From positions 1-64,000 of the forward strand of contig CAADHD010000010.1 in NCBI GenBank assembly GCA_900696575.1: a DNA stretch of 64,000 bases. Direction: 5' to 3'. The translations under genes were made by a program, and so were the position numbers. The notes below the pieces were generated by a model, which saw only the letters and a list, made by a program, of their open reading frames with translations, made no database searches and had not been told where the DNA came from. This document shows positions 1-64,000 of this stretch, piece after piece (position 1 is the stretch's first letter; each line of letters starts with the position of its first letter). This DNA is from an uncultured Bacteroidota bacterium (GTDB lineage Bacteria > Bacteroidota > Bacteroidia > AKYH767-A > OLB10).

Positions 1-232
1 CTCCTTTGTAACGCGTGCCGTTATTATATTTCTTCCGCACATCAGACCATTGACTACAATCATTTCACCGCTTCACAGTTTTGCTCCTTTCATAAAATTA
101 TAATGCCCGTAAGATTAAAATCCTGAAAGGATGAAATGATTATAGAAATGATTGTACAGCAGGATAAAACCCCGGAAGGGTGAAATAAACATTTAATAAC
201 AGATTCATTGACGCTCCTTTGTAACGCGTGCC
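1..232. repeat. Repeat element bounded by 19-bp direct repeats
   Basis: The 19 bases CTCCTTTGTAACGCGTGCC occur at 1-19 and again at 214-232. Between them lie two similar units of about 47 bases, roughly 117-163 and 166-213. Each starts with an A-rich run, then a short palindrome (TCCTGAAAGGA at 121-131, and CCCCGGAAGGG around 170-180), then TGAAAT or a close variant. Such GGAAGGG/TGAAAT units recall dispersed Bacteroidota intergenic repeats. The left copy starts at the first base of the window, so the full element may be longer. No coding region is supported in 1-253. Confidence 0.6.
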
Positions 233-253
233 CCCCTCCATCGTTTTAATTCT

Positions 254-3200
254 TCATCCTGCTTTTTTCAGCAACGAAGTTATTGTGTAATAAAGAAAAC
301 ATCCTTCCACTTCATACCCTGCTTCTGTTAATACTTTTGCATAACTAAGCAGTTGCTCATCATGCTTCTCATTCGGTTCACCTGTTTTATAATCAAGTAT
401 GGTGATTTTGTTTTTATCAATCATCAATCTGTCAGGCCGCAGCACAGCGCCATCAGGCAACAGTAGAGGCTGCTCAGTCTTGATTTGATACTTACCGTTG
501 AACCATTGCATTTCCCTGCATTGTTTTAACAGGTTTTCAATTACAATTTTTAGCTCTGCCTCTGTTCCATATTTTTTAATAATGGCTTCGGCCTCATGCT
601 CAAAAATAATTTCTGACATAATCTGATGAAATTTTAAACCTTGCAATGCCCCCGGTTCATCATTTACCGAAATCAGATTTTTATTTAAGGCAAGAGAGAT
701 CCGGTTGCGCCAGGGCTGAGAAATAAAATCAGAAAGTTGCAGCGATTCCGCTTTATCTTTTACCCATTCCGGTTTACGTAAAGTTCCCGATTCAAGCAGC
801 AATTCCACATCGCTGTTTTGCAATTGATTTGCAAATTCCGGCCTGTGCATGACAGTAGTAATCATTCCTGCCGCAGTGTTGTAATCGGGTTTGTCTGAAA
901 ATCCGAATACATGAAGCCGCATTTCTGCCCTTGTAAAAGCCACATACAGCAAGTTGATATTATCGAGCATGGTTAAATCCAATTCGCGCTGGTAATCGTC
1001 TTTGAAATATGAATTGGATAATTGACTTTTCATCAGCACCGGAAACTTTCCATACTCCGAAAAAGGCACTTTATCAGATGCTGTCCAAATGACCGATTCA
1101 TGCTTAGGTTTTAACTGCCAGTCGGTAAATGGAATCAGCACTACCGGAAACTGCAGGCCTTTCGATTTATGAATGGTCATGATGCGGATGGCATTGGCAT
1201 TTTCAGGAAGGGTAATGGTGATTTGCTGTTCATTTTCTTCCCACCATTGAATAAAATCGTAAAGATTACCGTTATCCTTCGAATTGAATTCCAGAATGGC
1301 ATCCTGAAAACGGAGAACAAACACATCGGTTGGCAACTTAAAAATCCTGATAATATGCTCAGCCAGATCAGCCAGCGGGATAGTGTGAAGCAGGTGAAAC
1401 TCCTGAAGAAACTCAGCCGGCAATGCTTTAAAAAATTCATCCTGCATTTTTACCCGGCCGAATATTTCATTATGGCTGATTTCATGTCCATGAATGCGCT
1501 GAAAAAAATACAAACAGGCTGCCCGAGTAATATCATCATCGGCAAGCAGCAGTTTCATGCTGTGAATCAACAATTGAACTTTATCGGAAGATGATGCCCT
1601 GAGCGATTCGGGCGATAACACCTGTGTCATTCCGTTTTCGAAAAGAAAAGAAGCAATGAGAGTGGCATCTTTTTTTTCGCGGGTAAGAATAGCCATATCT
1701 TTTTCCGTAAAGCCATCAGCCAATGCTTGTTTTATTCTTTCAAGCATAAGCGTCATCAGTTCTGTGCGCTTGTCTTCTTTGTTTTTCTTATCTCCGTCCT
1801 TATTTTTTTTAATCAGCCTAATTTCAGCATACCCTTTCATGGTGTTTCCTTCCCTTACTTCCTGTTCAATTTTTCCATCGGAATATGCCAACGGGAATTC
1901 ATCCATCTGCTCACTCACCAGATCAGCCCGCAGTTTGCTTACTTCGGTAAAAAAACGGTTGTTTAGTTCAACGATTTCGGGAGCGCTCCGGTAATTAACC
2001 GCGAGGCTTTTTTCATCTGTAATTTCCTCGTAATGATCAAGCTGACGGTTAATGCCTTTCAGGAGTAATTCCATCCTGCCTCCGCGCCAGCGGTAGATAC
2101 TCTGCTTGGCATCACCTACTATGAGTACATTTCCTCCTGAAGATAGTCCGTTTTCAATCAGCGGTAAAAGATTCTTCCATTGAATCAGCGAAGTATCCTG
2201 AAACTCATCAATCAGAAAATGACGGAAACGGTTTCCGGTTTTTTCAAAAACGAAGTTGGTGTCGTTAATGCTTAATGCTCCGGCAATAATGCGGTTGATG
2301 TCGGGCAGTAAAAGAATTTCTTCATCATCGCGGTACTCGGCTAATTTGGTCTTGATTTTTCCGGCAAGGCCTGCTACAAATATCATTTCAAGAACGGCAG
2401 TGGCTGTAATATACGCTTCCCATCCTTCTTCAAAAAAATGCACAGACTCATTTAACAGAGGAATGAAATGTTCTTCCGCTAATAGCTGTATCAGCTCTGC
2501 GCGCTCGTGTGTTTTGGTGACCCATTCTTCTGCATTTTCAAGGCATTTGTCAACCGTTTTGTTCCGGTTCTCTTTTTTAAAATCGCTATTCAGAATTTTA
2601 ATGAACCAGTTGGCTACACCCCGGTCTTTCCCTTTCAGGTCGGTAGCAGTTAATTGATGCTGCTGCAACACCTCAAAAAATTTTTTGCTGATTTCTTTCA
2701 GCCTGTTCTGATATTGCTTTCTTATTTTCCGGAGTTCGTTGACTAAAGCAAAGTCAACCGGTTTTTGGTTTTCCGCAAAAATCTCACCGCTGTCATTAAT
2801 AATTTCGGTCACTTGTTTTGTTATTTCCCTGTCAATGTTCCAGTTTTCCTTTTCGCTCATTTTGTCATTGATAAACTGCTCAAGCCACAGGGTAGTTTCG
2901 GCATCAGCGCCTGCTTCCAGCATCAGTCTTTGTTTCACTTCAGTGGATACGCGTCCGGTATCCAGTTCAATTTCGCGGTTAAGGGAGATCCCCAGTTCGC
3001 GCGCAACCGGACGAATCAACCGGTAAAAAAAACTGTCAATGGTCATGACGGCCAGCCCTGAGTAGCGGTGAAGTATCAGTTGAAGCAAATGCCGGCTGCG
3101 TGATTTTATTTCTTCGCTGTTCAAACCGGTCATTGAATCTAATGTTTCTGCCATTTTATCTTCACTGCCCTCGCTCAAAGACTTCAGGGCTTTGATAAGC

Positions 3201-3364
3201 CGAGCTTTCATTTCTTGGGTAGCTTTATTAGTAAAAGTGATGGCCAGTATTTCGTTAAACGATTCGGGCTTCATAAGGGCAATGCGCAGGTAGTACAGCA
3301 CCAGCGTGTAGGTTTTGCCTGAACCTGCCGAAGAGCGGACAATGGTAAGTTTTCCTTCAGTCAT
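254..3364 (-). CDS. UvrD/RecB (AddA-like) helicase-nuclease
   Basis: A 1036-residue superfamily 1 DNA helicase with a C-terminal nuclease, the type that processes double-strand breaks for recombination. The Walker A motif GSGKT is at residues 14-18, the Walker B motif DEFQD at 386-390, and the UvrD-type motif GDAKQSIYRWRGG at about 417-429. A later TIHKSKGLQFP motif matches helicase motif V/VI. The C-terminus holds a PD-(D/E)XK nuclease core: RPD at about 976-978 and DYKTG at 991-995. Its start codon overlaps the stop codon of the upstream ydcF-like gene by one base (TAATG), so the two are translationally coupled. The usual partner AddB is not adjacent within the window. AddA-like is the best label; RecB-like is possible. 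Confidence 0.9.
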   Translation of the reverse strand: MTEGKLTIVRSSAGSGKTYTLVLYYLRIALMKPESFNEILAITFTNKATQEMKARLIKALKSLSEGSEDKMAETLDSMTGLNSEEIKSRSRHLLQLILHRYSGLAVMTIDSFFYRLIRPVARELGISLNREIELDTGRVSTEVKQRLMLEAGADAETTLWLEQFINDKMSEKENWNIDREITKQVTEIINDSGEIFAENQKPVDFALVNELRKIRKQYQNRLKEISKKFFEVLQQHQLTATDLKGKDRGVANWFIKILNSDFKKENRNKTVDKCLENAEEWVTKTHERAELIQLLAEEHFIPLLNESVHFFEEGWEAYITATAVLEMIFVAGLAGKIKTKLAEYRDDEEILLLPDINRIIAGALSINDTNFVFEKTGNRFRHFLIDEFQDTSLIQWKNLLPLIENGLSSGGNVLIVGDAKQSIYRWRGGRMELLLKGINRQLDHYEEITDEKSLAVNYRSAPEIVELNNRFFTEVSKLRADLVSEQMDEFPLAYSDGKIEQEVREGNTMKGYAEIRLIKKNKDGDKKNKEDKRTELMTLMLERIKQALADGFTEKDMAILTREKKDATLIASFLFENGMTQVLSPESLRASSSDKVQLLIHSMKLLLADDDITRAACLYFFQRIHGHEISHNEIFGRVKMQDEFFKALPAEFLQEFHLLHTIPLADLAEHIIRIFKLPTDVFVLRFQDAILEFNSKDNGNLYDFIQWWEENEQQITITLPENANAIRIMTIHKSKGLQFPVVLIPFTDWQLKPKHESVIWTASDKVPFSEYGKFPVLMKSQLSNSYFKDDYQRELDLTMLDNINLLYVAFTRAEMRLHVFGFSDKPDYNTAAGMITTVMHRPEFANQLQNSDVELLLESGTLRKPEWVKDKAESLQLSDFISQPWRNRISLALNKNLISVNDEPGALQGLKFHQIMSEIIFEHEAEAIIKKYGTEAELKIVIENLLKQCREMQWFNGKYQIKTEQPLLLPDGAVLRPDRLMIDKNKITILDYKTGEPNEKHDEQLLSYAKVLTEAGYEVEGCFLYYTITSLLKKAG

Positions 3365-4128
3365 TAGATATAGCCTTTCAGTTTATAGGCAATGCAGCCA
3401 ATCCATTCATGAATAAGCATGTCCCAGGTCCAGAGGTTTTCTGCATCAGGAATCAGCATACGTTCAGGCCTCCAGATAATTTTTCCGGCATAACTGTCAA
3501 CGGCAAAAGGAGTAACCTTAAGTCCGGCTTTTTCGAAACATGCCAGTGAACGCCTCATGTGATGGGCGGAGGTAATCAGCAACAAATTTCCTTTGTAATT
3601 CTTCTCGCGTAAAGTTTTTGAAGTATAAACAGCATTTTCATAGGTGTTGCGCGATTCATTTTCCATCCAGATATCCTTTTCATCCACGCATAAATCCTGA
3701 ATCTCCTTACTGAGAATTTCCGACTCTTTAAATTGCTTCATAAAAAGCAAACCGCTTCCTCCGCTCAGAAAAATTTTATTCACCTTTCCATTCCGGTAAA
3801 GAATTACGGATTGAATAAGCCTTTCCACAGCCGGTCCATACACGGGGCGGCTGATGTCGGAATTGTAATAACGCATAGCGCCACCGAGTACAATTGCCAT
3901 ATCGTGCTTTTTAGTTTTTCCGGGTTTGGCCACAGGCACTTCCCAGATTTTGAATGCCACCTGCCTCATAAACGGATTGGTAAAAAAAATGAGCATGGCA
4001 AATGCGGCAATCATCCATCGTTTTTTTTGCTGTCTTTCTTTCCGGATGAATGCCATGGTGAATGAAAGCAGAATCCATGTAAGCGGTGAAAAGAAAGCTG
4101 AAAAAACTTTTGAGAGTACGAAAAACAT
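3364..4128 (-). CDS. YdcF/ElyC-like DUF218 envelope protein
   Basis: A 254-residue protein of the DUF218 family (YdcF, SanA, ElyC), which is linked to envelope and peptidoglycan precursor homeostasis. Two hydrophobic segments lie in the first 65 residues and should anchor it in the inner membrane. The DUF218 core follows: AIVLGGAMRYYN, then LSGGSG, ESRNTYENA, and ITSAHHMRRSLACFEKAGL near the C-terminus. These are the conserved Gly, Glu-Asn and His-Met-Arg-Arg positions of the family. A TAAGTTTG promoter box ends 7 bases before the ATG, and the gene leads a two-gene operon with the helicase. The exact reaction is unknown for the family. Confidence 0.88.
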   Translation of the reverse strand: MFFVLSKVFSAFFSPLTWILLSFTMAFIRKERQQKKRWMIAAFAMLIFFTNPFMRQVAFKIWEVPVAKPGKTKKHDMAIVLGGAMRYYNSDISRPVYGPAVERLIQSVILYRNGKVNKIFLSGGSGLLFMKQFKESEILSKEIQDLCVDEKDIWMENESRNTYENAVYTSKTLREKNYKGNLLLITSAHHMRRSLACFEKAGLKVTPFAVDSYAGKIIWRPERMLIPDAENLWTWDMLIHEWIGCIAYKLKGYI

Positions 4129-4135
4129 AGTTGTG

Positions 4136-4143
4136 CAAACTTA
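4136..4143 (-). promoter_or_regulatory. -7 box TAAGTTTG for ydcF-helicase operon
   Basis: Reads TAAGTTTG on the minus strand, matching the Bacteroidota consensus TAnnTTTG. Only 7 bases separate it from the ATG at 4128, so the transcript should have almost no leader. Confidence 0.6.
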
Positions 4144-4201
4144 AGGGAGAACCGTTTCATGACCACGCTTATACTCATTCATTACATTTCACTCCAAATC
4201 C

Positions 4202-4209
4202 TACATTTG
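4202..4209 (+). promoter_or_regulatory. -7 box TACATTTG for E1 dehydrogenase gene
   Basis: Exact TAnnTTTG match ending 3 bases before the ATG at 4213 and 6 before the ATG at 4216. It lies inside the longer open frame that begins at 4159, so the upstream start is unlikely. A leaderless mRNA starting at or near 4213-4216 is expected. Confidence 0.6.
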
Positions 4210-4212
4210 CCC

Positions 4213-6624
4213 ATGATGGAACCGTTAAGCACTAACCGGGAAAATGTGAACATAACCTATGAAACCTTCAGGCAAACTGTGCTTGAAGATTACCGCTTAG
4301 CCAATGAAAGCCGCCATGCCAGTTTACTGGGAAGAAAAGAGGTGTTAACCGGCAAAGCCAAGTTCGGAATTTTTGGTGACGGAAAAGAATTAGCGCAGAT
4401 AGCCATGGCCAAAGTTTTTTTTCCGGGCGATTTCCGAGCAGGCTACTACCGCGACCAGACTTTCATGATGGCAGCCGGGCTGCTGACGGTTCAGCAATTT
4501 TTTGCGCAGCTATATGCTCATACCGATGTTGCTGCCGAACCTTCTTCTGCCGGCCGGTTAATGAACGGCCATTACAGCACACGGTTGCTGGATGAAAACG
4601 GGGAATGGAAAAACCTGACACAACTGAAAAATTCTTCCTCTGATATTTCTCCAACGGCCGGCCAGATGCCCCGCTTGCTCGGCCTTGCTTATGCCAGTAA
4701 ACTTTACCGCCAAAACCCGGAATTGCATAACGACTATTTCCAAAAGTTTTCCATTAAAGGAAATGAAGTTGCCTTTGGTACCATAGGCGATGCCAGCACC
4801 AGCGAAGGCCTTTTCTGGGAAGCCATTAATGCGGCAGGCGTGCTGCAGGTTCCTATGGCGATTTCTGTTTGGGATGACGGATACGGAATTTCAGTTCCGA
4901 ATAAATACCAGACCACCAAGCAAAGCATTTCCGAAGTACTGAAAGGATTTGAGCGCACAGAGGAGAAAGACGGCATCATGATCTTTACTGCCAAAGGCTG
5001 GGATTATCCGGGTCTGTGTGAGATGTATGAAACCGGTATTTCCGTTTGCCGCAATCATCATATCCCTGTTGTGTTTCACATTACCGAAATGACACAGCCG
5101 CAGGGACACAGTACTTCCGGTTCGCATGAGCGATACAAATCGAAAGAGCGCCTGGAATGGGAAGACCGCTATGACTGCATTCGCAAAATGAGAGAGTGGA
5201 TTCTTCAGTCGGCTCTGGCAAGCGAAGAAGAATTGAATGCGATTGAAACGGAGGCAAAAAAAACAGTGAATGAACAGAAACGGAAAGCTTGGGAAAATTT
5301 CCTGAAGCCCATCCGTAATGAAATGAATCAGGCTGTTGCCTTATTGACTTCACTCTGCGCTGAAAGCCCCAATGCCGCATTTATTGAAAAAACTAAAAAC
5401 GATTTGCTCGAAATAAAAGAACCGCTGCGCAGAGACATCAGCGAGGCGGTGAATACTGTTTTGAGAATTACATGGAATGAAAACATCCCGTCACGCAACG
5501 CACTTACTGACTGGCTTTATGGCTGGAAGAAAGAAATAGAAGATAAGTATGATTCACACCTCTACAGCCAATCGGCTAAATCGGTTTTTAAAATTTCTGA
5601 AGTAAAACCGGAGTACAGAGATGATTCACCCATGGTTGACGGGCGCGAAGTGCTATTAGCCAACTGGGATGAGCAGTTAACACATAACAAAGCCATTTGC
5701 ATTTTCGGAGAAGATGTGGGCCACATCGGAGGCGTTAATCAAACCTATACAGGCCTTCTGCAGAAGTATGGCGAACTGCGTGTAACAGATACCGGCATTC
5801 GCGAAATGACCATCATAGGACAGGGTATCGGAATGGCATTGCGCGGGCTCAGGCCTGTGGCCGAAATTCAGTACCTCGATTATCTGATTTACGCCCTCAC
5901 CGCTCTGAGCGATGACCTTGCCTGCCTGCAATACAGAACCAAAGGGGGGCAAAAAGCGCCTGTTATCATCACCACCCGTGGTCACAGACTTGAAGGCGTA
6001 TGGCACAGCGGTTCACCAATGCAAATGTTATTAGGCTCGCTTCGTGGTATTCATCTTCTTGTTCCGCGCGATATGACTCGCGCTGCAGGATTTTACAATA
6101 CCATCCTCGAAAGCGATGAGCCTGCTCTTGTTATCGAACCGCTCAACGGATATCGCATAAAAGAAAAAATGCCGGTTAATCTCAGACAGATGAAAGTACC
6201 GGTGGGAGTTCCTGAAGTATTGGCAGAAGGAAATGATGTTACCTTGGTAACTTATGGTTCCTGTTTGCGCATTGCACAGGTCGCTATTCATCAGTTGCTT
6301 CAGGCAGGCATAAGCGTTGAGTTGATAGATGTGCAGTCATTGATGCCATTTGATATTCATCACCGCATTGTTGAGTCATTGAAGAAGACGAATAAAATAG
6401 TTTTTCTTGATGAGGATGTTCCCGGTGGAGCAACCGCTTACATGATGCAACAGGTACTCGAAGTGCAGAATGGCTTCCGCTACCTTGATATGGAACCTGT
6501 AACCGTAACTGCCAAAGATCATCGCCCTGCTTACGGAACGGATGGCGACTATTTCTCAAAACCGAATGCCGAAGATATTTTTAATACCGTGATGGAAATG
6601 ATGGAAAAGTATGGCAGATTGTGA
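4213..6624 (+). CDS. 2-oxoacid dehydrogenase E1, fused alpha and beta subunits
   Basis: A thiamine-diphosphate-dependent E1 component in which alpha and beta chains, separate in many bacteria, form one polypeptide of 803 residues. It should decarboxylate branched-chain 2-oxoacids (or pyruvate) and pass the acyl group to a lipoyl E2. The alpha half shows RDQTFMMAAGL and the ThDP/Mg motif GDASTSEGLFWEAINAAG with a downstream DDGYGISVP. The beta half begins near EDVGHIGGVNQTY and contains TDTGIREMTIIGQGIGMAL, LVTYGS and DEDVPGGATAYM. The frame is open from 4159, but the ATG at 4213 is preferred because a promoter box sits at 4202-4209. E2 and E3 genes are not in the window. Fused E1 genes are common in Bacteroidota; substrate preference cannot be read from sequence alone. 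Confidence 0.9.
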   Translation: MMEPLSTNRENVNITYETFRQTVLEDYRLANESRHASLLGRKEVLTGKAKFGIFGDGKELAQIAMAKVFFPGDFRAGYYRDQTFMMAAGLLTVQQFFAQLYAHTDVAAEPSSAGRLMNGHYSTRLLDENGEWKNLTQLKNSSSDISPTAGQMPRLLGLAYASKLYRQNPELHNDYFQKFSIKGNEVAFGTIGDASTSEGLFWEAINAAGVLQVPMAISVWDDGYGISVPNKYQTTKQSISEVLKGFERTEEKDGIMIFTAKGWDYPGLCEMYETGISVCRNHHIPVVFHITEMTQPQGHSTSGSHERYKSKERLEWEDRYDCIRKMREWILQSALASEEELNAIETEAKKTVNEQKRKAWENFLKPIRNEMNQAVALLTSLCAESPNAAFIEKTKNDLLEIKEPLRRDISEAVNTVLRITWNENIPSRNALTDWLYGWKKEIEDKYDSHLYSQSAKSVFKISEVKPEYRDDSPMVDGREVLLANWDEQLTHNKAICIFGEDVGHIGGVNQTYTGLLQKYGELRVTDTGIREMTIIGQGIGMALRGLRPVAEIQYLDYLIYALTALSDDLACLQYRTKGGQKAPVIITTRGHRLEGVWHSGSPMQMLLGSLRGIHLLVPRDMTRAAGFYNTILESDEPALVIEPLNGYRIKEKMPVNLRQMKVPVGVPEVLAEGNDVTLVTYGSCLRIAQVAIHQLLQAGISVELIDVQSLMPFDIHHRIVESLKKTNKIVFLDEDVPGGATAYMMQQVLEVQNGFRYLDMEPVTVTAKDHRPAYGTDGDYFSKPNAEDIFNTVMEMMEKYGRL

Positions 6625-6687
6625 AGGGTTCGTTGTTAATAGAAAGATTAGTTATTGAATACTCTTCACTCCGATCTCCGAACTAAA

Positions 6688-7494
6688 ATGCTGACAACAG
6701 AAAAAGATTCGCTCTATAATCATCTGGAAAAGATGAGCATTGGCAATTTGCTGAAAGGCATTAATAACGAAGACAGAAAAGTAGCGAAGGCAGTGGCGAA
6801 AGCAATACCGCAGATTGAAAAACTGACTGAAGCCGTTTTGAAAAAAATGAAAAAGGGCGGGCGGCTTTTTTACCTCGGTGCCGGTACCAGCGGAAGACTG
6901 GGTATTGTTGATGCCAGCGAATGCCCTCCTACTTACGGTGTTCCTCACGGAATGGTCATCGGCCTGATAGCCGGTGGCGACAGTGCTATCCGTAAAGCTG
7001 TTGAATTTGCCGAAGATGATTTTCATGGAGGCTGGAAAGATTTAAAGAAACACAAAATCGCTCCCAAAGATTTTGTCATTGGTATTGCAGCATCCGGAAC
7101 TACCCCGTATGTAGTTGGAGCATTGATGCATTGTCAGGAAAATAAAATCAAAACAGGTTGCATTACCTGCAACCATCAATCACCGGTTACGCGGTTTTCC
7201 GATTTTCCTGTTGAAATAATGACAGGCCCTGAATTTGTAACCGGAAGCACCCGCATGAAAGCCGGAACCGCTCAGAAACTGGTGCTGAATATGATTTCAA
7301 CTACCGTAATGATTAAGCTCGGCCGGGTAAAAGGAAACAAAATGGTAGATATGCAGCTTACCAATAAAAAACTCATCACCCGCGGAACGCGCATGGTGAT
7401 GAATGCACTTAACATCTCTGCTGAAGAGGCAAACAAGCTTTTGCTGAAATACGGTGGTGTGAGAAAAGCTGTTACGGCAGGTTTGAAAAAATAA
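6688..7494 (+). CDS. murQ: N-acetylmuramic acid 6-phosphate etherase
   Basis: Cleaves the lactyl ether of MurNAc-6-phosphate to give GlcNAc-6-phosphate and lactate, in peptidoglycan recycling. The protein is 268 residues from the ATG at 6688. That start gives the family-typical N-terminus TTEKDSLYNHLEKM; a longer TTG-started frame from 6655 adds an unlikely extension. The SIS-domain signature GAGTSGRLGIVDASECPP is at about residues 64-81, followed by GIAASGTTPYVVGAL and GSTRMKAGTAQKLVLN, all characteristic of MurQ. The gene lies 63 bases after the E1 gene on the same strand. No anmK, murP or nagA gene is nearby, so the rest of the recycling path is encoded elsewhere. Confidence 0.95.
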   Translation: MLTTEKDSLYNHLEKMSIGNLLKGINNEDRKVAKAVAKAIPQIEKLTEAVLKKMKKGGRLFYLGAGTSGRLGIVDASECPPTYGVPHGMVIGLIAGGDSAIRKAVEFAEDDFHGGWKDLKKHKIAPKDFVIGIAASGTTPYVVGALMHCQENKIKTGCITCNHQSPVTRFSDFPVEIMTGPEFVTGSTRMKAGTAQKLVLNMISTTVMIKLGRVKGNKMVDMQLTNKKLITRGTRMVMNALNISAEEANKLLLKYGGVRKAVTAGLKK

Positions 7495-7511
7495 ACTCAA
7501 ATTATCATAAG

Positions 7512-7539
7512 AAATAAATCATACAGATGATTTTATTTT
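7512..7539. terminator. AT-rich hairpin between convergent genes
   Basis: An inverted repeat (AAATCAT, loop ACAG, ATGATTT) with AT-rich extensions lies between the 3' ends of murQ and the ABC ATPase gene. A T-rich run follows on the plus strand and an A-rich run precedes it, so it could end transcription in both directions. The stem is weak because it is almost all A-T. Confidence 0.35.
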
Positions 7540-7555
7540 CTTCCGAAAATTCCTT

Positions 7556-8323
7556 TTATGCATCATCTCTCCATTCATGACCGGTAAGCGAAAGAAATAC
7601 ATCTTCGAGCGTGGCTTCTTTTACAACCGTTTTTCGCTGAAATCCTGAGGCAATGAGTTGGTCAATAAGCAATGAAGGGGTGTCAAGCGCAATGATTTGA
7701 CCTTTTTCAATGATGGCAACCCGGTCGCAAAGCGATTCGGCTTCTTCCATGTAATGGGTGGTGAGAACAACCGTAGCGCCTTTGCTGCGCACTTCCTTAA
7801 TCAGTTCCCAAAGATTTCTGCGTGCGTGCGGGTCAAGCCCTGTGGTTGGTTCATCCAGAAAAACAATCTGCGGTTGATTGATGAGGGTGGTGGCAATGGA
7901 AAAGCGTTGCTTTTGCCCGCCAGATAATTCTTTGAACTTTGCTTTGGCTTTCTCTTCCAATCCTACGGAATGCAGGAGTTGGTACACATCGGTTTTACGG
8001 TTATACAACCCCGAAAAAAGATGAATGAGCTCGGAAAGGTTGAGATTGGGATAATATCCGGCAGCCTGCAGTTGCACACCGATGATTTGTTTGATTTGAT
8101 TTTTATCTCGATTAACATCAAAACCGGCAACAGTAATGGTGCCTGATGATTTTTCACGGAGAGTTTCAATAATTTCTAGCGTAGTGGTTTTGCCGGCACC
8201 ATTAGGGCCAAGCAATCCGAAAATTTCACCTTCAAAAACCTCAAATGAAATTCCTCTTACCGCCTGAACATCGCCATAGCTTTTAACGAGGTTGTTAACG
8301 GTGATGACCGGTTTTCTGCTCAT
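7556..8323 (-). CDS. ABC transporter ATP-binding protein (ABC-2 type)
   Basis: A 255-residue ATPase subunit of an ABC exporter of the CcmA/NatA-like group. Motifs in order: Walker A GPNGAGKTTT, the Q-loop in QLQAAGYYPNL, signature LSGGQKQRFS, Walker B IVFLDEPTTGLDP, and the switch His in VVLTTHYMEEAE. The tail ends with EDVFLSLTGHEWRDD, the usual end of ABC-2 partner ATPases. It starts 3 bases after the secA stop codon and is probably co-transcribed with secA. No membrane permease gene follows on this strand before murQ, so the permease partner is elsewhere and the substrate is unknown. Confidence 0.92.
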   Translation of the reverse strand: MSRKPVITVNNLVKSYGDVQAVRGISFEVFEGEIFGLLGPNGAGKTTTLEIIETLREKSSGTITVAGFDVNRDKNQIKQIIGVQLQAAGYYPNLNLSELIHLFSGLYNRKTDVYQLLHSVGLEEKAKAKFKELSGGQKQRFSIATTLINQPQIVFLDEPTTGLDPHARRNLWELIKEVRSKGATVVLTTHYMEEAESLCDRVAIIEKGQIIALDTPSLLIDQLIASGFQRKTVVKEATLEDVFLSLTGHEWRDDA

Positions 8324-8326
8324 ACT

Positions 8327-11300
8327 TCAGATGGCAACACCGGCTCCGTGGCAGTTTTTAAACTTCTTGCCGCTTCCGCAGGGGCAAGGATCATTGCGCC
8401 CCACTTTCTGTTCAACACGAACGGGCTGTATGCGCTGTTCCTGCCGTTGCGGTTGTTGCTGTCCGCCTGAAGCGGGAACAGCATCAGGATGGCTGGTGCG
8501 CAGTCGGCTCATATCAGTACGCTGTGGCGCTTTGGCTTCACGAACATTCTGAGGATCCTGAACAGCAATGACTCCTTTGAACAAGAAAGAAAGTATATCC
8601 TTATTCACCTTATCAATCATCTGCTTGAATAATTCAAATGATTCGAATTTGTAAATCAACAATGGGTCTTTCTGCTCATAAACTGCATTCTGCACGGAAG
8701 TTTTCAACTCGTCCATTTCGCGCAGATGCTCTTTCCATGCCTCGTCAATCAATGTGAGAGTAACCATCCGTTCAAAAGAATGAATTAATTCCATTCCCCT
8801 GGTTTCATAAGCTTTCTTCAGGTTGGTAATAACCTGAATCTGCCTCATGCCATCTCCAAAAGGAACAACAATGTTTTCGTAAGTCTGTCCTTGATTCAGA
8901 AAAACATTTTCCACAACCGGAAAAGCTTTCTCGGCAATCAGTTTTGATTTGATTTTATAATGCTGAAGTGCGGCATCAAAAACTTTCGAAGCAAGGTCAC
9001 TTACATTGCCCTGCATAAAGTCAGCAATATCCACCGGAGATTCAATAGCGAAATAGCGGATGAGATCAAGTTTGAAATCGTCAAAACTTCTGGCCTCCAC
9101 ATGCTGATTGGCTAAGCTCTCAGCCGTATCATACATCATGTTTACCAGGTCAACCGCTAACCTTTCGCCAAAGAGGGCATGCCTGCGTTTGGTATAAATA
9201 AGATTTCGCTGCTGGTTCATTACATCATCGTACTCAATCAACCGTTTGCGAATGCCGAAATTATTTTCTTCCACTTTTTTCTGAGCCCGCTCAATGGATT
9301 TTGAAATCATGGAATGCTGAATCACTTCGCCTTCTTCAATTCCCATGCGGTCCATCAGTTTTGCAATCCGGTCGGAGCCGAACAGCCGCATCAAATCATC
9401 TTCAAGAGAAACAAAAAATGCAGAAGAGCCGGGGTCGCCCTGCCGGCCAGCCCGACCGCGCAACTGGCGGTCAACCCTTCTTGATTCGTGCCGCTCGGTA
9501 CCGATAATAGCCAATCCGCCCGCTTCTTTAACACCCGGCCCGAGTTTGATGTCGGTTCCGCGGCCGGCCATGTTGGTTGCTATGGTTACAGTTCCTGCCA
9601 ATCCGGCTTCGGCTACAATTTCCGCTTCGCGCTGATGCTGTTTTGCATTGAGTACGTTATGCTTGATGTTGCGCAGTTTCAGCATGCGGCTCAGCAATTC
9701 AGAAACTTCAACAGAAGTGGTGCCCACCAACACCGGTCTTCCGGCATCGCGCAGTTTGGCAATCTCATCAATTACGGCATTGTATTTCTCGCGTTTGCTG
9801 CGGTAAACCAAATCCTGCATGTCTTTTCGGATCACCTTACGGTTGGTAGGAATTACTACCACATCCAGCTTGTAAATCTGCCAGAATTCGTTGGCTTCTG
9901 TTTCGGCAGTGCCTGTCATTCCGGCCAGCTTATGGTACATGCGGAAATAATTCTGCAACGAAACAGTGGCATAGGTCTGCGTAGCCGCTTCCACTTTTAC
10001 ATTTTCTTTGGCTTCAATAGCCTGGTGCAATCCGTCAGAATAACGTCTTCCTTCCAATACGCGACCGGTTTGTTCATCTACAATTTTAACCTTGCCATCG
10101 GCAATGATGTATTCCACATCTTTTTCGTAAAGAGTATAGGCTTTCAGCAATTGATTGATGGTGTGAATACGCTCGCTTTTCACTGCAAAATCGCGCATCA
10201 GAATCTCCTTACGTTCCACTTTTTCATTATCAGGAATGTTTGCTTTCTCAATTTCAGCGATGGAAGCACCTACATCGGGTAAAACAAAAAAGTGAGGATC
10301 TTCATTGGCAGAAGTGATAAGCTCAATTCCTCTTTCGGTAAGTTCAACAGAATGGTTTTTCTCATCAATTACAAAAAACAATTCCGCATCCGCCTTATGC
10401 ATTTCCTTGTTTTGGTCCTGCATGTAATAGCTCTCTGTTTTCTGCAAAAGGGCTTTCACTCCATGCTCGCTGAGAAACTTAATAAGCGGTTTGCTTTTCG
10501 GCAATCCTCGATAAGCGCGCAGCAAAGAAAGCCCGGCATCTTTTGAATCCGGGTTTTCTGCAAATTTTTTCCGGGCATCGGCAATGACAGTATTCAGATA
10601 ATTGCGCTGGGCATTCATCAGGATTTCCACTTTTGGTTTCAAGGCATGAAACTGCTGGTCATCGCCTTTAGGCGTAGGTCCTGAAATGATTAAAGGGGTA
10701 CGTGCATCGTCAATCAATACCGAATCCACTTCATCTACAATGGCATAATGATGTTCGCGCTGCACCATGTCTTCGGGATTGCGAGCCATGTTATCACGCA
10801 GGTAATCAAACCCGAATTCATTGTTGGTTCCATAGGTGATGTCAGCCTGATAGGCCTTTCTGCGCTCGTTTGAGTTGGGTTGATGTTTGTCTATGCAATC
10901 AACAGTTAATCCAAGAAATTCGAAAATCGGTCCGTTCCATTCGCTGTCGCGTTTGGCCAGGTAGTCGTTAACAGTAACAATGTGAACGCCTTTGCCGGCC
11001 AGGGCATTCAGATAAACAGGCAGCGTAGCCACCAGGGTTTTTCCTTCACCGGTAGCCATTTCGGCAATTTTTCCGGAGTGCAGCACTGCGCCACCAATTA
11101 GCTGTACATCATAATGAATCATATTCCATACAACTTCAACTCCGGCTGCCATCCAGCGGTTATTGTAAATGGCTTTATCGCCTTCAATAATTACATTACT
11201 CTTCTTAGCAGCCAGATCGCGGTCGTGCTGCGTGGCTGTAACTTCTAATTTTTCATTCTGTGAAAATCTCCGGGCCGTTTCCTTTACTACGGCAAAGGCT

Positions 11301-11641
11301 TCGGGAAGAATTTCGTTGAGTGCTTCTTCAATTTTTGCATTCAGCTCTTTCCTGAGCTTATCAACGGCCTGGTAAATCTCTTCCTTTTCCCGCAGTTCAA
11401 GGTCATCGTTCTGTTCAACCTTCCTATTGAGATCTTGCATTTGATATTCCACCGGCCCGATATGCTCCTGAATCCGTTTCTTGAATTCAAAAGTTTTTGA
11501 CCTCAGTTCATCGTTGCTGAGAGAGGATAGTGCAGGGAATATTTCAGTGATTCGTTCAACAAATGGCATTACAGCCTTAAGGTCAGAATCGGATTTGTTA
11601 CCAAAAATTTTGGCAATGGCTTTATTGAATAAACCTATCAT
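8327..11641 (-). CDS. secA: Preprotein translocase ATPase SecA
   Basis: Motor ATPase that drives unfolded preproteins through SecYEG. The protein has 1104 residues, longer than the roughly 900 of E. coli, as is usual in Bacteroidota because of an insertion after the first nucleotide-binding motifs (the region following [17 protein letters not shown]). Walker A MATGEGKT is at about 195-202, Walker [17 protein letters not shown] follows near 305, and the second ATPase half has [13 protein letters not shown] and [20 protein letters not shown]. The C-terminus carries the zinc-binding SEC-C motif with Cys1086, Cys1088, Cys1097 and His1098. A promoter box TACTTTTG lies 19 bases upstream of the ATG. 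Confidence 0.98.
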
Positions 11642-11660
11642 GGGGAATTAAAAAGGAGGG

Positions 11661-11668
11661 CAAAAGTA
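11661..11668 (-). promoter_or_regulatory. -7 box TACTTTTG for secA
   Basis: Minus-strand TACTTTTG matches TAnnTTTG, 19 bases before the secA ATG. The leader contains the purine-rich stretch CCTCC/GGAGG complement but no clear Shine-Dalgarno in the correct sense. Confidence 0.55.
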
Positions 11669-11736
11669 GGGAATTGAATGAGGGAGCGAAGGACATACAG
11701 ATCTCCCTGCGGAAAGAATTACCATAGTATGGAATT

Positions 11737-12039
11737 TTACATCCCCCTTCTGATTTTACTTTTAAACTTCATCACCTGTTTTTGCAAAGCAGAAGAGGCC
11801 AGGTCAACTGCTTCTTCAAATGTGGAACATTGTTCTCTGGCAAAAAGATCTTTGCCCGGAGCTCTTAATTTTATCTCCACGATTTTATTTTCAGGTTTAC
11901 CCGGGCTGTCAAGTTTCAGGTACACATCGCATGATTTTAGGTCATTGAAATAATGAGCGAGCTTTTCCGCTTTTTCATTTACATAATCGTTCAGTTTGCT
12001 GTCGGCATGAAAGTGAACAGTGTGAATGTTAATCTCCAT
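11737..12039 (-). CDS. hpf: Ribosome hibernation promoting factor, short form
   Basis: A 100-residue RaiA/HPF protein that binds the small ribosomal subunit in slow growth or stationary phase and prevents translation. It begins MEINIHTVHFHADSKLNDYV and contains EKLAHYFNDLKSCDVYLKLD, IVEIKLRAPGKDLFA and the DLASSALQKQVMKFK helix, the beta-alpha-beta-beta-beta-alpha layout of the family. It lacks the C-terminal dimerisation domain of long HPF, so this is a short form. It lies 9 bases after the Xer recombinase gene, an arrangement common in Bacteroidota, and is probably co-transcribed from that gene's promoter. Confidence 0.93.
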   Translation of the reverse strand: MEINIHTVHFHADSKLNDYVNEKAEKLAHYFNDLKSCDVYLKLDSPGKPENKIVEIKLRAPGKDLFAREQCSTFEEAVDLASSALQKQVMKFKSKIRRGM

Positions 12040-12048
12040 AATCGGTAT

Positions 12049-12924
12049 TCAGGCTTTTGGATGGGCTTGTTTATAGATATTCTTGAGTTTTTCAATGGTA
12101 TTATGTGTGTAAACCTGGGTGGCTGCAAGGCTGGCATGCCCGAGGATTTCTTTGATGGCATTGATATCAGCGCCATTGTTTAATAAATGAGTGGCAAAGG
12201 TATGGCGGAGTACGTGAGGGCTTTTCTTACCTGTTGTGCCTGCCTCAGCGAGATGTTTCTTAACGATAGAATAAATCTTTTGTGTGCCAAGAGGCTCTGA
12301 CTTATTGCTAACCAGCAGAGCAGCGCAATCATGCAGATTGTTTTTCTCATCCAAAAAACTTTTTAATGAACGAGCCAGCGAGGGAAGCATGGGAATCAGC
12401 CTTTCTTTATTTCTCTTACCCAGCACCCGGATTACCCCTTGTCCGAAATCAATATCTGTGTCTTTCAATCCGGATAATTCTGCCCTGCGCATGCCGGTAG
12501 CATACAGAATTTCAAGAATGATCTTCTCCTGCCTTCCCTCAAAACTGTCTTCAAAAAACTGTTCTGCAAAAACATCAGCCATCTTTTCCTGATGAATAAA
12601 GTGAGGAATCTTAGCCGGAATTTTCGGAGCAACAATTTTTTTCATCGGGCTGGTTTCAAGCAATCCTTCTTTTACCAGAAAACGGTAGAAGGATCGCAAG
12701 GCAGAGATTTTTCTGTTTACGCTGCGTGCCTGCATTTTACTGTCCATCAGGCTTACTATCCACGAACGGATATAAAAATGAGTAGCCGCCTCAAGATTTT
12801 TCTCTTCGTATTGTTTTTTTAAAAAATCAGCGAACTGCTGCAAGTCTTTCTTATAACTGATAAGCGTATGCTGCGAAAAACGCTTTTCAAACTGCAGGTA
12901 ACGGAAAAATTTTTCAGTCAGCAT
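12049..12924 (-). CDS. Tyrosine recombinase XerC/XerD
   Basis: A 291-residue site-specific recombinase that resolves chromosome dimers at dif during division. An N-terminal SAM-like core-binding domain (LQFEKRFSQHTLISYKKDL) precedes the catalytic domain. The catalytic Arg is in ATGMRRAELSGL, the Lys in GKRNKERLIPM, the His-x-x-Arg in PHVLRHTFATHLL, the second His in LGHASLAATQVYTH and the nucleophilic Tyr in QVYTH. The frame can begin at a GTG at 12927, but a promoter box ends 5 bases from the ATG at 12924, which is the better start. It is followed by hpf. XerD is slightly favoured over XerC, but the two cannot be separated here. Confidence 0.93.
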   Translation of the reverse strand: MLTEKFFRYLQFEKRFSQHTLISYKKDLQQFADFLKKQYEEKNLEAATHFYIRSWIVSLMDSKMQARSVNRKISALRSFYRFLVKEGLLETSPMKKIVAPKIPAKIPHFIHQEKMADVFAEQFFEDSFEGRQEKIILEILYATGMRRAELSGLKDTDIDFGQGVIRVLGKRNKERLIPMLPSLARSLKSFLDEKNNLHDCAALLVSNKSEPLGTQKIYSIVKKHLAEAGTTGKKSPHVLRHTFATHLLNNGADINAIKEILGHASLAATQVYTHNTIEKLKNIYKQAHPKA

Positions 12925-12929
12925 CACGG

Positions 12930-12937
12930 CAAACTTA
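12930..12937 (-). promoter_or_regulatory. -7 box TAAGTTTG for xer-hpf operon
   Basis: Minus-strand TAAGTTTG, 5 bases before the ATG at 12924. The very short spacing points to a nearly leaderless mRNA and argues against the GTG start at 12927. Confidence 0.55.
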
Positions 12938-13073
12938 ATGAGCCTTTATTGCAATCGCCATTAAAACACCTTCCATTTAATAACATCGTTACTCACAACG
13001 TTTCATTGAAAACAACACAACACATAAAATAAACTCATCCGAATACGCATTTATTTTAGCGCATCTCAGAATC

Positions 13074-15566
13074 ATGGAATCAGAAGACAGAGTCAGGCCA
13101 TTATTCCGAAAACGAAAATGGAAAAACAGATTGATTTTTCTGTTGGTGTTATTAACCGGCCTGTGGCTGGCCTCTTACATGCTTGAAAAAAAAATTAAGC
13201 CTTTTATAATTGAAACCATCAGTTCGCAGCTTACCGTGCCGGTAACGGTAGATGGTATTGAGTTTTCGCTATTCAGGAACTTTCCGTCTGCCACAGTTAT
13301 TCTGCATGGAGTAACGGCCATGCCTGCCTTTTCGGCTGATTATGACACACTGCTTAAGGCCGAAACTGTTTCGGTGCTTGTGCAATGGAATGAACTTTTT
13401 TCATCTGATCTGGCTATCCGGAAAATCGGAATTAAAAACGGAATACTCAACCTGCATATAAAAGCAGATGGCTCTGAGAACTACAGAATCTGGAAAACGG
13501 ACACTACGGATTCAGGAAATCTTGAACTTGATAGAATTATTCTTGACCGGATGCAGTTGAATTACCTTAACGAGCGGGCTCTACAGCAATTGAACTGCAA
13601 AATTGAACACGGGGATATAAGCGCTTTCATAGGAGATCAAATGAAAATTGCGGCAAAAACCGAATTATCCCTGCCGGTGCTGAAAGTGAATGACATTATT
13701 TATCTGAACAAACAGAAAACTAACCTTCATCTCCGTATGGATTATGATAACAAACTGAAACAATACCGGTTTCAGCCTTCGGAAATTACCGTTAACGGTT
13801 TGAAACTCCAGCTAAGCGGCAACATTGATGAGAATGAGAAATATACTGATTATGACCTGAAAATTTCTTCCGGAAAAGCCGGATTGAAAGAATTGATTGC
13901 CCTTATTCCTGAAACGTACTCAGCAAGATGGAAGGAATACAAAATTACTGGAGATGCCTCCTTTCAGATGTCAATCAAAGGAAAACAACAGGGAAATCAG
14001 CAGCCGCTTTTTACCATAAATTTCAAAGCAGAGAATGGAAGCATGCGCAGCGGAAAACCCGAAGCCGTATTGAGTCAAATCAAAATGCATGGTGAATATG
14101 TGAGCCGGATTCCCAATGGAAAAACAGACCGGTTAGAGATAAAAAGTATTTCTGCTTCTCTGAATGGCAAACCTGTAAATGGAAATATGGAAATAACAGG
14201 AACGGCCGATCCTTACCTCATTGCCAGCTTCAGCTCTGAAGCTGCACTGGAGAACATCAGTCGGTTTTTCATGCCTGATTTTCTGCAAAGCATGTCGGGC
14301 GATCTTGTAATTAACAATGCATCGTTCTCAGGCAAACTGAACGATCAGAAGACACATGTTTCTTCAGGTACGGTAAGCATACGCAATGCTGCTGTTTTTT
14401 TCCGCGAAAAACCGGTAAGCATACATAACATTGAAGCTTCACTAAAGCTGGAAAAAAACTTTCTCACCGTAAATCATCTTTCCGGAAATACAGAAAGAAG
14501 TGATTTTGCCTTCTCCGGCAATTTTAAAAACCTGTTTGGTTATTTATGGAATGGCTCTGCCATGAATATGTATGGTTCGCTGCAATCATCCATGCTCGAT
14601 TTCAATGAGATTCTTGCTAAAGAAAAGAGTGAATCAACAGACACGATTTACAGAATCCGGTTTGCCGATAATTTTACTTTTCAATTAAAGCTGAATGTTG
14701 AGCAGACACGATTCAATAAATTCAATGCCACTGCCATTACCGGTTCGGTAAGCCTGAATAATAATTCATTCCGTGCCGATGAGGTAAGTTTTGAAGCCAT
14801 GAACGGCAAAGCCATTATTTCAGGATTCATTTCAGAAATTAAAAAAGACAGCATAATCATTTCTGCTGATGCTTCGCTTAAACAAATCAACATTAAAGAA
14901 ATGTTTTACCAGCTTGGCAATTTTGATCAGGAGGTAATTACCGATAAACATCTAAAGGGCGATGTAACTGCTCAACTCAAATTAGGTTCGCGATGGAGCA
15001 ATACTTTAGAGTGTAATTCTTCAAGTATTACGGCATGGTCTGATATCAGCATCGAAAACGGTGAACTGAATGATTTCGCTCCGATGATGGCGCTTTCAAA
15101 ATACCTGAAAGGAAGCGACCTTAACCGCATCCGCTTTTCAACGCTTAAAAATACCATCGAAATAAAAAACAGGCAAGTAATGATTCCGCAGATGGAAATC
15201 AAATCCTCGGCTGCTGAAGTAACCCTTGCCGGAACTCATTCCTTCGACAACATGATTGATTATAAAATGCAATTATTGCTCTCCCAACTGGTCGGAAAAA
15301 AAGTGAAATCGCTGAACACCGAGTTCGGGCAAATTGAAGATGACCAGTTAGGCCGTACGAAACTGTTTCTTCGCCTAACAGGCCCTGCTGCCAACCCTAA
15401 AATCAGTTACGATACCAAGGCTGTTAAGGAAAAAGTGGCTGCTGAGTTCAAGAAGGAAACACAAACCGTAAAAGAACTTTTAAAACAGGAATTCGGGAAA
15501 AACAAAGAAGAACACAAACGTCTGCCAGCGAAGCAGAAAGAACTGGAAATTGAAGAGGATGAGTAA
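13074..15566 (+). CDS. AsmA-like envelope protein
   Basis: An 830-residue member of the AsmA/TamB-related group, thought to bridge inner and outer membranes or influence outer-membrane lipid and protein assembly. One transmembrane helix lies near residues 21-38 (LIFLLVLLTGLWLASYML). The N-terminal AsmA domain follows, with the typical phrase VPVTVDGIEFSLFRNFPSAT and then repeated beta-strand-rich segments such as IRKIGIKNGILNLHI. The C-terminal third (KMQLLLSQLVGKK, TKLFLRLTGPAANPKISYD) matches the AsmA-like C-terminal region. The last 60 residues are charged and helical. It stands alone, divergent from the xer gene across 146 bases. Its exact role is not known. Confidence 0.85.
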   Translation: MESEDRVRPLFRKRKWKNRLIFLLVLLTGLWLASYMLEKKIKPFIIETISSQLTVPVTVDGIEFSLFRNFPSATVILHGVTAMPAFSADYDTLLKAETVSVLVQWNELFSSDLAIRKIGIKNGILNLHIKADGSENYRIWKTDTTDSGNLELDRIILDRMQLNYLNERALQQLNCKIEHGDISAFIGDQMKIAAKTELSLPVLKVNDIIYLNKQKTNLHLRMDYDNKLKQYRFQPSEITVNGLKLQLSGNIDENEKYTDYDLKISSGKAGLKELIALIPETYSARWKEYKITGDASFQMSIKGKQQGNQQPLFTINFKAENGSMRSGKPEAVLSQIKMHGEYVSRIPNGKTDRLEIKSISASLNGKPVNGNMEITGTADPYLIASFSSEAALENISRFFMPDFLQSMSGDLVINNASFSGKLNDQKTHVSSGTVSIRNAAVFFREKPVSIHNIEASLKLEKNFLTVNHLSGNTERSDFAFSGNFKNLFGYLWNGSAMNMYGSLQSSMLDFNEILAKEKSESTDTIYRIRFADNFTFQLKLNVEQTRFNKFNATAITGSVSLNNNSFRADEVSFEAMNGKAIISGFISEIKKDSIIISADASLKQINIKEMFYQLGNFDQEVITDKHLKGDVTAQLKLGSRWSNTLECNSSSITAWSDISIENGELNDFAPMMALSKYLKGSDLNRIRFSTLKNTIEIKNRQVMIPQMEIKSSAAEVTLAGTHSFDNMIDYKMQLLLSQLVGKKVKSLNTEFGQIEDDQLGRTKLFLRLTGPAANPKISYDTKAVKEKVAAEFKKETQTVKELLKQEFGKNKEEHKRLPAKQKELEIEEDE

Positions 15567-15651
15567 TGAACTGGTTGAAAGGATTGTTGGCAGAAATAAT
15601 TTAGAACTTTATTATAGGTTGTCGTAATCCGGGCTGTTTCTCTTATCCTTT

Positions 15652-15659
15652 TATATTTG
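15652..15659 (+). promoter_or_regulatory. -7 box TATATTTG upstream of SAM riboswitch
   Basis: Exact TAnnTTTG match 22 bases before the riboswitch P1 helix, well placed to start the leader transcript of the mnmD-metH region. Confidence 0.65.
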
Positions 15660-15680
15660 CACCCTGTTCTTTATTCAATT

Positions 15681-15790
15681 GCTTATCAAGAAAGGTGGAG
15701 GGACAGTGCCCTGCGAAACCTTGACAACCTCCCGCTTTTCAGGCGGGAAAGGTGCCAATTCACTCTCGCCTCAATCGAGAACAGATAAGC
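15681..15790 (+). promoter_or_regulatory. SAM-I (S box) riboswitch aptamer
   Basis: The leader RNA matches the SAM-I aptamer that binds S-adenosylmethionine. P1 pairs CTTATC (15682-15687) with GATAAG (15784-15789). Conserved blocks in order are AAGAAAGGTGGAGGGA, CAGTGCCCTGCGAAACC and GGTGCCAATTC. P3 is CCCGC (15731-15735) with GCGGG (15743-15747), and P4 is TCTCG (15764-15768) with CGAGA (15776-15780). It lies between a TATATTTG promoter box and mnmD, with metH further downstream. The role in methionine/SAM feedback is established for this family; its action on this operon is inferred. Confidence 0.96.
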
Positions 15791-15835
15791 CGGAATCAGA
15801 TTAGAAAAAGCAATTTCAACATCTCTTTCGGCTTA
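15786..15835 (+). promoter_or_regulatory. Antiterminator helix of the SAM switch
   Basis: TAAGCCGGAA (15786-15795) can pair over 10 positions (one G-T) with TTTCGGCTTA (15826-15835). Its left strand shares TAAG with the 3' strand of aptamer P1, and its right strand overlaps the terminator stem. P1 and antiterminator are therefore mutually exclusive, as are antiterminator and terminator. Confidence 0.8.
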
Positions 15836-15853
15836 CCGGAAGAGTTTTTTTTT
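15823..15853 (+). terminator. Riboswitch-controlled intrinsic terminator
   Basis: CTCTTTCGG (15823-15831) pairs with CCGGAAGAG (15836-15844) as a 9-bp stem with one G-T pair and loop CTTA, followed by nine T residues (15845-15853). It lies 53 bases before the mnmD ATG. When SAM stabilises P1 the antiterminator cannot form and this hairpin should end transcription. Confidence 0.9.
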
Positions 15854-15906
15854 GACCGTGATTGAATGACGAACATTGAATTTGAATTTTTGAAATAAAT
15901 GTTGAA

Positions 15907-16641
15907 ATGGAAGATATAATTAAACTGATAAACACCAAAGAAGGAATTCATACGCTTCATCACACAGCGTTGATGGAAAGTTATCATTCAATACATGGTT
16001 CGCTGCAGGAAAGCATGCATGTGTTTATTGAGAATGGATTGCTTGCTTCCACATCAATTACCAAAAGTGAAAACAGAGAATTAAAAATTCTTGAAATGGG
16101 ATTCGGCACCGGACTGAATGCCTTGCTTTCTTACCGCGAAAATCTGAAGCTAAACAGATTTATCCATTTCACTACCGTAGAAGCTTTTCCTCTGCCGTTG
16201 AATATCATTTACCGGCTTAACTATTTTGATTTTTTAGAAAAGCCGCTACAGCCTGTTTTCCTGAAAATGCATGAATGCCATTGGTTTGAAACTATTGACA
16301 TCACCCCTCTTGCCCTGCCTGCCAACCAGGCAAACGATCAGGCTTCAGAGCAAAGAGGGAAATTTTTTCTGTTTAAAATTCAGGCAGATATGCTTGAACT
16401 GAAACTCGAAGACAATTATGATTTGGTTTATTACGATGCCTTCTCGCCTGCTCATCAACCGGAACTCTGGACGTTTGAAGTGCTTAAAAAAATTTACGAT
16501 GCCTGTAATGAGGACGCTTCTCTGGTTACTTATTGTGCCAAAGGCGAAGTGAAACGAACACTGCAGAAAGTTGGCTTCAAAGTAGAAACATTGAAGGGGC
16601 CGAATGGAAAAAGAGAGATGATCAAAGCTGTAAAATATTAA
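15907..16641 (+). CDS. mnmD: MnmD-like tRNA wobble-uridine methyltransferase
   Basis: A 244-residue DUF752 methyltransferase. By family it transfers a methyl group from SAM to aminomethyl-(2-thio)uridine at tRNA position 34, the last step of mnm5(s2)U formation. It corresponds to the methyltransferase half of bifunctional MnmC and lacks the FAD oxidoreductase half, as in stand-alone MnmD. The SAM-binding loop is EMGFGTGLNALLS, and the family signature YYDAFSPAHQPELW follows in the second half. The ATG at 15907 lies just after the riboswitch terminator, so the gene is the first controlled by the SAM switch. It is followed by a decayed gene and metH on the same strand. Confidence 0.87.
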   Translation: MEDIIKLINTKEGIHTLHHTALMESYHSIHGSLQESMHVFIENGLLASTSITKSENRELKILEMGFGTGLNALLSYRENLKLNRFIHFTTVEAFPLPLNIIYRLNYFDFLEKPLQPVFLKMHECHWFETIDITPLALPANQANDQASEQRGKFFLFKIQADMLELKLEDNYDLVYYDAFSPAHQPELWTFEVLKKIYDACNEDASLVTYCAKGEVKRTLQKVGFKVETLKGPNGKREMIKAVKY

Positions 16642-16674
16642 ATAATGAACCTTAAATTTTAAATAATAAAGTGA

Positions 16675-17073
16675 ATGGAAAATAAAAAGAAATTTGACCT
16701 TAATGAGCGATTCATCTCATTAGCTGCTTTAATAATACAATATGCTGAGAAAATTCAAAGGAACGAAACAGGCCAGTATTTATACGGGCAATTACTTTGT
16801 TCCGGAACTTCACCAGCATTACATTACGGTGAAGCACTTAGTGCAGAGTAAAGGAAAGGTTTTGTCCATAAGTTGAAAATTCATCTTAAGGAACTGAGAG
16901 AAACACAAAATAATTTACAAATTCTTGAAAGCGCTAATAACCTGAAAAAGGATTTAATCATCACTATTAAAATAAAAGCATGTAAAGAACTAACAGCAAT
17001 TTTTACAAAAAGTATTGATACTGCAAAAACCAACATGATAAAAGAAAAGTTAAAAACGCAATCAAAACTATAA
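16675..17073 (+). pseudogene. Four-helix-bundle (S23/IVP-type) gene, interrupted
   Basis: The frame starts at the ATG at 16675 (MENKKKFDLNERFISLAAL), runs 58 codons, meets TAA at 16849-16851, and continues in the same frame to TAA at 17071-17073, giving 132 sense-equivalent positions if read through. The parts before and after the stop together match the four helix bundle family linked to 23S rRNA intervening sequences: SGTSPALHYGEALSAE then, after the stop, RKGFVHKLKIHLKELRETQ. The stop sits where the family usually has Ser, so a single change TCA to TAA explains it. The second piece is open from a TTG at 16873 but is unlikely to be a separate gene. The segment is AT-richer than mnmD and metH, which suggests later arrival. 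Confidence 0.8.
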
Positions 17074-17106
17074 TATTCAACATTGAAAATTTAATATTTA
17101 TTATTC

Positions 17107-20100
17107 ATGAATACTTCCATCGGGAAACAACTAAAAGACCGCATCCTCATCATTGACGGGGCCATGGGAACCATGATTCAGCAGTATAAGCTAAAGGAGG
17201 AAGATTACCGCGGGGAACGGTTTAAAAACTGGAAAACCGAGCTGAAAGGCAACAACGATTTACTTTCCATCACACAGCCGGATATTATCAAAGCCATCCA
17301 TCTCGAATACCTGAAAGCAGGAGCCGATATTATTGAAACCAATACGTTTAATGCCCAACGTATTTCCTTAGCCGACTATCAGATGGAAGAACTGGCGTAT
17401 GAAATGAATCTGGAAGCAGCAAGAATTGCCGTGCAGGCGCGCAGTGAGTACAACATTCAACATTCATCCCCCGACATTCAACCATCGAAATTCATAGCAG
17501 GGGCATTAGGCCCTACTAACCGCACACTGAGTTTATCTCCTGATGTAAATAACCCCGGCTATCGTGCCGTAACATGGGATGAAGTGGTGCTGGCATACAC
17601 CGAACAAACACGAGGACTGATTGATGGCGGTGTGGATTTAATTCTGATTGAAACAGTTTTTGACACACTCAATGCGAAGGCAGCTTTGTTTGCCGTGCAA
17701 AGTGTGTTTGAAGAAAAAGGCATTGAACTTCCGGTTATGATTTCAGGAACCATTACCGATGCCAGCGGAAGAACGCTGTCTGGACAGACAGTTGAAGCAT
17801 TTCTCAATTCTGTTTCGCATTATCCGTTGCTCAGCATTGGTTTGAACTGCGCACTCGGTGCAAAAGAAATGCGACCCTATCTGGAAGAACTTTCGGAGAA
17901 AGCACCATTTTTTATTTCTGCTTATCCAAATGCCGGCTTGCCCAATCAATTTGGCCGGTACGATGAAACTCCGGAACAGATGTGCATGCAGATGGAAGAT
18001 TTTCTTTCCAGCGGTTTTGTAAATATGATTGGTGGCTGCTGCGGAACTACTCCCGAACATATTAAACACATTGCCGAACATGCACACAAACACCAGCCGC
18101 GTGTAATTCCCAAGGTGGAACCATATCTGCGGCTAAGCGGCCTGGAAGCCGTTACTCTTCGCCCGGAATCCAATTTTTTTAACGTTGGCGAACGTACTAA
18201 CGTAACCGGATCGAAAAAATTTCTCCGCCTGATTAAAGAAGAAAAATACGATGAAGCCTTAACCGTAGCACGTGAGCAGGTAGAAGGGGGCGCACAGGCT
18301 ATTGACATCAACATGGACGAAGGCATGCTCGATGCTGTTAAGGCCATGACTACTTTTTTAAATCTCATTGCTGCCGAACCCGACATTTCAAAAGTTCCTG
18401 TTATGCTTGATTCCTCAAAGTTTGAGGTGATAGAAGCCGGATTGAAATGCATTCAGGGAAAGGGAATTGTTAATTCCATCTCTATGAAAGGCGGGGAAGA
18501 AGAATTTATCCGTCAGGCTAAAACCATAAAAAAATATGGTGCGGCTGTTATCGTCATGCTGTTTGATGAACAGGGACAAGCCGACACCACACCGCGAAGA
18601 ATCGAAATTGCCAAACGCGCTTATGATATTCTGGTTAACCGGGTAAAATTTCCGGCACAGGATATCATTTTCGATCCTAACATTTTTCCCGTTGCCACTG
18701 GTATGGAAGAGCACCGTAAAAATGCTGTTAGTTTTTTTGAAGCCACAAAATGGATAAAAGAAAACCTGCCGCTGGCAAAAGTTTCAGGCGGAGTAAGCAA
18801 TGTTTCATTCTCCTTCCGCGGTAATGACCATGTGCGCGAAAGTATTCATGCAGCTTTTTTATATCACGGCATTAAAGCAGGAATGGATATGGGCATTGTA
18901 AATCCATCGCAGTTGATAGTGTATGATGAAATAGAAAATGAATTACTGGAGCTTGTAGAAGATGTATTACTGGATAGAAAAGCAGATGCAACAGATAAAT
19001 TAATCTCTTATGCAGAATCATTAAAAGGAAACCTCACCCGCGGCCACTCACCAAAAGAGAAGGGAGAAACCGAATGGCGAAAACTTCCCTTGCAGGAACG
19101 TATTACTCATTCACTGGTAAAAGGAATAACAGATTTTATCGAACAGGATATTGAAGAAGCGCGCCAGCAATTCAGCAAAGCGCTGGAAGTGATCGAAGGT
19201 CCGTTGATGAAAGGCATGAGCGTAGTTGGCGATTTATTCGGTGAAGGAAAAATGTTTTTGCCACAGGTGGTAAAGAGCGCCAGGGTGATGAAAAAGGCTG
19301 TGGCTTACCTTACTCCTTTTATTGAAGCTGAAAAAACCAAAGGTGAAACCAAAGGTAAAATCGTACTCGCAACCGTTAAAGGTGATGTACATGACATCGG
19401 AAAAAACATTGTGGGAGTAGTGCTGGCCTGTAACAATTATGATATTGTTGATCTGGGGGTGATGGTGCCGTGTGAAAAAATTTTAGCAAAAGCCAAAGAA
19501 GAAAAAGCAGATGTAATCGGTCTGAGCGGATTGATTACTCCATCGCTGGATGAAATGGTGCATGTGGCCAGAGAAATGCAGCGCGAGGGTCTTGAAATTC
19601 CGTTGCTCATTGGCGGAGCTACAACTTCCAAAGTACATACTGCCGTAAAAATTGAACCGAATTACTCAGGTGTGGTGGTGCATGTAAATGATGCTTCCCG
19701 CAGTGTACCGGTAGTAAGCAACCTGCTGTCTAAAGATTTGCAGAAAAAATATGGTGAAGAAGTTAAAGCTGAAAATGCGCGTACCCGCCAGTATCATCAG
19801 GCAGACCGGGCCAGGGGAAATTATGTTTCGATTGAGGATGCAAGAAAGAGCAGATTCGTTCCGGGAGAGCAAAGTATTTCCAAACCAAATTTGCCTGGTA
19901 TAACCGTTTTTGACAACTACAATTTATCGGAAATTGCCCGATACATTGACTGGACTCCGTTTTTCATCAGTTGGGAAATGAAAGGCAGTTATCCGAAAAT
20001 TTTAAAGGATCCGGTACGCGGAAAAGAAGCACAGAAACTTTTTGAGGATGCACAGGCCATGCTGAAAAAAATAATTGAAGAAAAATGGCTGACGGCAAAA

Positions 20101-20781
20101 GCGGTAGTGGGTATATTTCATGCTACTTCATCCGGTGATGATATTCTTGTATTTGATCAAACCAAGAAAAATCAGATGGCAGTTTTTCACACCATCCGGC
20201 AGCAAACTTTAAAATCAGATTCTCAAAAAAATGTAGCCTTATCGGATTTCATAAAAAGTGAAAATGATTTTATCGGTGCATTTGCCTTGAGTACCGGTTT
20301 CGGTATTGAAACCAGGATTGATGAATTTGAAAAAACACATGATGACTACTCCTCCATCATGCTTAAAGCCCTGGCCGACCGCTTAGCGGAAGCCTTTGCC
20401 GAACTCATGCATAAGAAAGTGAGGACAGAATTATGGGGTTATGCTGTATCAGAAAATTTATCAAACGAAGAACTCATTAAGGAAAAGTATCAGGGCATCC
20501 GCCCTGCACCGGGTTATCCGGCTCAGCCCGACCATACAGAAAAACTCACAATCTGGAAATTACTGGAAGTAGAAAAAAATACCGGAATTAAACTTACCGA
20601 AAGCATGGCCATGCACCCTGCAGCAGCCGTAAGCGGATTATATTTTGCACATCCCGATGCACATTATTTTTCGGTTGGTAAAATTCAGCGTGACCAGGTT
20701 GAAGATTACGCCCGCAGAAAAGGAATGACCGTGGCTGAAATGGAAAAATGGCTTGGAAGTATTCTGGGATATGGAAACTGA
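17107..20781 (+). CDS. metH: Cobalamin-dependent methionine synthase
   Basis: Transfers the methyl group of 5-methyltetrahydrofolate to homocysteine, making methionine. The protein is full length at 1224 residues. The homocysteine-binding domain (about 1-325) has the zinc Cys ligands in GLNCALGA and [12 protein letters not shown]. The pterin-binding domain (about 355-620) begins with [16 protein letters not shown]. The cobalamin domains (about 650-880) carry the cobalt-ligand motif [11 protein letters not shown], with [15 protein letters not shown] and [13 protein letters not shown]. The C-terminal activation domain (about 900-1220) ends with [15 protein letters not shown] and a [13 protein letters not shown] motif. 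It lies downstream of the SAM-I switch, mnmD and the decayed gene; no other promoter is evident, although the 33-base AT-rich gap before it could hold one. Confidence 0.98.
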
Positions 20782-20805
20782 TTTCTTCTGAATTCTCAAT
20801 TCCTT

Positions 20806-20813
20806 TACATTTG
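20806..20813 (+). promoter_or_regulatory. -7 box TACATTTG for accA
   Basis: Exact TAnnTTTG match with only 5 bases between it and the accA ATG, so the mRNA is expected to be leaderless or nearly so. Confidence 0.6.
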
Positions 20814-20818
20814 TTGCC

Positions 20819-21772
20819 ATGAATTTTCTTGATTTCGAAAAACCCATCAGCGAACTTACGGAGCAGCTTGAGAAAGCAAAACAGATTGGTGCTAAAGGAA
20901 AAATCAATACCGATAAGTTAGTAGCTGAACTTGAACAAAAAATTGAAGAAGCGCGCGAAACCATTTACAAAAGCCTTACCCCCTGGCAGAAGGTTCAGGT
21001 GTCACGTCATCCTGACCGGCCTTATTCGCTTGATTACATCAATGCCATTACCGAAGGAAACTTTATAGAATTGTTTGGCGACCGTAATGTTCGCGATGAT
21101 AAAGCCATGATTGGCGGCATGGGTTTGGTTGACGGAAAATCCATCATGTTCATCGGCCAGCAGAAAGGCAACAATACCAAGATGAGGCAGTACCGTAATT
21201 TCGGAATGCCGAATCCTGAAGGTTACCGGAAAGCGTTACGATTAATGAAACTTGCCGAAAAATTCGGTAAACCTGTGGTTACTTTTATTGATACTCCCGG
21301 TGCCTATCCCGGCTTAGAGGCAGAAGAACGCGGACAGGGTGAAGCCATTGCCCGCAATCTTTTCGAAATGGCACGATTAAAAGTTCCGGTTATCTGTTTC
21401 ATCATTGGCGAAGGCGCTTCGGGTGGAGCATTGGGAATTGGGATAGGTGATAAAGTCATCATGCTTGAATTCACTTGGTACTCTGTTATTTCTCCCGAAT
21501 CGTGCTCTTCGATTTTATGGCGTAATTGGGATAACAAAGAAAAAGCGGCTGAAGCCCTTAAACTCACCGCTACAGACATGCTCAGCCTTAAGCTTATTGA
21601 TGGAATTCTGAAAGAACCCGTTGGCGGTGCTCACAGCCATCCCGAAAAAATGTTTCACTCGGTAAAATCTGAGCTGATGAAACAGTTGAATAAACTTTCA
21701 TCCATCCCTGCTGATGAACTGGTAAACAAGAGGATTGAAAAATTCTGCAGCATGGGCGTTTATTCGGAATAA
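20819..21772 (+). CDS. accA: Acetyl-CoA carboxylase carboxyltransferase alpha
   Basis: Alpha subunit of the carboxyltransferase that moves carboxyl from biotin carboxyl carrier protein to acetyl-CoA, giving malonyl-CoA for fatty acid synthesis. The protein has 317 residues, the normal size. The N-terminus [19 protein letters not shown] and the paired helices are typical. The core shows [38 protein letters not shown] and [17 protein letters not shown], which form the CoA-binding crotonase-like fold. It has its own promoter box 5 bases before the ATG and is followed by dnaB, which also has its own promoter. AccD is not in the window. Confidence 0.97.
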
Positions 21773-21888
21773 TTTCCAATTCTCATAGTCAATTTTTCCT
21801 TTATCCATTGAATGAAAATTCACGATATGGGATGTGCATGTTGAAAACTAAATTCCGTTTTTTTCATTTCAGCCTTCCGAGGTTAGGC

Positions 21889-21896
21889 TACTTTTG
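21889..21896 (+). promoter_or_regulatory. -7 box TACTTTTG for dnaB
   Basis: Exact TAnnTTTG match 36 bases before the dnaB ATG. Confidence 0.55.
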
Positions 21897-21932
21897 AAAC
21901 CCTTTTAAAAAACCACAACCTTTTTAATTAAG

Positions 21933-23456
21933 ATGGCAACGAAGCAGAAGACAGAATTTGAATCGAAGAGAGCAAAATCGAAAAGCCTGTTAGCCCAGCA
22001 ACAAGTCCTTTCCGGAATGGGTAAACTTCCGCCCCAGGCCCTCGACCTTGAAGAAGCTGTACTGGGAGCTTTGATGCTTGAAAAAAATGCGCTCACTGCA
22101 GTCATTGACATATTACATGCAGAATGCTTTTACTCCGATGCCCATCAGAAAATTTTTAAGGCTATTAAAAATCTCTTTTCCAATACCAAACCTATTGACA
22201 TGCTTACGGTGATTGAGCAATTGAAGTCACAGGGCGATTTGGAAATGGTCGGAGGTCCTCATTACATTACACAACTCACCATGCGGGTGGCTTCAGCAGC
22301 CAATATTGAATACCATGCGCGAATTATCCTTCAAAAATATATTCAGCGCGAACTAATCCGCATCTCCAGCGAAACCATTCAGGATGCCTATGAAGATACG
22401 AACGATGTACTTGACCTGCTTGATAAAGCTGAACAAAATCTCTTCGCTATTTCTGAAACGAATGTAAGACGTAAATACATGGATATGTCCATGCTTGTTC
22501 GCAAAGCGGTAGCAGAAATTGAAACGGCCAGCAACAACCAGCAGGAAATAATTGGTGTACCCAGCGGTTTTACCGACCTTGATCGGTTTACACTCGGCTG
22601 GCAGAAGTCTGACCTTGTTATAGTAGCTGCCCGGCCGGCCATGGGTAAAACCTCATTCGTTCTATCCTTGGCAAGAAATGCAGCCGTACGTTTTAAAAAA
22701 CCGGTTGCTTTTTTTTCTTTGGAAATGTCGTCCACACAATTGGTAAACAGGCTGATTTCTTCCGAATCAGAAATTGCTTCCGATAAACTGCGCAAAGGAA
22801 ACCTTGCCCAGCATGAATGGGAGCAACTCCATGCCAGGATTTCTGAAATTACCAATGCTCCCATTTACATAGACGACTCCCCTGCTCTTTCTGTTTTCGA
22901 GTTCCGTGCTAAATGCAGAAGATTGAAAGCGGAACATAACATTGAACTCGTAGTAATTGATTACCTTCAGTTAATGGTTTCCGGAAACGATTCAAAAAAT
23001 GGAACACGCGAACAGGAAATAAGCTACATATCACGTTCGCTCAAGAGTATTGCCAAAGAATTGGAAATTCCGGTTATTGCCCTTTCGCAGTTAAGCCGTG
23101 CTGTTGAAACACGAAAGGAAAGTAAGAAGCCCATACTATCTGACCTTCGTGAGTCAGGCGCCATTGAACAAGATGCCGATATGGTGCTATTTATATACCG
23201 TCCCGAGTATCATGGATTTGATCAGGACGAAAGCGGAAACCCCACCCGTGGTCTTGCACAGATTATTGTTGCTAAAAACAGAAACGGTTCCGTTGGCGAA
23301 GTAAACCTACGCTTTATCGAACACCTTACCCGATTTACGGATTACGATGCTTACGGATTTCAGGATGATACTCCTGCCTTCAATCCCAACATTACAGACC
23401 GCATAACACGTAAATCGCGTATGGACGAAGTGAGCGATGATGGAACTCCGTTTTAA
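21933..23456 (+). CDS. dnaB: Replicative DNA helicase DnaB
   Basis: Hexameric 5'-3' helicase that unwinds DNA at the replication fork. The 507-residue protein has the N-terminal primase-interacting domain (PQALDLEEAVLGALMLEKNAL) and the RecA-like C-terminal ATPase with Walker A ARPAMGKTSFVLSLARNA, the motif FSLEMSSTQLVNRL, Walker B LVVIDYLQLM and the arginine-finger region SDLRESGAIEQDADMVLFIYR. No intein interrupts it. The start ATG follows the A/T-rich TTTTAATTAAG. The last bases overlap the convergent phhB-like gene by 4 bases. Confidence 0.98.
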   Translation: MATKQKTEFESKRAKSKSLLAQQQVLSGMGKLPPQALDLEEAVLGALMLEKNALTAVIDILHAECFYSDAHQKIFKAIKNLFSNTKPIDMLTVIEQLKSQGDLEMVGGPHYITQLTMRVASAANIEYHARIILQKYIQRELIRISSETIQDAYEDTNDVLDLLDKAEQNLFAISETNVRRKYMDMSMLVRKAVAEIETASNNQQEIIGVPSGFTDLDRFTLGWQKSDLVIVAARPAMGKTSFVLSLARNAAVRFKKPVAFFSLEMSSTQLVNRLISSESEIASDKLRKGNLAQHEWEQLHARISEITNAPIYIDDSPALSVFEFRAKCRRLKAEHNIELVVIDYLQLMVSGNDSKNGTREQEISYISRSLKSIAKELEIPVIALSQLSRAVETRKESKKPILSDLRESGAIEQDADMVLFIYRPEYHGFDQDESGNPTRGLAQIIVAKNRNGSVGEVNLRFIEHLTRFTDYDAYGFQDDTPAFNPNITDRITRKSRMDEVSDDGTPF

Positions 23457-23692
23457 TTAGCTCCAGCAACAACATCAATTGCTTCGGCTAATTTTCTGTC
23501 TTTATCGGTTATGGTATTGCCGGCATCATGTGTACTGAGTTTGATGTGAACGCGGTTATACACATTGCTCCAGTCGGGATGGTGATTCATTTGCTCGGCA
23601 AGCATAGCAACACGCGTCATGAATGCAAATGCTTCTGAAAAATTTTTAAACTGAAAAGTTTTCTGCAGGCTGTTGTCTTTTTCGGTCCACAT
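23453..23692 (-). CDS. 4a-hydroxytetrahydrobiopterin dehydratase
   Basis: A 79-residue pterin-4a-carbinolamine dehydratase (PhhB/PCD family), which regenerates pterin cofactor by dehydration, usually for aromatic amino acid hydroxylases. The family motif with the catalytic His pair is present: AEQMNHHPDWSNVYNRVHIKLSTH in outline (His-His-Pro then Asn-x-Val-x-x-x-Leu/Ile-x-Thr-His). The domain is slightly short at the N-terminus compared with about 95 residues, as in some Bacteroidota members. Its stop codon overlaps the dnaB stop region by 4 bases, tail to tail. No aromatic amino acid hydroxylase gene is in the window. Confidence 0.93.
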   Translation of the reverse strand: MWTEKDNSLQKTFQFKNFSEAFAFMTRVAMLAEQMNHHPDWSNVYNRVHIKLSTHDAGNTITDKDRKLAEAIDVVAGAN

Positions 23693-23738
23693 GATTGTTG
23701 GGTTTTTGCTTATGACAAAAGTATGCTTTGCTCGGTTT

Positions 23739-26700
23739 TCAGAAAAACGCTCTCAGCTCCACACCTCCGGTGTGAATGGCTTTGTTGTTTTCGGTTTTAC
23801 GGCCATCGTAATTAAGTGTAAGCTGCAGAAATCCGGAAAGTGTCCGCTGAATGTTCAATCCCCATGTGTAATTGATTCCTTTATTCAATCCTTCGAGCAT
23901 CTCATAGGCCAATGAAGAATTTTCTTTCCCATTGTAAACAATACGGATGGTATTGAACTTAACGGTGATAATTCCTTTCTGCACATTGCTGAATTTGATT
24001 TCTGTTCCACCGCGATGCTGCTCCGAAAACTCACCCGTAAGCTGGGGGCTGTTTTTCTTTAGCTTGTATTCGTAAATAAAAGAAATCCTCCAGTTGGTTC
24101 CATGCTGAAAATTAAACCGGCTTTCGGAAGTGAAGAGTTCAAGATTGTAATCACGTTCCGAAAAATAATCGGAGCGATTCAGTTTTCTGCCTGCTTCCAG
24201 CACTTGCTGCAGACCATAGCTGCGGCTGAAGTTAAGCCGTGCATTCAAAATTAATCTTTCCAGTCTTCGCGATTCAATACCGTTTGTCAATAGCGTATTT
24301 CCTCCATTGCGGTCATAAGTCAAGTCTGTTCCGAAACGGGTACTGGTACGATTAAAAAAAACAGTATTGCGAAGGGAGGAAGAGGCTGAGATGAGCAGTG
24401 TATCGTCAATGTTGTTTTCAAAGGGATTTAATCCTTTCCAGATGTCATCCGTCAGATTTTTGTTTTCAATACGTAATGAAAACTGATCAGAAAACCGGGA
24501 AATAACTTTTCCGGGTTTTGATTTTCGTTTTGAAGCTGCGGCCGGATTCAGTCCGGTAACAAAACCAAGCTGGTTGAATTTGGTGCGCACATATTCGTTG
24601 GTGGGAGTAAACACACGAATGTAATTGGCCTGGTCTTTAAAAGCGGCCGTTTCAAACTCGTTGAGTTGCGGAATGCCATCACCATTGTAATCAATCCAGG
24701 CAAAGATGCCTGTACCATCGGCAACTTTCACGTAGGTAAATTCGCGTTTCTGCTCCTGGCCGCTGCCAGCTTCATAAAAAGTATTTAGTGTGATGGCACT
24801 GTTAGCAAAGCTTCCGGTGTATTCAACTCGGTTAAGCAGGTTGCGGTCATCCTTCAGTTGAACAAGTTCAGGCTGCAGCACTTTCAGTTTACGGTAATGA
24901 GCCGAGAATAAAATTTTTGAATTTACATCAGGCAGCCAGGCAATGCTTCCTTTGGTTTCATCGGCTCTGACGGCACGGTTGAATGAATTGTTTTTTAATC
25001 CGTCATCATAGCGTACAGAATAATCGGCTGCATACTGCCATTTGGCAGTATCGCCATTGGTAAGGTAAGCACCAAAACGCTGATTGGAAAAGGAGGATAA
25101 GGTTAATGAATCGCTGCCTGGAAAATAAAGTTTGTTATTCTCTATTGAAAATTTTCCTCCCGCTGTAAAACGCGAAAAGAAACGGTTTGATAAATCGGCA
25201 TTGCCGCGGATGAACTTTGATTTTGACTGACTCCCTGAAGTACTAAGATAACTTCCATCTGTAATTAATTTGATTGTTTTGAATCCTGTAGAAACTCCAG
25301 CCAGATGCATAATGCCCCTGAACGCGCTGCCTTGCCGGAAGGTGTTGATTGAATAATCAAACCGGTGCATTTGCTTCTCAATACCGGCTGATGCGATGAA
25401 TGCATTCTCTTCCGAAGCAACTGTAATTCCTGCAAGATTCCAGTCGCGGGTAAATTCAGAAGGACGATAATTTTCAATCGGCTTAAAATTCTTACCGGTA
25501 TGTTCGGCTTTCAGCCCGGTTTTGAGATTCCATCCATCTGTTTTTTCTTCAAGCAGAAAGGATTTTTTTATAGCAGCGCTTACGGCAATTCCCGCATCAT
25601 TGCTTTTATCAATTTTCGAAAAGGTGTTTACATCGTAATTGCTCAGTGCGCCTTCGGCTTTTATGATTCCGGTTTTATCAAAAGTATAATCAGCACCAAG
25701 GGTAATAAGTTGCTGGCTGCGTGGAGCAATGAGCAATCGTACCGGCTCAAATCTTCCCTGTGGCACACCGCCTACAGGAGGGACAAATTCAAACACACGC
25801 CCGTTAGCTGCGGAGCGTACCTGTACGTAATTGCCGTTGCCCTGGCCGACATCGGTAAACGAAAGCCTGTATTTTGCCACTGTTGAATCAGTAGAGTAAC
25901 GGTAAAACGAAAATCCTGCAGAATCAATTCGGGCATACAGCACTTCGTTGATGCTGAAAGCTACCGAATCGGCAGAAAGGTAAAATGCTTGTGAAGTATT
26001 ATCGCCAAGCGAAGCAAGAAACATTTTTTGTTCATCGCTTAAATCCTGAAGCAAAGGCTGGTTCCTGCTGTCCTGCTCGGAATAGATATTCAGTTTCAGT
26101 TTCAGTATTTCCGTACTCCATTCGTTATTGAAGTAAAGCAATGAACGTGCATAGTTTTTATCGGAATACTCAAACTCGGCAATGATGCGTTTGTCTTTGG
26201 TCATCAGCACACGCGGAGTAAAGGTTAATTCAGCCGTGTTGTAATCCATTACATAATCGTATTCCTGCCCGCGTTGCAGGAGGATTCCATCCACAAAAAT
26301 TTTTTCTGTACCGGAAAGCACTACAATGAAGGCTTCGTTTTGAGCCCCGCGCAGTTTGTACGGCCCCTGATTTCCTTCAATACCATTGAACACATTCCGT
26401 GCATATCGTCCCTTACTCAGCGCAGCGGCAATGCCGGTTTTCATTTTTGATTTTTCTCCCAAATCAAACTCTGTTGAAAACATTCCGCCTTGTGCCTTTT
26501 TATAGAAGTTCATGAAATAACTGTCAGGACGTTTCAATTCATAATCACCGGCCGTCAGCTGGCTTTTGCCTTTTGACAGGCGAATGAAAACTTTATCAAA
26601 ATCGTTTATCTGCTGAGTATTGCCCTGCGGTTGTACAGGAATGTTGTTGTCAGTAATAGCAGCCAGTATTTCCACTTCCTCACTGATCTTGCCGGCCATC

Positions 26701-27188
26701 TGCAGGTTAAGCGAAGAGTTTACAATAACATCCTGATTGTTTCCGAATGAAATTCCGCGTGAAATGCTTCCTGTTTTACTAAGTCCGTCCAGTTTTGTCA
26801 TCAATCCTCCTTGCGTAACTTTTCTGTATTCATCGGGATTGTACAAACCGCTCAGAGATTTTTCAATTACGGTTTGCTGTCGGTTGTAATACTTTTTGGT
26901 GAGGAGGATGGGGAAAACTTTATAGCTGACAGCAATTGAATCAGCAGAAATAGAAGAATAGGCTGCGTTGTTTTTATTCCAGATGAGCAATGCTTTTTCG
27001 CTGATGATAACAAAAGCACCTGAATCAATACCATTAATCAGGAATGAACCGGGAATAATACTGAGCGTATCAAGTTCAATTGTATCGGCATGAATGGAAA
27101 TCGTTTTCATCCTCAGATTGGAAAAATCCTGTGCCCATGCTGAAACGGAAAGGCAGCAGCACCATAGCAGGATGATAATCCTTTTCAT
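23739..27188 (-). CDS. Large outer-membrane beta-barrel protein, unknown role
   Basis: A 1149-residue secreted protein with a clear signal peptide (IIILLWCCCLSVSAWAQ). I recognise it as a family conserved in Bacteroidota but know no function. The N-terminal part contains the well-kept stretch GSISRGISFGNNQDVIVNSS and AAITDNNIPVQPQGNTQQI, then QLTAGDYELKRPDSYFMNF. The rest is alternating polar and hydrophobic beta strands with many aromatic residues, and the chain ends GVELRAFF. A terminal Phe is the usual beta-barrel assembly signal, so an outer-membrane barrel is likely. It lies 46 bases upstream of phhB on the same strand. Confidence 0.75.
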   Translation of the reverse strand: MKRIIILLWCCCLSVSAWAQDFSNLRMKTISIHADTIELDTLSIIPGSFLINGIDSGAFVIISEKALLIWNKNNAAYSSISADSIAVSYKVFPILLTKKYYNRQQTVIEKSLSGLYNPDEYRKVTQGGLMTKLDGLSKTGSISRGISFGNNQDVIVNSSLNLQMAGKISEEVEILAAITDNNIPVQPQGNTQQINDFDKVFIRLSKGKSQLTAGDYELKRPDSYFMNFYKKAQGGMFSTEFDLGEKSKMKTGIAAALSKGRYARNVFNGIEGNQGPYKLRGAQNEAFIVVLSGTEKIFVDGILLQRGQEYDYVMDYNTAELTFTPRVLMTKDKRIIAEFEYSDKNYARSLLYFNNEWSTEILKLKLNIYSEQDSRNQPLLQDLSDEQKMFLASLGDNTSQAFYLSADSVAFSINEVLYARIDSAGFSFYRYSTDSTVAKYRLSFTDVGQGNGNYVQVRSAANGRVFEFVPPVGGVPQGRFEPVRLLIAPRSQQLITLGADYTFDKTGIIKAEGALSNYDVNTFSKIDKSNDAGIAVSAAIKKSFLLEEKTDGWNLKTGLKAEHTGKNFKPIENYRPSEFTRDWNLAGITVASEENAFIASAGIEKQMHRFDYSINTFRQGSAFRGIMHLAGVSTGFKTIKLITDGSYLSTSGSQSKSKFIRGNADLSNRFFSRFTAGGKFSIENNKLYFPGSDSLTLSSFSNQRFGAYLTNGDTAKWQYAADYSVRYDDGLKNNSFNRAVRADETKGSIAWLPDVNSKILFSAHYRKLKVLQPELVQLKDDRNLLNRVEYTGSFANSAITLNTFYEAGSGQEQKREFTYVKVADGTGIFAWIDYNGDGIPQLNEFETAAFKDQANYIRVFTPTNEYVRTKFNQLGFVTGLNPAAASKRKSKPGKVISRFSDQFSLRIENKNLTDDIWKGLNPFENNIDDTLLISASSSLRNTVFFNRTSTRFGTDLTYDRNGGNTLLTNGIESRRLERLILNARLNFSRSYGLQQVLEAGRKLNRSDYFSERDYNLELFTSESRFNFQHGTNWRISFIYEYKLKKNSPQLTGEFSEQHRGGTEIKFSNVQKGIITVKFNTIRIVYNGKENSSLAYEMLEGLNKGINYTWGLNIQRTLSGFLQLTLNYDGRKTENNKAIHTGGVELRAFF

Positions 27189-27301
27189 GATTTACCGGAG
27201 GGGAGCGGGAGTAAAGCTAAAACAAATGAACCGTTGGGAGGGGGAACGGATCAGAGGGAAGAAAATTTTCTATATGCTGAATCAAGCTGCAGTAAACTTT
27301 A

Positions 27302-27685
27302 TCATGGCAATGGTGAAATTGCAGGCTCCGCCTTCTGCTTCTTAATCTTCTTCGGCAAATGAAAAACGTAGTAATAGAAAATAAGCAGCAGGCCGATGAG
27401 AAAAAAGATAAAGGCAAAATGACGCAATGAATCTTCAAAGAAAAACTCACCGGTCATCCAGATGGAATTGGCAACAATCCAACTGCAAACGGCAAGGTTG
27501 TGAAGCAATTCGGTACGGCTGGTTCGCATGCGCCAGGTAAGGTAAAAAGCCAAGGAAAGCGTTGGCACTACCATAAACATTCCCATGGCTTTGTAATTGA
27601 GCACCCAGCAGGTGTCTTTCAGAAGCCACATGAGGATGTGCATGTTTTCAAATTTCCGGATTTCTTTAGTGATGACTATTGCCAT
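27302..27685 (-). CDS. Small conserved membrane protein
   Basis: A 127-residue protein from the ATG at 27685 (MAIVITKEIRKFENMHILMW). An upstream in-frame start would add 15 residues with no support. At least three hydrophobic helices are visible (KAMGMFMVVPTLSLAFYLTW, NLAVCSWIVANSIWMTGEFF, FAFIFFLIGLLLIFYYYVF), followed by a short basic tail. I recognise similar proteins in other Bacteroidota, with conserved WLLKDTCW and NLAVCSWI motifs, but their function is unknown. It lies 113 bases upstream of the outer-membrane protein gene, on the same strand. Confidence 0.7.
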   Translation of the reverse strand: MAIVITKEIRKFENMHILMWLLKDTCWVLNYKAMGMFMVVPTLSLAFYLTWRMRTSRTELLHNLAVCSWIVANSIWMTGEFFFEDSLRHFAFIFFLIGLLLIFYYYVFHLPKKIKKQKAEPAISPLP

Positions 27686-27730
27686 AGATTTATTTGCTTT
27701 ACGGCAACAAAGAAATAGTTTTGGAAGCAT

Positions 27731-27971
27731 TGATTATGAAAGCACAGCACTGTTTTTACCCCTGAACAGGAACAGCAGAAAAAATTACTGAACTTTTATT
27801 CCTGTGTAAAGAGGGTTATTGCTTCTTCTGTTTTTTACGTTTTACTTTTATTTTTCCATGTGTTTAGCCGGCTTTAAATTTTGGGAGCAATAAAGAACCG
27901 TTCATTGCTTCGCTTTGCAATGTTTGTGTTCTGTTTCTGGATTAAAGGCGATTCATTTATTTATTGAAATT
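27731..27971. other. Intergenic stretch without genes
   Basis: No supported gene. It contains a perfect 6-bp inverted repeat, CATTGC at 27903-27908 and GCAATG at 27917-27922, near the 3' end of plsC. No T run follows it on the plsC strand, so it is not called a terminator. The left half is T-rich on the plus strand. Confidence 0.5.
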
Positions 27972-28715
27972 TTAAAACCTCTCCAGTTCCGTCTGCATCA
28001 AATGATGCACTTTGCTTTTCAGCGTTTCGAGATCTTCTCTGGTCAATCCTTTGGTTTCAACCGGAGGTAATACAATCAATCTTGTTTTTCCGGGCCGGCC
28101 TGCACGCATCCGTTTTAAAATTCCATCAGGCATTATTTTGTAATTGTCAGGAAAAAGAACAGGAAGAATGGGAACTTGTTTTTCGATGGCTAAACGGAAT
28201 GCACCGTTTTTAAATGCTTTGAGTTTGGGAGCCGTTTCAGGAATAGTGCCTTCAGGAAAAATGGCTACGCTTACTCCTTTGTCTAAATCTTCGGCTGCAC
28301 GCTGATATGCTTTGTGTGATGAAACAATGCTTCCGCGGTCAACCGGTATGTTCATCTCTTTAAAAAAATGGCCGAACAACGGAATGTTTTTCAATTCGGC
28401 CTTTCCCATAAAGTGAAAGTACTCAGGTATGGCAATGTAGGTGGTAACAATGTCGAGGTAAGAGCAATGGTTGGGACAAATGACGTAGGCTTTGTTTTTT
28501 CTGGGTTTGTACTTGCGGATGGTGCTGGTAATAATGCCTGCATTGAAGAGCATGAGCCTTGCACAGATTTTATACAAACCGAAAACTTTAGGAAACCATT
28601 GTTTGCGCTGAAGTAAAACAAAATACACAGGGTAGCATACAATAATGACTAACGCAGCATGCAGATAAAACCAGAATCGCCAGATGAGTTCAATGCTAAC
28701 ACGGATGTATTTCAT
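27972..28715 (-). CDS. plsC: 1-acyl-sn-glycerol-3-phosphate acyltransferase
   Basis: Acylates lysophosphatidic acid at position 2 to give phosphatidic acid, the phospholipid precursor. The 247-residue protein starts with a membrane segment (about residues 8-34). The acyltransferase motifs are NHCSYLD at 82-88 (NHxxxxD), the glycerol-phosphate region VDRGS near 126 and FPEGT at 153-157, followed by PILPV. It is preceded by trhO on the same strand, with a TATTTTCG promoter-like box 8 bases before the ATG, so it may have its own start of transcription. A related acyltransferase acting on another lyso-lipid cannot be excluded. Confidence 0.9.
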   Translation of the reverse strand: MKYIRVSIELIWRFWFYLHAALVIIVCYPVYFVLLQRKQWFPKVFGLYKICARLMLFNAGIITSTIRKYKPRKNKAYVICPNHCSYLDIVTTYIAIPEYFHFMGKAELKNIPLFGHFFKEMNIPVDRGSIVSSHKAYQRAAEDLDKGVSVAIFPEGTIPETAPKLKAFKNGAFRLAIEKQVPILPVLFPDNYKIMPDGILKRMRAGRPGKTRLIVLPPVETKGLTREDLETLKSKVHHLMQTELERF

Positions 28716-28723
28716 ACCCTTGG

Positions 28724-28731
28724 CGAAAATA
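28724..28731 (-). promoter_or_regulatory. -7-like box TATTTTCG for plsC
   Basis: Minus-strand TATTTTCG differs from TAnnTTTG at one position and lies 8 bases before the plsC ATG. The same TTCG variant is seen before holB and carB. Confidence 0.4.
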
Positions 28732-28772
28732 CGGAGGGTAGGTAAAGTGAAAGCAAAAAATGAAAATGTTTG

Positions 28773-29804
28773 TCAGGCAATTGACAGTTTCCCTTTACGG
28801 GGATGGAAGATATTTTTACGGTCGCCTTCTTTACGATGTCCTTTGCGGTGGGCGCGCTGCTCTTCTTCAGGCAGCGCAATTATTTCCATACAATGCGTTG
28901 AGCAGCATCCATTCATCTTTTCGGCACAGGCAGGGCATTGAATAAAGAGTAAATGGCACTCAGGATTGGCGCAGTTTACATGCGTATCGGCTGCATGTCC
29001 GCACTGATGGCAGTGAGCAATTACATCCGAAGTAATGCGCTCGCCAAGGCGCTCGTCAAACACAAAATTCTTTCCGATAAATTTCGAATCCAGTTTTTTC
29101 TCTTTAACTTCATGCGCATAATAAATAATACCGCCATAAAGCTGGTTTACGTCTTTAAATCCATGATGTTTGAAATAAGCGCTGGCTTTCTCGCAGCGTA
29201 TTCCACCGGTACAGTAAAGCAAAATCTTCTTCTCTTTGTGTTTCTTAGCCATCTCAAGGGCCTCGGGAAGTAATTCCCGAAAGGTATCGGCCTGCGGACA
29301 CAGTGCGTTTTCAAATCGGCCCACTTCGCTTTCGTAATGGTTGCGCATGTCTATCACTAAAGCATCGGGTGTTTTCAGTGCTTCATTGAATTCTTCGGCA
29401 GAGAGATGTTTGCCTACATTGGTTACATCAAAAGCATCATCATTCAATCCGTCTGCTACAATTTTTCTGCGAACTTTTACAATAAGCTTGAAGAAAGACT
29501 TACCATCGTCTTCCACGGCAATTTTAAACGGAACATCCTTAAGCAGCCAATTATCATCAATAGCTGCACGGAATTTTTCAAAGTTATACTCCGGAACACT
29601 TAGCTGGGCATTCACGCCTTCATGGGCTACATAAATTCTTCCTAACACTTTCAGGTGATTGAAAGCGGTGAACAATTCGTTTCTGAAAATTTCAGGATTC
29701 CCAATGCGGACATAACGATAAAAAGAAAGAGTAATCCTCTTGAATGGCTCCTGCATGAGGAGGTCAATCAGTTCCTGCCTGTTCTTTTTATTGTATAGTT
29801 CCAT
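28773..29804 (-). CDS. trhO: tRNA uridine-34 hydroxylase TrhO (rhodanese family)
   Basis: Hydroxylates uridine 34 of certain tRNAs to ho5U in an oxygen-dependent reaction. The protein has 343 residues. An N-terminal acylphosphatase-like/UPF0176 part ([34 protein letters not shown]) is followed by a rhodanese domain with [19 protein letters not shown] and the active Cys loop [16 protein letters not shown]. The C-terminal part is Cys/His-rich ([27 protein letters not shown]), fitting a zinc-binding tail typical of the long form. It follows the small CAMC membrane gene by 6 bases and precedes plsC by 57. Confidence 0.94.
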
Positions 29805-29810
29805 AAGGAA

Positions 29811-30050
29811 TTAAGCCTGATTTGCCTTGCCCCGGTTTTTGAAATAAATGAATGCTGCTGCACCTCCAAGCAAATAAGGAATGGACAGCAGGTAAAGAAT
29901 ACCGGTATTTAACCCGCGTCCAATCTGGTTTTTGCCTGACTTGATGTTTGATTCGGCATTGGCGCGGCACATAGCACATTGAGCATAAGCGCTGCCGGAC
30001 AGGAAGAATGCCAGCGCTAAAACGGTAAGAGATTTTTTCCAGTTGAGCAT
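29811..30050 (-). CDS. Small CxxC membrane protein
   Basis: A 79-residue protein with a signal peptide (LTVLALAFFLSGSAYAQ) immediately followed by CAMC, then a Gly-rich link GRGLNTGI and one transmembrane helix (LYLLSIPYLLGGAAAFIYF), ending in a short basic tail. This family is widespread in Bacteroidota. The CxxC pair just outside the membrane suggests redox or metal binding, but no function is established. A promoter box TACTTTTG lies 4 bases before the ATG. The neighbouring SCO and DUF420 genes, which belong to cytochrome oxidase assembly clusters, make a link with respiration plausible. Confidence 0.75.
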   Translation of the reverse strand: MLNWKKSLTVLALAFFLSGSAYAQCAMCRANAESNIKSGKNQIGRGLNTGILYLLSIPYLLGGAAAFIYFKNRGKANQA

Positions 30051-30054
30051 AGCG

Positions 30055-30062
30055 CAAAAGTA
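30055..30062 (-). promoter_or_regulatory. -7 box TACTTTTG for the CxxC protein gene
   Basis: Exact TAnnTTTG on the minus strand, only 4 bases before the ATG at 30050; a leaderless mRNA is expected. Confidence 0.6.
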
Positions 30063-30347
30063 AGGTAAAAGAGGTAATTGAAAAGCGAGGTTATTCGGGA
30101 ATGGGTAAACAGGATGGGTATGGATGGCTGGTGAAAGAAACGACAGCTATTGGCAAAGATGATGTTGTCTTGCCGAGACACGAGGCTGCTTCCATAAAAT
30201 TTTTCAGAACATAACAGGGAGCTATCTCGAAATGCTTCGAAATAATAAGCGCTGAAGGGTTTTGCTGCAAAAGAAGTGCGTAAACGAGAAGATTGTTGTG
30301 ATTGCACAAACGTAAATGGGAAACGGTAACCTGTTATTAATGATTAA
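30063..30347. repeat. Intergenic region with dispersed palindromic repeat, copy A
   Basis: The core TTTTCAGAACATAACAGGGAG (30201-30220 and next base) is followed by an inverted repeat TCGAA (30227-30231) and TTCGA (30236-30240). A related core, CTTTCAGAACATGATTAGGGAG, begins at 43618 in the same orientation and is also followed by a palindrome. Short open frames across this region read like translated repeat DNA and are not called as genes. A TACGTTTG box at 30307-30314 points into the region. Confidence 0.6.
30307..30314 (-). promoter_or_regulatory. Orphan -7 box TACGTTTG facing the repeat
   Basis: Minus-strand TACGTTTG matches TAnnTTTG. No gene starts close behind it; the next start on this strand is at 30050, so it would drive a leader or small RNA across repeat copy A. 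Confidence 0.35.
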
Positions 30348-30884
30348 TCAGAAATGGTAATACGGAGATATCATCAGGTAAACCACCACCCCTGTTACGG
30401 TTACATATAACCAGACAGGAAAACTGAAACGGGTTATGGCACGGTGTTTATTTACCTGCATGGTCAGTCCGAAATAAAAGGAGAGCAGCACTAAAGGAAG
30501 GACAACGGCAGCAAGGACAATATGCGAAATGAGAATAATGAGGTAAAAAGGCCGCAGTGGGTTATCATCCGGAAATTTGGTTTCAATTCCGTAAGAATGA
30601 AAAATGATGTAAGAAACAAGAAACAACGAGGAGAGAATGAATGCAGTGATATTTAATTTTTTATGGAGGATGATTTTTTTCTTTTTGATGAGATAAAATG
30701 ATGACATGAGCAGCAGTGAGCAGGTAGCGTTAAGAACTGCATTCAGTTTGGGAAGCAGCGGCACAAACCAGGGAATGGTTTCAGATTTGGGAAGCTGAGA
30801 TAAAAACAACACTACGGCAAATACTACCACTGAAACAATCAGTATCAGCCGGAAAATTTTCTTTTCGTTTTTGAGTTCCGTCAT
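30348..30884 (-). CDS. DUF420 membrane protein
   Basis: A 178-residue integral membrane protein of the DUF420 family, found with caa3/SCO cytochrome oxidase assembly genes. Five hydrophobic helices can be seen, including LILIVSVVVFAVVLFLSQL at the N-terminus and YVTVTGVVVYLMISPYY at the C-terminus. Conserved His residues lie in KLNITAFILSSLF...FHSYG and IILISHIVLAAVVLPLVLL. Its start overlaps the stop of the upstream SCO gene by 4 bases, so the two are translationally coupled. The function is inferred from context; the family has no proven biochemical activity known to me. Confidence 0.87.
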   Translation of the reverse strand: MTELKNEKKIFRLILIVSVVVFAVVLFLSQLPKSETIPWFVPLLPKLNAVLNATCSLLLMSSFYLIKKKKIILHKKLNITAFILSSLFLVSYIIFHSYGIETKFPDDNPLRPFYLIILISHIVLAAVVLPLVLLSFYFGLTMQVNKHRAITRFSFPVWLYVTVTGVVVYLMISPYYHF

Positions 30885-31567
30885 TTTTTCTCTGCGGACT
30901 TTTCATCTTTCATTTCAAAAAGCAGCACTTTGATTTCTTCCATCAGCTTGTCCACTTCGTTGCGGCTGGTTCCGTCATAGAATCCGCGGATGCGCCCGTG
31001 ATTGTCCACCAGTACAAACTGTTCGCTGTGTATGAAATCATGATCTCCCCCATCGCCATCCATCACCGGCAGATAATAACTGTGACGCGCCAGGTCGTAA
31101 ATCTGCTTTTTATCTCCTGTAAGGAAATACCATTTGTCTTTCAGCGCGCGGTACTTCATGGAGTATTGCCTGAGGTTTTCGGGAGTGTCATTCTGCGGAT
31201 CAACGGAATGGGAAAGGATGAGGACATTTTTATTCTTAGCGAATTTATCCTGTACCCGCATAAGCTGATTCGACATTTTGGGGCAGATGGATTTGCAGGT
31301 AGCAAAGAAAAAATCGGTTACAAAAATTTTATTCCGCACCAGTTCCTGCGTTACGCTATCGCCTGTATGGGCAATTAGCCGGAACGGATGAATGGTATGA
31401 TAAACGGTATCGGTTTTACCGGTTTCGGGATTCAAGCTGACTTCTTTTGGTCCATAAATTTCGAGCGGTTTCACCTTGTTTTTTCCGGTGATAAGCACAA
31501 GGTAAAACAGGCTTGGAAGCAGCAGAATGCTTCCTATAATCAGAATTTTTTTAAGCAACGGATTCAT
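30881..31567 (-). CDS. SCO1/SenC copper chaperone
   Basis: A 228-residue thioredoxin-like protein that delivers copper to, or reduces, the CuA site of cytochrome c oxidase. A single N-terminal membrane anchor (ILIIGSILLLPSLFYLVLI) is followed by the SCO domain. The metal-binding CxxxC is in FFFATCKSICPKMSNQL and the partner His is in FIHSEQFVLVDNHGRIRGFYDG. The region HSVDPQNDTPENLRQYS is the usual SCO sequence after the first strand. The promoter box TACATTTG lies 7 bases before the ATG. It is coupled to the DUF420 gene downstream, and sits after nuoC, from which it is separated by its own promoter. Confidence 0.93.
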   Translation of the reverse strand: MNPLLKKILIIGSILLLPSLFYLVLITGKNKVKPLEIYGPKEVSLNPETGKTDTVYHTIHPFRLIAHTGDSVTQELVRNKIFVTDFFFATCKSICPKMSNQLMRVQDKFAKNKNVLILSHSVDPQNDTPENLRQYSMKYRALKDKWYFLTGDKKQIYDLARHSYYLPVMDGDGGDHDFIHSEQFVLVDNHGRIRGFYDGTSRNEVDKLMEEIKVLLFEMKDEKSAEKK

Positions 31568-31574
31568 GGGTGCG

Positions 31575-31582
31575 CAAATGTA
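31575..31582 (-). promoter_or_regulatory. -7 box TACATTTG for SCO-DUF420 operon
   Basis: Exact TAnnTTTG on the minus strand, 7 bases before the ATG at 31567. Confidence 0.6.
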
Positions 31583-31662
31583 ATCAGCCGGTAAAGTCAG
31601 AGAAAAATTCGGCTTAATAATTCCTGAAAAACCCGGGTGAAATTACCAAGCGATTACAACAA

Positions 31663-32118
31663 TCAGAGTTTAATCATGTTTACCGGATCTTCGTAATCCT
31701 TGCGTAAGGGAAAACCATTCCAGTCATCGGTAAGCAGCAGCCTTCGCAAATCGGGATGATTGGTAAACTTTACACCGAACAAATCAAAAACTTCGCGTTC
31801 GTGCAGCTCAGCCGTACGCCAGAGGTGGCAAACGGTATGAATTAAGGGATTTGTTCTGTCTAACTTTGATTTAACAATAATGGTATGTCTGTGTTGTGTT
31901 GAGCTGAGATGATACACCATGGTAAGGTGCGTTTTCCAGTCAATGCAGGTAAGGCAGAATAAGTAATCAAAATTCAAGGATGCATCATGGCGCAGTAACT
32001 CAGCCACTGGAATCAATTGAGCAGGTTCCACATTAATTTGCATCCACTCCTGCGTTTCCTCATAGGTGAGTTCAGGAAATGCAGCACTCAGTTTCGTTTT
32101 TATTTCTTCGTTGGTCAT
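31663..32118 (-). CDS. nuoC: NADH-quinone oxidoreductase subunit C
   Basis: The 30-kDa-type subunit of the peripheral arm of respiratory complex I, 151 residues. The conserved end is [19 protein letters not shown] with [18 protein letters not shown], the classic NuoC signature. It is a free NuoC, not fused to NuoD. It overlaps the nuoB stop by 4 bases. In most genomes nuoD follows directly; here 95 bases without a gene and then the SCO gene follow. Confidence 0.95.
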
Positions 32119-32672
32119 GATTTGGTATGAGGCTCCCAGAATTTATCAATGGTAATTTTTTCGCGTTTGCCGCCTTCCTTCACTTTTTTCTGCAACGTAA
32201 TTAAGGCATGCAGCAATGCTTCCGGACGCGGAGGACAACCGGCTACGTACACATCAACAGGGATCACATGGTCAGCACCTTTTACCACGGAGTAGGTATT
32301 ATAAAAAAACGGACCGCCACTGGTTGCACAGGCCCCCATAGCAATTACGTATTTAGGTTCAGCCATCTGGTCATACAATCGCTTAAGCACAGGCGCCATC
32401 TTGTTTACAATGGTTCCGGCAATGATGATAACATCAGCCTGACGCGGAGTGGCGCGTGCCACTTCAAAACCGAATCGGCTCCAGTCGTATTTGGCTGATG
32501 CTGTACTCATCATTTCAATGGCACAACAACTGGTTCCGAATACCAATGGCCAAAGCGAATTGCTCCTTGCCCAGTTGATAACATCATCAATCGTACTTAC
32601 CAGTATGCCTCCACCGGGAGCAGGATGAACTTTTCCCGGAAACGGATCAGGTTGCTTTTTTTTTTCGGTCAT
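32115..32672 (-). CDS. nuoB: NADH-quinone oxidoreductase subunit B
   Basis: The PSST-type subunit that carries iron-sulfur cluster N2 next to the quinone site of complex I. It has 185 residues. The four cluster Cys residues are in [10 protein letters not shown] (two adjacent), [11 protein letters not shown] and [12 protein letters not shown]. The motif [16 protein letters not shown] and [19 protein letters not shown] are typical. It begins 2 bases after nuoA and overlaps nuoC by 4 bases, so all three are translated together. Confidence 0.97.
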
Positions 32673-32674
32673 GT

Positions 32675-33025
32675 TTACATCCAGCGCAAGGCGCCTTTTT
32701 TATGGGCATACAAAAACCCGAGAAACAATATGAATAGAAAAATGATTACTTCTATCAATGCTACCCATCCAAGTTGTTTTGCTGCCACAGCCCATGGATA
32801 TAAAAATACCAGTTCCACATCAAAAATCAGAAAGATAAGTGCGAAGAGATAATAACCAACATTGAACTGAACCCATGATTTTCCAATAGTTTGCACCCCA
32901 CATTCATAGGCTTCGCTTTTTACTTTGGATGGTTTACTCTTAACCAGCAGTTTGCCTGCCAGTATTCCACCGGCCGAAAAAACAACTGCGCTAATAATCA
33001 GAACTAGAATAGCACTTTCTCCCAT
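32675..33025 (-). CDS. nuoA: NADH-quinone oxidoreductase subunit A
   Basis: A membrane subunit of complex I, 116 residues with three transmembrane helices. The conserved loop [19 protein letters not shown] with its Cys, and [13 protein letters not shown] in the second helix, identify ND3/NuoA. The gene leads the nuoABC block and has a TAAGTTTG promoter box 14 bases upstream. Confidence 0.95.
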
Positions 33026-33039
33026 GAGTGTGTTTTGTG

Positions 33040-33047
33040 CAAACTTA
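33040..33047 (-). promoter_or_regulatory. -7 box TAAGTTTG for nuoABC
   Basis: Exact TAnnTTTG on the minus strand, 14 bases before the nuoA ATG. Confidence 0.6.
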
Positions 33048-33070
33048 ACCGATAGTTATTTCAAACCGAA

Positions 33071-33634
33071 TTATACCGTCATGATTTCTTTCTCTTTTGC
33101 TTCAAGATGTTTATCCACTTTTTTAATGTACTCATCAATGGTATGCTGTACTTTATGTTCAGCATCTTTAGCCACGTCTTCGGGCAATCCTGCTTTCTGT
33201 TGTTTTTTGATGCTTTCAAGTGCTTCGCGTCTCATATTCCTGATACCCACTTTGGCATGTTCACCTTCCTGCCTGGTTTTCTTTACCAATTCCTTTCTTC
33301 GCTCCTCTGTAAGCGGTGGAATATTAATGCGGATGATGGTACCGTCATTCTGCGGATTGAATCCGAGGTTCGCTGCCTGAATAGCCTTTTCAATTACCTG
33401 AAGCATGGATTTTTCCCAGGGTTGGATAACAAGCGTGCGCGCATCAGGCGTATTCACATTGGCCACCTGAAACAACGGTGTGCTGGTTCCATAATAATCT
33501 ACGTGAATGCTTTCCAGAATCTGCGGGTTGGCTTTGCCTGCTCGTACCTTGGCTAATTCATGTTCAAGGTGAACAATGGCTTTCTGTGCATGTTCTTCCA
33601 GATGGCTCATAATTTTTTTAACTTCATCGCTCAT
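33071..33634 (-). CDS. frr: Ribosome recycling factor
   Basis: Splits post-termination ribosomes together with EF-G. The protein has 187 residues, the usual size. The tRNA-mimic helices are seen in AIVHLEHELAKVRAGKANPQ, and family motifs include YYGTSTPLFQVANV, RTLVIQPWEKSML, IQAANLGFNPQNDG, IRINIPPLTEERRKEL and the C-terminal EYIKKVDKHLEAKEKEIM. A promoter-like TACTTTTA (one change from consensus) lies 22 bases before the ATG. The common partner pyrH is not upstream here. Confidence 0.97.
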   Translation of the reverse strand: MSDEVKKIMSHLEEHAQKAIVHLEHELAKVRAGKANPQILESIHVDYYGTSTPLFQVANVNTPDARTLVIQPWEKSMLQVIEKAIQAANLGFNPQNDGTIIRINIPPLTEERRKELVKKTRQEGEHAKVGIRNMRREALESIKKQQKAGLPEDVAKDAEHKVQHTIDEYIKKVDKHLEAKEKEIMTV

Positions 33635-33812
33635 AGTAAACAGGTATATTCAGGCGTAAAAGTAAAAATTTTAAAGGCGTTGAAGAATTTACTCTCCATT
33701 GTCTTGCGTTGATTTTAAGTTTTCCATCCTCAATTAGCTGTTTGCGCATCAGCGTCCTTCAGGGCAAGGGGAATGCGATGGCTTAATAGAAAAATCGCAT
33801 TAAAAAACTTAT

Positions 33813-34769
33813 TCACCACGGCAGCCAGCTTTTACTCTTTTTATAGTTCTCAAGAAAAATTTCCAAAGCCTGTTTCATTTCCGATGCTGAAGAATAACGC
33901 ATTTTTTTCCCTTCCTGAACATATTTCATCCTTTCCGGAATTTCCATTTGTGCAGGCGGGCGCGGCAATGAAATTTTTGCCGAAGCTTTTTTTATAATTT
34001 CAAAAAGCGGAGCCGGAATGGAAGGATGAGCAATTAACTGACCTGATACCTGCTGATGCATCAATGCTTCGGGATGTTTGGAAGCAAAAGGCGGCTCTCC
34101 GCTGAGCAGCTCGTACAATACAATACCGGCAGTATAAATATCACTTTGTGTATCTACCAGATTATACAAATGCAGTGCCTGCTCAGGAGGTGAATACACC
34201 AATGAAAACGGAGTAAGTGTATCCATCAGTAAATTGAGCGGAGTACGGGCATTACCCAGGTCAATGATGCGGATGGACGGATTTTTTTCATCCTTCACGT
34301 TTGATTTTTCATCCGTTTCAATCAGGATGTTGGCCGGTTTTAAATCGCAGTGTATTATATTTTTTGAGTGTAGATATTCAAGCGCTTCGAGAACTTTTAT
34401 CATACAGCGGACAATAAAACCAACCGCCTGCCTGTATTTTTTGCTGAATGAAAGGAATGTTTTCAGGTCATAACCGCTGATGTATTCCTGAATAAGAAAA
34501 TGGTTTTGCCCGGTAGGAATGTATTCAAAAGTTTTACGCAGGTAAGGGGAGTCCAATTGTGCATCGGCCTCAAATTTGAACTGCATCAAAGAGTAAGGAT
34601 AAACCAGCAGGTCATTGTTAAAATGTTTGATCACCACCTTGCTTTTATCGCTCAGTCTGATTCCGGCAAACACAGTTCCGAATTTTCCTTTGCGGCTTAA
34701 AACCGTTTCTGCATTTTCAGGGTCGAACAGGTACTCGCCTGTCTGTCCGGTAAGTTTGAGTAAAGGCAT
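33813..34769 (-). CDS. Serine/threonine protein kinase
   Basis: A 318-residue eukaryotic-type kinase domain with no transmembrane segment or sensor domain visible, so it is probably cytoplasmic. The Gly-rich loop is KGKFGTVFAG, the ATP-binding Lys is in VVIKHF, the catalytic loop is HCDLKPAN, the Mg-binding motif is DLGNA, and the APE-like motif is SPPEQA followed by DIYTAGIVLYELLSGEPPF. The HRD Arg is replaced by Cys and DFG by DLG, so it is a non-RD kinase; catalytic Asp, Lys and Asn remain. It starts 9 bases after miaE and is likely in one operon with it. Its substrates are unknown. Confidence 0.9.
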   Translation of the reverse strand: MPLLKLTGQTGEYLFDPENAETVLSRKGKFGTVFAGIRLSDKSKVVIKHFNNDLLVYPYSLMQFKFEADAQLDSPYLRKTFEYIPTGQNHFLIQEYISGYDLKTFLSFSKKYRQAVGFIVRCMIKVLEALEYLHSKNIIHCDLKPANILIETDEKSNVKDEKNPSIRIIDLGNARTPLNLLMDTLTPFSLVYSPPEQALHLYNLVDTQSDIYTAGIVLYELLSGEPPFASKHPEALMHQQVSGQLIAHPSIPAPLFEIIKKASAKISLPRPPAQMEIPERMKYVQEGKKMRYSSASEMKQALEIFLENYKKSKSWLPW

Positions 34770-34778
34770 GAGTAGAGG

Positions 34779-35363
34779 TTAATGCAAAGCTGATCGGACA
34801 GGAAGTTGTCTGCAGATTTCCGCTTCTGCCGTTACCAGTTCATCCAGCCGTTTGTACACTTCATCCTTCGGATAATACACCAATGCCATTTCCACGAAAA
34901 TGTGTCCATGCTTTGCTTCGCTGGCCCAAAGCATTTTGTAAAATTTTTTTAATGTTGATTCTTCCAGCGCTTCTTCCACCATACGGAAACGTTCCGTACC
35001 TCGGCATTCAATAATCGAAGCGAGAAGAAACCTGTCAAGTAACCGTTGAGGTGAGGGCGTACGCAGCATTTTCATCAGTGCTTCTATGTACGGATCTTTT
35101 TCTGTTTCATGTTTCAGTTGTATTCCCCGCTCATGCATTACGTCATATACTTGCTTGAAATGCTCCATTTCCTCCAGTGCAGTTTCAATAAGCATGGGAA
35201 TTATTTTCACTTTGTCGGGACATTTATACACTAAACTCATAGCCATGGCTGATGCTTTGCGCTCGCAGTCGGCATGGTCCTGAAGAAAAGAATCAAAATC
35301 GTTCATCACGGCTTCGGCCCATGCTTCAGGGGTTTCAAATTTCAGTTCAGGTGAAAGTTTCAT
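34779..35363 (-). CDS. miaE: tRNA-(ms2io6A)-hydroxylase MiaE
   Basis: A 194-residue carboxylate-bridged di-iron oxygenase of the MiaE family, which hydroxylates ms2i6A at tRNA position 37 to ms2io6A. The iron ligands fall in the four-helix motifs: HADCERKASAMAMSL, ETALEEMEHFKQVYDVM (ExxH), SIIECRGTERFRMVEEAL and WASEAKHGHIFVEMAL (ExxxH). The gene leads a two-gene unit with the kinase. A TAATTTTG box lies 25 bases upstream and overlaps the divergent promoter region of the glycosyltransferase. Confidence 0.9.
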   Translation of the reverse strand: MKLSPELKFETPEAWAEAVMNDFDSFLQDHADCERKASAMAMSLVYKCPDKVKIIPMLIETALEEMEHFKQVYDVMHERGIQLKHETEKDPYIEALMKMLRTPSPQRLLDRFLLASIIECRGTERFRMVEEALEESTLKKFYKMLWASEAKHGHIFVEMALVYYPKDEVYKRLDELVTAEAEICRQLPVRSALH

Positions 35364-35388
35364 CGGGAGTTGGATACTTTAGTGCGGT

Positions 35389-35396
35389 CAAAATTA
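35389..35396 (-). promoter_or_regulatory. -7 box TAATTTTG for miaE-kinase
   Basis: Exact TAnnTTTG on the minus strand, 25 bases before the miaE ATG. A near-consensus TACTTTAG at 35375-35382 on the plus strand may serve the divergent glycosyltransferase, so the two promoters overlap back to back. Confidence 0.5.
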
Positions 35397-35403
35397 CCAT
35401 TCA

Positions 35404-36663
35404 TTGAGCAACCGCTATCTTGATAAACATGCTCTTTACGGCCCGTTCATTCGTGAGCCTTCCGTTGAACGTTTGTTTATGACTGTGGTCATTCCCTGTT
35501 ATAATGAAACCGGGTTGTTGGCAACGCTTGATTCATTGCAGAAGTGTTCCCCGACTGAATTTCCGGTGGAAGTAATTGTGGTGATAAATGCTGCTCAGGA
35601 TGACAAGGAAGCTGTTAAGAAAAATGAAAAAACCGAAAACGAATTTGATGCATGGAAAAAGGAAAAGCCGTCAAAAAAAATCTGTTTTCATAAAATTGTA
35701 AAGAATGATCTGGATAAAAAACATGCAGGGGTTGGCTTAGCGCGAAAAATCGGGATGGATGAAGCCGTAAGAAGGTTTGAATGTATAAATAATCCGGATG
35801 GCATAATTGTATGTTTGGATGCCGACTGCACAGTAAGTGAAAATTATCTTTCCGAACTTGAAAAACTTTTTATTGCCGGAAAGAAAACAACCGGTTGCAG
35901 CATTTACTTTGAACATCCGCTGGAAGGACAGGATTTTGACGGGAAAGTATATGATGCCATTACCGCCTATGAACTCTATCTGCGATACTATCATTCGGGA
36001 TTGAAATGGAGCGGTTATCCATATACGTTTCAAACCATCGGATCATGCATGGCTGTGAGAAGCAGTGTGTATCAGAAAACAGGAGGAATGAACCGCAGAA
36101 AAGCGGGCGAAGATTTTTATTTCCTGCATAAAATTTTTCCTTCCAATCCTTTTGCCGAATTGAACACAGCCTGTGTGTACCCCTCCCCTCGCCCCTCGCT
36201 GCGCGTTCCTTTCGGCACAGGAAGTACAGTACATAAAGTCATCAACCGAAATCATCAGATTAAAGCTTTCAGTCTTCAAACTTTCACTGACCTGAAAAAA
36301 CTTACTGCTTCGGCAGAGTATCTGTTTAAAACTTATTACAATGAATGGAGCAAATCATTGCCGGAATCAGTCAAATGTTTTTTTGAAATTCAGAAAGCCG
36401 AAGAAAAACTCAGGGAAATAAAAGCGAATGCGGCTTCGGAAAAAACATTCATCAAACGGTTTTATACATGGTTTGATGGACTTCTATTGCTTCAGTACTT
36501 TCATTTCTGCCGCGATTATTTTTATCCTGATGAGATGCTGCAAGAATCTGCTGTCACTATGTTAAAATGGTTGTATGGACAAAGTGCTCCTACTCATGCC
36601 AGACAAGCGCTGATGGTTTTCAGGGAACAATCAAACAGTTTTACGGAAGCCGAAAAGATTTAA
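35404..36663 (+). CDS. Family 2 glycosyltransferase
   Basis: A GT-A fold glycosyltransferase of up to 419 residues. The nucleotide-sugar binding start is TVVIPCYNETGLLATLDSL, the DxD-type motif is in VCLDADCTVSENYL, and the acceptor-side motif is AGEDFYFLHKI. A hydrophobic transmembrane segment is not evident, so it may be cytoplasmic. The frame opens with TTG at 35404 (SNRYLDKHALYGPFIREPSVE); an ATG at 35479 would remove 25 residues and is a real alternative. The donor and product are unknown. It is divergent from miaE and ends 10 bases before the gltX stop, tail to tail. Confidence 0.85.
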   Translation: MSNRYLDKHALYGPFIREPSVERLFMTVVIPCYNETGLLATLDSLQKCSPTEFPVEVIVVINAAQDDKEAVKKNEKTENEFDAWKKEKPSKKICFHKIVKNDLDKKHAGVGLARKIGMDEAVRRFECINNPDGIIVCLDADCTVSENYLSELEKLFIAGKKTTGCSIYFEHPLEGQDFDGKVYDAITAYELYLRYYHSGLKWSGYPYTFQTIGSCMAVRSSVYQKTGGMNRRKAGEDFYFLHKIFPSNPFAELNTACVYPSPRPSLRVPFGTGSTVHKVINRNHQIKAFSLQTFTDLKKLTASAEYLFKTYYNEWSKSLPESVKCFFEIQKAEEKLREIKANAASEKTFIKRFYTWFDGLLLLQYFHFCRDYFYPDEMLQESAVTMLKWLYGQSAPTHARQALMVFREQSNSFTEAEKI

Positions 36664-36672
36664 AATTTCCGT

Positions 36673-38214
36673 TCAGATTTTAATGATCGCTGTTCTTATT
36701 CGCTCTATCACCTCTGTTTTGCCCAGAAGTTCCAACATCGGAAATAAATCAACTCCTGAACCGGCACCGGTAATAAATACACGTAACAACGGCATAACAT
36801 CGCCAGTTTTCTGTTGATGTTTTTCTGCAAGCGATTTGAATGTTTGCTCAACTTGTTCAGCAGTGAAGGATTCTATGTTAGCCAATGTTTCATCAGCCAA
36901 TACCTGAAAAAAACTGCGAAGCGGTTCTCTCCATTTTTTGGTAATCACTTTTTCGTCATAGCCTGTGGGTTTGCAGAAAAGATACTTTCCCGATTCAGCC
37001 ATTTCATGGTCGAAATACACACGCGGACGAAGCAATTCTGCCGCTTTCAGAAAATAACGCTCATCAAAAGCAGCATTGAACCAACCTTGTTTCTCCACCT
37101 GATTTTTTAGCGAAGCTGCCAATTCATTCACCGGTTTGCGGTGAAGCCATTGCGCATTGAACCATTTTGCTTTTTCAGGATCGAAACGCGCTCCGCTTTT
37201 ATGTACATGCTCAAATGAAAAATGCCGAATCAAATCCTCCATTGTAAAAATTTCCTGATCTGTTCCCGGGTTCCAGCCCAGCAATGCAAGCATGTTGATG
37301 AATGCTTCGGGATAATATCCCTGTTCGCGGTACCCCATGCTTATTTCACCGCTTTTCGGGTCTTTCCATTGCAACGGAAAAACAGGAAATCCCAACCGGT
37401 CGCCATCACGTTTGCTTAGTTTTCCGTTTCCTTCGGGTTTAAGCAGCAAAGGAAGATGAGCATACTGAGGCATTTCATTCTCTTTGTTGAGAAAACGGTA
37501 AATCAGAATATGAGCCGGGGCCGAGGGCAGCCATTCTTCACCGCGGATGGCATGGGTAATCTGCATTTCAATATCATCGGCTAAATGAGCAAGATGATAC
37601 GTTGGCATACCATCGCTTTTTATCAGTACTTTGTCATCCACCAGATCCGAATTAAAAGAAACTTCGCCTCTCACTAAGTCGGTAAAAGTTATGGTTTCAC
37701 CGGCCGGTACTTTCAGGCGGATAACATGCGGAACATTTTCTTTCAGCATTTTTTCTGTTTCGGCAGGCGGAAGGCAGAGCGAATTTCTCAGGTTCATTCT
37801 TACCGATGCATCATAAGAAAACACACGCTTTTCTCTTTCGGTTTTCATTCGAAGGGCTTCAAGTTCCTCGGCTGTATCAAAAGCATAGTAAGCATGTCCG
37901 TCAGCTATTAACTGTTCTGCATACCGCTGATAAATTTCTTTCCGCTCACTTTGCCGGTAAGGGGCAAAAAATCCGCCTTTAATTATGCTTTCGTCAGGCA
38001 TGATACCGCACCAGTTCAGCGATTCCACAATGTATTCTTCAGCACCCGGCACAAAGCGGTTGCGGTCGGTATCTTCAATTCTCAGAATAAAATTACCGCC
38101 ATGTTTTTTGGCAAAAAGAAAGGAATACAAAGCTGTTCTTACTCCGCCAATATGCAGCGGGCCGGTGGGCGAGGGAGCAAAACGTGTACGGATGCGCCTG
38201 TTCACTTTTTCCAT
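36673..38214 (-). CDS. gltX: Glutamate-tRNA ligase
   Basis: Charges tRNA-Glu with glutamate. The protein has 513 residues from the ATG at 38214; two TTG codons just upstream extend the frame but are not needed. The class I signature HIGH appears as PSPTGPLHIGGVRTALYSF, and the KMSKS loop as GKLSKRDGD. The anticodon-binding helical domain follows (WNPGTDQEIFTMEDLI, KSGARFDPEKAKWFNAQWL). The C-terminus ends with FPMLELLGKTEVIERIRTA. The substrate tRNA-Glu gene lies at 53260-53332 in this window. Confidence 0.97.
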   Translation of the reverse strand: MEKVNRRIRTRFAPSPTGPLHIGGVRTALYSFLFAKKHGGNFILRIEDTDRNRFVPGAEEYIVESLNWCGIMPDESIIKGGFFAPYRQSERKEIYQRYAEQLIADGHAYYAFDTAEELEALRMKTEREKRVFSYDASVRMNLRNSLCLPPAETEKMLKENVPHVIRLKVPAGETITFTDLVRGEVSFNSDLVDDKVLIKSDGMPTYHLAHLADDIEMQITHAIRGEEWLPSAPAHILIYRFLNKENEMPQYAHLPLLLKPEGNGKLSKRDGDRLGFPVFPLQWKDPKSGEISMGYREQGYYPEAFINMLALLGWNPGTDQEIFTMEDLIRHFSFEHVHKSGARFDPEKAKWFNAQWLHRKPVNELAASLKNQVEKQGWFNAAFDERYFLKAAELLRPRVYFDHEMAESGKYLFCKPTGYDEKVITKKWREPLRSFFQVLADETLANIESFTAEQVEQTFKSLAEKHQQKTGDVMPLLRVFITGAGSGVDLFPMLELLGKTEVIERIRTAIIKI

Positions 38215-38290
38215 CAACAATTAATTCAAATAAAAAAATCGGTTAAGCAGAAAACAGAACTGTTAAGCCTTAGAACAAAACAAGAGTATT

Positions 38291-38497
38291 TTACTCAGGC
38301 TTATTGAGTTCTTTCTTTTTCTCTTCTTCATCAGCACCAGAAGAAGCATTTTTAAATTCACGGATTCCTTTGCCGAGGCCACGGGCAAGTTCAGGTATTT
38401 TCTTTCCTCCGAAAATCAAAAGAACTACCAGAATAATGAGAAAAATTTCGCCACCGCCAAGTCCGCCAAGAAAACCGAGTATGATTGAGCAATTCAT
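38291..38497 (-). CDS. tatA: Sec-independent translocase subunit TatA/TatE
   Basis: A 68-residue pore-forming subunit of the twin-arginine translocase for folded proteins. The single membrane helix is FLGGLGGGEIFLIILVVLLIFGG, followed by the hinge and amphipathic helix KKIPELARGLGKGIREFKN and an acidic/basic tail. The ATG at 38497 is preferred because a TACTTTTG promoter box lies at 38518-38525, inside the longer frame that would start at 38530. tatC and tatB are not next to it. It lies between gltX and the EnvC-like gene. Confidence 0.93.
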   Translation of the reverse strand: MNCSIILGFLGGLGGGEIFLIILVVLLIFGGKKIPELARGLGKGIREFKNASSGADEEEKKKELNKPE

Positions 38498-38517
38498 GAT
38501 GCTTTTGTTTAGAAATG

Positions 38518-38525
38518 CAAAAGTA
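38518..38525 (-). promoter_or_regulatory. -7 box TACTTTTG for tatA
   Basis: Exact TAnnTTTG on the minus strand, 20 bases before the ATG at 38497. It lies between the EnvC-like stop codon and tatA. Confidence 0.55.
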
Positions 38526-38537
38526 AGCAAAGCACGC

Positions 38538-39800
38538 TTACCTGCGTGCCAGCCATTGTTCAGGATCTAATTTTGTAAACCTTTTCCAGATCTGAAAATT
38601 CAGCATGGCCGCCTGGTCATCACCGCTGCCGGTCCTGCCAATAATTTGTCGCGTTGTTATTTTATCTCCCTTTTTAACACTCACACTTTCGAGGTTGGAA
38701 TATACGGTGAGGTATTCTCCGTGCCGAATGATAATAGCCGAGCCGCTGCCGGGTATATCAACAATTCCTGTTACTTCACCATTGAAAACCGATCGTGCTG
38801 ATGCCCCTTTTTCAGTTTTTATGTCTATGCCGTCATTATTTATCACCACGCCTTTCAATTCCGGATGAGCATGATTTCCGAAACGGCCGGATATGGTACC
38901 TTTCTCGACCGGCCAGGGCAAAGAGCCGCGGCTGCCTGCAAAGGTGCTGCTCAGCTTTTGTGCTTCAGGTGTAAGCGTAAAAGCATTTTCGGCAGTTACC
39001 TTTTTACTTCCGGTAGTTGTGGACGCTTTCTTTTTAGCGGCAGCAATTTCTTTACGGATGATGTCTTCAATGGCGCGCTCTAATTTCTGTTTGGCTTTTT
39101 GCTTTTCTGCTAATTGCGCTTTTACTTTTTTTTCCCGCTCCTGAATTGTACCCACTAGTTTATCCTGCTGCTTTTTCTCCGTATCAAGCTGCGCCTTCTG
39201 CTTAAGTTCGCTTGTGCGCAGCTTGTTTTTTTCTGCACGTTGGTTCTCAAGTGCTGTTTTTTTCCGGTTCAGTTCCGCTTGTGTAGAATCAATGCTGGCT
39301 GCCTGCTGCCTGCGGTATTGATTGATTTGCTGAAGAAATACCATGCGTTTATAAGCCTGATTAAAATCATTGGCAGCCAGTATAAAATGCAAACGCTGAT
39401 AGCGGTTGTTATTGCGTTGGGCATAAACAAGCATATTGGCATAATCCTCCTTCAGTTTTTTCATTTGCTGCTCCAGGCTGCTGATGTTCTGACCGGTCTG
39501 GTTTATTTCTTTATCCAGCAGGTTTATTTCAGCGGAAATGGTATTAATAAGTTCTGTACGTGCCCTTATTTTTTTCTTGATGGTTTCTATCTGAGCCAGC
39601 GTGGCTGTTTTGCTTTTGGTCAGCCGTTCAAGTTCTTTATTGGCTTCGTTTATTTCCTTCTGAAGTTTTTCTTTCCGCTGTTCTAAATCACGTTTTGTCT
39701 GGGCTGTAGCCGTGTGCAGAAACAAAAGCACAGGAATCAGCAACTTAACGGATATTCTTATAACTGCCCGGTATATTGAAAGGAAACTGCTGCGGTTCAT
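38538..39800 (-). CDS. EnvC-like murein hydrolase activator, degenerate LytM
   Basis: A 420-residue secreted protein with signal sequence (LLIPVLLFLHTATAQ), a long coiled coil (about residues 35-260) and a C-terminal LytM/M23 domain. The coiled coil starts TKRDLEQRKEKLQKEINEAN and is rich in Lys, Glu and Gln. In the M23 domain the zinc-ligand and catalytic positions are changed: the HxGxD motif reads NDGID (His to Asn), the YxHL motif reads YSNL (His to Asn) and HxHF reads MLNF (His lost twice). It should therefore activate amidases, as EnvC does, instead of cutting peptides itself. The start overlaps the DUF4292 gene by 56 bases in another frame. Confidence 0.88.
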   Translation of the reverse strand: MNRSSFLSIYRAVIRISVKLLIPVLLFLHTATAQTKRDLEQRKEKLQKEINEANKELERLTKSKTATLAQIETIKKKIRARTELINTISAEINLLDKEINQTGQNISSLEQQMKKLKEDYANMLVYAQRNNNRYQRLHFILAANDFNQAYKRMVFLQQINQYRRQQAASIDSTQAELNRKKTALENQRAEKNKLRTSELKQKAQLDTEKKQQDKLVGTIQEREKKVKAQLAEKQKAKQKLERAIEDIIRKEIAAAKKKASTTTGSKKVTAENAFTLTPEAQKLSSTFAGSRGSLPWPVEKGTISGRFGNHAHPELKGVVINNDGIDIKTEKGASARSVFNGEVTGIVDIPGSGSAIIIRHGEYLTVYSNLESVSVKKGDKITTRQIIGRTGSGDDQAAMLNFQIWKRFTKLDPEQWLARR

Positions 39801-40593
39801 TTACAATCACTTTTTTGAAAGAGATGGAAAAGTCTGATTTTTTTTCTGCGGAAATGTTTGTTTTCGATTCATAAGGAAACTCACCGGCAGCGGTTGATTT
39901 AAAATTACTGTATTCGGTAACCAGCGATTTATTAATTCTGTCATCTTCGATAGAGAGTTTAATAATGCGAAAATTTTCATCGCTTATCCACATATCCTGC
40001 ACTACGGGCTTATTCGGATCTTTTTCTTCCATAGCTCTTTTAAGCTTGCGCCTGCTTAAGGTGCTGAGTATGTAGTAGCGGTCTTCGTTTTCATAAACGC
40101 TGCTGAACTTGTTTTTCTTGTAGGCAAATATATTTCCGGTTAGTATGCCCTGAATGATGTCAAAGTCTATATTCATGCGCAGCCAGTTGTTCAAAAAGTT
40201 ATAGTCGCTTATCTGGTATTCTTTGTTCAGGCGGCTCATGTATTTTACCGAATCGCGGGTTATCATTACGCGTGCGGCTTCCAGTCCCAGCAACGGAGAA
40301 ATGGAAACCCAGATAACGCTGTCTTTGCGCATGCGCAGCGTTATGTCAAATGAATTTTTTTTGCTGTCAACATTGCTTTCCACTTCGGCTTTGGCTGCTA
40401 CCCATTCTGCGTTGAAGCTGTTTTGGTAAATCAGGGAGAGCAACTCATCGGCCGTTCGCTCAATCAATTTTTTGCTCTCGCGGATTACAATGGGTTTCTC
40501 CGTTTTTTTGGTGGTACGGCAGGATGAATGAAAAAAAAACAGAAGCAGCAATACCGGAAACAGAATAACCGGCTTTGCTTTCGGGTTATTCAT
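39745..40593 (-). CDS. DUF4292 lipoprotein
   Basis: A 282-residue lipoprotein with lipobox FHSSC (Cys25). It belongs to DUF4292, a Bacteroidota family with a LolA/LolB-like beta half-barrel shape by family knowledge. Typical phrases are RMRKDSVIWVSISPLLGLEA ARVM in outline, then KEYQISDYNFLNNWLRMNIDFD and the C-terminal NVNEPQQFPFNIP-like ending. Its start lies within the last codons of the TPR gene (8-base overlap) and its end covers the start of the EnvC-like gene. The placement with TPR and EnvC-like proteins suggests envelope assembly or lipoprotein handling, which is inference. Confidence 0.88.
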   Translation of the reverse strand: MNNPKAKPVILFPVLLLLFFFHSSCRTTKKTEKPIVIRESKKLIERTADELLSLIYQNSFNAEWVAAKAEVESNVDSKKNSFDITLRMRKDSVIWVSISPLLGLEAARVMITRDSVKYMSRLNKEYQISDYNFLNNWLRMNIDFDIIQGILTGNIFAYKKNKFSSVYENEDRYYILSTLSRRKLKRAMEEKDPNKPVVQDMWISDENFRIIKLSIEDDRINKSLVTEYSNFKSTAAGEFPYESKTNISAEKKSDFSISFKKVIVNEPQQFPFNIPGSYKNIR

Positions 40594-42343
40594 ACAGTTT
40601 TTTATCGGCTATTTTTTTGTCAAGCAAATCAGAACCTCCACCGGCTTCTCTGGCTCTTTTCCATTGCTCGAATGCATCCTGCGTTTTATTCAAACGGAAA
40701 AGTATATCTCCGTAATGTTCCAGAATGGTTCCGCTGGTACTTCCGCTGTTGGTAATGGCTTTTTCAATCCAAACTTTTGCATCTTCATACCGGCCCATCT
40801 GGTAAAGCACCCATGCGTATGTGTCAAGAAAGGAGGATTGATTCGGCATTAAATCATTCGACAGCTTCGACATCTTTTCCGCTTTCTCCAGATTTTCTTT
40901 TCGCAGGGAGAGGTAATAGCTGTAGTTGTTCAATACAAATGCGTTCTTGGGGTCGAGCGCTAACGCTTTCTCGTAATACTTATCGCTTTCCTCATTATTC
41001 TTCAGTTCATGATAAGTGTCACCTAGCCGTGAATAAAAATCAACCAGTAACATGTTGTTATCCACCACCATCTTGCTTCCGGTAAGCAAGGCAGCGGCAG
41101 CTTCGCTGTATTGCTTCTTTTCATATCTGGCTATGCCGTTCAGAAAATAAAATATCGGGTTGTTCGGGAACAAAGAAAGTGCTTCTTCGCTCTCCTTAAT
41201 CATCTTATCGCTGTTGCGAAGTTCGGAGAGGTTAATGAGGTATTGCTGCCAAACCTGTTCGTTCGAATTATCAAGGTCGAGGCTGGTGCGGTATTCAGCC
41301 GCAGCCAGCTCGGTTTTCTTTCCCATGTTCAGAAAATCGGCATAGACGGCATGGCCTAAGGCTTCTGATGGATGTACTTCGGTAAAGATGGCCGAAAGCT
41401 CCAGCGCCTGATCAAGCATGTTTTCCTGCAACTGAATTAATGGAAAGTACGATGACAGGATCCGCATTTTTATTTCCGAATCGAGTTCAAGGCTGCGGAA
41501 AGCTAGTTTCAACTGCTCAAACGATTTTTCATTTTCATTAATTCCCCTGAAATATTCTGCAAGCGCTAAGTAAACGTGTGGAGTGGTGGGGTTTATTTTT
41601 TTCATCCGCTCCACCGTTTCAAGAACCTTATCCTTCATACCGTTGGCCTGATATAATTCCACGAGCAGCGAGTAGGCCCCCATATCTGTTGGGTAAGCCT
41701 GAATCAGTTTTTCTATTTCTGCAGCGGCCTTGTCAATCTTGCCAAGTTTAAGGTACATACGCTCTTTCTGCACAATCAAATCGCGCTCAATGCCTATTTT
41801 CTGCTCTGCCATATCAAACACTTTAATGGCTTCTTCCATCTTTCCCGAAAACATCAGGGCATTGGCCCAGTTGAAATAGTATTCAACACGGTGAGGGTTG
41901 GCTTTTGCTAGTTTTTCATGAATAGCAATGGCTTCACTCTGCCTTCCTGTGTTCATACAGATGTCGGCCAGCAGCAACTGATACCATTCGTTCGTTGGTT
42001 TTAACAGAGCAGCCGTTCGGGCAAAGTGCAAGGCATCGTTGAATTTTTTGTTCTGATAATAAATCTGTGCCAGTTCATAGTGGGCAGCATCATTCTGCTG
42101 GTCAATACGGATAACCTGGCCGAAGAGATCCATAGCGCGGTCTATTTTACCGACTGCCTTTTCTTTTACTGCATTGAAGAAAAGGAAGTCAACCTGCAGG
42201 CGTTCTTCCTGGCTCAAGCCTTTCTCCTTATGTTTTACTGGCTGTGCTATTTTAGTAGCTGCCGGTTTCTCGGCCGTTTTACATGCCGTTGCAAAGAATG
42301 CAACTGCCATCATCCATAAGAAAAGTTTGCGGTAATGCACCAT
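40586..42343 (-). CDS. Tetratricopeptide-repeat lipoprotein
   Basis: A 585-residue lipoprotein with lipobox ATAC (Cys21). It is built of about fifteen TPR-like helical hairpins, for example AHYELAQIYYQNKKFNDALHFA and SRLGDTYHELKNNEESDKYYEKALALDP, so it should act as a protein-binding scaffold on the periplasmic side of the envelope. It lies 9 bases after the nucleotidyltransferase gene and overlaps the DUF4292 gene, giving an operon nucleotidyltransferase, TPR, DUF4292, EnvC-like. This gene order is common in Bacteroidota. The bound partner is unknown. Confidence 0.88.
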   Translation of the reverse strand: MVHYRKLFLWMMAVAFFATACKTAEKPAATKIAQPVKHKEKGLSQEERLQVDFLFFNAVKEKAVGKIDRAMDLFGQVIRIDQQNDAAHYELAQIYYQNKKFNDALHFARTAALLKPTNEWYQLLLADICMNTGRQSEAIAIHEKLAKANPHRVEYYFNWANALMFSGKMEEAIKVFDMAEQKIGIERDLIVQKERMYLKLGKIDKAAAEIEKLIQAYPTDMGAYSLLVELYQANGMKDKVLETVERMKKINPTTPHVYLALAEYFRGINENEKSFEQLKLAFRSLELDSEIKMRILSSYFPLIQLQENMLDQALELSAIFTEVHPSEALGHAVYADFLNMGKKTELAAAEYRTSLDLDNSNEQVWQQYLINLSELRNSDKMIKESEEALSLFPNNPIFYFLNGIARYEKKQYSEAAAALLTGSKMVVDNNMLLVDFYSRLGDTYHELKNNEESDKYYEKALALDPKNAFVLNNYSYYLSLRKENLEKAEKMSKLSNDLMPNQSSFLDTYAWVLYQMGRYEDAKVWIEKAITNSGSTSGTILEHYGDILFRLNKTQDAFEQWKRAREAGGGSDLLDKKIADKKLYE

Positions 42344-42352
42344 TCCTGCTCT

Positions 42353-43354
42353 TTAGTTTTCGGTTGAATAATCGCCCATGCTCAAATCCTGCCATTTGCC
42401 TTTATAGCTGACATGGCTTCCTACCATGGAATTATCAATAACGGCCGAATCTATAACCGAATTATTCTGAATAATTGAATTTCTGATGATGGCATTCATT
42501 GTTTTTGTTCCGTTGCCCAGGCTTACATGCGGGCCTATTACGCTGTTCTCTATCACCGCATCTTTATCAATCAAACAGGGATGAACGATGACGGAGTTGA
42601 TAATTTTTGCCGAAGGGTGTACCTGCCCTGCGGGATATTTTATTTCAAGCACACGCTTGTTGGTATAAACCGTGGCATCTTTATTTCCGCAGTCTAACCA
42701 CTCGGTAACCTTACCCGGAACCAATTTCTTCCCTTTGTTTTTCATGTTTTCCATGGCATTGGTCAACTGGTATTCGCCTTTGTCTTTTATGTTGTTATCA
42801 ATAAGGTACTGAAGTTCACTGCGCAGGTTTTCGCCATCCTTAAAATAATAAATGCCGATGATGGCCAGGTCAGAAACAAACTCCTGCGGTTTCTCTACAA
42901 AATCGGTTATCACATTATTCTTATCCACCTTCACTACGCCAAACTGCCGCGGATCGTCAATCTGTTTTACCCAGATAGTGCCATCGCTCTTTTCATCAAT
43001 GTTGGCATCGGTACGAAAGAGCGTATCGGCAAAAGCAATAACCACCTTTCCTATTAATGCAGGTTCGGCACAGAGAATGGCATGGGCCGTTCCGAGCGGT
43101 TCGTCCTGATAATGAATGCCGCCTTTGGCGCCCAGCGATTCGGCTATGGCTACCAGCCGCTGCTCCGTTTCCTTGCCGAAACGGCCAACCACGTAAGCAA
43201 TTTCATCTACCTTTTCGGGGCAAACTTTTACAATGTCTTCCATCAGGTGCTGAACAATAGGTTTCCCGGCAACGGGTATCAGCGGTTTGGGTATGGTCAG
43301 CGTATGCGGCCTCATCCTCTTTCCCATTCCGGCCATGGGTACTATTATCTTCAT
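42353..43354 (-). CDS. Sugar-phosphate nucleotidyltransferase
   Basis: A 333-residue nucleotidyltransferase that joins a sugar-1-phosphate to NTP. The N-terminus IIVPMAGMGKRMRPHTLTIPKP is the nucleotide-binding loop, with FADTLF as the metal-site region and LDCGNKDA further on. The C-terminal part is a left-handed beta helix (VIENSVIGPHVSLGNGTKTM, IIRNSIIQNNSVIDSAVIDN). The frame is open further upstream, but the ATG at 43354 is correct because a TACTTTTG promoter box lies 18 bases before it and the upstream part is low-complexity. The substrate (glucose- or mannose-1-phosphate) cannot be fixed. Confidence 0.9.
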   Translation of the reverse strand: MKIIVPMAGMGKRMRPHTLTIPKPLIPVAGKPIVQHLMEDIVKVCPEKVDEIAYVVGRFGKETEQRLVAIAESLGAKGGIHYQDEPLGTAHAILCAEPALIGKVVIAFADTLFRTDANIDEKSDGTIWVKQIDDPRQFGVVKVDKNNVITDFVEKPQEFVSDLAIIGIYYFKDGENLRSELQYLIDNNIKDKGEYQLTNAMENMKNKGKKLVPGKVTEWLDCGNKDATVYTNKRVLEIKYPAGQVHPSAKIINSVIVHPCLIDKDAVIENSVIGPHVSLGNGTKTMNAIIRNSIIQNNSVIDSAVIDNSMVGSHVSYKGKWQDLSMGDYSTEN

Positions 43355-43372
43355 AGATTGAAAAATGACGGG

Positions 43373-43380
43373 CAAAAGTA
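43373..43380 (-). promoter_or_regulatory. -7 box TACTTTTG for the nucleotidyltransferase operon
   Basis: Exact TAnnTTTG on the minus strand, 18 bases before the ATG at 43354. Confidence 0.6.
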
Positions 43381-43858
43381 GGGTTTTGAAGAAAGGTGAG
43401 GGGGAAGGCAGCAAGGGCAGTGGAGGATTTAATTCACAATCAGGTTTTGGTGTTTGCCTTGCCTGTGTTTGGTGTTTGGTGTTTAAAGCCAAAGCTTTTA
43501 AACAGATTCCTGCTTATGCAGGAATGACAGCGGAAGCGGGTAGTTTAAGTGGGGTTGGGCGAATGAAGGATTCTCCCTATATAAGGTGTTTAATGCTACA
43601 GCTTTTAAACAAGAAAACTTTCAGAACATGATTAGGGAGATGCCTCTCTCGTCATAACTGACGAGATCAGCTTGACAGACACGGAATAACATTAATCTAT
43701 CCGCTTAGGGTAGAATGGTTACTACCATGCCGGATTGCAGCGGAAAGCTCCCGCTAAAAGAGCGGGACTTGAAGCGAAAAGCCGGAATGCCGGTATCTGC
43801 AAAGAACCACAGGCGGAGGTCATGCATAAAAATCTTAATCCCTTCATCCCCGCTTCCC
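43381..43858. repeat. Palindrome-rich gene-free island with repeat copy B
   Basis: About 480 bases without a supported gene. Palindromes: TTCCTGC-TTAT-GCAGGAA (43507-43524); TCTCGTCA-TAAC-TGACGAGA (43647-43666); ATGGT-TACT-ACCAT (43715-43728); TCCCGCT-AAAAG-AGCGGGA (43749-43767). TCTCCCTA near 43572 and TAGGGAGA near 43633 form a wider inverted repeat. AGCTTTTAAACA occurs at 43493 and 43600. The core starting at 43618 matches the repeat at 30201. Several GTGTTTGG repeats lie at 43452-43485. Confidence 0.7.
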
Positions 43859-43866
43859 TTTATTTG
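43859..43866 (+). promoter_or_regulatory. -7-like box TTTATTTG for the TPR gene
   Basis: One change from TAnnTTTG, 36 bases before the ATG at 43903. It supports the later start over the longer frame from 43735, whose first part is repeat DNA. Confidence 0.35.
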
Positions 43867-43902
43867 CACCTCCTTAAACCAATTGTGAAGGCTTTCCGTT
43901 TT

Positions 43903-45738
43903 ATGTCCATGTCATCTGCTGCTAAAATTATCAGTCATTTTCTTGCTGTTTTGGTACTGTTTAGTATTTCATTGGCTGCGCATGCACAGGGGCAAACGAA
44001 CCTGGAACTGGCTAATCAATACTTTGCAACGGGTGAGTATGATAAAGCAGCCGTTTATTACGAAAAGCATTACGACCGCGACCCGTTTACTACTTACCCG
44101 CCTTACCTGAAGTGCCTGATGCAACTGAAAGATTACAAGGAGGCAGAGAAACTGGTAAAAAAGCAGATGAAGCGCCAGCCCACCGAGCTTACGCTTTACA
44201 TTGACCTCGGGAAGGTGTATGCCGATAACAACGAGCCTGAAAAAGCGAAGCAGCAATACGACAAGGCCATTAAGTCGCTTACGCCCGATGCAGGCAGCGC
44301 AATACGGTTAGGGTATGCGTTTACCGAAGCCGGCATGATTGACCGCGCTATTGAAACATACACAGCCGCCCGCAAACTGAATCAGCAGTATCCCTTCAGT
44401 TTTGAAATGGCAGAGGTACAGGCGCGCAAGGGAAATCCGCAGGGGATGATTGATGAGTATCTGGACGTGCTTACGTTTAACGAACAGTTTTATCCTAACG
44501 TACAGGCCATCCTCCAAAACAAAATAATAAATGACCAGACGGGTACGATAAGCGACCTGCTGCGGGCTTCGCTGCTGCGCAGGGTGCAGAAACCGGGCAG
44601 CCCGTTTGTTTACAGTGATATGATTTACTGGCTGCTGATACAGGAGAAGGATTTTGAATCGGCACTTGTGCAGGCAAAGGCCATTGAGAAAAGGCTTGAC
44701 GAAGGCGGCACGCGGTTGCTTTCGCTCGGCAGGCTGTGTGTAGCCAATGAAAGATATGAAACTGCCGAAAAGTGTTTCCGCGCTATTATTGAAAAAGGCG
44801 AAAGCAACCCTAACTACTTGGCTGCCCGCATGGAGATGCTCAATGCTTCAAACAAGAAGATAACCTCTGTCGGTACGCCATTGATGCCGGAACTACGGCA
44901 GCTTGACAAGGAATACAAAGCCACCATAAATGAGCTTGGCAAAAACTCCATGACCGCTTCGCTGATATTCAGCTTTGCACACTTGAAAGCCTTTTTTCTG
45001 AATGAGGTTGACAGCGCCATTACACTGCTGGAAGAACTGGTTGAAATGCCGGGCCTTACACAGCAGTTTAAAGCCGAATGCAAATTAGAGCTGGGCGACA
45101 TCTACATCTTTAAAGGCGAGGTTTGGGAAGCAGCCTTGCTTTACGGGCAGGTGGATAAAGATTTTAAGCACGAAGCCATAGGACGCGAAGCGAAGTTCCG
45201 CAATGCGCGCCTGTCATATTACATGGGCGAGTTTGAATGGGCTGCCGCCCAGTTGAAAGTGCTGAAGGCCGCTACTTCGCAACTGATAGCCAACGATGCA
45301 TTGTCATTATCGCTGCTTATTATTGACAATACCGGCCTTGATACCATTACTGACGCGATGATGATGTACTCACATGCCGATTTGCTGGCATTCCGCAATC
45401 AGTTTAAACCGGCACTCGATACGCTCGATAAGCTGGTGGCTGCCTTTCCCGGCCATTCGCTTACCGATGAAGTGTGGTTTCTGAAAGCAAAGATTTTTAT
45501 CAGGCTGAATCAATACGATACGGCAGTACACTTTCTGATGCAGGTAGTAGAGCATTACCAAAATGACATACTTGCCGATGATGCACTTTATACGCTTGGC
45601 GATTTGTATGAAACGAAAATCAAAAACAAGGAGAAAGCCATGCAGGCTTTTGAGATGCTGCTGATGCGCTATCCCGGAAGTTTGTTTGCGGCTGATGCCC
45701 GCAGAAGATTCCGCACCCTGAGAGGAGATATAAACTGA
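43903..45738 (+). CDS. Secreted tetratricopeptide-repeat protein
   Basis: A 611-residue protein from the ATG at 43903 with a signal peptide (FLAVLVLFSISLAAHAQ). TPR units begin at once (LELANQYFATGEYDKAAVYY) and continue to the end (LYTLGDLYETKIKNKEKAMQ), with the final repeats resembling BamD/YbgF-type helical pairs. The frame is open from 43735, but that part is translated repeat DNA and is left out. It is followed by DUF4286 and DUF1571 genes on the same strand. By eye it uses more G/C-ending codons than its neighbours. It probably acts as a periplasmic scaffold; the partner is unknown. Confidence 0.85.
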   Translation: MSMSSAAKIISHFLAVLVLFSISLAAHAQGQTNLELANQYFATGEYDKAAVYYEKHYDRDPFTTYPPYLKCLMQLKDYKEAEKLVKKQMKRQPTELTLYIDLGKVYADNNEPEKAKQQYDKAIKSLTPDAGSAIRLGYAFTEAGMIDRAIETYTAARKLNQQYPFSFEMAEVQARKGNPQGMIDEYLDVLTFNEQFYPNVQAILQNKIINDQTGTISDLLRASLLRRVQKPGSPFVYSDMIYWLLIQEKDFESALVQAKAIEKRLDEGGTRLLSLGRLCVANERYETAEKCFRAIIEKGESNPNYLAARMEMLNASNKKITSVGTPLMPELRQLDKEYKATINELGKNSMTASLIFSFAHLKAFFLNEVDSAITLLEELVEMPGLTQQFKAECKLELGDIYIFKGEVWEAALLYGQVDKDFKHEAIGREAKFRNARLSYYMGEFEWAAAQLKVLKAATSQLIANDALSLSLLIIDNTGLDTITDAMMMYSHADLLAFRNQFKPALDTLDKLVAAFPGHSLTDEVWFLKAKIFIRLNQYDTAVHFLMQVVEHYQNDILADDALYTLGDLYETKIKNKEKAMQAFEMLLMRYPGSLFAADARRRFRTLRGDIN

Positions 45739-45746
45739 GAACTATT

Positions 45747-46082
45747 ATGCCTTCTATAATTTACAGCGTTACCGTTAAGATTGATACATCCGTTCATGAT
45801 GAATGGTTAGGATGGATGCAGCAGCATCATATACCTGATGTACTTAAGACGGGATGTTTTACCGGCTGCCGAATGCTGAGGCTGCTGAGCGAGCCGCAGG
45901 ATGACGGCATCACCTATTCTATACAATATACTTGCAAGCGCCTGGCTGATTATGAGATTTACCGCGACCGATATTCAAAACAATTACAGCAACAGCACCT
46001 TGATAAATACGAAGGCAGGTTTGTGGCCTTCCGTACGCTGCTCGAACAAGTGGATTCTTTCAGCAGCAATTCTGATAATTAG
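45747..46082 (+). CDS. DUF4286 family protein
   Basis: A 111-residue soluble protein of DUF4286, a small Bacteroidota family with a dimeric alpha-beta barrel-like look. It contains IIYSVTVKIDTSVHDEWLGW and HIPDVLKTGCFTGCRMLRLL, then ITYSIQYTCKRLADYEIYRD and FVAFRTLLEQVD, the conserved positions of the family. It begins 8 bases after the TPR gene. Its 3' end overlaps the start of the DUF1571 gene in another frame. No biochemical role is known. Confidence 0.88.
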   Translation: MPSIIYSVTVKIDTSVHDEWLGWMQQHHIPDVLKTGCFTGCRMLRLLSEPQDDGITYSIQYTCKRLADYEIYRDRYSKQLQQQHLDKYEGRFVAFRTLLEQVDSFSSNSDN

Positions 46083-46905
46083 TTTTTTTCTGCTGCTTAC
46101 TTCCGCAGTAACAGCACAATCACTTTCTCCGGAACAAACTTTTGACCGCATGATGGCTGCTATGAAGCAGGTAAAGACGGCCGGTTTTGTGCTTGATATC
46201 AACGAGCGGATAAAAGGGGAAATGCGGCACGACCAGTTCGTGGTTAAACTTCATACAGCGCCTTACAAAGTATATGCATTCAGCGTAACGCCCAATCCGG
46301 GTGCAGAAGCGCTTTATATTGAAGGAGAAAATGGTGGAAAGGCTGTTATCAATCCGAACATGAGACTTATACCAACGCTGCACCTCAGCCCGTATCATTC
46401 CATCCTGCGCAGAAACCATCAGTTTACCTTAAAGCATTTCGGGTTTGAATATGTGCATGAGGTATGCAAAGGGTATCTGCAAAAGTTGGGAAAACGGTTT
46501 TACAGCCACCTTCAATTGGGCGAAGAAGTAACCTTCAATAACCAGAAATACATTTCATTGATTCTGCAAACGGATGAATTCAAATGGGTGCCTTACACGG
46601 TTCAGAAAGGAGAGAATTTAGTTTCCATTTCGGAAAAGCTTTTAGTGAATGATTACATGATTCTTGAAAACAATCCGAAACTTAAAAATTATGACGATGT
46701 GAAGGAAGGGCAGGTGATTAAAGTGCCAACGGTATTCGGCAAGAAAATTATCTTTTATGTTGACAGACGCAGCTATTTACCGATGGTGCAGATTGTTTAT
46801 GATGATAAAGGGCTATACAGCCGTATTGAGTATTCGAGTTTTATACTGAATCCTGCTTTTACTGACGAAGATTTTTCGAAGAAGAATAAGAAGTATGGAT
46901 TCTGA
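46021..46905 (+). CDS. DUF1571 lipid-carrier-like protein with LysM insert
   Basis: A secreted protein of about 294 residues. The signal sequence ILSAAILIISFFLLLTSAVTAQ is clear, but no ATG precedes it in frame. The best start is the TTG at 46021, inside the DUF4286 gene and overlapping it by 62 bases; this start is inferred. The DUF1571 domain (FDRMMAAMKQVKTAGFVLDI, KVYAFSVTPNPGAEALYIEG) is interrupted near the C-terminus by a LysM domain (PYTVQKGENLVSISEKLL to EGQVIKVPTV) and then resumes with RRSYLPMVQIVYDDKGLYSR. LysM domains bind peptidoglycan, so the protein may tether an envelope lipid-handling domain to the wall; that is inference. Confidence 0.8.
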   Translation: MWPSVRCSNKWILSAAILIISFFLLLTSAVTAQSLSPEQTFDRMMAAMKQVKTAGFVLDINERIKGEMRHDQFVVKLHTAPYKVYAFSVTPNPGAEALYIEGENGGKAVINPNMRLIPTLHLSPYHSILRRNHQFTLKHFGFEYVHEVCKGYLQKLGKRFYSHLQLGEEVTFNNQKYISLILQTDEFKWVPYTVQKGENLVSISEKLLVNDYMILENNPKLKNYDDVKEGQVIKVPTVFGKKIIFYVDRRSYLPMVQIVYDDKGLYSRIEYSSFILNPAFTDEDFSKKNKKYGF

Positions 46906-46957
46906 CAGAATTGATGAGGGGGCAATCCGAAATTCAACATTTAGCCTTAACAAGCAC

Positions 46958-48361
46958 TTATTTTTTCAACAAAATAAACTTTTCAGACAGACTTGTTTTA
47001 CCTCCTGAAATCCGCAGCAGGTTCAATCCGGTTTTTGAAAGCGGAATGTAAAATCGGTTCAATCCTATAGTCTGATTAAGATTCTCTTTCCAGATAACCA
47101 TACCTGTTAAATCAAAGATTTCGAATAGCACGGATACGCTTTTAGCGGCATTCCATTCAACCCATAACAAACCATCATGCTGATAAATGTTAAGTGCTGA
47201 ATTACCGGTTGTTGATTCAGGAATTCCAAGTGGCAAAAAATAATTTGAAGGAAAAGAAGGCAAGCCAAGCAGACTCTTGCTGTTGCCAAGGTAAAAGTCA
47301 TTGTAACTGAAACTGCATGCCGGGCCGGCAGCATCAGGATTCTCGATTACCGATAGATAAGCATGCCCCTGGGTAATGGGATTATCATGTGCTAAATAAA
47401 TTTTTCCATCCATGGCCAATTGCAGGGAGCCGTTGGTAACTGCCGACATTCCAACCTGTGTCATCGAAGCCTGTATCTGCTGTGCAGTTCCCGAACTGAT
47501 GTCAAACTGATACACCTCTCCGAAAAAGGCGGTGGTTACATACAGCAAACTGCCCGATGGCGAAAACTCGACTCCATAAGATGAAATGTTGGTGGGTATG
47601 TTTAGCTGAACCGGATTGAAAACTGCGCCTGTGTTATTATCAAAATCAAACAACTCATAAAATCCGTCAAGGTAAACGGCCAGGGCTAATTTATTTCCCT
47701 GCGGATTAAATTTCATCTGCCCTATGGTATTGTCATCATTGCCTGAATGGAAACTTCCGGTCAAAGAAATTACCGGAGTACCGATACCTGAAGCTGAAAT
47801 GTTATAGGCATAAAACGCATTGCTTTTCCAGCGATGGGTAACTACCCAGTAATCCGTTCCGTTGCCGTGAAGTGTGGCTGCAATTTTTTCAGTACAACTA
47901 TCCATCAGCAAAATGTTTTTATGAGTGTTAATTACAGCGCCATTGCCGTTATCCATTGTCATATCCACTAACGAGTACCGGAATCCGTCATTAGGCGGAT
48001 TTTCGTACGGGCCTGCATCAGCCGTGAAAATATAATAGCGGTTTGCATTTCCCGGATTTGGAACTATCAATGCCGAATGCGTTGAGGATTGATGACCCGT
48101 CAGGCCCGTTCCGTTCATCATCACCTGGTTAAGTTTATTGTAAACTGTTTCGCCATTTGTATAAAAAAGCAAATCGCCATTCGTGTTGCTTACAGAAGCG
48201 CAGCCCTCTAACTGTATCATACTGCTGCCTCCCATATTTACAGGGATGCCCGCACAAAACGACACTGCGGACTGACTTCCGAAATACCAGTTGCAGGTTT
48301 CCTTTTGGGAATAGCTGCCGTAAGCAATCATGCTCAGCAACAAGGTGTAAAATAATTTCAT
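46958..48361 (-). CDS. Type IX secreted beta-propeller protein
   Basis: A 467-residue extracellular protein with signal peptide (LFYTLLLSMIAYGSYSQ). The main domain contains propeller-like blades with typical Bacteroidota phrases: NWYFGSQSAVSFCAGIP, GCASVSNTNGDLLFYTNGET and HSALIVPNPGNANRYYIFTA. The C-terminal 85 residues form a type A sorting domain (LNIYQHDGLLWVEWNAAKS, FEIFDLTGMVIWKENL, GLNLLRISGGK), which directs export by the type IX system and anchoring to the surface. GldH in the same window is consistent with that system. Its target or substrate is unknown. Confidence 0.85.
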   Translation of the reverse strand: MKLFYTLLLSMIAYGSYSQKETCNWYFGSQSAVSFCAGIPVNMGGSSMIQLEGCASVSNTNGDLLFYTNGETVYNKLNQVMMNGTGLTGHQSSTHSALIVPNPGNANRYYIFTADAGPYENPPNDGFRYSLVDMTMDNGNGAVINTHKNILLMDSCTEKIAATLHGNGTDYWVVTHRWKSNAFYAYNISASGIGTPVISLTGSFHSGNDDNTIGQMKFNPQGNKLALAVYLDGFYELFDFDNNTGAVFNPVQLNIPTNISSYGVEFSPSGSLLYVTTAFFGEVYQFDISSGTAQQIQASMTQVGMSAVTNGSLQLAMDGKIYLAHDNPITQGHAYLSVIENPDAAGPACSFSYNDFYLGNSKSLLGLPSFPSNYFLPLGIPESTTGNSALNIYQHDGLLWVEWNAAKSVSVLFEIFDLTGMVIWKENLNQTIGLNRFYIPLSKTGLNLLRISGGKTSLSEKFILLKK

Positions 48362-48451
48362 GCTTAAAGTTTATGATTGGTTTCAGAACAAAATAAGACC
48401 TGATAGTTTAAAATCTGTTTCAAATAAACCACTTTATCAGTCATTACCGTA

Positions 48452-48459
48452 TAATTTTG
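48452..48459 (+). promoter_or_regulatory. -7 box TAATTTTG
   Basis: Exact TAnnTTTG match 15 bases before the ATG at 48475 of the secreted hypothetical gene. Confidence 0.55.
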
Positions 48460-48474
48460 CTCAAACATTTTTCA

Positions 48475-49086
48475 ATGAAAAAAATCTTATCCATTCTTAT
48501 CCTTTGCCTTCCCTGCATCTGCTTTTCGCAATCAGGTGTTAAGCCTAAAGACAAACTCGTTAATGACGGAGTTTATCTCAGCTTTGACGAACTGCGCGAA
48601 AATGCCCCCTCCGTTAAACGTCCTCAGCTCTTCCGTTCCATGTACGATACCGTCTTTACCATCCTCCAATGGTCACGCACCCCTTCGCTTTATTACTTAG
48701 ACAAAGACAATCAGAAAGTTTCCATCAACCGCCAAACTATCGTCATGCTTGCCGAAAACGGAACTGCTTACATTCAGCAAAATGGCGTGTTTCATAAAGC
48801 AACTCTTTTCGGGCCTGTCATCGTCTTCACCGAAATCTATCCCAAAGTCAACGAACCCATGGCTGTAGTCGTTACCGAAGTCAAAGCCGCCTCGCGCGAC
48901 CGCATGCTCGATACCGAAAACGAAACCGTCATGGACTATACCCTCGAAAATTTTCAGAAAATCCTCAAACGCGATGAAGAACTTTACAACGAATTCAACG
49001 CCATCAAATCCATCAAACAAAAAAGAAAAATGGTCTATCGTTACATTGAAAAATACAATTCCCGAAACCCCTTTCGCAAACCCTGA
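48475..49086 (+). CDS. Secreted protein of unknown function
   Basis: A 203-residue protein from the ATG at 48475 with a signal peptide (ILSILILCLPCICFSQ). I do not recognise the mature part. It has a Tyr/Asp-rich first half (DGVYLSFDELRENAPSVKR, TPSLYYLDKDNQKVSINR) and ends with a basic helical tail (IKQKRKMVYRYIEKYNSRNP). Its stop codon overlaps the start of the AlkB-like gene (TGATG), so the two are translationally coupled and probably act together. The coding sequence is notably rich in C-ending codons. Confidence 0.7.
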   Translation: MKKILSILILCLPCICFSQSGVKPKDKLVNDGVYLSFDELRENAPSVKRPQLFRSMYDTVFTILQWSRTPSLYYLDKDNQKVSINRQTIVMLAENGTAYIQQNGVFHKATLFGPVIVFTEIYPKVNEPMAVVVTEVKAASRDRMLDTENETVMDYTLENFQKILKRDEELYNEFNAIKSIKQKRKMVYRYIEKYNSRNPFRKP

Positions 49087-50090
49087 TGCGCAATTACAAA
49101 TACTCGCTCAGCCTGTTGCCTGCCTGCTTTGTAATAGCCGGCAACCTGATAGGCGGCTGGTATGTTGCCATGAATACCATCTTTTCCCTTGGCATTCTGG
49201 CTCTGCTCGAAAACATTGTTCCTGAAGATAGAAGTAATGAAGCCGATGAAGGCCAGTTATTTCCCGATGCGCTGCTATACCTGCATGTAGTAATGCAATT
49301 GCTGTGTATGTATTCATTGTTTTATGCCGTTATGCATTACGAACTTAATCCTGCTCAATACGCTCTGATGATACTCAGCACAGGCATTAACAGCGGAGGT
49401 TCAGCCATAGTGATTGCCCATGAACTCATTCACCGAAAAAACAAATGGCACCGCAGAGCCGGTAAACTGCTGCTGTTTACCTGCGGAAACATTTACTTCT
49501 TTGTAAACCATCTTATCATACATCACAAATGGGTAGGCACTGAGCGCGACCCTGCCACTGCGAGATATGGCGAAAGTGTTTACCGCTTTTTTATGCGTAC
49601 TACAAAGGAGCAAATCATCACCTCTTATCAGGCCGAAGCAAAAAGACTGAAAGGAAAAAATGTTTTTGAGTTTCTGCTGAGGAATTATGTAACGGCATCT
49701 TCCCTCCTGCTGATAACTGCATTTATATTACTTTATCATTTCCTCGGTATTTGGGCTGCCTTTGCCTGGGTGCTGCAATGCAAAGCCGCCAACTTTCTGC
49801 TTGAATATACCAATTACATTGAACATTACGGTTTAACCCGGAAAGAAAACGAACGCGTTAACGAAATTCATTCCTGGCAGAGCGATAAAGTCATCAGCCG
49901 TTTCTTCCTGATAGACCTGAGCCGTCACAGCGACCATCATTATTACGCTTCAAAGCCATATCACAAACTCGTAAGCTACCCCGGCAGTCCGGTTTTACCC
50001 GGTGGATACGTAAGTATGATTTATTATGCCTTGATTCCGCCCTTGTGGTTCAAAACGATGAATCCCCTCATAAGAAGTATTCAAAAATGA
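49086..50090 (+). CDS. AlkB-like membrane non-heme iron hydroxylase
   Basis: A 334-residue integral membrane di-iron enzyme of the alkane 1-monooxygenase/fatty acid desaturase superfamily. Eight His ligands can be placed: HELIHRK at 112-118, HLIIHH at 142-147 and RHSDHH in the last quarter, plus the AlkB-type NYIEHYGL motif. The second box lacks the usual EHNKGHH context (it reads NHLIIHH) but keeps the His spacing. The stretch ERDPATARYGESVYRFF after it is closely AlkB-like. Several hydrophobic helices surround the boxes. Its substrate (alkane, fatty acid or other lipid) is not fixed. It is coupled to the upstream secreted protein by TGATG. Confidence 0.85.
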   Translation: MRNYKYSLSLLPACFVIAGNLIGGWYVAMNTIFSLGILALLENIVPEDRSNEADEGQLFPDALLYLHVVMQLLCMYSLFYAVMHYELNPAQYALMILSTGINSGGSAIVIAHELIHRKNKWHRRAGKLLLFTCGNIYFFVNHLIIHHKWVGTERDPATARYGESVYRFFMRTTKEQIITSYQAEAKRLKGKNVFEFLLRNYVTASSLLLITAFILLYHFLGIWAAFAWVLQCKAANFLLEYTNYIEHYGLTRKENERVNEIHSWQSDKVISRFFLIDLSRHSDHHYYASKPYHKLVSYPGSPVLPGGYVSMIYYALIPPLWFKTMNPLIRSIQK

Positions 50091-50131
50091 TGGTATTTTA
50101 ATTCAGGCTTTATACCTGTTTTTACTCCTCC

Positions 50132-50139
50132 TATCTTCG
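50132..50139 (+). promoter_or_regulatory. -7-like box TATCTTCG for holB
   Basis: TAnnTTTG with one change (TTCG), 4 bases before the holB ATG. The tight spacing fits a leaderless mRNA. Confidence 0.45.
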
Positions 50140-50143
50140 CCCC

Positions 50144-51298
50144 ATGCAATACTCCCTCATTCCCGGCCATGAAGAAATAAAGCAACGCCTCAGAAAATCC
50201 GTTGCCGAAAAGCGTATTCCTCATGCACAACTCTTTGCCGGTCCCGATGGCTGTGGTCATCTTCCTCTCGCTATTGCTTATGCTGCTCACATTCTCTGCG
50301 ACAACCCATCTGCCGAAGACAGTTGCGGCCAATGCCGTCAATGTAAAAATATCAGCAAACTCACCTATCCCGATTTTCGTTTTTCCATGCCGTTGGCCGC
50401 ATTGAAAAAAAGAAAACCGCTTAGCAGCGAATTCACTGCCGAATGGCGGCAGGCTGTTCTGGCCAATCCTTACCTTACGCTTAACGATTGGTATGATTTC
50501 CTTGGCTTCGATAACAAGCAAGGTTTTATTTCCATTGACGAAAGTGCCGACATCATCCGCGCCATCTCACTAAAACCCGTAGAAGGCAAATACCGTTTCG
50601 TTTTTATCTGGATGGCCGAAAAACTCCGCACCGATGCTGCCAACCGCCTTCTCAAATCGTTGGAAGAACCTGAAGGAAATAATATCTTCATCCTTCTTAC
50701 TTCACAGCCCGATGCCTTGCTAACTACCATCCTTTCGCGTACTCAGCTCATTAAGATTCCTCCGTTTACCATTCACGAAATCGAATCAGCCCTTAAAAAC
50801 AAATTCACTCTCGATGACCTTGCCTGTACACGCATTGCTCTCCTGAGCGATGGCAACCTCAGCGAAGCCTATTCACTTGCATCAAAAGAAGAAGTAAAAG
50901 CCGAAACTGAAAATAATTTTTTGAATTGGATGAGGCTTTGCTATACGTTATGGCAGCCCACTAAAACAGGAAAAGATAATTTTTCAAAACTTACCGATTG
51001 GGTGGATGAATTTGCCGGTGCCGGCCGCGAAAACCAAAAAAGCTTTATCCTTTCCGGAATGGAATTTTTCCGCCAGTGCATGATGATGAATTATGCAGGA
51101 GCAGAACTGGTAAGATATTCCGATGATATCATACCGAGCTTTTCAAAATTCAGCCGTTTTATCCATCAGAACAACATTGAAGAATTTGAAAAACAACTGA
51201 ACGATGCCTTCTATCATATTGAGCGAAATGCCAATCCCCGCATATTATTTTTAAATTTGTCGCTTAATGTGAACAGGCTTTTGCATACCCCCGCCTGA
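50144..51298 (+). CDS. holB: DNA polymerase III subunit delta'
   Basis: Part of the clamp loader that places the sliding clamp on DNA. The protein has 384 residues. The N-terminus YSLIPGHEEIKQRLRKSVAE and PHAQLFAGPDGCGH match delta', where the Walker A loop is degenerate as expected. A zinc-binding Cys cluster follows (Cys-x-x-Cys-x-x-x... in SCGQCRQCKNISKLTYPDF). The middle has KYRFVFIWMAEKLRTDAANR and LLKSLEEPEGNNIFILLT, the usual AAA+ sensor region. It starts the ricT-gldH segment, and a TATCTTCG promoter-like box lies 4 bases before the ATG. Confidence 0.93.
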   Translation: MQYSLIPGHEEIKQRLRKSVAEKRIPHAQLFAGPDGCGHLPLAIAYAAHILCDNPSAEDSCGQCRQCKNISKLTYPDFRFSMPLAALKKRKPLSSEFTAEWRQAVLANPYLTLNDWYDFLGFDNKQGFISIDESADIIRAISLKPVEGKYRFVFIWMAEKLRTDAANRLLKSLEEPEGNNIFILLTSQPDALLTTILSRTQLIKIPPFTIHEIESALKNKFTLDDLACTRIALLSDGNLSEAYSLASKEEVKAETENNFLNWMRLCYTLWQPTKTGKDNFSKLTDWVDEFAGAGRENQKSFILSGMEFFRQCMMMNYAGAELVRYSDDIIPSFSKFSRFIHQNNIEEFEKQLNDAFYHIERNANPRILFLNLSLNVNRLLHTPA

Positions 51299-51316
51299 TT
51301 TTTAATTTTTATTCTA

Positions 51317-52429
51317 ATGAACTGTACTTCTTGCGGCACCGGTGGGTGCAATAAATTAAACGTCTTCAACTGGCTTTCCGATATTGAACTTCCTCCCGGT
51401 CAGAAACCTTTCCGCATTGTGGAGGTACGCTTTAAGAACACACGGAAAGAATTTTTCAGAAACACAGAAAATCTGCCGTTAAAAGAAGGCGATATTGTTG
51501 CTGTTGAAAGCCATCCCGGACACGATATCGGAATTGTTTCCATGACCGGAGAATTGGTCAGACTACAGTTGAAAAAAAATCAATTAAAGGAAGACAGCCC
51601 CGAAATAAAAAGCATTTTCAGAATTGCCCGTCCTGCGGATATCGAAAAATGGGAATCGGTAAAAGCGCTCGAAACCGAAACCATGATTAAGTCGCGCATC
51701 ATTGCTTCTTCTCTTAAACTCCAGATGAAGTTAAGTGATGTAGAATTTCAGGGCGATGGAAAAAAAGCCACTTTCTATTACACGGCCGAAGGACGGGTTG
51801 ATTTCCGCGAGCTGATAAAAAAATTAGCCGATACTTTTAAAGTGAGGGTGGAGATGAAACAAATCGGACTTCGTCAGGAAGCAGGAAGAGTAGGCGGCAT
51901 TGGCTCGTGCGGAAGAGAATTGTGTTGCTCCACATGGCTTACCGATTTTAAAAATGTTACCACTGGCGCTGCTCGTTATCAGAACCTTTCCATCAATCCT
52001 GCAAAAATTGCAGGCCAGTGCGGCAAATTGAAATGCTGCCTTAACTATGAATTGGATAATTACCTTGATGCCCTGAAAGACATACCTGATGCTGTGCCTT
52101 TGCTTACGCAAAAAGGAAAAGCACTTCATCAGAAAACCGACATATTTAAAAAAACAATGTGGTATGCTTATATTGATCCAGAAACCAACCGTGTCGGTCC
52201 GGCTGATTCATGGATAGCCATACCTGCTGCTAAAGTGAAAGAACTGATTGAGCTAAACCGGAAAAATGAACGCCCTCCCGATTTGCTCGAAGCCGGATAC
52301 AACATGGAAGAAGACGAACCCGATTATTCTGATGTGGTTGGTCAGGACAGCCTGACAAGGATGGACAAGAAGAAGAAAAAGAAGAAAAAAAGAAAGCCGG
52401 GCCATAAGAATTCATCTGCTCCAAAATGA
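51317..52429 (+). CDS. ricT: PSP1/RicT family protein
   Basis: A 370-residue PSP1-domain protein. In Bacillus RicT (YaaT) forms a complex with RicA and RicF that supports mRNA maturation; the role in Bacteroidota is not proven. The N-terminus has Cys-rich MNCTSCGTGGCNKLNVFNWL and the core motifs CGRELCCSTWLTDF and CGKLKCCLNYELD, in which the Cys pairs are conserved in the family. The C-terminus is a long Lys-rich tail. It follows holB and overlaps gldH by 4 bases (ATGA). Confidence 0.9.
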   Translation: MNCTSCGTGGCNKLNVFNWLSDIELPPGQKPFRIVEVRFKNTRKEFFRNTENLPLKEGDIVAVESHPGHDIGIVSMTGELVRLQLKKNQLKEDSPEIKSIFRIARPADIEKWESVKALETETMIKSRIIASSLKLQMKLSDVEFQGDGKKATFYYTAEGRVDFRELIKKLADTFKVRVEMKQIGLRQEAGRVGGIGSCGRELCCSTWLTDFKNVTTGAARYQNLSINPAKIAGQCGKLKCCLNYELDNYLDALKDIPDAVPLLTQKGKALHQKTDIFKKTMWYAYIDPETNRVGPADSWIAIPAAKVKELIELNRKNERPPDLLEAGYNMEEDEPDYSDVVGQDSLTRMDKKKKKKKKRKPGHKNSSAPK

Positions 52430-52929
52430 GAATAAATATCATCATCATATCATTTACAGCCGTCATCGGATTACTCTTTCTCATTGTTTCCTGCGACCCT
52501 TCACGGGTGTATGAGGAAAACAAAAAAATTCCGGATTACAAATGGGAAATTAATTCACCCTTAGAGTTTGAAGTGAACATAACCGACACTGTTAACCCTC
52601 ACCATGTTTACCTCAATGTGCGTCATGCCGGATATTATGGGTTCTCAAACATATACCTGTTTATTGATTCCTGGCTGCCTGACGGAAGTTACAGCCGCGA
52701 TACGGCAGAAATTATTCTTGCCACAAATGATGGAAAATGGATGGGTGATGGACTTGGAGATATATGGGATAACCGGGCTTTATTTAAAAAGAATGTATTG
52801 TTTCCCATGATCGGAACTTATCGTTTTAAACTTACACAGGCCATGCGTGTAAATCCGTTGCAGGGAGTAATGGATGCCGGAATCCGGATTGAGAAAGCAG
52901 GAAAAAAAGCTGATACATCCTTAAAATAA
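52426..52929 (+). CDS. gldH: Gliding motility lipoprotein GldH
   Basis: A 167-residue lipoprotein with lipobox LIVSC (Cys23). It is one of the Gld proteins needed for gliding and type IX secretion in Bacteroidota. Family phrases present are YEENKKIPDYKWEINSPLEF, VYLNVRHAGYYGFSNIYLFI and GDIWDNRALFKKNVLFPMIG, with QAMRVNPLQGVMDAGIRIE at the end. The position directly after ricT is typical. It does not prove the cell glides, since some non-gliding members keep GldH. Confidence 0.93.
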   Translation: MRINIIIISFTAVIGLLFLIVSCDPSRVYEENKKIPDYKWEINSPLEFEVNITDTVNPHHVYLNVRHAGYYGFSNIYLFIDSWLPDGSYSRDTAEIILATNDGKWMGDGLGDIWDNRALFKKNVLFPMIGTYRFKLTQAMRVNPLQGVMDAGIRIEKAGKKADTSLK

Positions 52930-52957
52930 AAAAACCACTCCCGTTTTCAGGAAGTGG
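52928..52957 (-). terminator. Terminator of the tRNA-Glu-rpsT unit
   Basis: On the minus strand CCACTTCC, loop, GGGAGTGG form a stem with one mismatch, followed by a run of seven T residues (52928-52934 on the plus strand are A). It lies 23 bases after the rpsT stop. An A run also flanks the other side, so on the plus strand it has no T tail and is not expected to stop gldH transcription. Confidence 0.75.
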
Positions 52958-52979
52958 AAAAAAAATGGATTGGTAAATA

Positions 52980-53234
52980 CTATGAAAGCGATTTAACGTG
53001 TTTAGACAAGCTTGATTTAAGATTGGCAGCCTTATTTTTATGAATCACGTTTTTCTTGGCCAATTTGTCAAGCATTGAAGCAATTTCCGGGAGCTTTTTT
53101 GCGGCTTCTTCTTTGTTCTTGGTAGCACGTAAGTCTTTTAAGGCATTACGCATGGTTTTAGCCTGATAACGGTTGCGTTCGCGCTTGTTTTCGCTGTTTC
53201 TGATTCGCTTTTCGGCTGATTTATGATTTGCCAT
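52980..53234 (-). CDS. rpsT: 30S ribosomal protein S20
   Basis: An 84-residue basic protein of the small ribosomal subunit. It begins [20 protein letters not shown] and continues [20 protein letters not shown], then [20 protein letters not shown] and [17 protein letters not shown], the three-helix S20 pattern with the HKNKAAN motif. The gene lies 25 bases downstream of tRNA-Glu on the same strand and ends before a strong hairpin. No promoter is seen between them, so they are probably co-transcribed. Confidence 0.97.
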
Positions 53235-53259
53235 ATAGTTATTTAACTTATTGATTTTG

Positions 53260-53332
53260 TAGCCCGTACGGGAATCGAACCCGTGTTTCCTCCGTGAAAG
53301 GGAGATGTCCTAGACCCCTAGACGAACGGGCC
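53260..53332 (-). tRNA. tRNA-Glu (anticodon TTC)
   Basis: On the minus strand a 73-base tRNA: acceptor GGCCCGT pairs with ACGGGCT (first pair G-T), the D-arm contains TCTAGGGGTCTAGGA, the anticodon stem TCTCC/GGAGG frames the loop CTTTCAC with TTC at positions 34-36, and the T-arm is ACGGGTTCGATTCCCGT. The 3' discriminator is A and CCA is not encoded. A TACATTTG promoter box lies 19 bases upstream and rpsT follows. Confidence 0.95.
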
Positions 53333-53351
53333 GTTTCTTAAAACAGGGTCG

Positions 53352-53359
53352 CAAATGTA
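53352..53359 (-). promoter_or_regulatory. -7 box TACATTTG for tRNA-Glu-rpsT
   Basis: Exact TAnnTTTG on the minus strand, 19 bases before the 5' end of tRNA-Glu. Confidence 0.6.
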
Positions 53360-53385
53360 ATCGAATTAATGAGAAGAGCAAGTGG

Positions 53386-54066
53386 TCAAGATAAATCGTC
53401 ACTTCCGGGTATAACAAACCCAAAACGTTTACCCGAAACAATGGCTGCCGGTGCACTGCTGTCAATTATTTCCTGTAAAGAGACAACAGGTCTGGCATCA
53501 AAAGGCGTAACAACCGGATCTACTTCCAATACATGAATAATCAATTGCTGAACAATTGTATTTACGGCTTCTTCATTCACCCCGGTTGCCGGCAGATCGT
53601 TGTATAAAATTCCTAATTGTCGTTTCCCTTCCATCATAAAATTATTCTCGCTGTTTACAAAAATGCGGGCTGTAAGCTCGCCCACATCACCGGTACGGTT
53701 ATACTTCAATGAGTCATTCAGGAAATTATAAACGTAAATCATTCCGCAAAGTGCCCGGAGGGGGTTTTCTTTGATGTAAGATGTTTTCATAACCGGATGA
53801 TTTACATCAAAAGTAACTACCGTTGTATGCATAAAGAAAAGCAACACATCATTGGCAAACCGGAAACGTACCTCCAGCCTGCCTTTGTCTTCATATTCAA
53901 TGGTGATGGAAGGCTCTGCCGGAGTTATGATGCTCTTTAAATACTGCTCTGTTTTGTGCAGATTGGAGCGAAGCAGGTTAAAAAAATCACGGCAATGATT
54001 GAAAGCCTGTTCATTGGCTTTGCCTTTCTGTTTTATGAGTTCCACTATTCTGTCATTGCTTTCCAT
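53386..54066 (-). CDS. Conserved Bacteroidota protein of unknown function
   Basis: A 226-residue soluble protein from the ATG at 54066 (MESNDRIVELIKQKGKANEQ). I recognise the family by FLNDSLKYNRTGDVGELTAR and EGKRQLGILYNDLPATGVNE, which are conserved in Bacteroidota, but no function is known. A CATCTTTG box (one change from TAnnTTTG) at 54087-54094 lies inside the longer frame that starts at 54120, which supports the later start. It lies upstream of tRNA-Glu on the same strand. Confidence 0.75.
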   Translation of the reverse strand: MESNDRIVELIKQKGKANEQAFNHCRDFFNLLRSNLHKTEQYLKSIITPAEPSITIEYEDKGRLEVRFRFANDVLLFFMHTTVVTFDVNHPVMKTSYIKENPLRALCGMIYVYNFLNDSLKYNRTGDVGELTARIFVNSENNFMMEGKRQLGILYNDLPATGVNEEAVNTIVQQLIIHVLEVDPVVTPFDARPVVSLQEIIDSSAPAAIVSGKRFGFVIPGSDDLS

Positions 54067-54086
54067 CTGACTGGCTTGAGGAATGG

Positions 54087-54094
54087 CAAAGATG
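54087..54094 (-). promoter_or_regulatory. -7-like box CATCTTTG
   Basis: One change from TAnnTTTG on the minus strand, 20 bases before the ATG at 54066. Confidence 0.35.
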
Positions 54095-54220
54095 GGAAAT
54101 GCATTACTTAAAAAAATCAACTGCCTTCCGTTTGCCCAGGCAAATGAAGCCTTGCTTAAGTATTCTTAAAACATGTTAAAAATCATTCGTCATGGGTTGA
54201 CCTTACATGGCTTCCATACG

Positions 54221-54228
54221 TATAATTG
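54221..54228 (+). promoter_or_regulatory. -7-like box TATAATTG
   Basis: One change from TAnnTTTG, 13 bases before the ATG at 54242 and 19 before the ATG at 54248. Confidence 0.35.
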
Positions 54229-54247
54229 CACCGTAAAACAAATGCTT

Positions 54248-54586
54248 ATGAAAAATTTAAAATGGATTGCCCCCGCTCTTGCTTTCGCATGGATAACCTT
54301 AATGGCTGCAGTGCCGTCTTCTTTTGCTGTAACTTCAATTGACAACACCTGCTGCATCATTAAAAGCGATTGCGACAAGTGCGGTGAAAAAGATTGCAAA
54401 GCCGAATGCTGCAAATCCGGTTCAAAGAAGAAAGCCAAAAAGGATTGCTGCAAGACTTCTGAAGCCAAAGCATCAGCAAAAGGATGCTGTTCCGGAGCCA
54501 AAGAAGCACACAGCGGCTGCGGAGGTCACTCAAAAGCCGATGCATCCACACCAGCAGAAAAAAATCCGGCCCCTATCGAAAAGTAA
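54248..54586 (+). CDS. Cys- and Lys-rich secreted protein
   Basis: A 112-residue protein with a signal peptide (WIAPALAFAWITLMAAVPSSFA) and a mature part of about 90 residues that is about one sixth Cys, in pairs or short spacings: NTCCIIKSDCDKC, KDCKAECCKSG, KDCCKTSEAK, KGCCSGAKEAHSGCGGH. The rest is Lys, Ala, Ser and Glu, so it is a low-complexity, probably metal-binding or disulfide-linked periplasmic protein. It matches no family I can name. The ATG at 54242 (two codons earlier) is possible. A strong intrinsic terminator follows directly, so it is a single-gene transcript. Confidence 0.75.
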   Translation: MKNLKWIAPALAFAWITLMAAVPSSFAVTSIDNTCCIIKSDCDKCGEKDCKAECCKSGSKKKAKKDCCKTSEAKASAKGCCSGAKEAHSGCGGHSKADASTPAEKNPAPIEK

Positions 54587-54608
54587 GTAAGTTTTCATAC
54601 TGGTTTAA

Positions 54609-54638
54609 ACCCTTTCTGTTTACCGGAAAGGGTTTTTT
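54609..54638 (+). terminator. Intrinsic terminator after the Cys-rich gene
   Basis: ACCCTTTC (54609-54616) pairs perfectly with GAAAGGGT (54626-54633), loop of 9, followed by a run of six T residues from 54633. Confidence 0.9.
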
Positions 54639-54701
54639 ATTGCAGCTGTTATTTTAAATAATACCTCCGGTAACAGAAAAAATTCCACCTTAGCAACCAT
54701 T

Positions 54702-55430
54702 ATGCAGGAGTGGTATAAAACCTGGTTTGATTCTCCGTACTATCATTTACTTTACCGGCAGCGCGATGACAAGGAGGCCGAAGGATTTATCAGGTCATTG
54801 ATTGATTTCATAAAACCGCCTCCCGGTTCGGTCATGCTTGACCAGGCCTGCGGACGGGGCCGGCATGTACGCATTCTTGCATCGCTCGGTTTTGAGGTAA
54901 CCGGTATTGACCTTTCCGAAAACAGCATTTCTTACTGCAAACAATTTGAAAGTGACAACCTGCATTTTGCCGTTCATGACATGCGAAGGATTATTTCCGT
55001 CAATTCTTTTGATTATGTGTTTAACCTGTTTACCAGCATGGGATATTTCCGACATGACCATGACCAGCAGCTCACCGTTTCATCGGCTGCTGCTGCACTA
55101 AAAAAAGGCGGGCACTATATTGTTGATTTCATGAATGTTCATTGGGTTATCAGCCGGCTGATTTCTGAAATGCATAAAACCATTGATGGTATTGAATTCT
55201 ATATTTCCAGACGAGTCGAAAACGGATTCATCATTAAAGACATTAAATTCAGAGCTGAGAATCATGATCATCATTATACCGAATATGTGGAAGCCATGAC
55301 AGTGGAAGATTTTGACCGTTACTTTCAACATGCCGGTTTAAAACGGTTGCATATTTTCGGCAACTATTCGCTTCAGCCATTTGACAGAAATTTATCCGAA
55401 CGGTTAATACTTATTGCACAGAAAACCTGA
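54702..55430 (+). CDS. Class I SAM-dependent methyltransferase
   Basis: A 242-residue methyltransferase. The SAM-binding motif I is MLDQACGRGRHVRILASLGF with the acidic end of strand beta-2 in VTGIDLSENSISYC, then HDMRRIISVNSFDYVFNLFT as motifs II and III. The middle has LKKGGHYIVDFMNVHWV, common to small-molecule methyltransferases. The N-terminus QEWYKTWFDSPYYHLLYRQR is typical of a Bacteroidota group with DxxYY. The substrate is unknown. It is followed by the DPP-IV-like gene 6 bases later. Confidence 0.87.
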   Translation: MQEWYKTWFDSPYYHLLYRQRDDKEAEGFIRSLIDFIKPPPGSVMLDQACGRGRHVRILASLGFEVTGIDLSENSISYCKQFESDNLHFAVHDMRRIISVNSFDYVFNLFTSMGYFRHDHDQQLTVSSAAAALKKGGHYIVDFMNVHWVISRLISEMHKTIDGIEFYISRRVENGFIIKDIKFRAENHDHHYTEYVEAMTVEDFDRYFQHAGLKRLHIFGNYSLQPFDRNLSERLILIAQKT

Positions 55431-55436
55431 TTCTCT

Positions 55437-57644
55437 ATGAAGAAAATAATAAAATCATCCACCGCCTTTTATCTGAACAGCCCTTTGTTCCGGCTAAACC
55501 ATACAGCACTGTATTTACTGCTTGTATTTCCTTTGATAAGCAACAATATTTCGGCACAGGACAAACTCCTTACCACCGATGACATTGTGCTGAAAGGCCG
55601 GACTACCCTTGCACCACAGCGCATCATCAATCTGAAATGGATAAAAGGAACAGACATGTATTCGTTTACCGATACCACCGGAGTGGATAGGCTGATGCGG
55701 GGTTCCGTTAAAAATGCCGATGCTGTGCTGCTGTCGCTTTCTGAGTTGAATGCGGCCATGAAATCAGCCGGCCAAGATACCCTGCCCGGATTCCCGGCTA
55801 TTGAATGGAGAAGTCATCATTCATTCCAGTTCACTTCAAATGATACGATGTATCAGTTTAGCCTGCTTACCAAATCGTTAAACATTGTTTTTACCCATCC
55901 CAAAGAAAAAACTGCTGAGCATATCACAGTCAATGAACGCAACAACTCCATAGCTTATACCGTTGCCAACAATCTTTACGTACTTCATAATGGAGTACAT
56001 ACGGCCATTACTGACGATCCGGACCCGAACATTGAAAACGGGCAACCGGTGCACCGCGAAGAGTTCGGAATTCATGAAGGTATTTACTGGTCGCCACGCG
56101 GCAATTTTATTGCATTTTACAGAATGGACCAGCGTATGGTAACCGACTATCCGATTGTGGAATGGAATAATAAACCTGCATCAATGCGAAATATCAAGTA
56201 TCCGTTTGCCGGTGATTCCAGCCATCATGTAACCATAGGAGTTTATGACTTGAGTTCCGGAAAAACCATTTTTCTGAAAACCGGAGAACCCAAAGAACAA
56301 TACCTTACGAATGTGGCCTGGTCGCCCGATGAGAAAAAAATTTACATCGCCATTGTAAACCGCCAGCAAAATCATCTCTGGTTTAACCGTTACGATGCGG
56401 CCACAGGAAATTTCGAAAAGACCTTGTTTGAAGAGCATAATGACCGTTATGTGCAGCCACTTAATCGCATGGTCTTTAATCCGGTCAATGAAAATCAGTT
56501 TATCTGGCAAAGCAGGCGTGACGGATGGAATCACCTTTATCTTTATGACACAACCGGAAAACTTATCCGGCAGCTTACTCAAGGCAATTGGGAAGTAACA
56601 CAGTTTGAAGGATTCAGCAAAGACGGAAGGCAGGTTTTTTTTACAGCAGCCACCACCGCCATTACACGCGATTTGTACCGAACGGAAATATCATCCGGAA
56701 AAACAAATAGGCTGACCGAAAATCGGGGCACTCATCTCATTTCAGGCAACGACAGTAAATCTCTTTTTATTGATCAATTCACTTCGTTAACGGTTCCCAG
56801 GTTTATTTCCATTATTGATGCAGGCGGCTTTCAGAAGAAAAAACTGCTTGAATCATCCAATCCGCTTAATGGCTACAAGAAAGTTGATTCGCAGATATTC
56901 ACCATAAAAAGTAATTCGGGTTATGAACTTTTTGCGCGAATTACAAAACCTGCCAATCTGATTACAGGAAAAAAGTATCCGGTGGTAATGTATGTTTATA
57001 ATGGCCCGGGCATACAGCTTATCAATAATCAATGGCCTGCAGGAAATGAACTGTGGTATTATTATATGGCACAGAAGGATATTATTGTATTTACGCTGGA
57101 TGGAAGAGGAACGCCAAACCGCGGAGCCGAATTTGAGCAGGCTACCTTCAGGCAATTAGGCATGGTCGAATGCGAAGATCAGCTGGATGGAGTTGCCTAC
57201 CTCAAATCACTACCTTACGTTGATTCCACCCGCTTCGGAGTTTACGGATGGAGTTATGGCGGATTTATGACCTCTACCCTGATGACACGTTACCCTGAAG
57301 TTTTTAAAACAGGAGTTGCAGGCGGTCCGGTAACTGACTGGAAGCTTTATGAAGTGATGTATACCGAGCGTTATATGGACACTCCGCAGGAAAACCCGAC
57401 AGGTTATGAAAAAACCAATGTGCTGAATGGTGTAAAAAATCTGAAAGGCAGGCTGATGCTTATTCATGGAACGAGTGATGCTGTTGTGGTACAGCAACAT
57501 AGCATGTTGTTCGTTAAAAAAGCTATTGACCTTGGCAAGCAGGTGGATTATTTTCTTTATCCCGGCCATGAGCATAATGTGATGGGCAAAGACCGCATTC
57601 ATCTGTTTAATAAAATTTCTGATTACTTTTTCAGCAACCTGTAA
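55437..57644 (+). CDS. Dipeptidyl peptidase IV-like S9 serine peptidase
   Basis: A 735-residue secreted peptidase of family S9B, which removes N-terminal dipeptides. A signal segment (ALYLLLVFPLISNNISAQ) precedes the beta-propeller domain, which includes VHREEFGIHEGIYWSPRGNF with the double Glu that binds the substrate N-terminus. The alpha/beta hydrolase domain has the nucleophile Ser606 in GWSYGGFM, Asp681 in GTSDAVV and the His in PGHEHNV (711 or 713). Family order and residues are complete, so it should be active. It is 6 bases after the methyltransferase gene and 3 bases before the acyltransferase gene. Confidence 0.92.
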   Translation: MKKIIKSSTAFYLNSPLFRLNHTALYLLLVFPLISNNISAQDKLLTTDDIVLKGRTTLAPQRIINLKWIKGTDMYSFTDTTGVDRLMRGSVKNADAVLLSLSELNAAMKSAGQDTLPGFPAIEWRSHHSFQFTSNDTMYQFSLLTKSLNIVFTHPKEKTAEHITVNERNNSIAYTVANNLYVLHNGVHTAITDDPDPNIENGQPVHREEFGIHEGIYWSPRGNFIAFYRMDQRMVTDYPIVEWNNKPASMRNIKYPFAGDSSHHVTIGVYDLSSGKTIFLKTGEPKEQYLTNVAWSPDEKKIYIAIVNRQQNHLWFNRYDAATGNFEKTLFEEHNDRYVQPLNRMVFNPVNENQFIWQSRRDGWNHLYLYDTTGKLIRQLTQGNWEVTQFEGFSKDGRQVFFTAATTAITRDLYRTEISSGKTNRLTENRGTHLISGNDSKSLFIDQFTSLTVPRFISIIDAGGFQKKKLLESSNPLNGYKKVDSQIFTIKSNSGYELFARITKPANLITGKKYPVVMYVYNGPGIQLINNQWPAGNELWYYYMAQKDIIVFTLDGRGTPNRGAEFEQATFRQLGMVECEDQLDGVAYLKSLPYVDSTRFGVYGWSYGGFMTSTLMTRYPEVFKTGVAGGPVTDWKLYEVMYTERYMDTPQENPTGYEKTNVLNGVKNLKGRLMLIHGTSDAVVVQQHSMLFVKKAIDLGKQVDYFLYPGHEHNVMGKDRIHLFNKISDYFFSNL

Positions 57645-57647
57645 ACT

Positions 57648-58520
57648 GTGTTGTCTCCGCTGCTCTTTTATTTATTTCTGAAGCCGCTTTCGCTGCTGCC
57701 CTGGCGTTTGATTTATGGACTTTCCGATTTTCTTTATGTGATTCTTTACCATGTGGCGGGTTACAGGAAAAAAGTAGTACTGGAAAACCTGCGCAACTCT
57801 TTTCCTGAAAAAGAACAAAAGGATTTGAATCAAGTTGCAAAAAAATTTTACGCCCATCTCTGCGACCTCATTGCCGAGAGCATTAAAATGTTTTCTGTTT
57901 CTGAGAATGCTGCACGCAAACGGATGCGTTGCATTAATCCTGAAGTGCAAAAAAAAGTTTTTGAAACAGGGAAAGATGTCATAGTTGCCGGAGGGCATTA
58001 CAACAACTGGGAGATGTGCGGAGTAGCCGTTCCGTTTATGTTCAACCATAAAATCATCGGCATATTTAAGCCGCTGAAGAATAAATTTTTTGATGACCTG
58101 ATGCGTAAATCAAGAGGCAAGTTCGGTACACTCATGATTCCCATGCAGGAAGTGAAAGACTATTTTGCTTCCGGTTTTCATGAACCCACTGCCGTTTTCT
58201 TTATCATTGATCAATCGCCTTCCAATCCATCGCGCGGATACTGGACTACCTTCTTAAATCAGGATACCTGCTTTATGACCGGAGCTGCCCGCTTTGCCAT
58301 TCAATACGATTTACCGGTATTGTTTGGCAGAATTGAAAAAGTAAAACGCGGACACTACACCTTCCGTCTGGAAGAAGTACCTGTAAAGGGTCTCAGTGTA
58401 GAAGAAATCATGGAAGAATTAATCAAACGTTTGGAGCAACAGATAATTGAGAAACCTGAATTCTGGTTATGGACTCACCGCAGGTGGAAACATAAAAGGG
58501 AGCCGGCTGGAACAGATTAA
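57648..58520 (+). CDS. Lipid A biosynthesis acyltransferase (LpxL/HtrB family)
   Basis: A 290-residue membrane-associated acyltransferase that adds a secondary acyl chain to lipid A. It begins with GTG at 57648 (an adjacent TTG is the only near alternative), 3 bases after the DPP-IV-like stop. The N-terminal membrane helix is SPLLFYLFLKPLSLLPWRLI, followed by VVLENLRNSFPEKEQKDL. The catalytic HxxxxE motif is in GGHYNNWEM, where the usual Asp/Glu is Glu, and QSPSNPSRGYWTTFLNQDT follows. Homologues may also acylate other lipids, so lipid A is inferred. Confidence 0.9.
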   Translation: MLSPLLFYLFLKPLSLLPWRLIYGLSDFLYVILYHVAGYRKKVVLENLRNSFPEKEQKDLNQVAKKFYAHLCDLIAESIKMFSVSENAARKRMRCINPEVQKKVFETGKDVIVAGGHYNNWEMCGVAVPFMFNHKIIGIFKPLKNKFFDDLMRKSRGKFGTLMIPMQEVKDYFASGFHEPTAVFFIIDQSPSNPSRGYWTTFLNQDTCFMTGAARFAIQYDLPVLFGRIEKVKRGHYTFRLEEVPVKGLSVEEIMEELIKRLEQQIIEKPEFWLWTHRRWKHKREPAGTD

Positions 58521-58548
58521 AAGTACAGATGATGTCAGAATTGTTTTA

Positions 58549-58749
58549 TTATTTCACTTCCGTATAATCTACATACTCACCGTCATTCCGCTGGCTGCTT
58601 TTGTGCTTTGAGCCCCTGGTATCAAGTGTAACTTCTCCTTCTTTTTTAGGAGAAGATTGCGGCCTGTGGCGGTGAATGACAATGCGCGAATTTTTACGCA
58701 ATGCCATTATGCCGAGAATAATCAAAACCAGAATGATTAATGCTTTCAT
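58549..58749 (-). CDS. DUF4834 small membrane protein
   Basis: A 66-residue protein with one N-terminal transmembrane helix (ALIILVLIILGIMAL), a His/Arg-rich link (RIVIHRHRPQSSP) and a short acidic end (GEVTLDTRGS, DGEYVDYTEV). The KKEGEV and EYVDYEE-type elements identify DUF4834, a Bacteroidota family of unknown function. It starts 3 bases after carB and is probably co-transcribed with it; it is convergent with the acyltransferase gene. Confidence 0.75.
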   Translation of the reverse strand: MKALIILVLIILGIMALRKNSRIVIHRHRPQSSPKKEGEVTLDTRGSKHKSSQRNDGEYVDYTEVK

Positions 58750-58752
58750 TTT

Positions 58753-61602
58753 TTAACGGCTCAGGTACATGGATTTTTCTTTGTACAAATGACGGAAGTA
58801 AGGATCTTCCAGCGAATCAATAAAGCGGATGGCTTCACCGGTTGATTTCATTTCGGGGCCGAGCTCTTTATTGACATTCGGAAATTTTTCGAATGAGAAT
58901 ACAGGCTCTTTTATAGCATAACCGAATTTCCGTGGTTTGAATTTGAAATCTTTCAATTTGTTAGCTCCGACCATCACCTTGGTGGCAATATTGATGTACG
59001 GTATTTCATGCGCTTTGGCAATAAATGGAACTGTACGCGAAGCACGCGGATTTGCTTCAATCACATATACTTTCTCATTCTTGATAGCGAACTGTATGTT
59101 CAGCAACCCTTTTACATTAAGAGCATGTGCAAGTTTGGAAGCATATTCCATCATGGTTTTCTGTACAGTTTCTGACAGCGAAAATGCAGGAAGTACAGCA
59201 TACGAATCGCCACTATGAATACCGGCAGGTTCAATGTGCTCCATCAGGCCGATGAACTGAACATCTTCGCCATCGCATATCAAATCAATTTCGGCTTCTT
59301 CGGCACGGTCAAGAAAATGGTCAATCAATACTCGGTTGCCGGGCAGGTTTTTCAAAAGTTTGATAACCGCGCGTTCCAATTCTTCATCGTTAATCACAAT
59401 ACTCATTCCCTGCCCGCCTAACACGTAAGAAGGACGAACAAGAACCGGGTAGCCCACCTTGTGTGCAACTTCAATTGCTTCTTCAGCCGATTCGGCAACT
59501 CCATACAATGGATAAGGAATGTTCAGGTCGCGGAGCATGTCGGAGAAGCGCCCACGGTCTTCGGCAATGTCCATATCCAGAAATGAGGTGCCGATAATTT
59601 TAACTCCTTTCTCGTTTAATCGTTCGGCAAGTTTCAGGGCGGTTTGACCACCAAGCTGAACAATTACACCTTCAGGTTTTTCAAACTCAATGAGTTCGTA
59701 AATATGTTCCCAAAAAATTGGTTCGAAGTAAAGTTTGTCAGCCATGTCAAAATCGGTGCTAACTGTTTCGGGATTGCAGTTAACCATGATGGCTTCATAA
59801 CCTGATTCGCGGCAAGCCAATACGCCATGCACGCAGGAATAATCAAACTCAATTCCCTGTCCTATGCGGTTAGGGCCTGAGCCGAGTACAATAATTTTTT
59901 TACGGTTACTAACAACGGATTCATTGCTTGTCAGCTCAACTCCATCAGCCGTTCGCATACCGGCTTCGAAGGTGCTGTAGTAATAAGGTGTTTTGGCTTC
60001 AAACTCTGCAGCGCAGGTATCTACCATTTTATATACGCGTTTTATTCCTAAAGATTTTCTTCGTTCATACACTTTGTCTTCGGTTACATTGCCGAGAATG
60101 TGAGCAATCTGAGCATCAGAAAAACCTTTTTGTTTCAGTTCAAGGAAAAATCCGGCCGGTATGTTATGAAGGTTATAACGTTTCAGCTCGCGTTCGTAAT
60201 TGACTAATTGATTTATCTCATTGAGGAACCATTTATCAATTTTGGAGTGGTTGAAAATAGTTTGAATCGGCAAGCCAAGATTCATGGCTGCTTTGATGTG
60301 AAAAAGCCTGTCCCATGATGGATTTTCAAGTGAGTGAATAATATCGTCCACTTTAGCCCACTCCGTACCATCAGCGCCTAATCCTTTTTTATTTATTTCA
60401 AGACTCTGACAGGCTTTCTGTAATGCTTCAATAAAACTTCTTCCGATTCCCATCACTTCACCAACCGATTTCATCTGCAGGCCCAGTTTGCGGTCAGCAC
60501 CGTGAAACTTATCAAAATTCCAGCGCGGAATTTTTACGATGACATAATCAAGAGCAGGTTCAAAAAAGGCCGAAGTAGATTTGGTAATCTGGTTTTGCAA
60601 TTCGTCAAGGTTATATCCAATGGCCAGCTTGGCAGCAATTTTTGCAATAGGATAACCGGTTGCTTTGCTTGCCAAGGCTGATGAGCGGGATACCCGTGGA
60701 TTAATTTCGATCGGGATGATGTCTTCCGTTTCGGGATTAATGGCAAACTGAACGTTGCAGCCTCCGGCAAAATTTCCGATAGAGCGCATCATCTTAATGG
60801 CATCATTTCTCATTCGCTGATAGGTTTTATCACTCAGCGTCATAGCCGGGGCTACGGTAATGCTGTCGCCTGTATGTACCCCCATCGGGTCGAAGTTTTC
60901 GATGGAGCAGATGATGATGACATTGTCATGGTTATCGCGCAGCAGTTCCAGTTCAAATTCTTTCCAGCCCGTTAAGGCTTTTTCGAGCAGCACTTCGTGA
61001 ATGGGCGAGGCATGCAATCCGCGGTGAAGTGCCTCTTCAAAATCTTCCTTCTTCATCACCAGACTTCCGCCAGTTCCGCCCAGAGTATAAGAAGGACGAA
61101 TGACCAGAGGAAACCCGATTTCCTGCGCAATTTCTTTTCCTTCGAGAAAACTATTTGCAGTTTTTGAAGGTGGCACCTGCATGCCGATATCTATCAACAG
61201 TTTTCGGAATCGTTCGCGGTTTTCGGTAGTGTCAATAGCCTCAATATTTACTCCTATTATTCTCACCCCGTACTTTTTCCAGAGGCCTCTTTCGTCAGCT
61301 TCCTTACAAAGATTCAATGCCGTTTGTCCGCCCATGGTAGGCAGAACAGCATCAATTTTTCTTTCCTTTAAAATTTTTTCGATAGATTCAACCGTTAAGG
61401 GAAGAAGGTACACATGATCGGCTGTTACGTTGTCGGTCATAATGGTAGCTGGATTGCTGTTAATCAGCGAAACTTCAATTCCTTCTTCTTTAAGCGAGCG
61501 CGAAGCCTGTGAGCCGCTGTAATCAAATTCGCAGGCCTGGCCAATAATTATCGGTCCGCTGCCTATGATGAGAACTTTCTTAATGGATGTATCTTTTGGC
61601 AT
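58753..61602 (-). CDS. carB: Carbamoyl-phosphate synthase large subunit
   Basis: Makes carbamoyl phosphate for pyrimidines and arginine from glutamine-derived ammonia, bicarbonate and two ATP. The protein has 949 residues against about 1070 in E. coli. Both ATP-grasp halves are present: half one with VLIIGSGPIIIGQACEFDYS and PLVIRPSYTLGGTGGSLV, and half two with IVLGSGPNRIGQGIEFDYS and PVLVRPSYVLGGQGMSIV. The chain ends soon after GEAIRFIDSLEDPYFRHLY, so the C-terminal MGS-like allosteric domain is missing, which is normal in Bacteroidota. A TACCTTCG promoter box lies 25 bases upstream. CarA is not in the window. Confidence 0.96.
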   Translation of the reverse strand: MPKDTSIKKVLIIGSGPIIIGQACEFDYSGSQASRSLKEEGIEVSLINSNPATIMTDNVTADHVYLLPLTVESIEKILKERKIDAVLPTMGGQTALNLCKEADERGLWKKYGVRIIGVNIEAIDTTENRERFRKLLIDIGMQVPPSKTANSFLEGKEIAQEIGFPLVIRPSYTLGGTGGSLVMKKEDFEEALHRGLHASPIHEVLLEKALTGWKEFELELLRDNHDNVIIICSIENFDPMGVHTGDSITVAPAMTLSDKTYQRMRNDAIKMMRSIGNFAGGCNVQFAINPETEDIIPIEINPRVSRSSALASKATGYPIAKIAAKLAIGYNLDELQNQITKSTSAFFEPALDYVIVKIPRWNFDKFHGADRKLGLQMKSVGEVMGIGRSFIEALQKACQSLEINKKGLGADGTEWAKVDDIIHSLENPSWDRLFHIKAAMNLGLPIQTIFNHSKIDKWFLNEINQLVNYERELKRYNLHNIPAGFFLELKQKGFSDAQIAHILGNVTEDKVYERRKSLGIKRVYKMVDTCAAEFEAKTPYYYSTFEAGMRTADGVELTSNESVVSNRKKIIVLGSGPNRIGQGIEFDYSCVHGVLACRESGYEAIMVNCNPETVSTDFDMADKLYFEPIFWEHIYELIEFEKPEGVIVQLGGQTALKLAERLNEKGVKIIGTSFLDMDIAEDRGRFSDMLRDLNIPYPLYGVAESAEEAIEVAHKVGYPVLVRPSYVLGGQGMSIVINDEELERAVIKLLKNLPGNRVLIDHFLDRAEEAEIDLICDGEDVQFIGLMEHIEPAGIHSGDSYAVLPAFSLSETVQKTMMEYASKLAHALNVKGLLNIQFAIKNEKVYVIEANPRASRTVPFIAKAHEIPYINIATKVMVGANKLKDFKFKPRKFGYAIKEPVFSFEKFPNVNKELGPEMKSTGEAIRFIDSLEDPYFRHLYKEKSMYLSR

Positions 61603-61627
61603 GATGATATGTCTGATTTCGGAGTGG

Positions 61628-61635
61628 CGAAGGTA
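61628..61635 (-). promoter_or_regulatory. -7-like box TACCTTCG for carB
   Basis: One change (TTCG) from TAnnTTTG, 25 bases before the carB ATG. Confidence 0.4.
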
Positions 61636-61771
61636 AGAAGGTGTATGCTATCCTTCGAATGAAGGGAAATCGGAACTACCGGTTAAAATTTTTCAGTTCA
61701 GAACACTATAAAAAACTCCTTTTCTGCGGTAAATTCACTTTTAAACCACACTGTTCTGCTACACTGCTGCG

Positions 61772-64000
61772 CTACGCCATTTCGTAGCTCTTCAAATCAA
61801 CCGGAACAACCTGTGTAATTCCCATTTCGGCCATGGTTATACCGTACATAACGTCAGTAGCTGCCATGGTGCGTTTATTATGCGTAATTATAATGAATTG
61901 CGACTGGCCTGAAAACTTACGGATGATGCGGTTGAACTTGTCTATGTTGGTATCATCCAGCGGAGCATCCACCTCATCAAAAATGCAGAAAGGCGAAGGT
62001 TTGAGAAGGTAAATACCAAAGAGTAAAGCTGTGGCTGTCAATGTTTTTTCTCCTCCCGAAAGCTGATGAATACTCAGCGGGCGCTTGCCTTTGGGCTGAG
62101 CAATGATCTGAATGTCTGATTCCAGCGGATTGCTGTGATCGAGCAATACAAGGTCGCAGTTATCTTCTTCGCTGAAAAGCGAGCGGAATACTTCAATAAA
62201 GTTGGAGCGTATTTTTTCATACGAATCCATGAAACGTTCGCGGGCGGTTGTATCAATTTCGGAAATGGTTTGCAGTAATGATTCTTTGGCCTGCAGCAAA
62301 TCGTTTTTTTCATTTACGATAAAATCAAAACGCTCTTTCACTTCGTTGAACGACTCGAGCGCCATCGGGTTAATAGGCCCAAAGTTTTCAATCTGCACTT
62401 TCACTTTCTCCATTCGCTGACGGGTTTCTTCCAGATTGAAGTTCTCGTCTGTTTCGGGGGCATCCATGGTTTCGATGTTGATGCCGAATTCCACTTCCAT
62501 GCGCTCTTTCATGCTGAGCATTTTCATTTTTACTCCGGTTGCCTGCTCATGCAACGATGAAATAACAGCATCTGTTTGTTCTCCCTGTCTGCGCAGCTCA
62601 TGAATGTTTTTCTCTTCGCGGTCAATATCGCCTTTGGTTTTATAATAATCTTCTTCCAGACGATTTAACGTAGCTTCGTAAGCCTGTTTATCCTGAAGCA
62701 GGGCAATGAGTGTTAGTGATTCGGATTCATTCAAACCTGAAATTTCTTCCAGTTGATTTTTTACACTTACCGATTCTTCTCGGTTCTGTTTCAGTGAAGC
62801 CGAAACATTTTCAAGCTGCGCAGTTTTGTAGCTGATGTCGCGGGCAATGTTCTGCACTTTGTTCTGCAATTGCAGGTAAATGATGTTATGCTGATTTACT
62901 TTGGAGGTGGCATCGTTAAATTCATGAAGCATTGTTTCTGCCTTCAGCTGTGCGGCAGAAAACTGTTCGGAAAGAGAGGCCAGTAAATTTTTTAAATCTT
63001 CAATGTTAACCTGATTAAACCGGCCCAGATCCAGACCGACTTCCAGTGCCTGAAGCTGGCCTTCCAGATTGGAAATGGTACGATGGGCAGAAGCTATGCT
63101 TTCCTGTAAGTGAATACGTTTATTTTCGAGTGAAGACAACTGATTGGTTACCTCGCGCAGTTTCCCGTTCAGGCTGTTCATATTTTCAGTTAATGACTGC
63201 CTTTGCTGTTTCAGCATTTCGGTTTTTAATAGCGACTCGCTGATGCCTGCTTCGAGCAAAGAAATTTCCTGCCTGTGCTGTTCAATACGGTGAGCAAGTT
63301 TTTCAAGGTTCTGTAATTTACCGGTTCGTTTGCCGTCAAACAGACCTACCGAACCGCCCGAAACACTGTACTTCTGCCGGATGTAATGCCCGTTACGGGT
63401 AATCAGAACTACTTTATCCAATCCCGAAAAATCAAAACTGTCAGCGCTGTATTCATCTTCGGCTATGTAAACATGGCCAATAAGCAAATCGAACAAACGT
63501 GCATATTCGCTGTTAAATTCAATAACATCCAAAGCGCGGATGCAGTTCGGCATGGATGGATAAGAAACTGCCTCCCTCCTGTTCAATTGGTCAAGCACAA
63601 AAAACTGAGCGCGTCCCTGGTTCTGAAGGCGAAGCATGGCAATAGCTTCATGGGCATCCTGTCTGTTGTTTACTACAAAGTGATTTAAAAACGGCTCCAG
63701 GTAATTTTCAATGGCTACTTTAAACTCTTCACGGCAATTGATGATTTCAGAAACAAGGGGAGAAGAACGCATTCTGCCGTCAGATTTTTTCAGATACTTG
63801 ATGCTTTCGGGATAGCCATCCATCTGCTCCACCAGATTTTTGGTAAGTTCATATTCATTGATACGGGCATCGCACTGGCGTTTTTCTTCTGCCAGCTTTT
63901 CATTCAGTTTGGCGAAGGCTGAATTCTCTGCTTCTGAATTTTGCTCGGTTTCGCGTATTTCATTCTCTGTTTTTTTCCACTCCTCATCCAGTGCGGTCTT
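61772..64000 (-). CDS. smc: SMC chromosome segregation protein, 3' part
   Basis: The frame stays open to the end of the window at 64000, so only the last 742 codons are seen. The visible part has the hinge domain (LNHFVVNNRQDAHEAIAMLR, QFFVLDQLNRREAVSYPS), then the long C-terminal coiled coil, then the ATPase head with signature LSGGEKTLTATALLFGIYLL and Walker B FCIFDEVDAPLDDTNI. The Walker A half of the head and the N-terminal coil lie beyond the window. Full-length bacterial SMC has about 1180 residues, so about 440 are missing here. It acts with ScpA and ScpB to compact chromosomes. An internal GTG at 63832 is not the true start. Confidence 0.95.
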   Translation of the reverse strand, partial: KTALDEEWKKTENEIRETEQNSEAENSAFAKLNEKLAEEKRQCDARINEYELTKNLVEQMDGYPESIKYLKKSDGRMRSSPLVSEIINCREEFKVAIENYLEPFLNHFVVNNRQDAHEAIAMLRLQNQGRAQFFVLDQLNRREAVSYPSMPNCIRALDVIEFNSEYARLFDLLIGHVYIAEDEYSADSFDFSGLDKVVLITRNGHYIRQKYSVSGGSVGLFDGKRTGKLQNLEKLAHRIEQHRQEISLLEAGISESLLKTEMLKQQRQSLTENMNSLNGKLREVTNQLSSLENKRIHLQESIASAHRTISNLEGQLQALEVGLDLGRFNQVNIEDLKNLLASLSEQFSAAQLKAETMLHEFNDATSKVNQHNIIYLQLQNKVQNIARDISYKTAQLENVSASLKQNREESVSVKNQLEEISGLNESESLTLIALLQDKQAYEATLNRLEEDYYKTKGDIDREEKNIHELRRQGEQTDAVISSLHEQATGVKMKMLSMKERMEVEFGINIETMDAPETDENFNLEETRQRMEKVKVQIENFGPINPMALESFNEVKERFDFIVNEKNDLLQAKESLLQTISEIDTTARERFMDSYEKIRSNFIEVFRSLFSEEDNCDLVLLDHSNPLESDIQIIAQPKGKRPLSIHQLSGGEKTLTATALLFGIYLLKPSPFCIFDEVDAPLDDTNIDKFNRIIRKFSGQSQFIIITHNKRTMAATDVMYGITMAEMGITQVVPVDLKSYEMA

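Follow-up and report, generated by a model that had tools for sequence, protein, structure and literature searches.

The gene for the tRNA wobble methyltransferase MnmD is the first gene under a SAM-I riboswitch, ahead of metH, in the genome of an uncultured Bacteroidota bacterium. The stretch of DNA analysed, denominated here the window, spans 64,000 nucleotides, and the features of the locus are listed in Table 1. That mnmD occupies this place had been proposed in a sequence-only reading, and is upheld by the matches of aptamer, MnmD and MetH to their respective models. The same reading had found it unexpected that a SAM user should be placed under SAM-I control, and this is borne out as gene order. 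To judge from the sequence, mnmD very probably belongs in earnest to an operon repressed by SAM. We consider it reasonably probable that the locus works as a transcription-attenuation unit under SAM repression, in which mnmD and metH are partners and the benefit lies in matching SAM demand. The unit would be arranged in the order promoter, SAM-I aptamer, antiterminator/terminator, mnmD and metH.

Table 1. Features of the riboswitch-mnmD-metH locus (window coordinates) and loci in other genomes where MT2 precedes metH.
Feature	Position	Strand	Basis or remark
Bacteroidota-type -7 promoter element TATATTTG (TANNTTTG) of the leader	15652..15659	+	sequence match
GTTCTT motif	15666..15671	+	recurs in SAM-I leaders of Bacteroidota, 4-7 nt past TANNTTTG
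SAM-I riboswitch aptamer (S-box), RF00162	15680..15791	+	Rfam covariance model
Antiterminator 5' arm TAAGCCGGAA (3' side of P1 and flank)	15786..15795	+	folding
Antiterminator 3' arm TTTCGGCTTA	15826..15835	+	folding
Intrinsic terminator, stem and T9 tract	15823..15853	+	predicted OFF with SAM bound
mnmD (stand-alone MnmC2), predicted tRNA wobble nm5(s2)U34 methyltransferase, 244 aa, intact	15907..16641	+	profile and structure matches
Degraded four-helix-bundle ORF (PF05635, 23S_rRNA_IVP-like)	16675..17073	+	in-frame TAA at 16849
metH, cobalamin-dependent methionine synthase, 1224 aa	17107..20781	+	profile match
TACATTTG, candidate separate promoter element of accA	20806..20813	+	consensus -7 match
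accA	20819-21772	+	profile match
MT2-before-metH loci	L262-L268, L270-L272, L274-L276, L286, L288, L290		

The mnmD product scores 182.1 bits against the NCBIfam MnmC2/MnmD profile NF033855 (cut-off 136), and matches PF05430. In a PDB search it also matches solved structures, namely 3VYW, which is the MnmC2 of Aquifex, and that of the methyltransferase domain of MnmC. The SAM-binding and catalytic motifs of MnmC2, EMGFGTGLN and DAFSPAHQPELW, are both present, and the two regions align to 3VYW. No MnmC1 oxidase is fused to the protein, and none was found over cut-off in 24 family genomes, in agreement with the notion that Bacteroidota have mnmC(m) without mnmC(o) (PMC9976899). MnmG is found over cut-off in the window genome, and the substrate of MnmD should therefore be made.

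With 73.3 bits (E 2.8e-15 in the 64-kb search), the aptamer exceeds its gathering score of 44.4, and is matched in full length (model positions 1-108). It is the sole RF00162 match revealed by a whole-genome search of the 2.87-Mb, 100%-complete assembly. The TTG element located upstream of the leader's -7 element TATATTTG is weak. The terminator features a 9-bp stem (15823-15844) followed by nine T, and is the only terminator-like site on the plus strand within 15500-17200. The predicted antiterminator results from the pairing over 10 bp of the two arms reported in Table 1. As its 3' arm overlaps both the 5' strand and the loop of the terminator, the two folds are mutually exclusive, the predicted energies of the leader being -53.0 kcal/mol in the terminator (OFF) fold and -49.0 kcal/mol in the antiterminator fold. 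The SAM-I switch is accordingly predicted to have a proper expression platform, an antiterminator exclusive with a terminator, and by these folds the leader is a usual SAM-OFF transcription attenuator. Upon SAM binding, P1 would close, the 5' arm of the antiterminator would be sequestered, and the terminator would form ahead of mnmD. When SAM is low, the 10-bp antiterminator would form, and RNA polymerase would read through mnmD into metH. In each of the four other linked loci, too, mnmD is preceded by an aptamer and then by a strong terminator; none of these loci has a switching pair as clean as that of the window.

GTTCTT motifs are located at most 75 nt upstream of the aptamer in 68 of 111 SAM-I aptamers, where shuffling predicts 4.8. 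They mostly follow a TANNTTTG promoter element at a distance of 4-7 nt, and may function in initiation or in pairing within the leader. The spaced TANNTTTG-GTTCTT pattern is not enriched across the window as a whole. The window hosts also a match to the Flavo-1 RNA (RF01705) at 43723-43792, just above the gathering score.

The mnmD and metH genes are separated in the window by 465 nt. The interval hosts a degraded ORF, left out by the sequence-only reading, which matches PF05635 with an E value of 9.5e-7, below the gathering score, when the stop is read through as X. Inserts of this kind are missing in all the linked relatives in which the mnmD-metH junction is readable. The ORF is a decayed insert, apparently lineage-specific and peculiar to the window genome among those compared, and would have entered the unit later than mnmD. 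Neither a terminator nor a consensus promoter was found in the 465-nt gap, which could harbour a weak promoter.

Sequences preceding mnmD have also to be considered, because mnmD might be isolated from the switch by a promoter of its own located past the terminator, and the adjacency would then have no regulatory meaning. Two one-mismatch promoter-like sites are indeed found in the interval 15852-15892, between terminator and mnmD. However, AT-rich sequence readily yields one-mismatch sites, and no strict TANNTTTG was found from the terminator to mnmD. Moreover, the terminator belongs to the switch and is placed ahead of the gene, and none was found between mnmD and metH. An independent mnmD is thus highly improbable. 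The sequence-only reading had regarded as fatal to a regulatory link a promoter and terminator that set the gene apart. Such isolation is discarded, as neither a terminator nor a promoter of consensus type with this effect was found. From the arrangement of the locus we infer that the leader promoter is used, that transcription responds to SAM, and that mnmD and metH are co-transcribed across the gap.

MetH scores 2056 bits against NF007024, above the curated cut-off, and is the sole metH-type synthase in the window genome. Since metE was found in none of the 24 family genomes searched, the window genome included, the cell probably has no methionine synthase other than MetH. The SAM-I unit probably ends with metH, and its extension into accA is rejected, because accA has a consensus -7 element of its own, and in relatives is not found behind metH.

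Gene order was compared across 120 genomes and additional fetched loci. The switch-mnmD order is found in five genera belonging to two GTDB families, represented by the window genome (G000), G003, G009, G019 (Bacteroidetes bacterium UBA6661) and G037 (a Lac Pavin MAG). The distance of mnmD from metH varies, with gaps of 9 nt in G003 and 31 nt in G019, and an overlap of 14 nt in G009. In G037 the contig ends after mnmD, and metH starts at the end of another contig. G037 is in a different GTDB family from the other linked genomes, and its cassette resides in a 10.9-kb contig; it is possible that the cassette was acquired by transfer, or that the contig was mis-binned. In three congeners of G019 (G005, G012 and G016) the switch is directly before metH, and mnmD is found nowhere in the genome. 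As these species keep switch and metH without mnmD, the pairing is dispensable. The genome G001, which is 99% complete and belongs to the same genus as the window genome, is uninformative on the timing of the arrangement, as neighbouring genes are rearranged, and switch, mnmD and metH were not found. Since metE is similarly not found, G001 may correspond to a methionine auxotroph, or may have missing contigs.

Among the loci examined, the association is confined to the linked group. Among the best 80 mnmD loci in genome contigs, no SAM-I switch adjoins mnmD except in the G019 and G037 records. None was detected by Rfam scan at 20 further MnmD loci outside the linked MetH clade, and neither switch nor metH is adjacent at the mnmD loci examined outside the linked group. 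A wider MnmD-switch link in Bacteroidota was accordingly not found among the best 80 contig loci and the 20 scanned loci.

A survey of 111 RF00162 matches places these loci in a broader frame. The first gene is metH in 76, mnmD followed by metH in 5 (G037, where metH is not readable, is counted among these), and a second methyltransferase gene, denominated MT2, followed by metH in 3. Most of the remaining first genes resemble methionine-pathway genes (metB/metY, metX, metE, metF; named by eye). In the 84 metH-associated switches, all 8 intervening genes encode SAM-dependent methyltransferases (5 MnmD, 3 MT2), and no other gene type was found between switch and metH among the 111 switches surveyed. 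Two near-identical contigs of G007, C56 and C82, each carry a switch-metH start (L069, L070), which suggests strain variants or a duplication in the assembly.

Since most of the surveyed switches (76 of 111) lie immediately ahead of metH, mnmD must have been inserted at some point. In the MnmD tree, G000, G003, G019 and G037 form a clade at 100/100. G009 MnmD is long-branched and falls apart from these, but the AU test is compatible with monophyly of the five (p 0.275). The MetH tree unites G005, G012 and G016 with the five linked genomes (87/92), G009 being basal in this clade, and this fits an old event retained by descent. In the likeliest history suggested by the trees, mnmD was inserted once into an older switch-metH unit, was then kept, and was lost a single time, among some members of genus g5. 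Insertions of mnmD were possibly two, and the G009 arrangement is possibly of independent origin.

The sequence-only reading had proposed that wobble modification, and with it decoding, would be tied to the SAM level, and had suspected as the alternative an accidental insertion of mnmD between switch and metH. Such an accident is unlikely, given the order shared by five genera, the tight junctions, the MetH tree and the presence of MT2 in the same slot, and a recent accident is ruled out by repeated order, tight junctions and MetH clade. Gene order in relatives had been indicated as the discriminating check, and gives a mixed, though informative, answer: the switch-mnmD order is repeated, as a functional link would have it, but the switch directly before metH, taken as a sign of insertion, is commoner.

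MT2, an uncharacterised class-I SAM methyltransferase unrelated to MnmD, gives only weak matches to class-I profiles (BioC, UbiE, DVU_1556), all far below cut-off. Across 395 genomes of the class, 30 MT2 homologues were found. Of these, 16 immediately precede metH, all in families other than those with linked mnmD (f10, f25 and f41), and a SAM-I switch above cut-off is found upstream in 14 of these 16 genomes. On the MT2 tree the linked state has to change twice, and one origin is compatible as well. At locus L266, on the reverse strand, MT2 and metH are preceded by TATATTTG and, almost at once, a terminator-like hairpin. No aptamer lies between element and hairpin, and the leader looks like one that has lost it.

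The main rival explanation is neutral hitch-hiking. According to this, mnmD came to lie behind a strong leader and lost its own promoter, and would be retained solely through its dependence on that of the leader, SAM control being a tolerated side effect. The prevalence of switches directly before metH fits this view, as does the loss of mnmD from the three G019 congeners that kept switch and metH. The unrelated four-helix-bundle gene in the window tells in the same direction, as it also entered the switch-mnmD-metH unit. On the other hand, the intervening genes before metH are all SAM methyltransferases, of two unrelated families and in distant host families, and in three genera mnmD comes close to metH or overlaps it. 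If methyltransferases make up a few percent of genes, the repeated insertion of genes of this one kind, in two to four independent events, would be improbable by chance. The pattern consists of these few events, and was noticed after the fact. On balance, hitch-hiking is regarded as rather unlikely.

The two unrelated methyltransferases, presumably acting on different substrates, could also occupy the slot before metH for a reason of methyl-cycle economy. Methyltransferases generate SAH, which is hydrolysed to give homocysteine for MetH, and consumer and recycler might be grouped whatever the substrate. MnmD would be, however, a poor source of homocysteine, as tRNA methylation is a small flux relative to total SAM use, and repression by SAM would shut the consumer off just when SAM is plentiful. 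This explanation is hence improbable.

Matching of SAM demand is the explanation preferred here. Having joined an older switch-metH unit once, or possibly twice, in the ancestry of the clade, mnmD would have been kept as an operon partner. As SAM falls, MnmD would be less saturated, and additional enzyme would keep mnm5(s2)U34 methylation near complete, while metH would restore methionine. On metabolic logic, the most likely benefit is therefore the matching of a SAM consumer to SAM supply, a flux compensation. A point against this benefit is that the advantage of making more of a SAM-consuming enzyme during SAM shortage is not obvious.

SAM-I targets are usually seen as genes making or importing methionine or SAM. 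A conserved target that consumes SAM, along with a convergent second methyltransferase, suggests an additional role of the riboswitch, in setting how far the cell can carry out certain methylations. If true, methyl-donor status would be directly linked to tRNA wobble modification. Only tentatively can this be extended to the proposal that Bacteroidota SAM-I switches repeatedly captured SAM-consuming methyltransferases (MnmD, MT2) ahead of metH as supply-and-demand operons. In these, the enzyme would rise as SAM falls, the chosen methylation would be held constant, and wobble decoding would be buffered against methionine starvation. The uncharacterised MT2 family gains a strong clue from its genomic context. 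No report of SAM-I control of mnmD, of an mnmC-type gene or of another methyltransferase was found in the open-access literature.

The locus resembles known SAM-I transcription-termination switches (RF00162) in the full aptamer, in the P1 overlapping the antiterminator, in the Rho-independent terminator, in the predicted OFF state with SAM, and in the presence of a methionine gene downstream. It differs in that the first gene encodes a SAM-consuming tRNA methyltransferase, whereas the usual first gene is for methionine biosynthesis or transport. Leader layout, terminator position and metH are shared with the Bacteroidota loci in which the switch is directly before metH, the commonest arrangement in the survey; in the window, in contrast, mnmD and the broken four-helix-bundle gene lie in between. 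The SAM-I/MT2/metH loci of families f10, f25 and f41 similarly feature a SAM-dependent methyltransferase in the slot before metH, but MT2 is BioC/UbiE-like by profile, far below every equivalog cut-off, and is not MnmD. The stand-alone MnmC2 (DUF752) of Aquifex aeolicus has been described as PDB 3VYW (PMC6313347). MnmD, like this protein, is an MnmC methyltransferase domain without the MnmC1 oxidase, and the FGTGLN and DAFSP..PELW motifs are conserved in both. Unlike the Aquifex gene, mnmD is located, in the clade of the window, under a SAM riboswitch.
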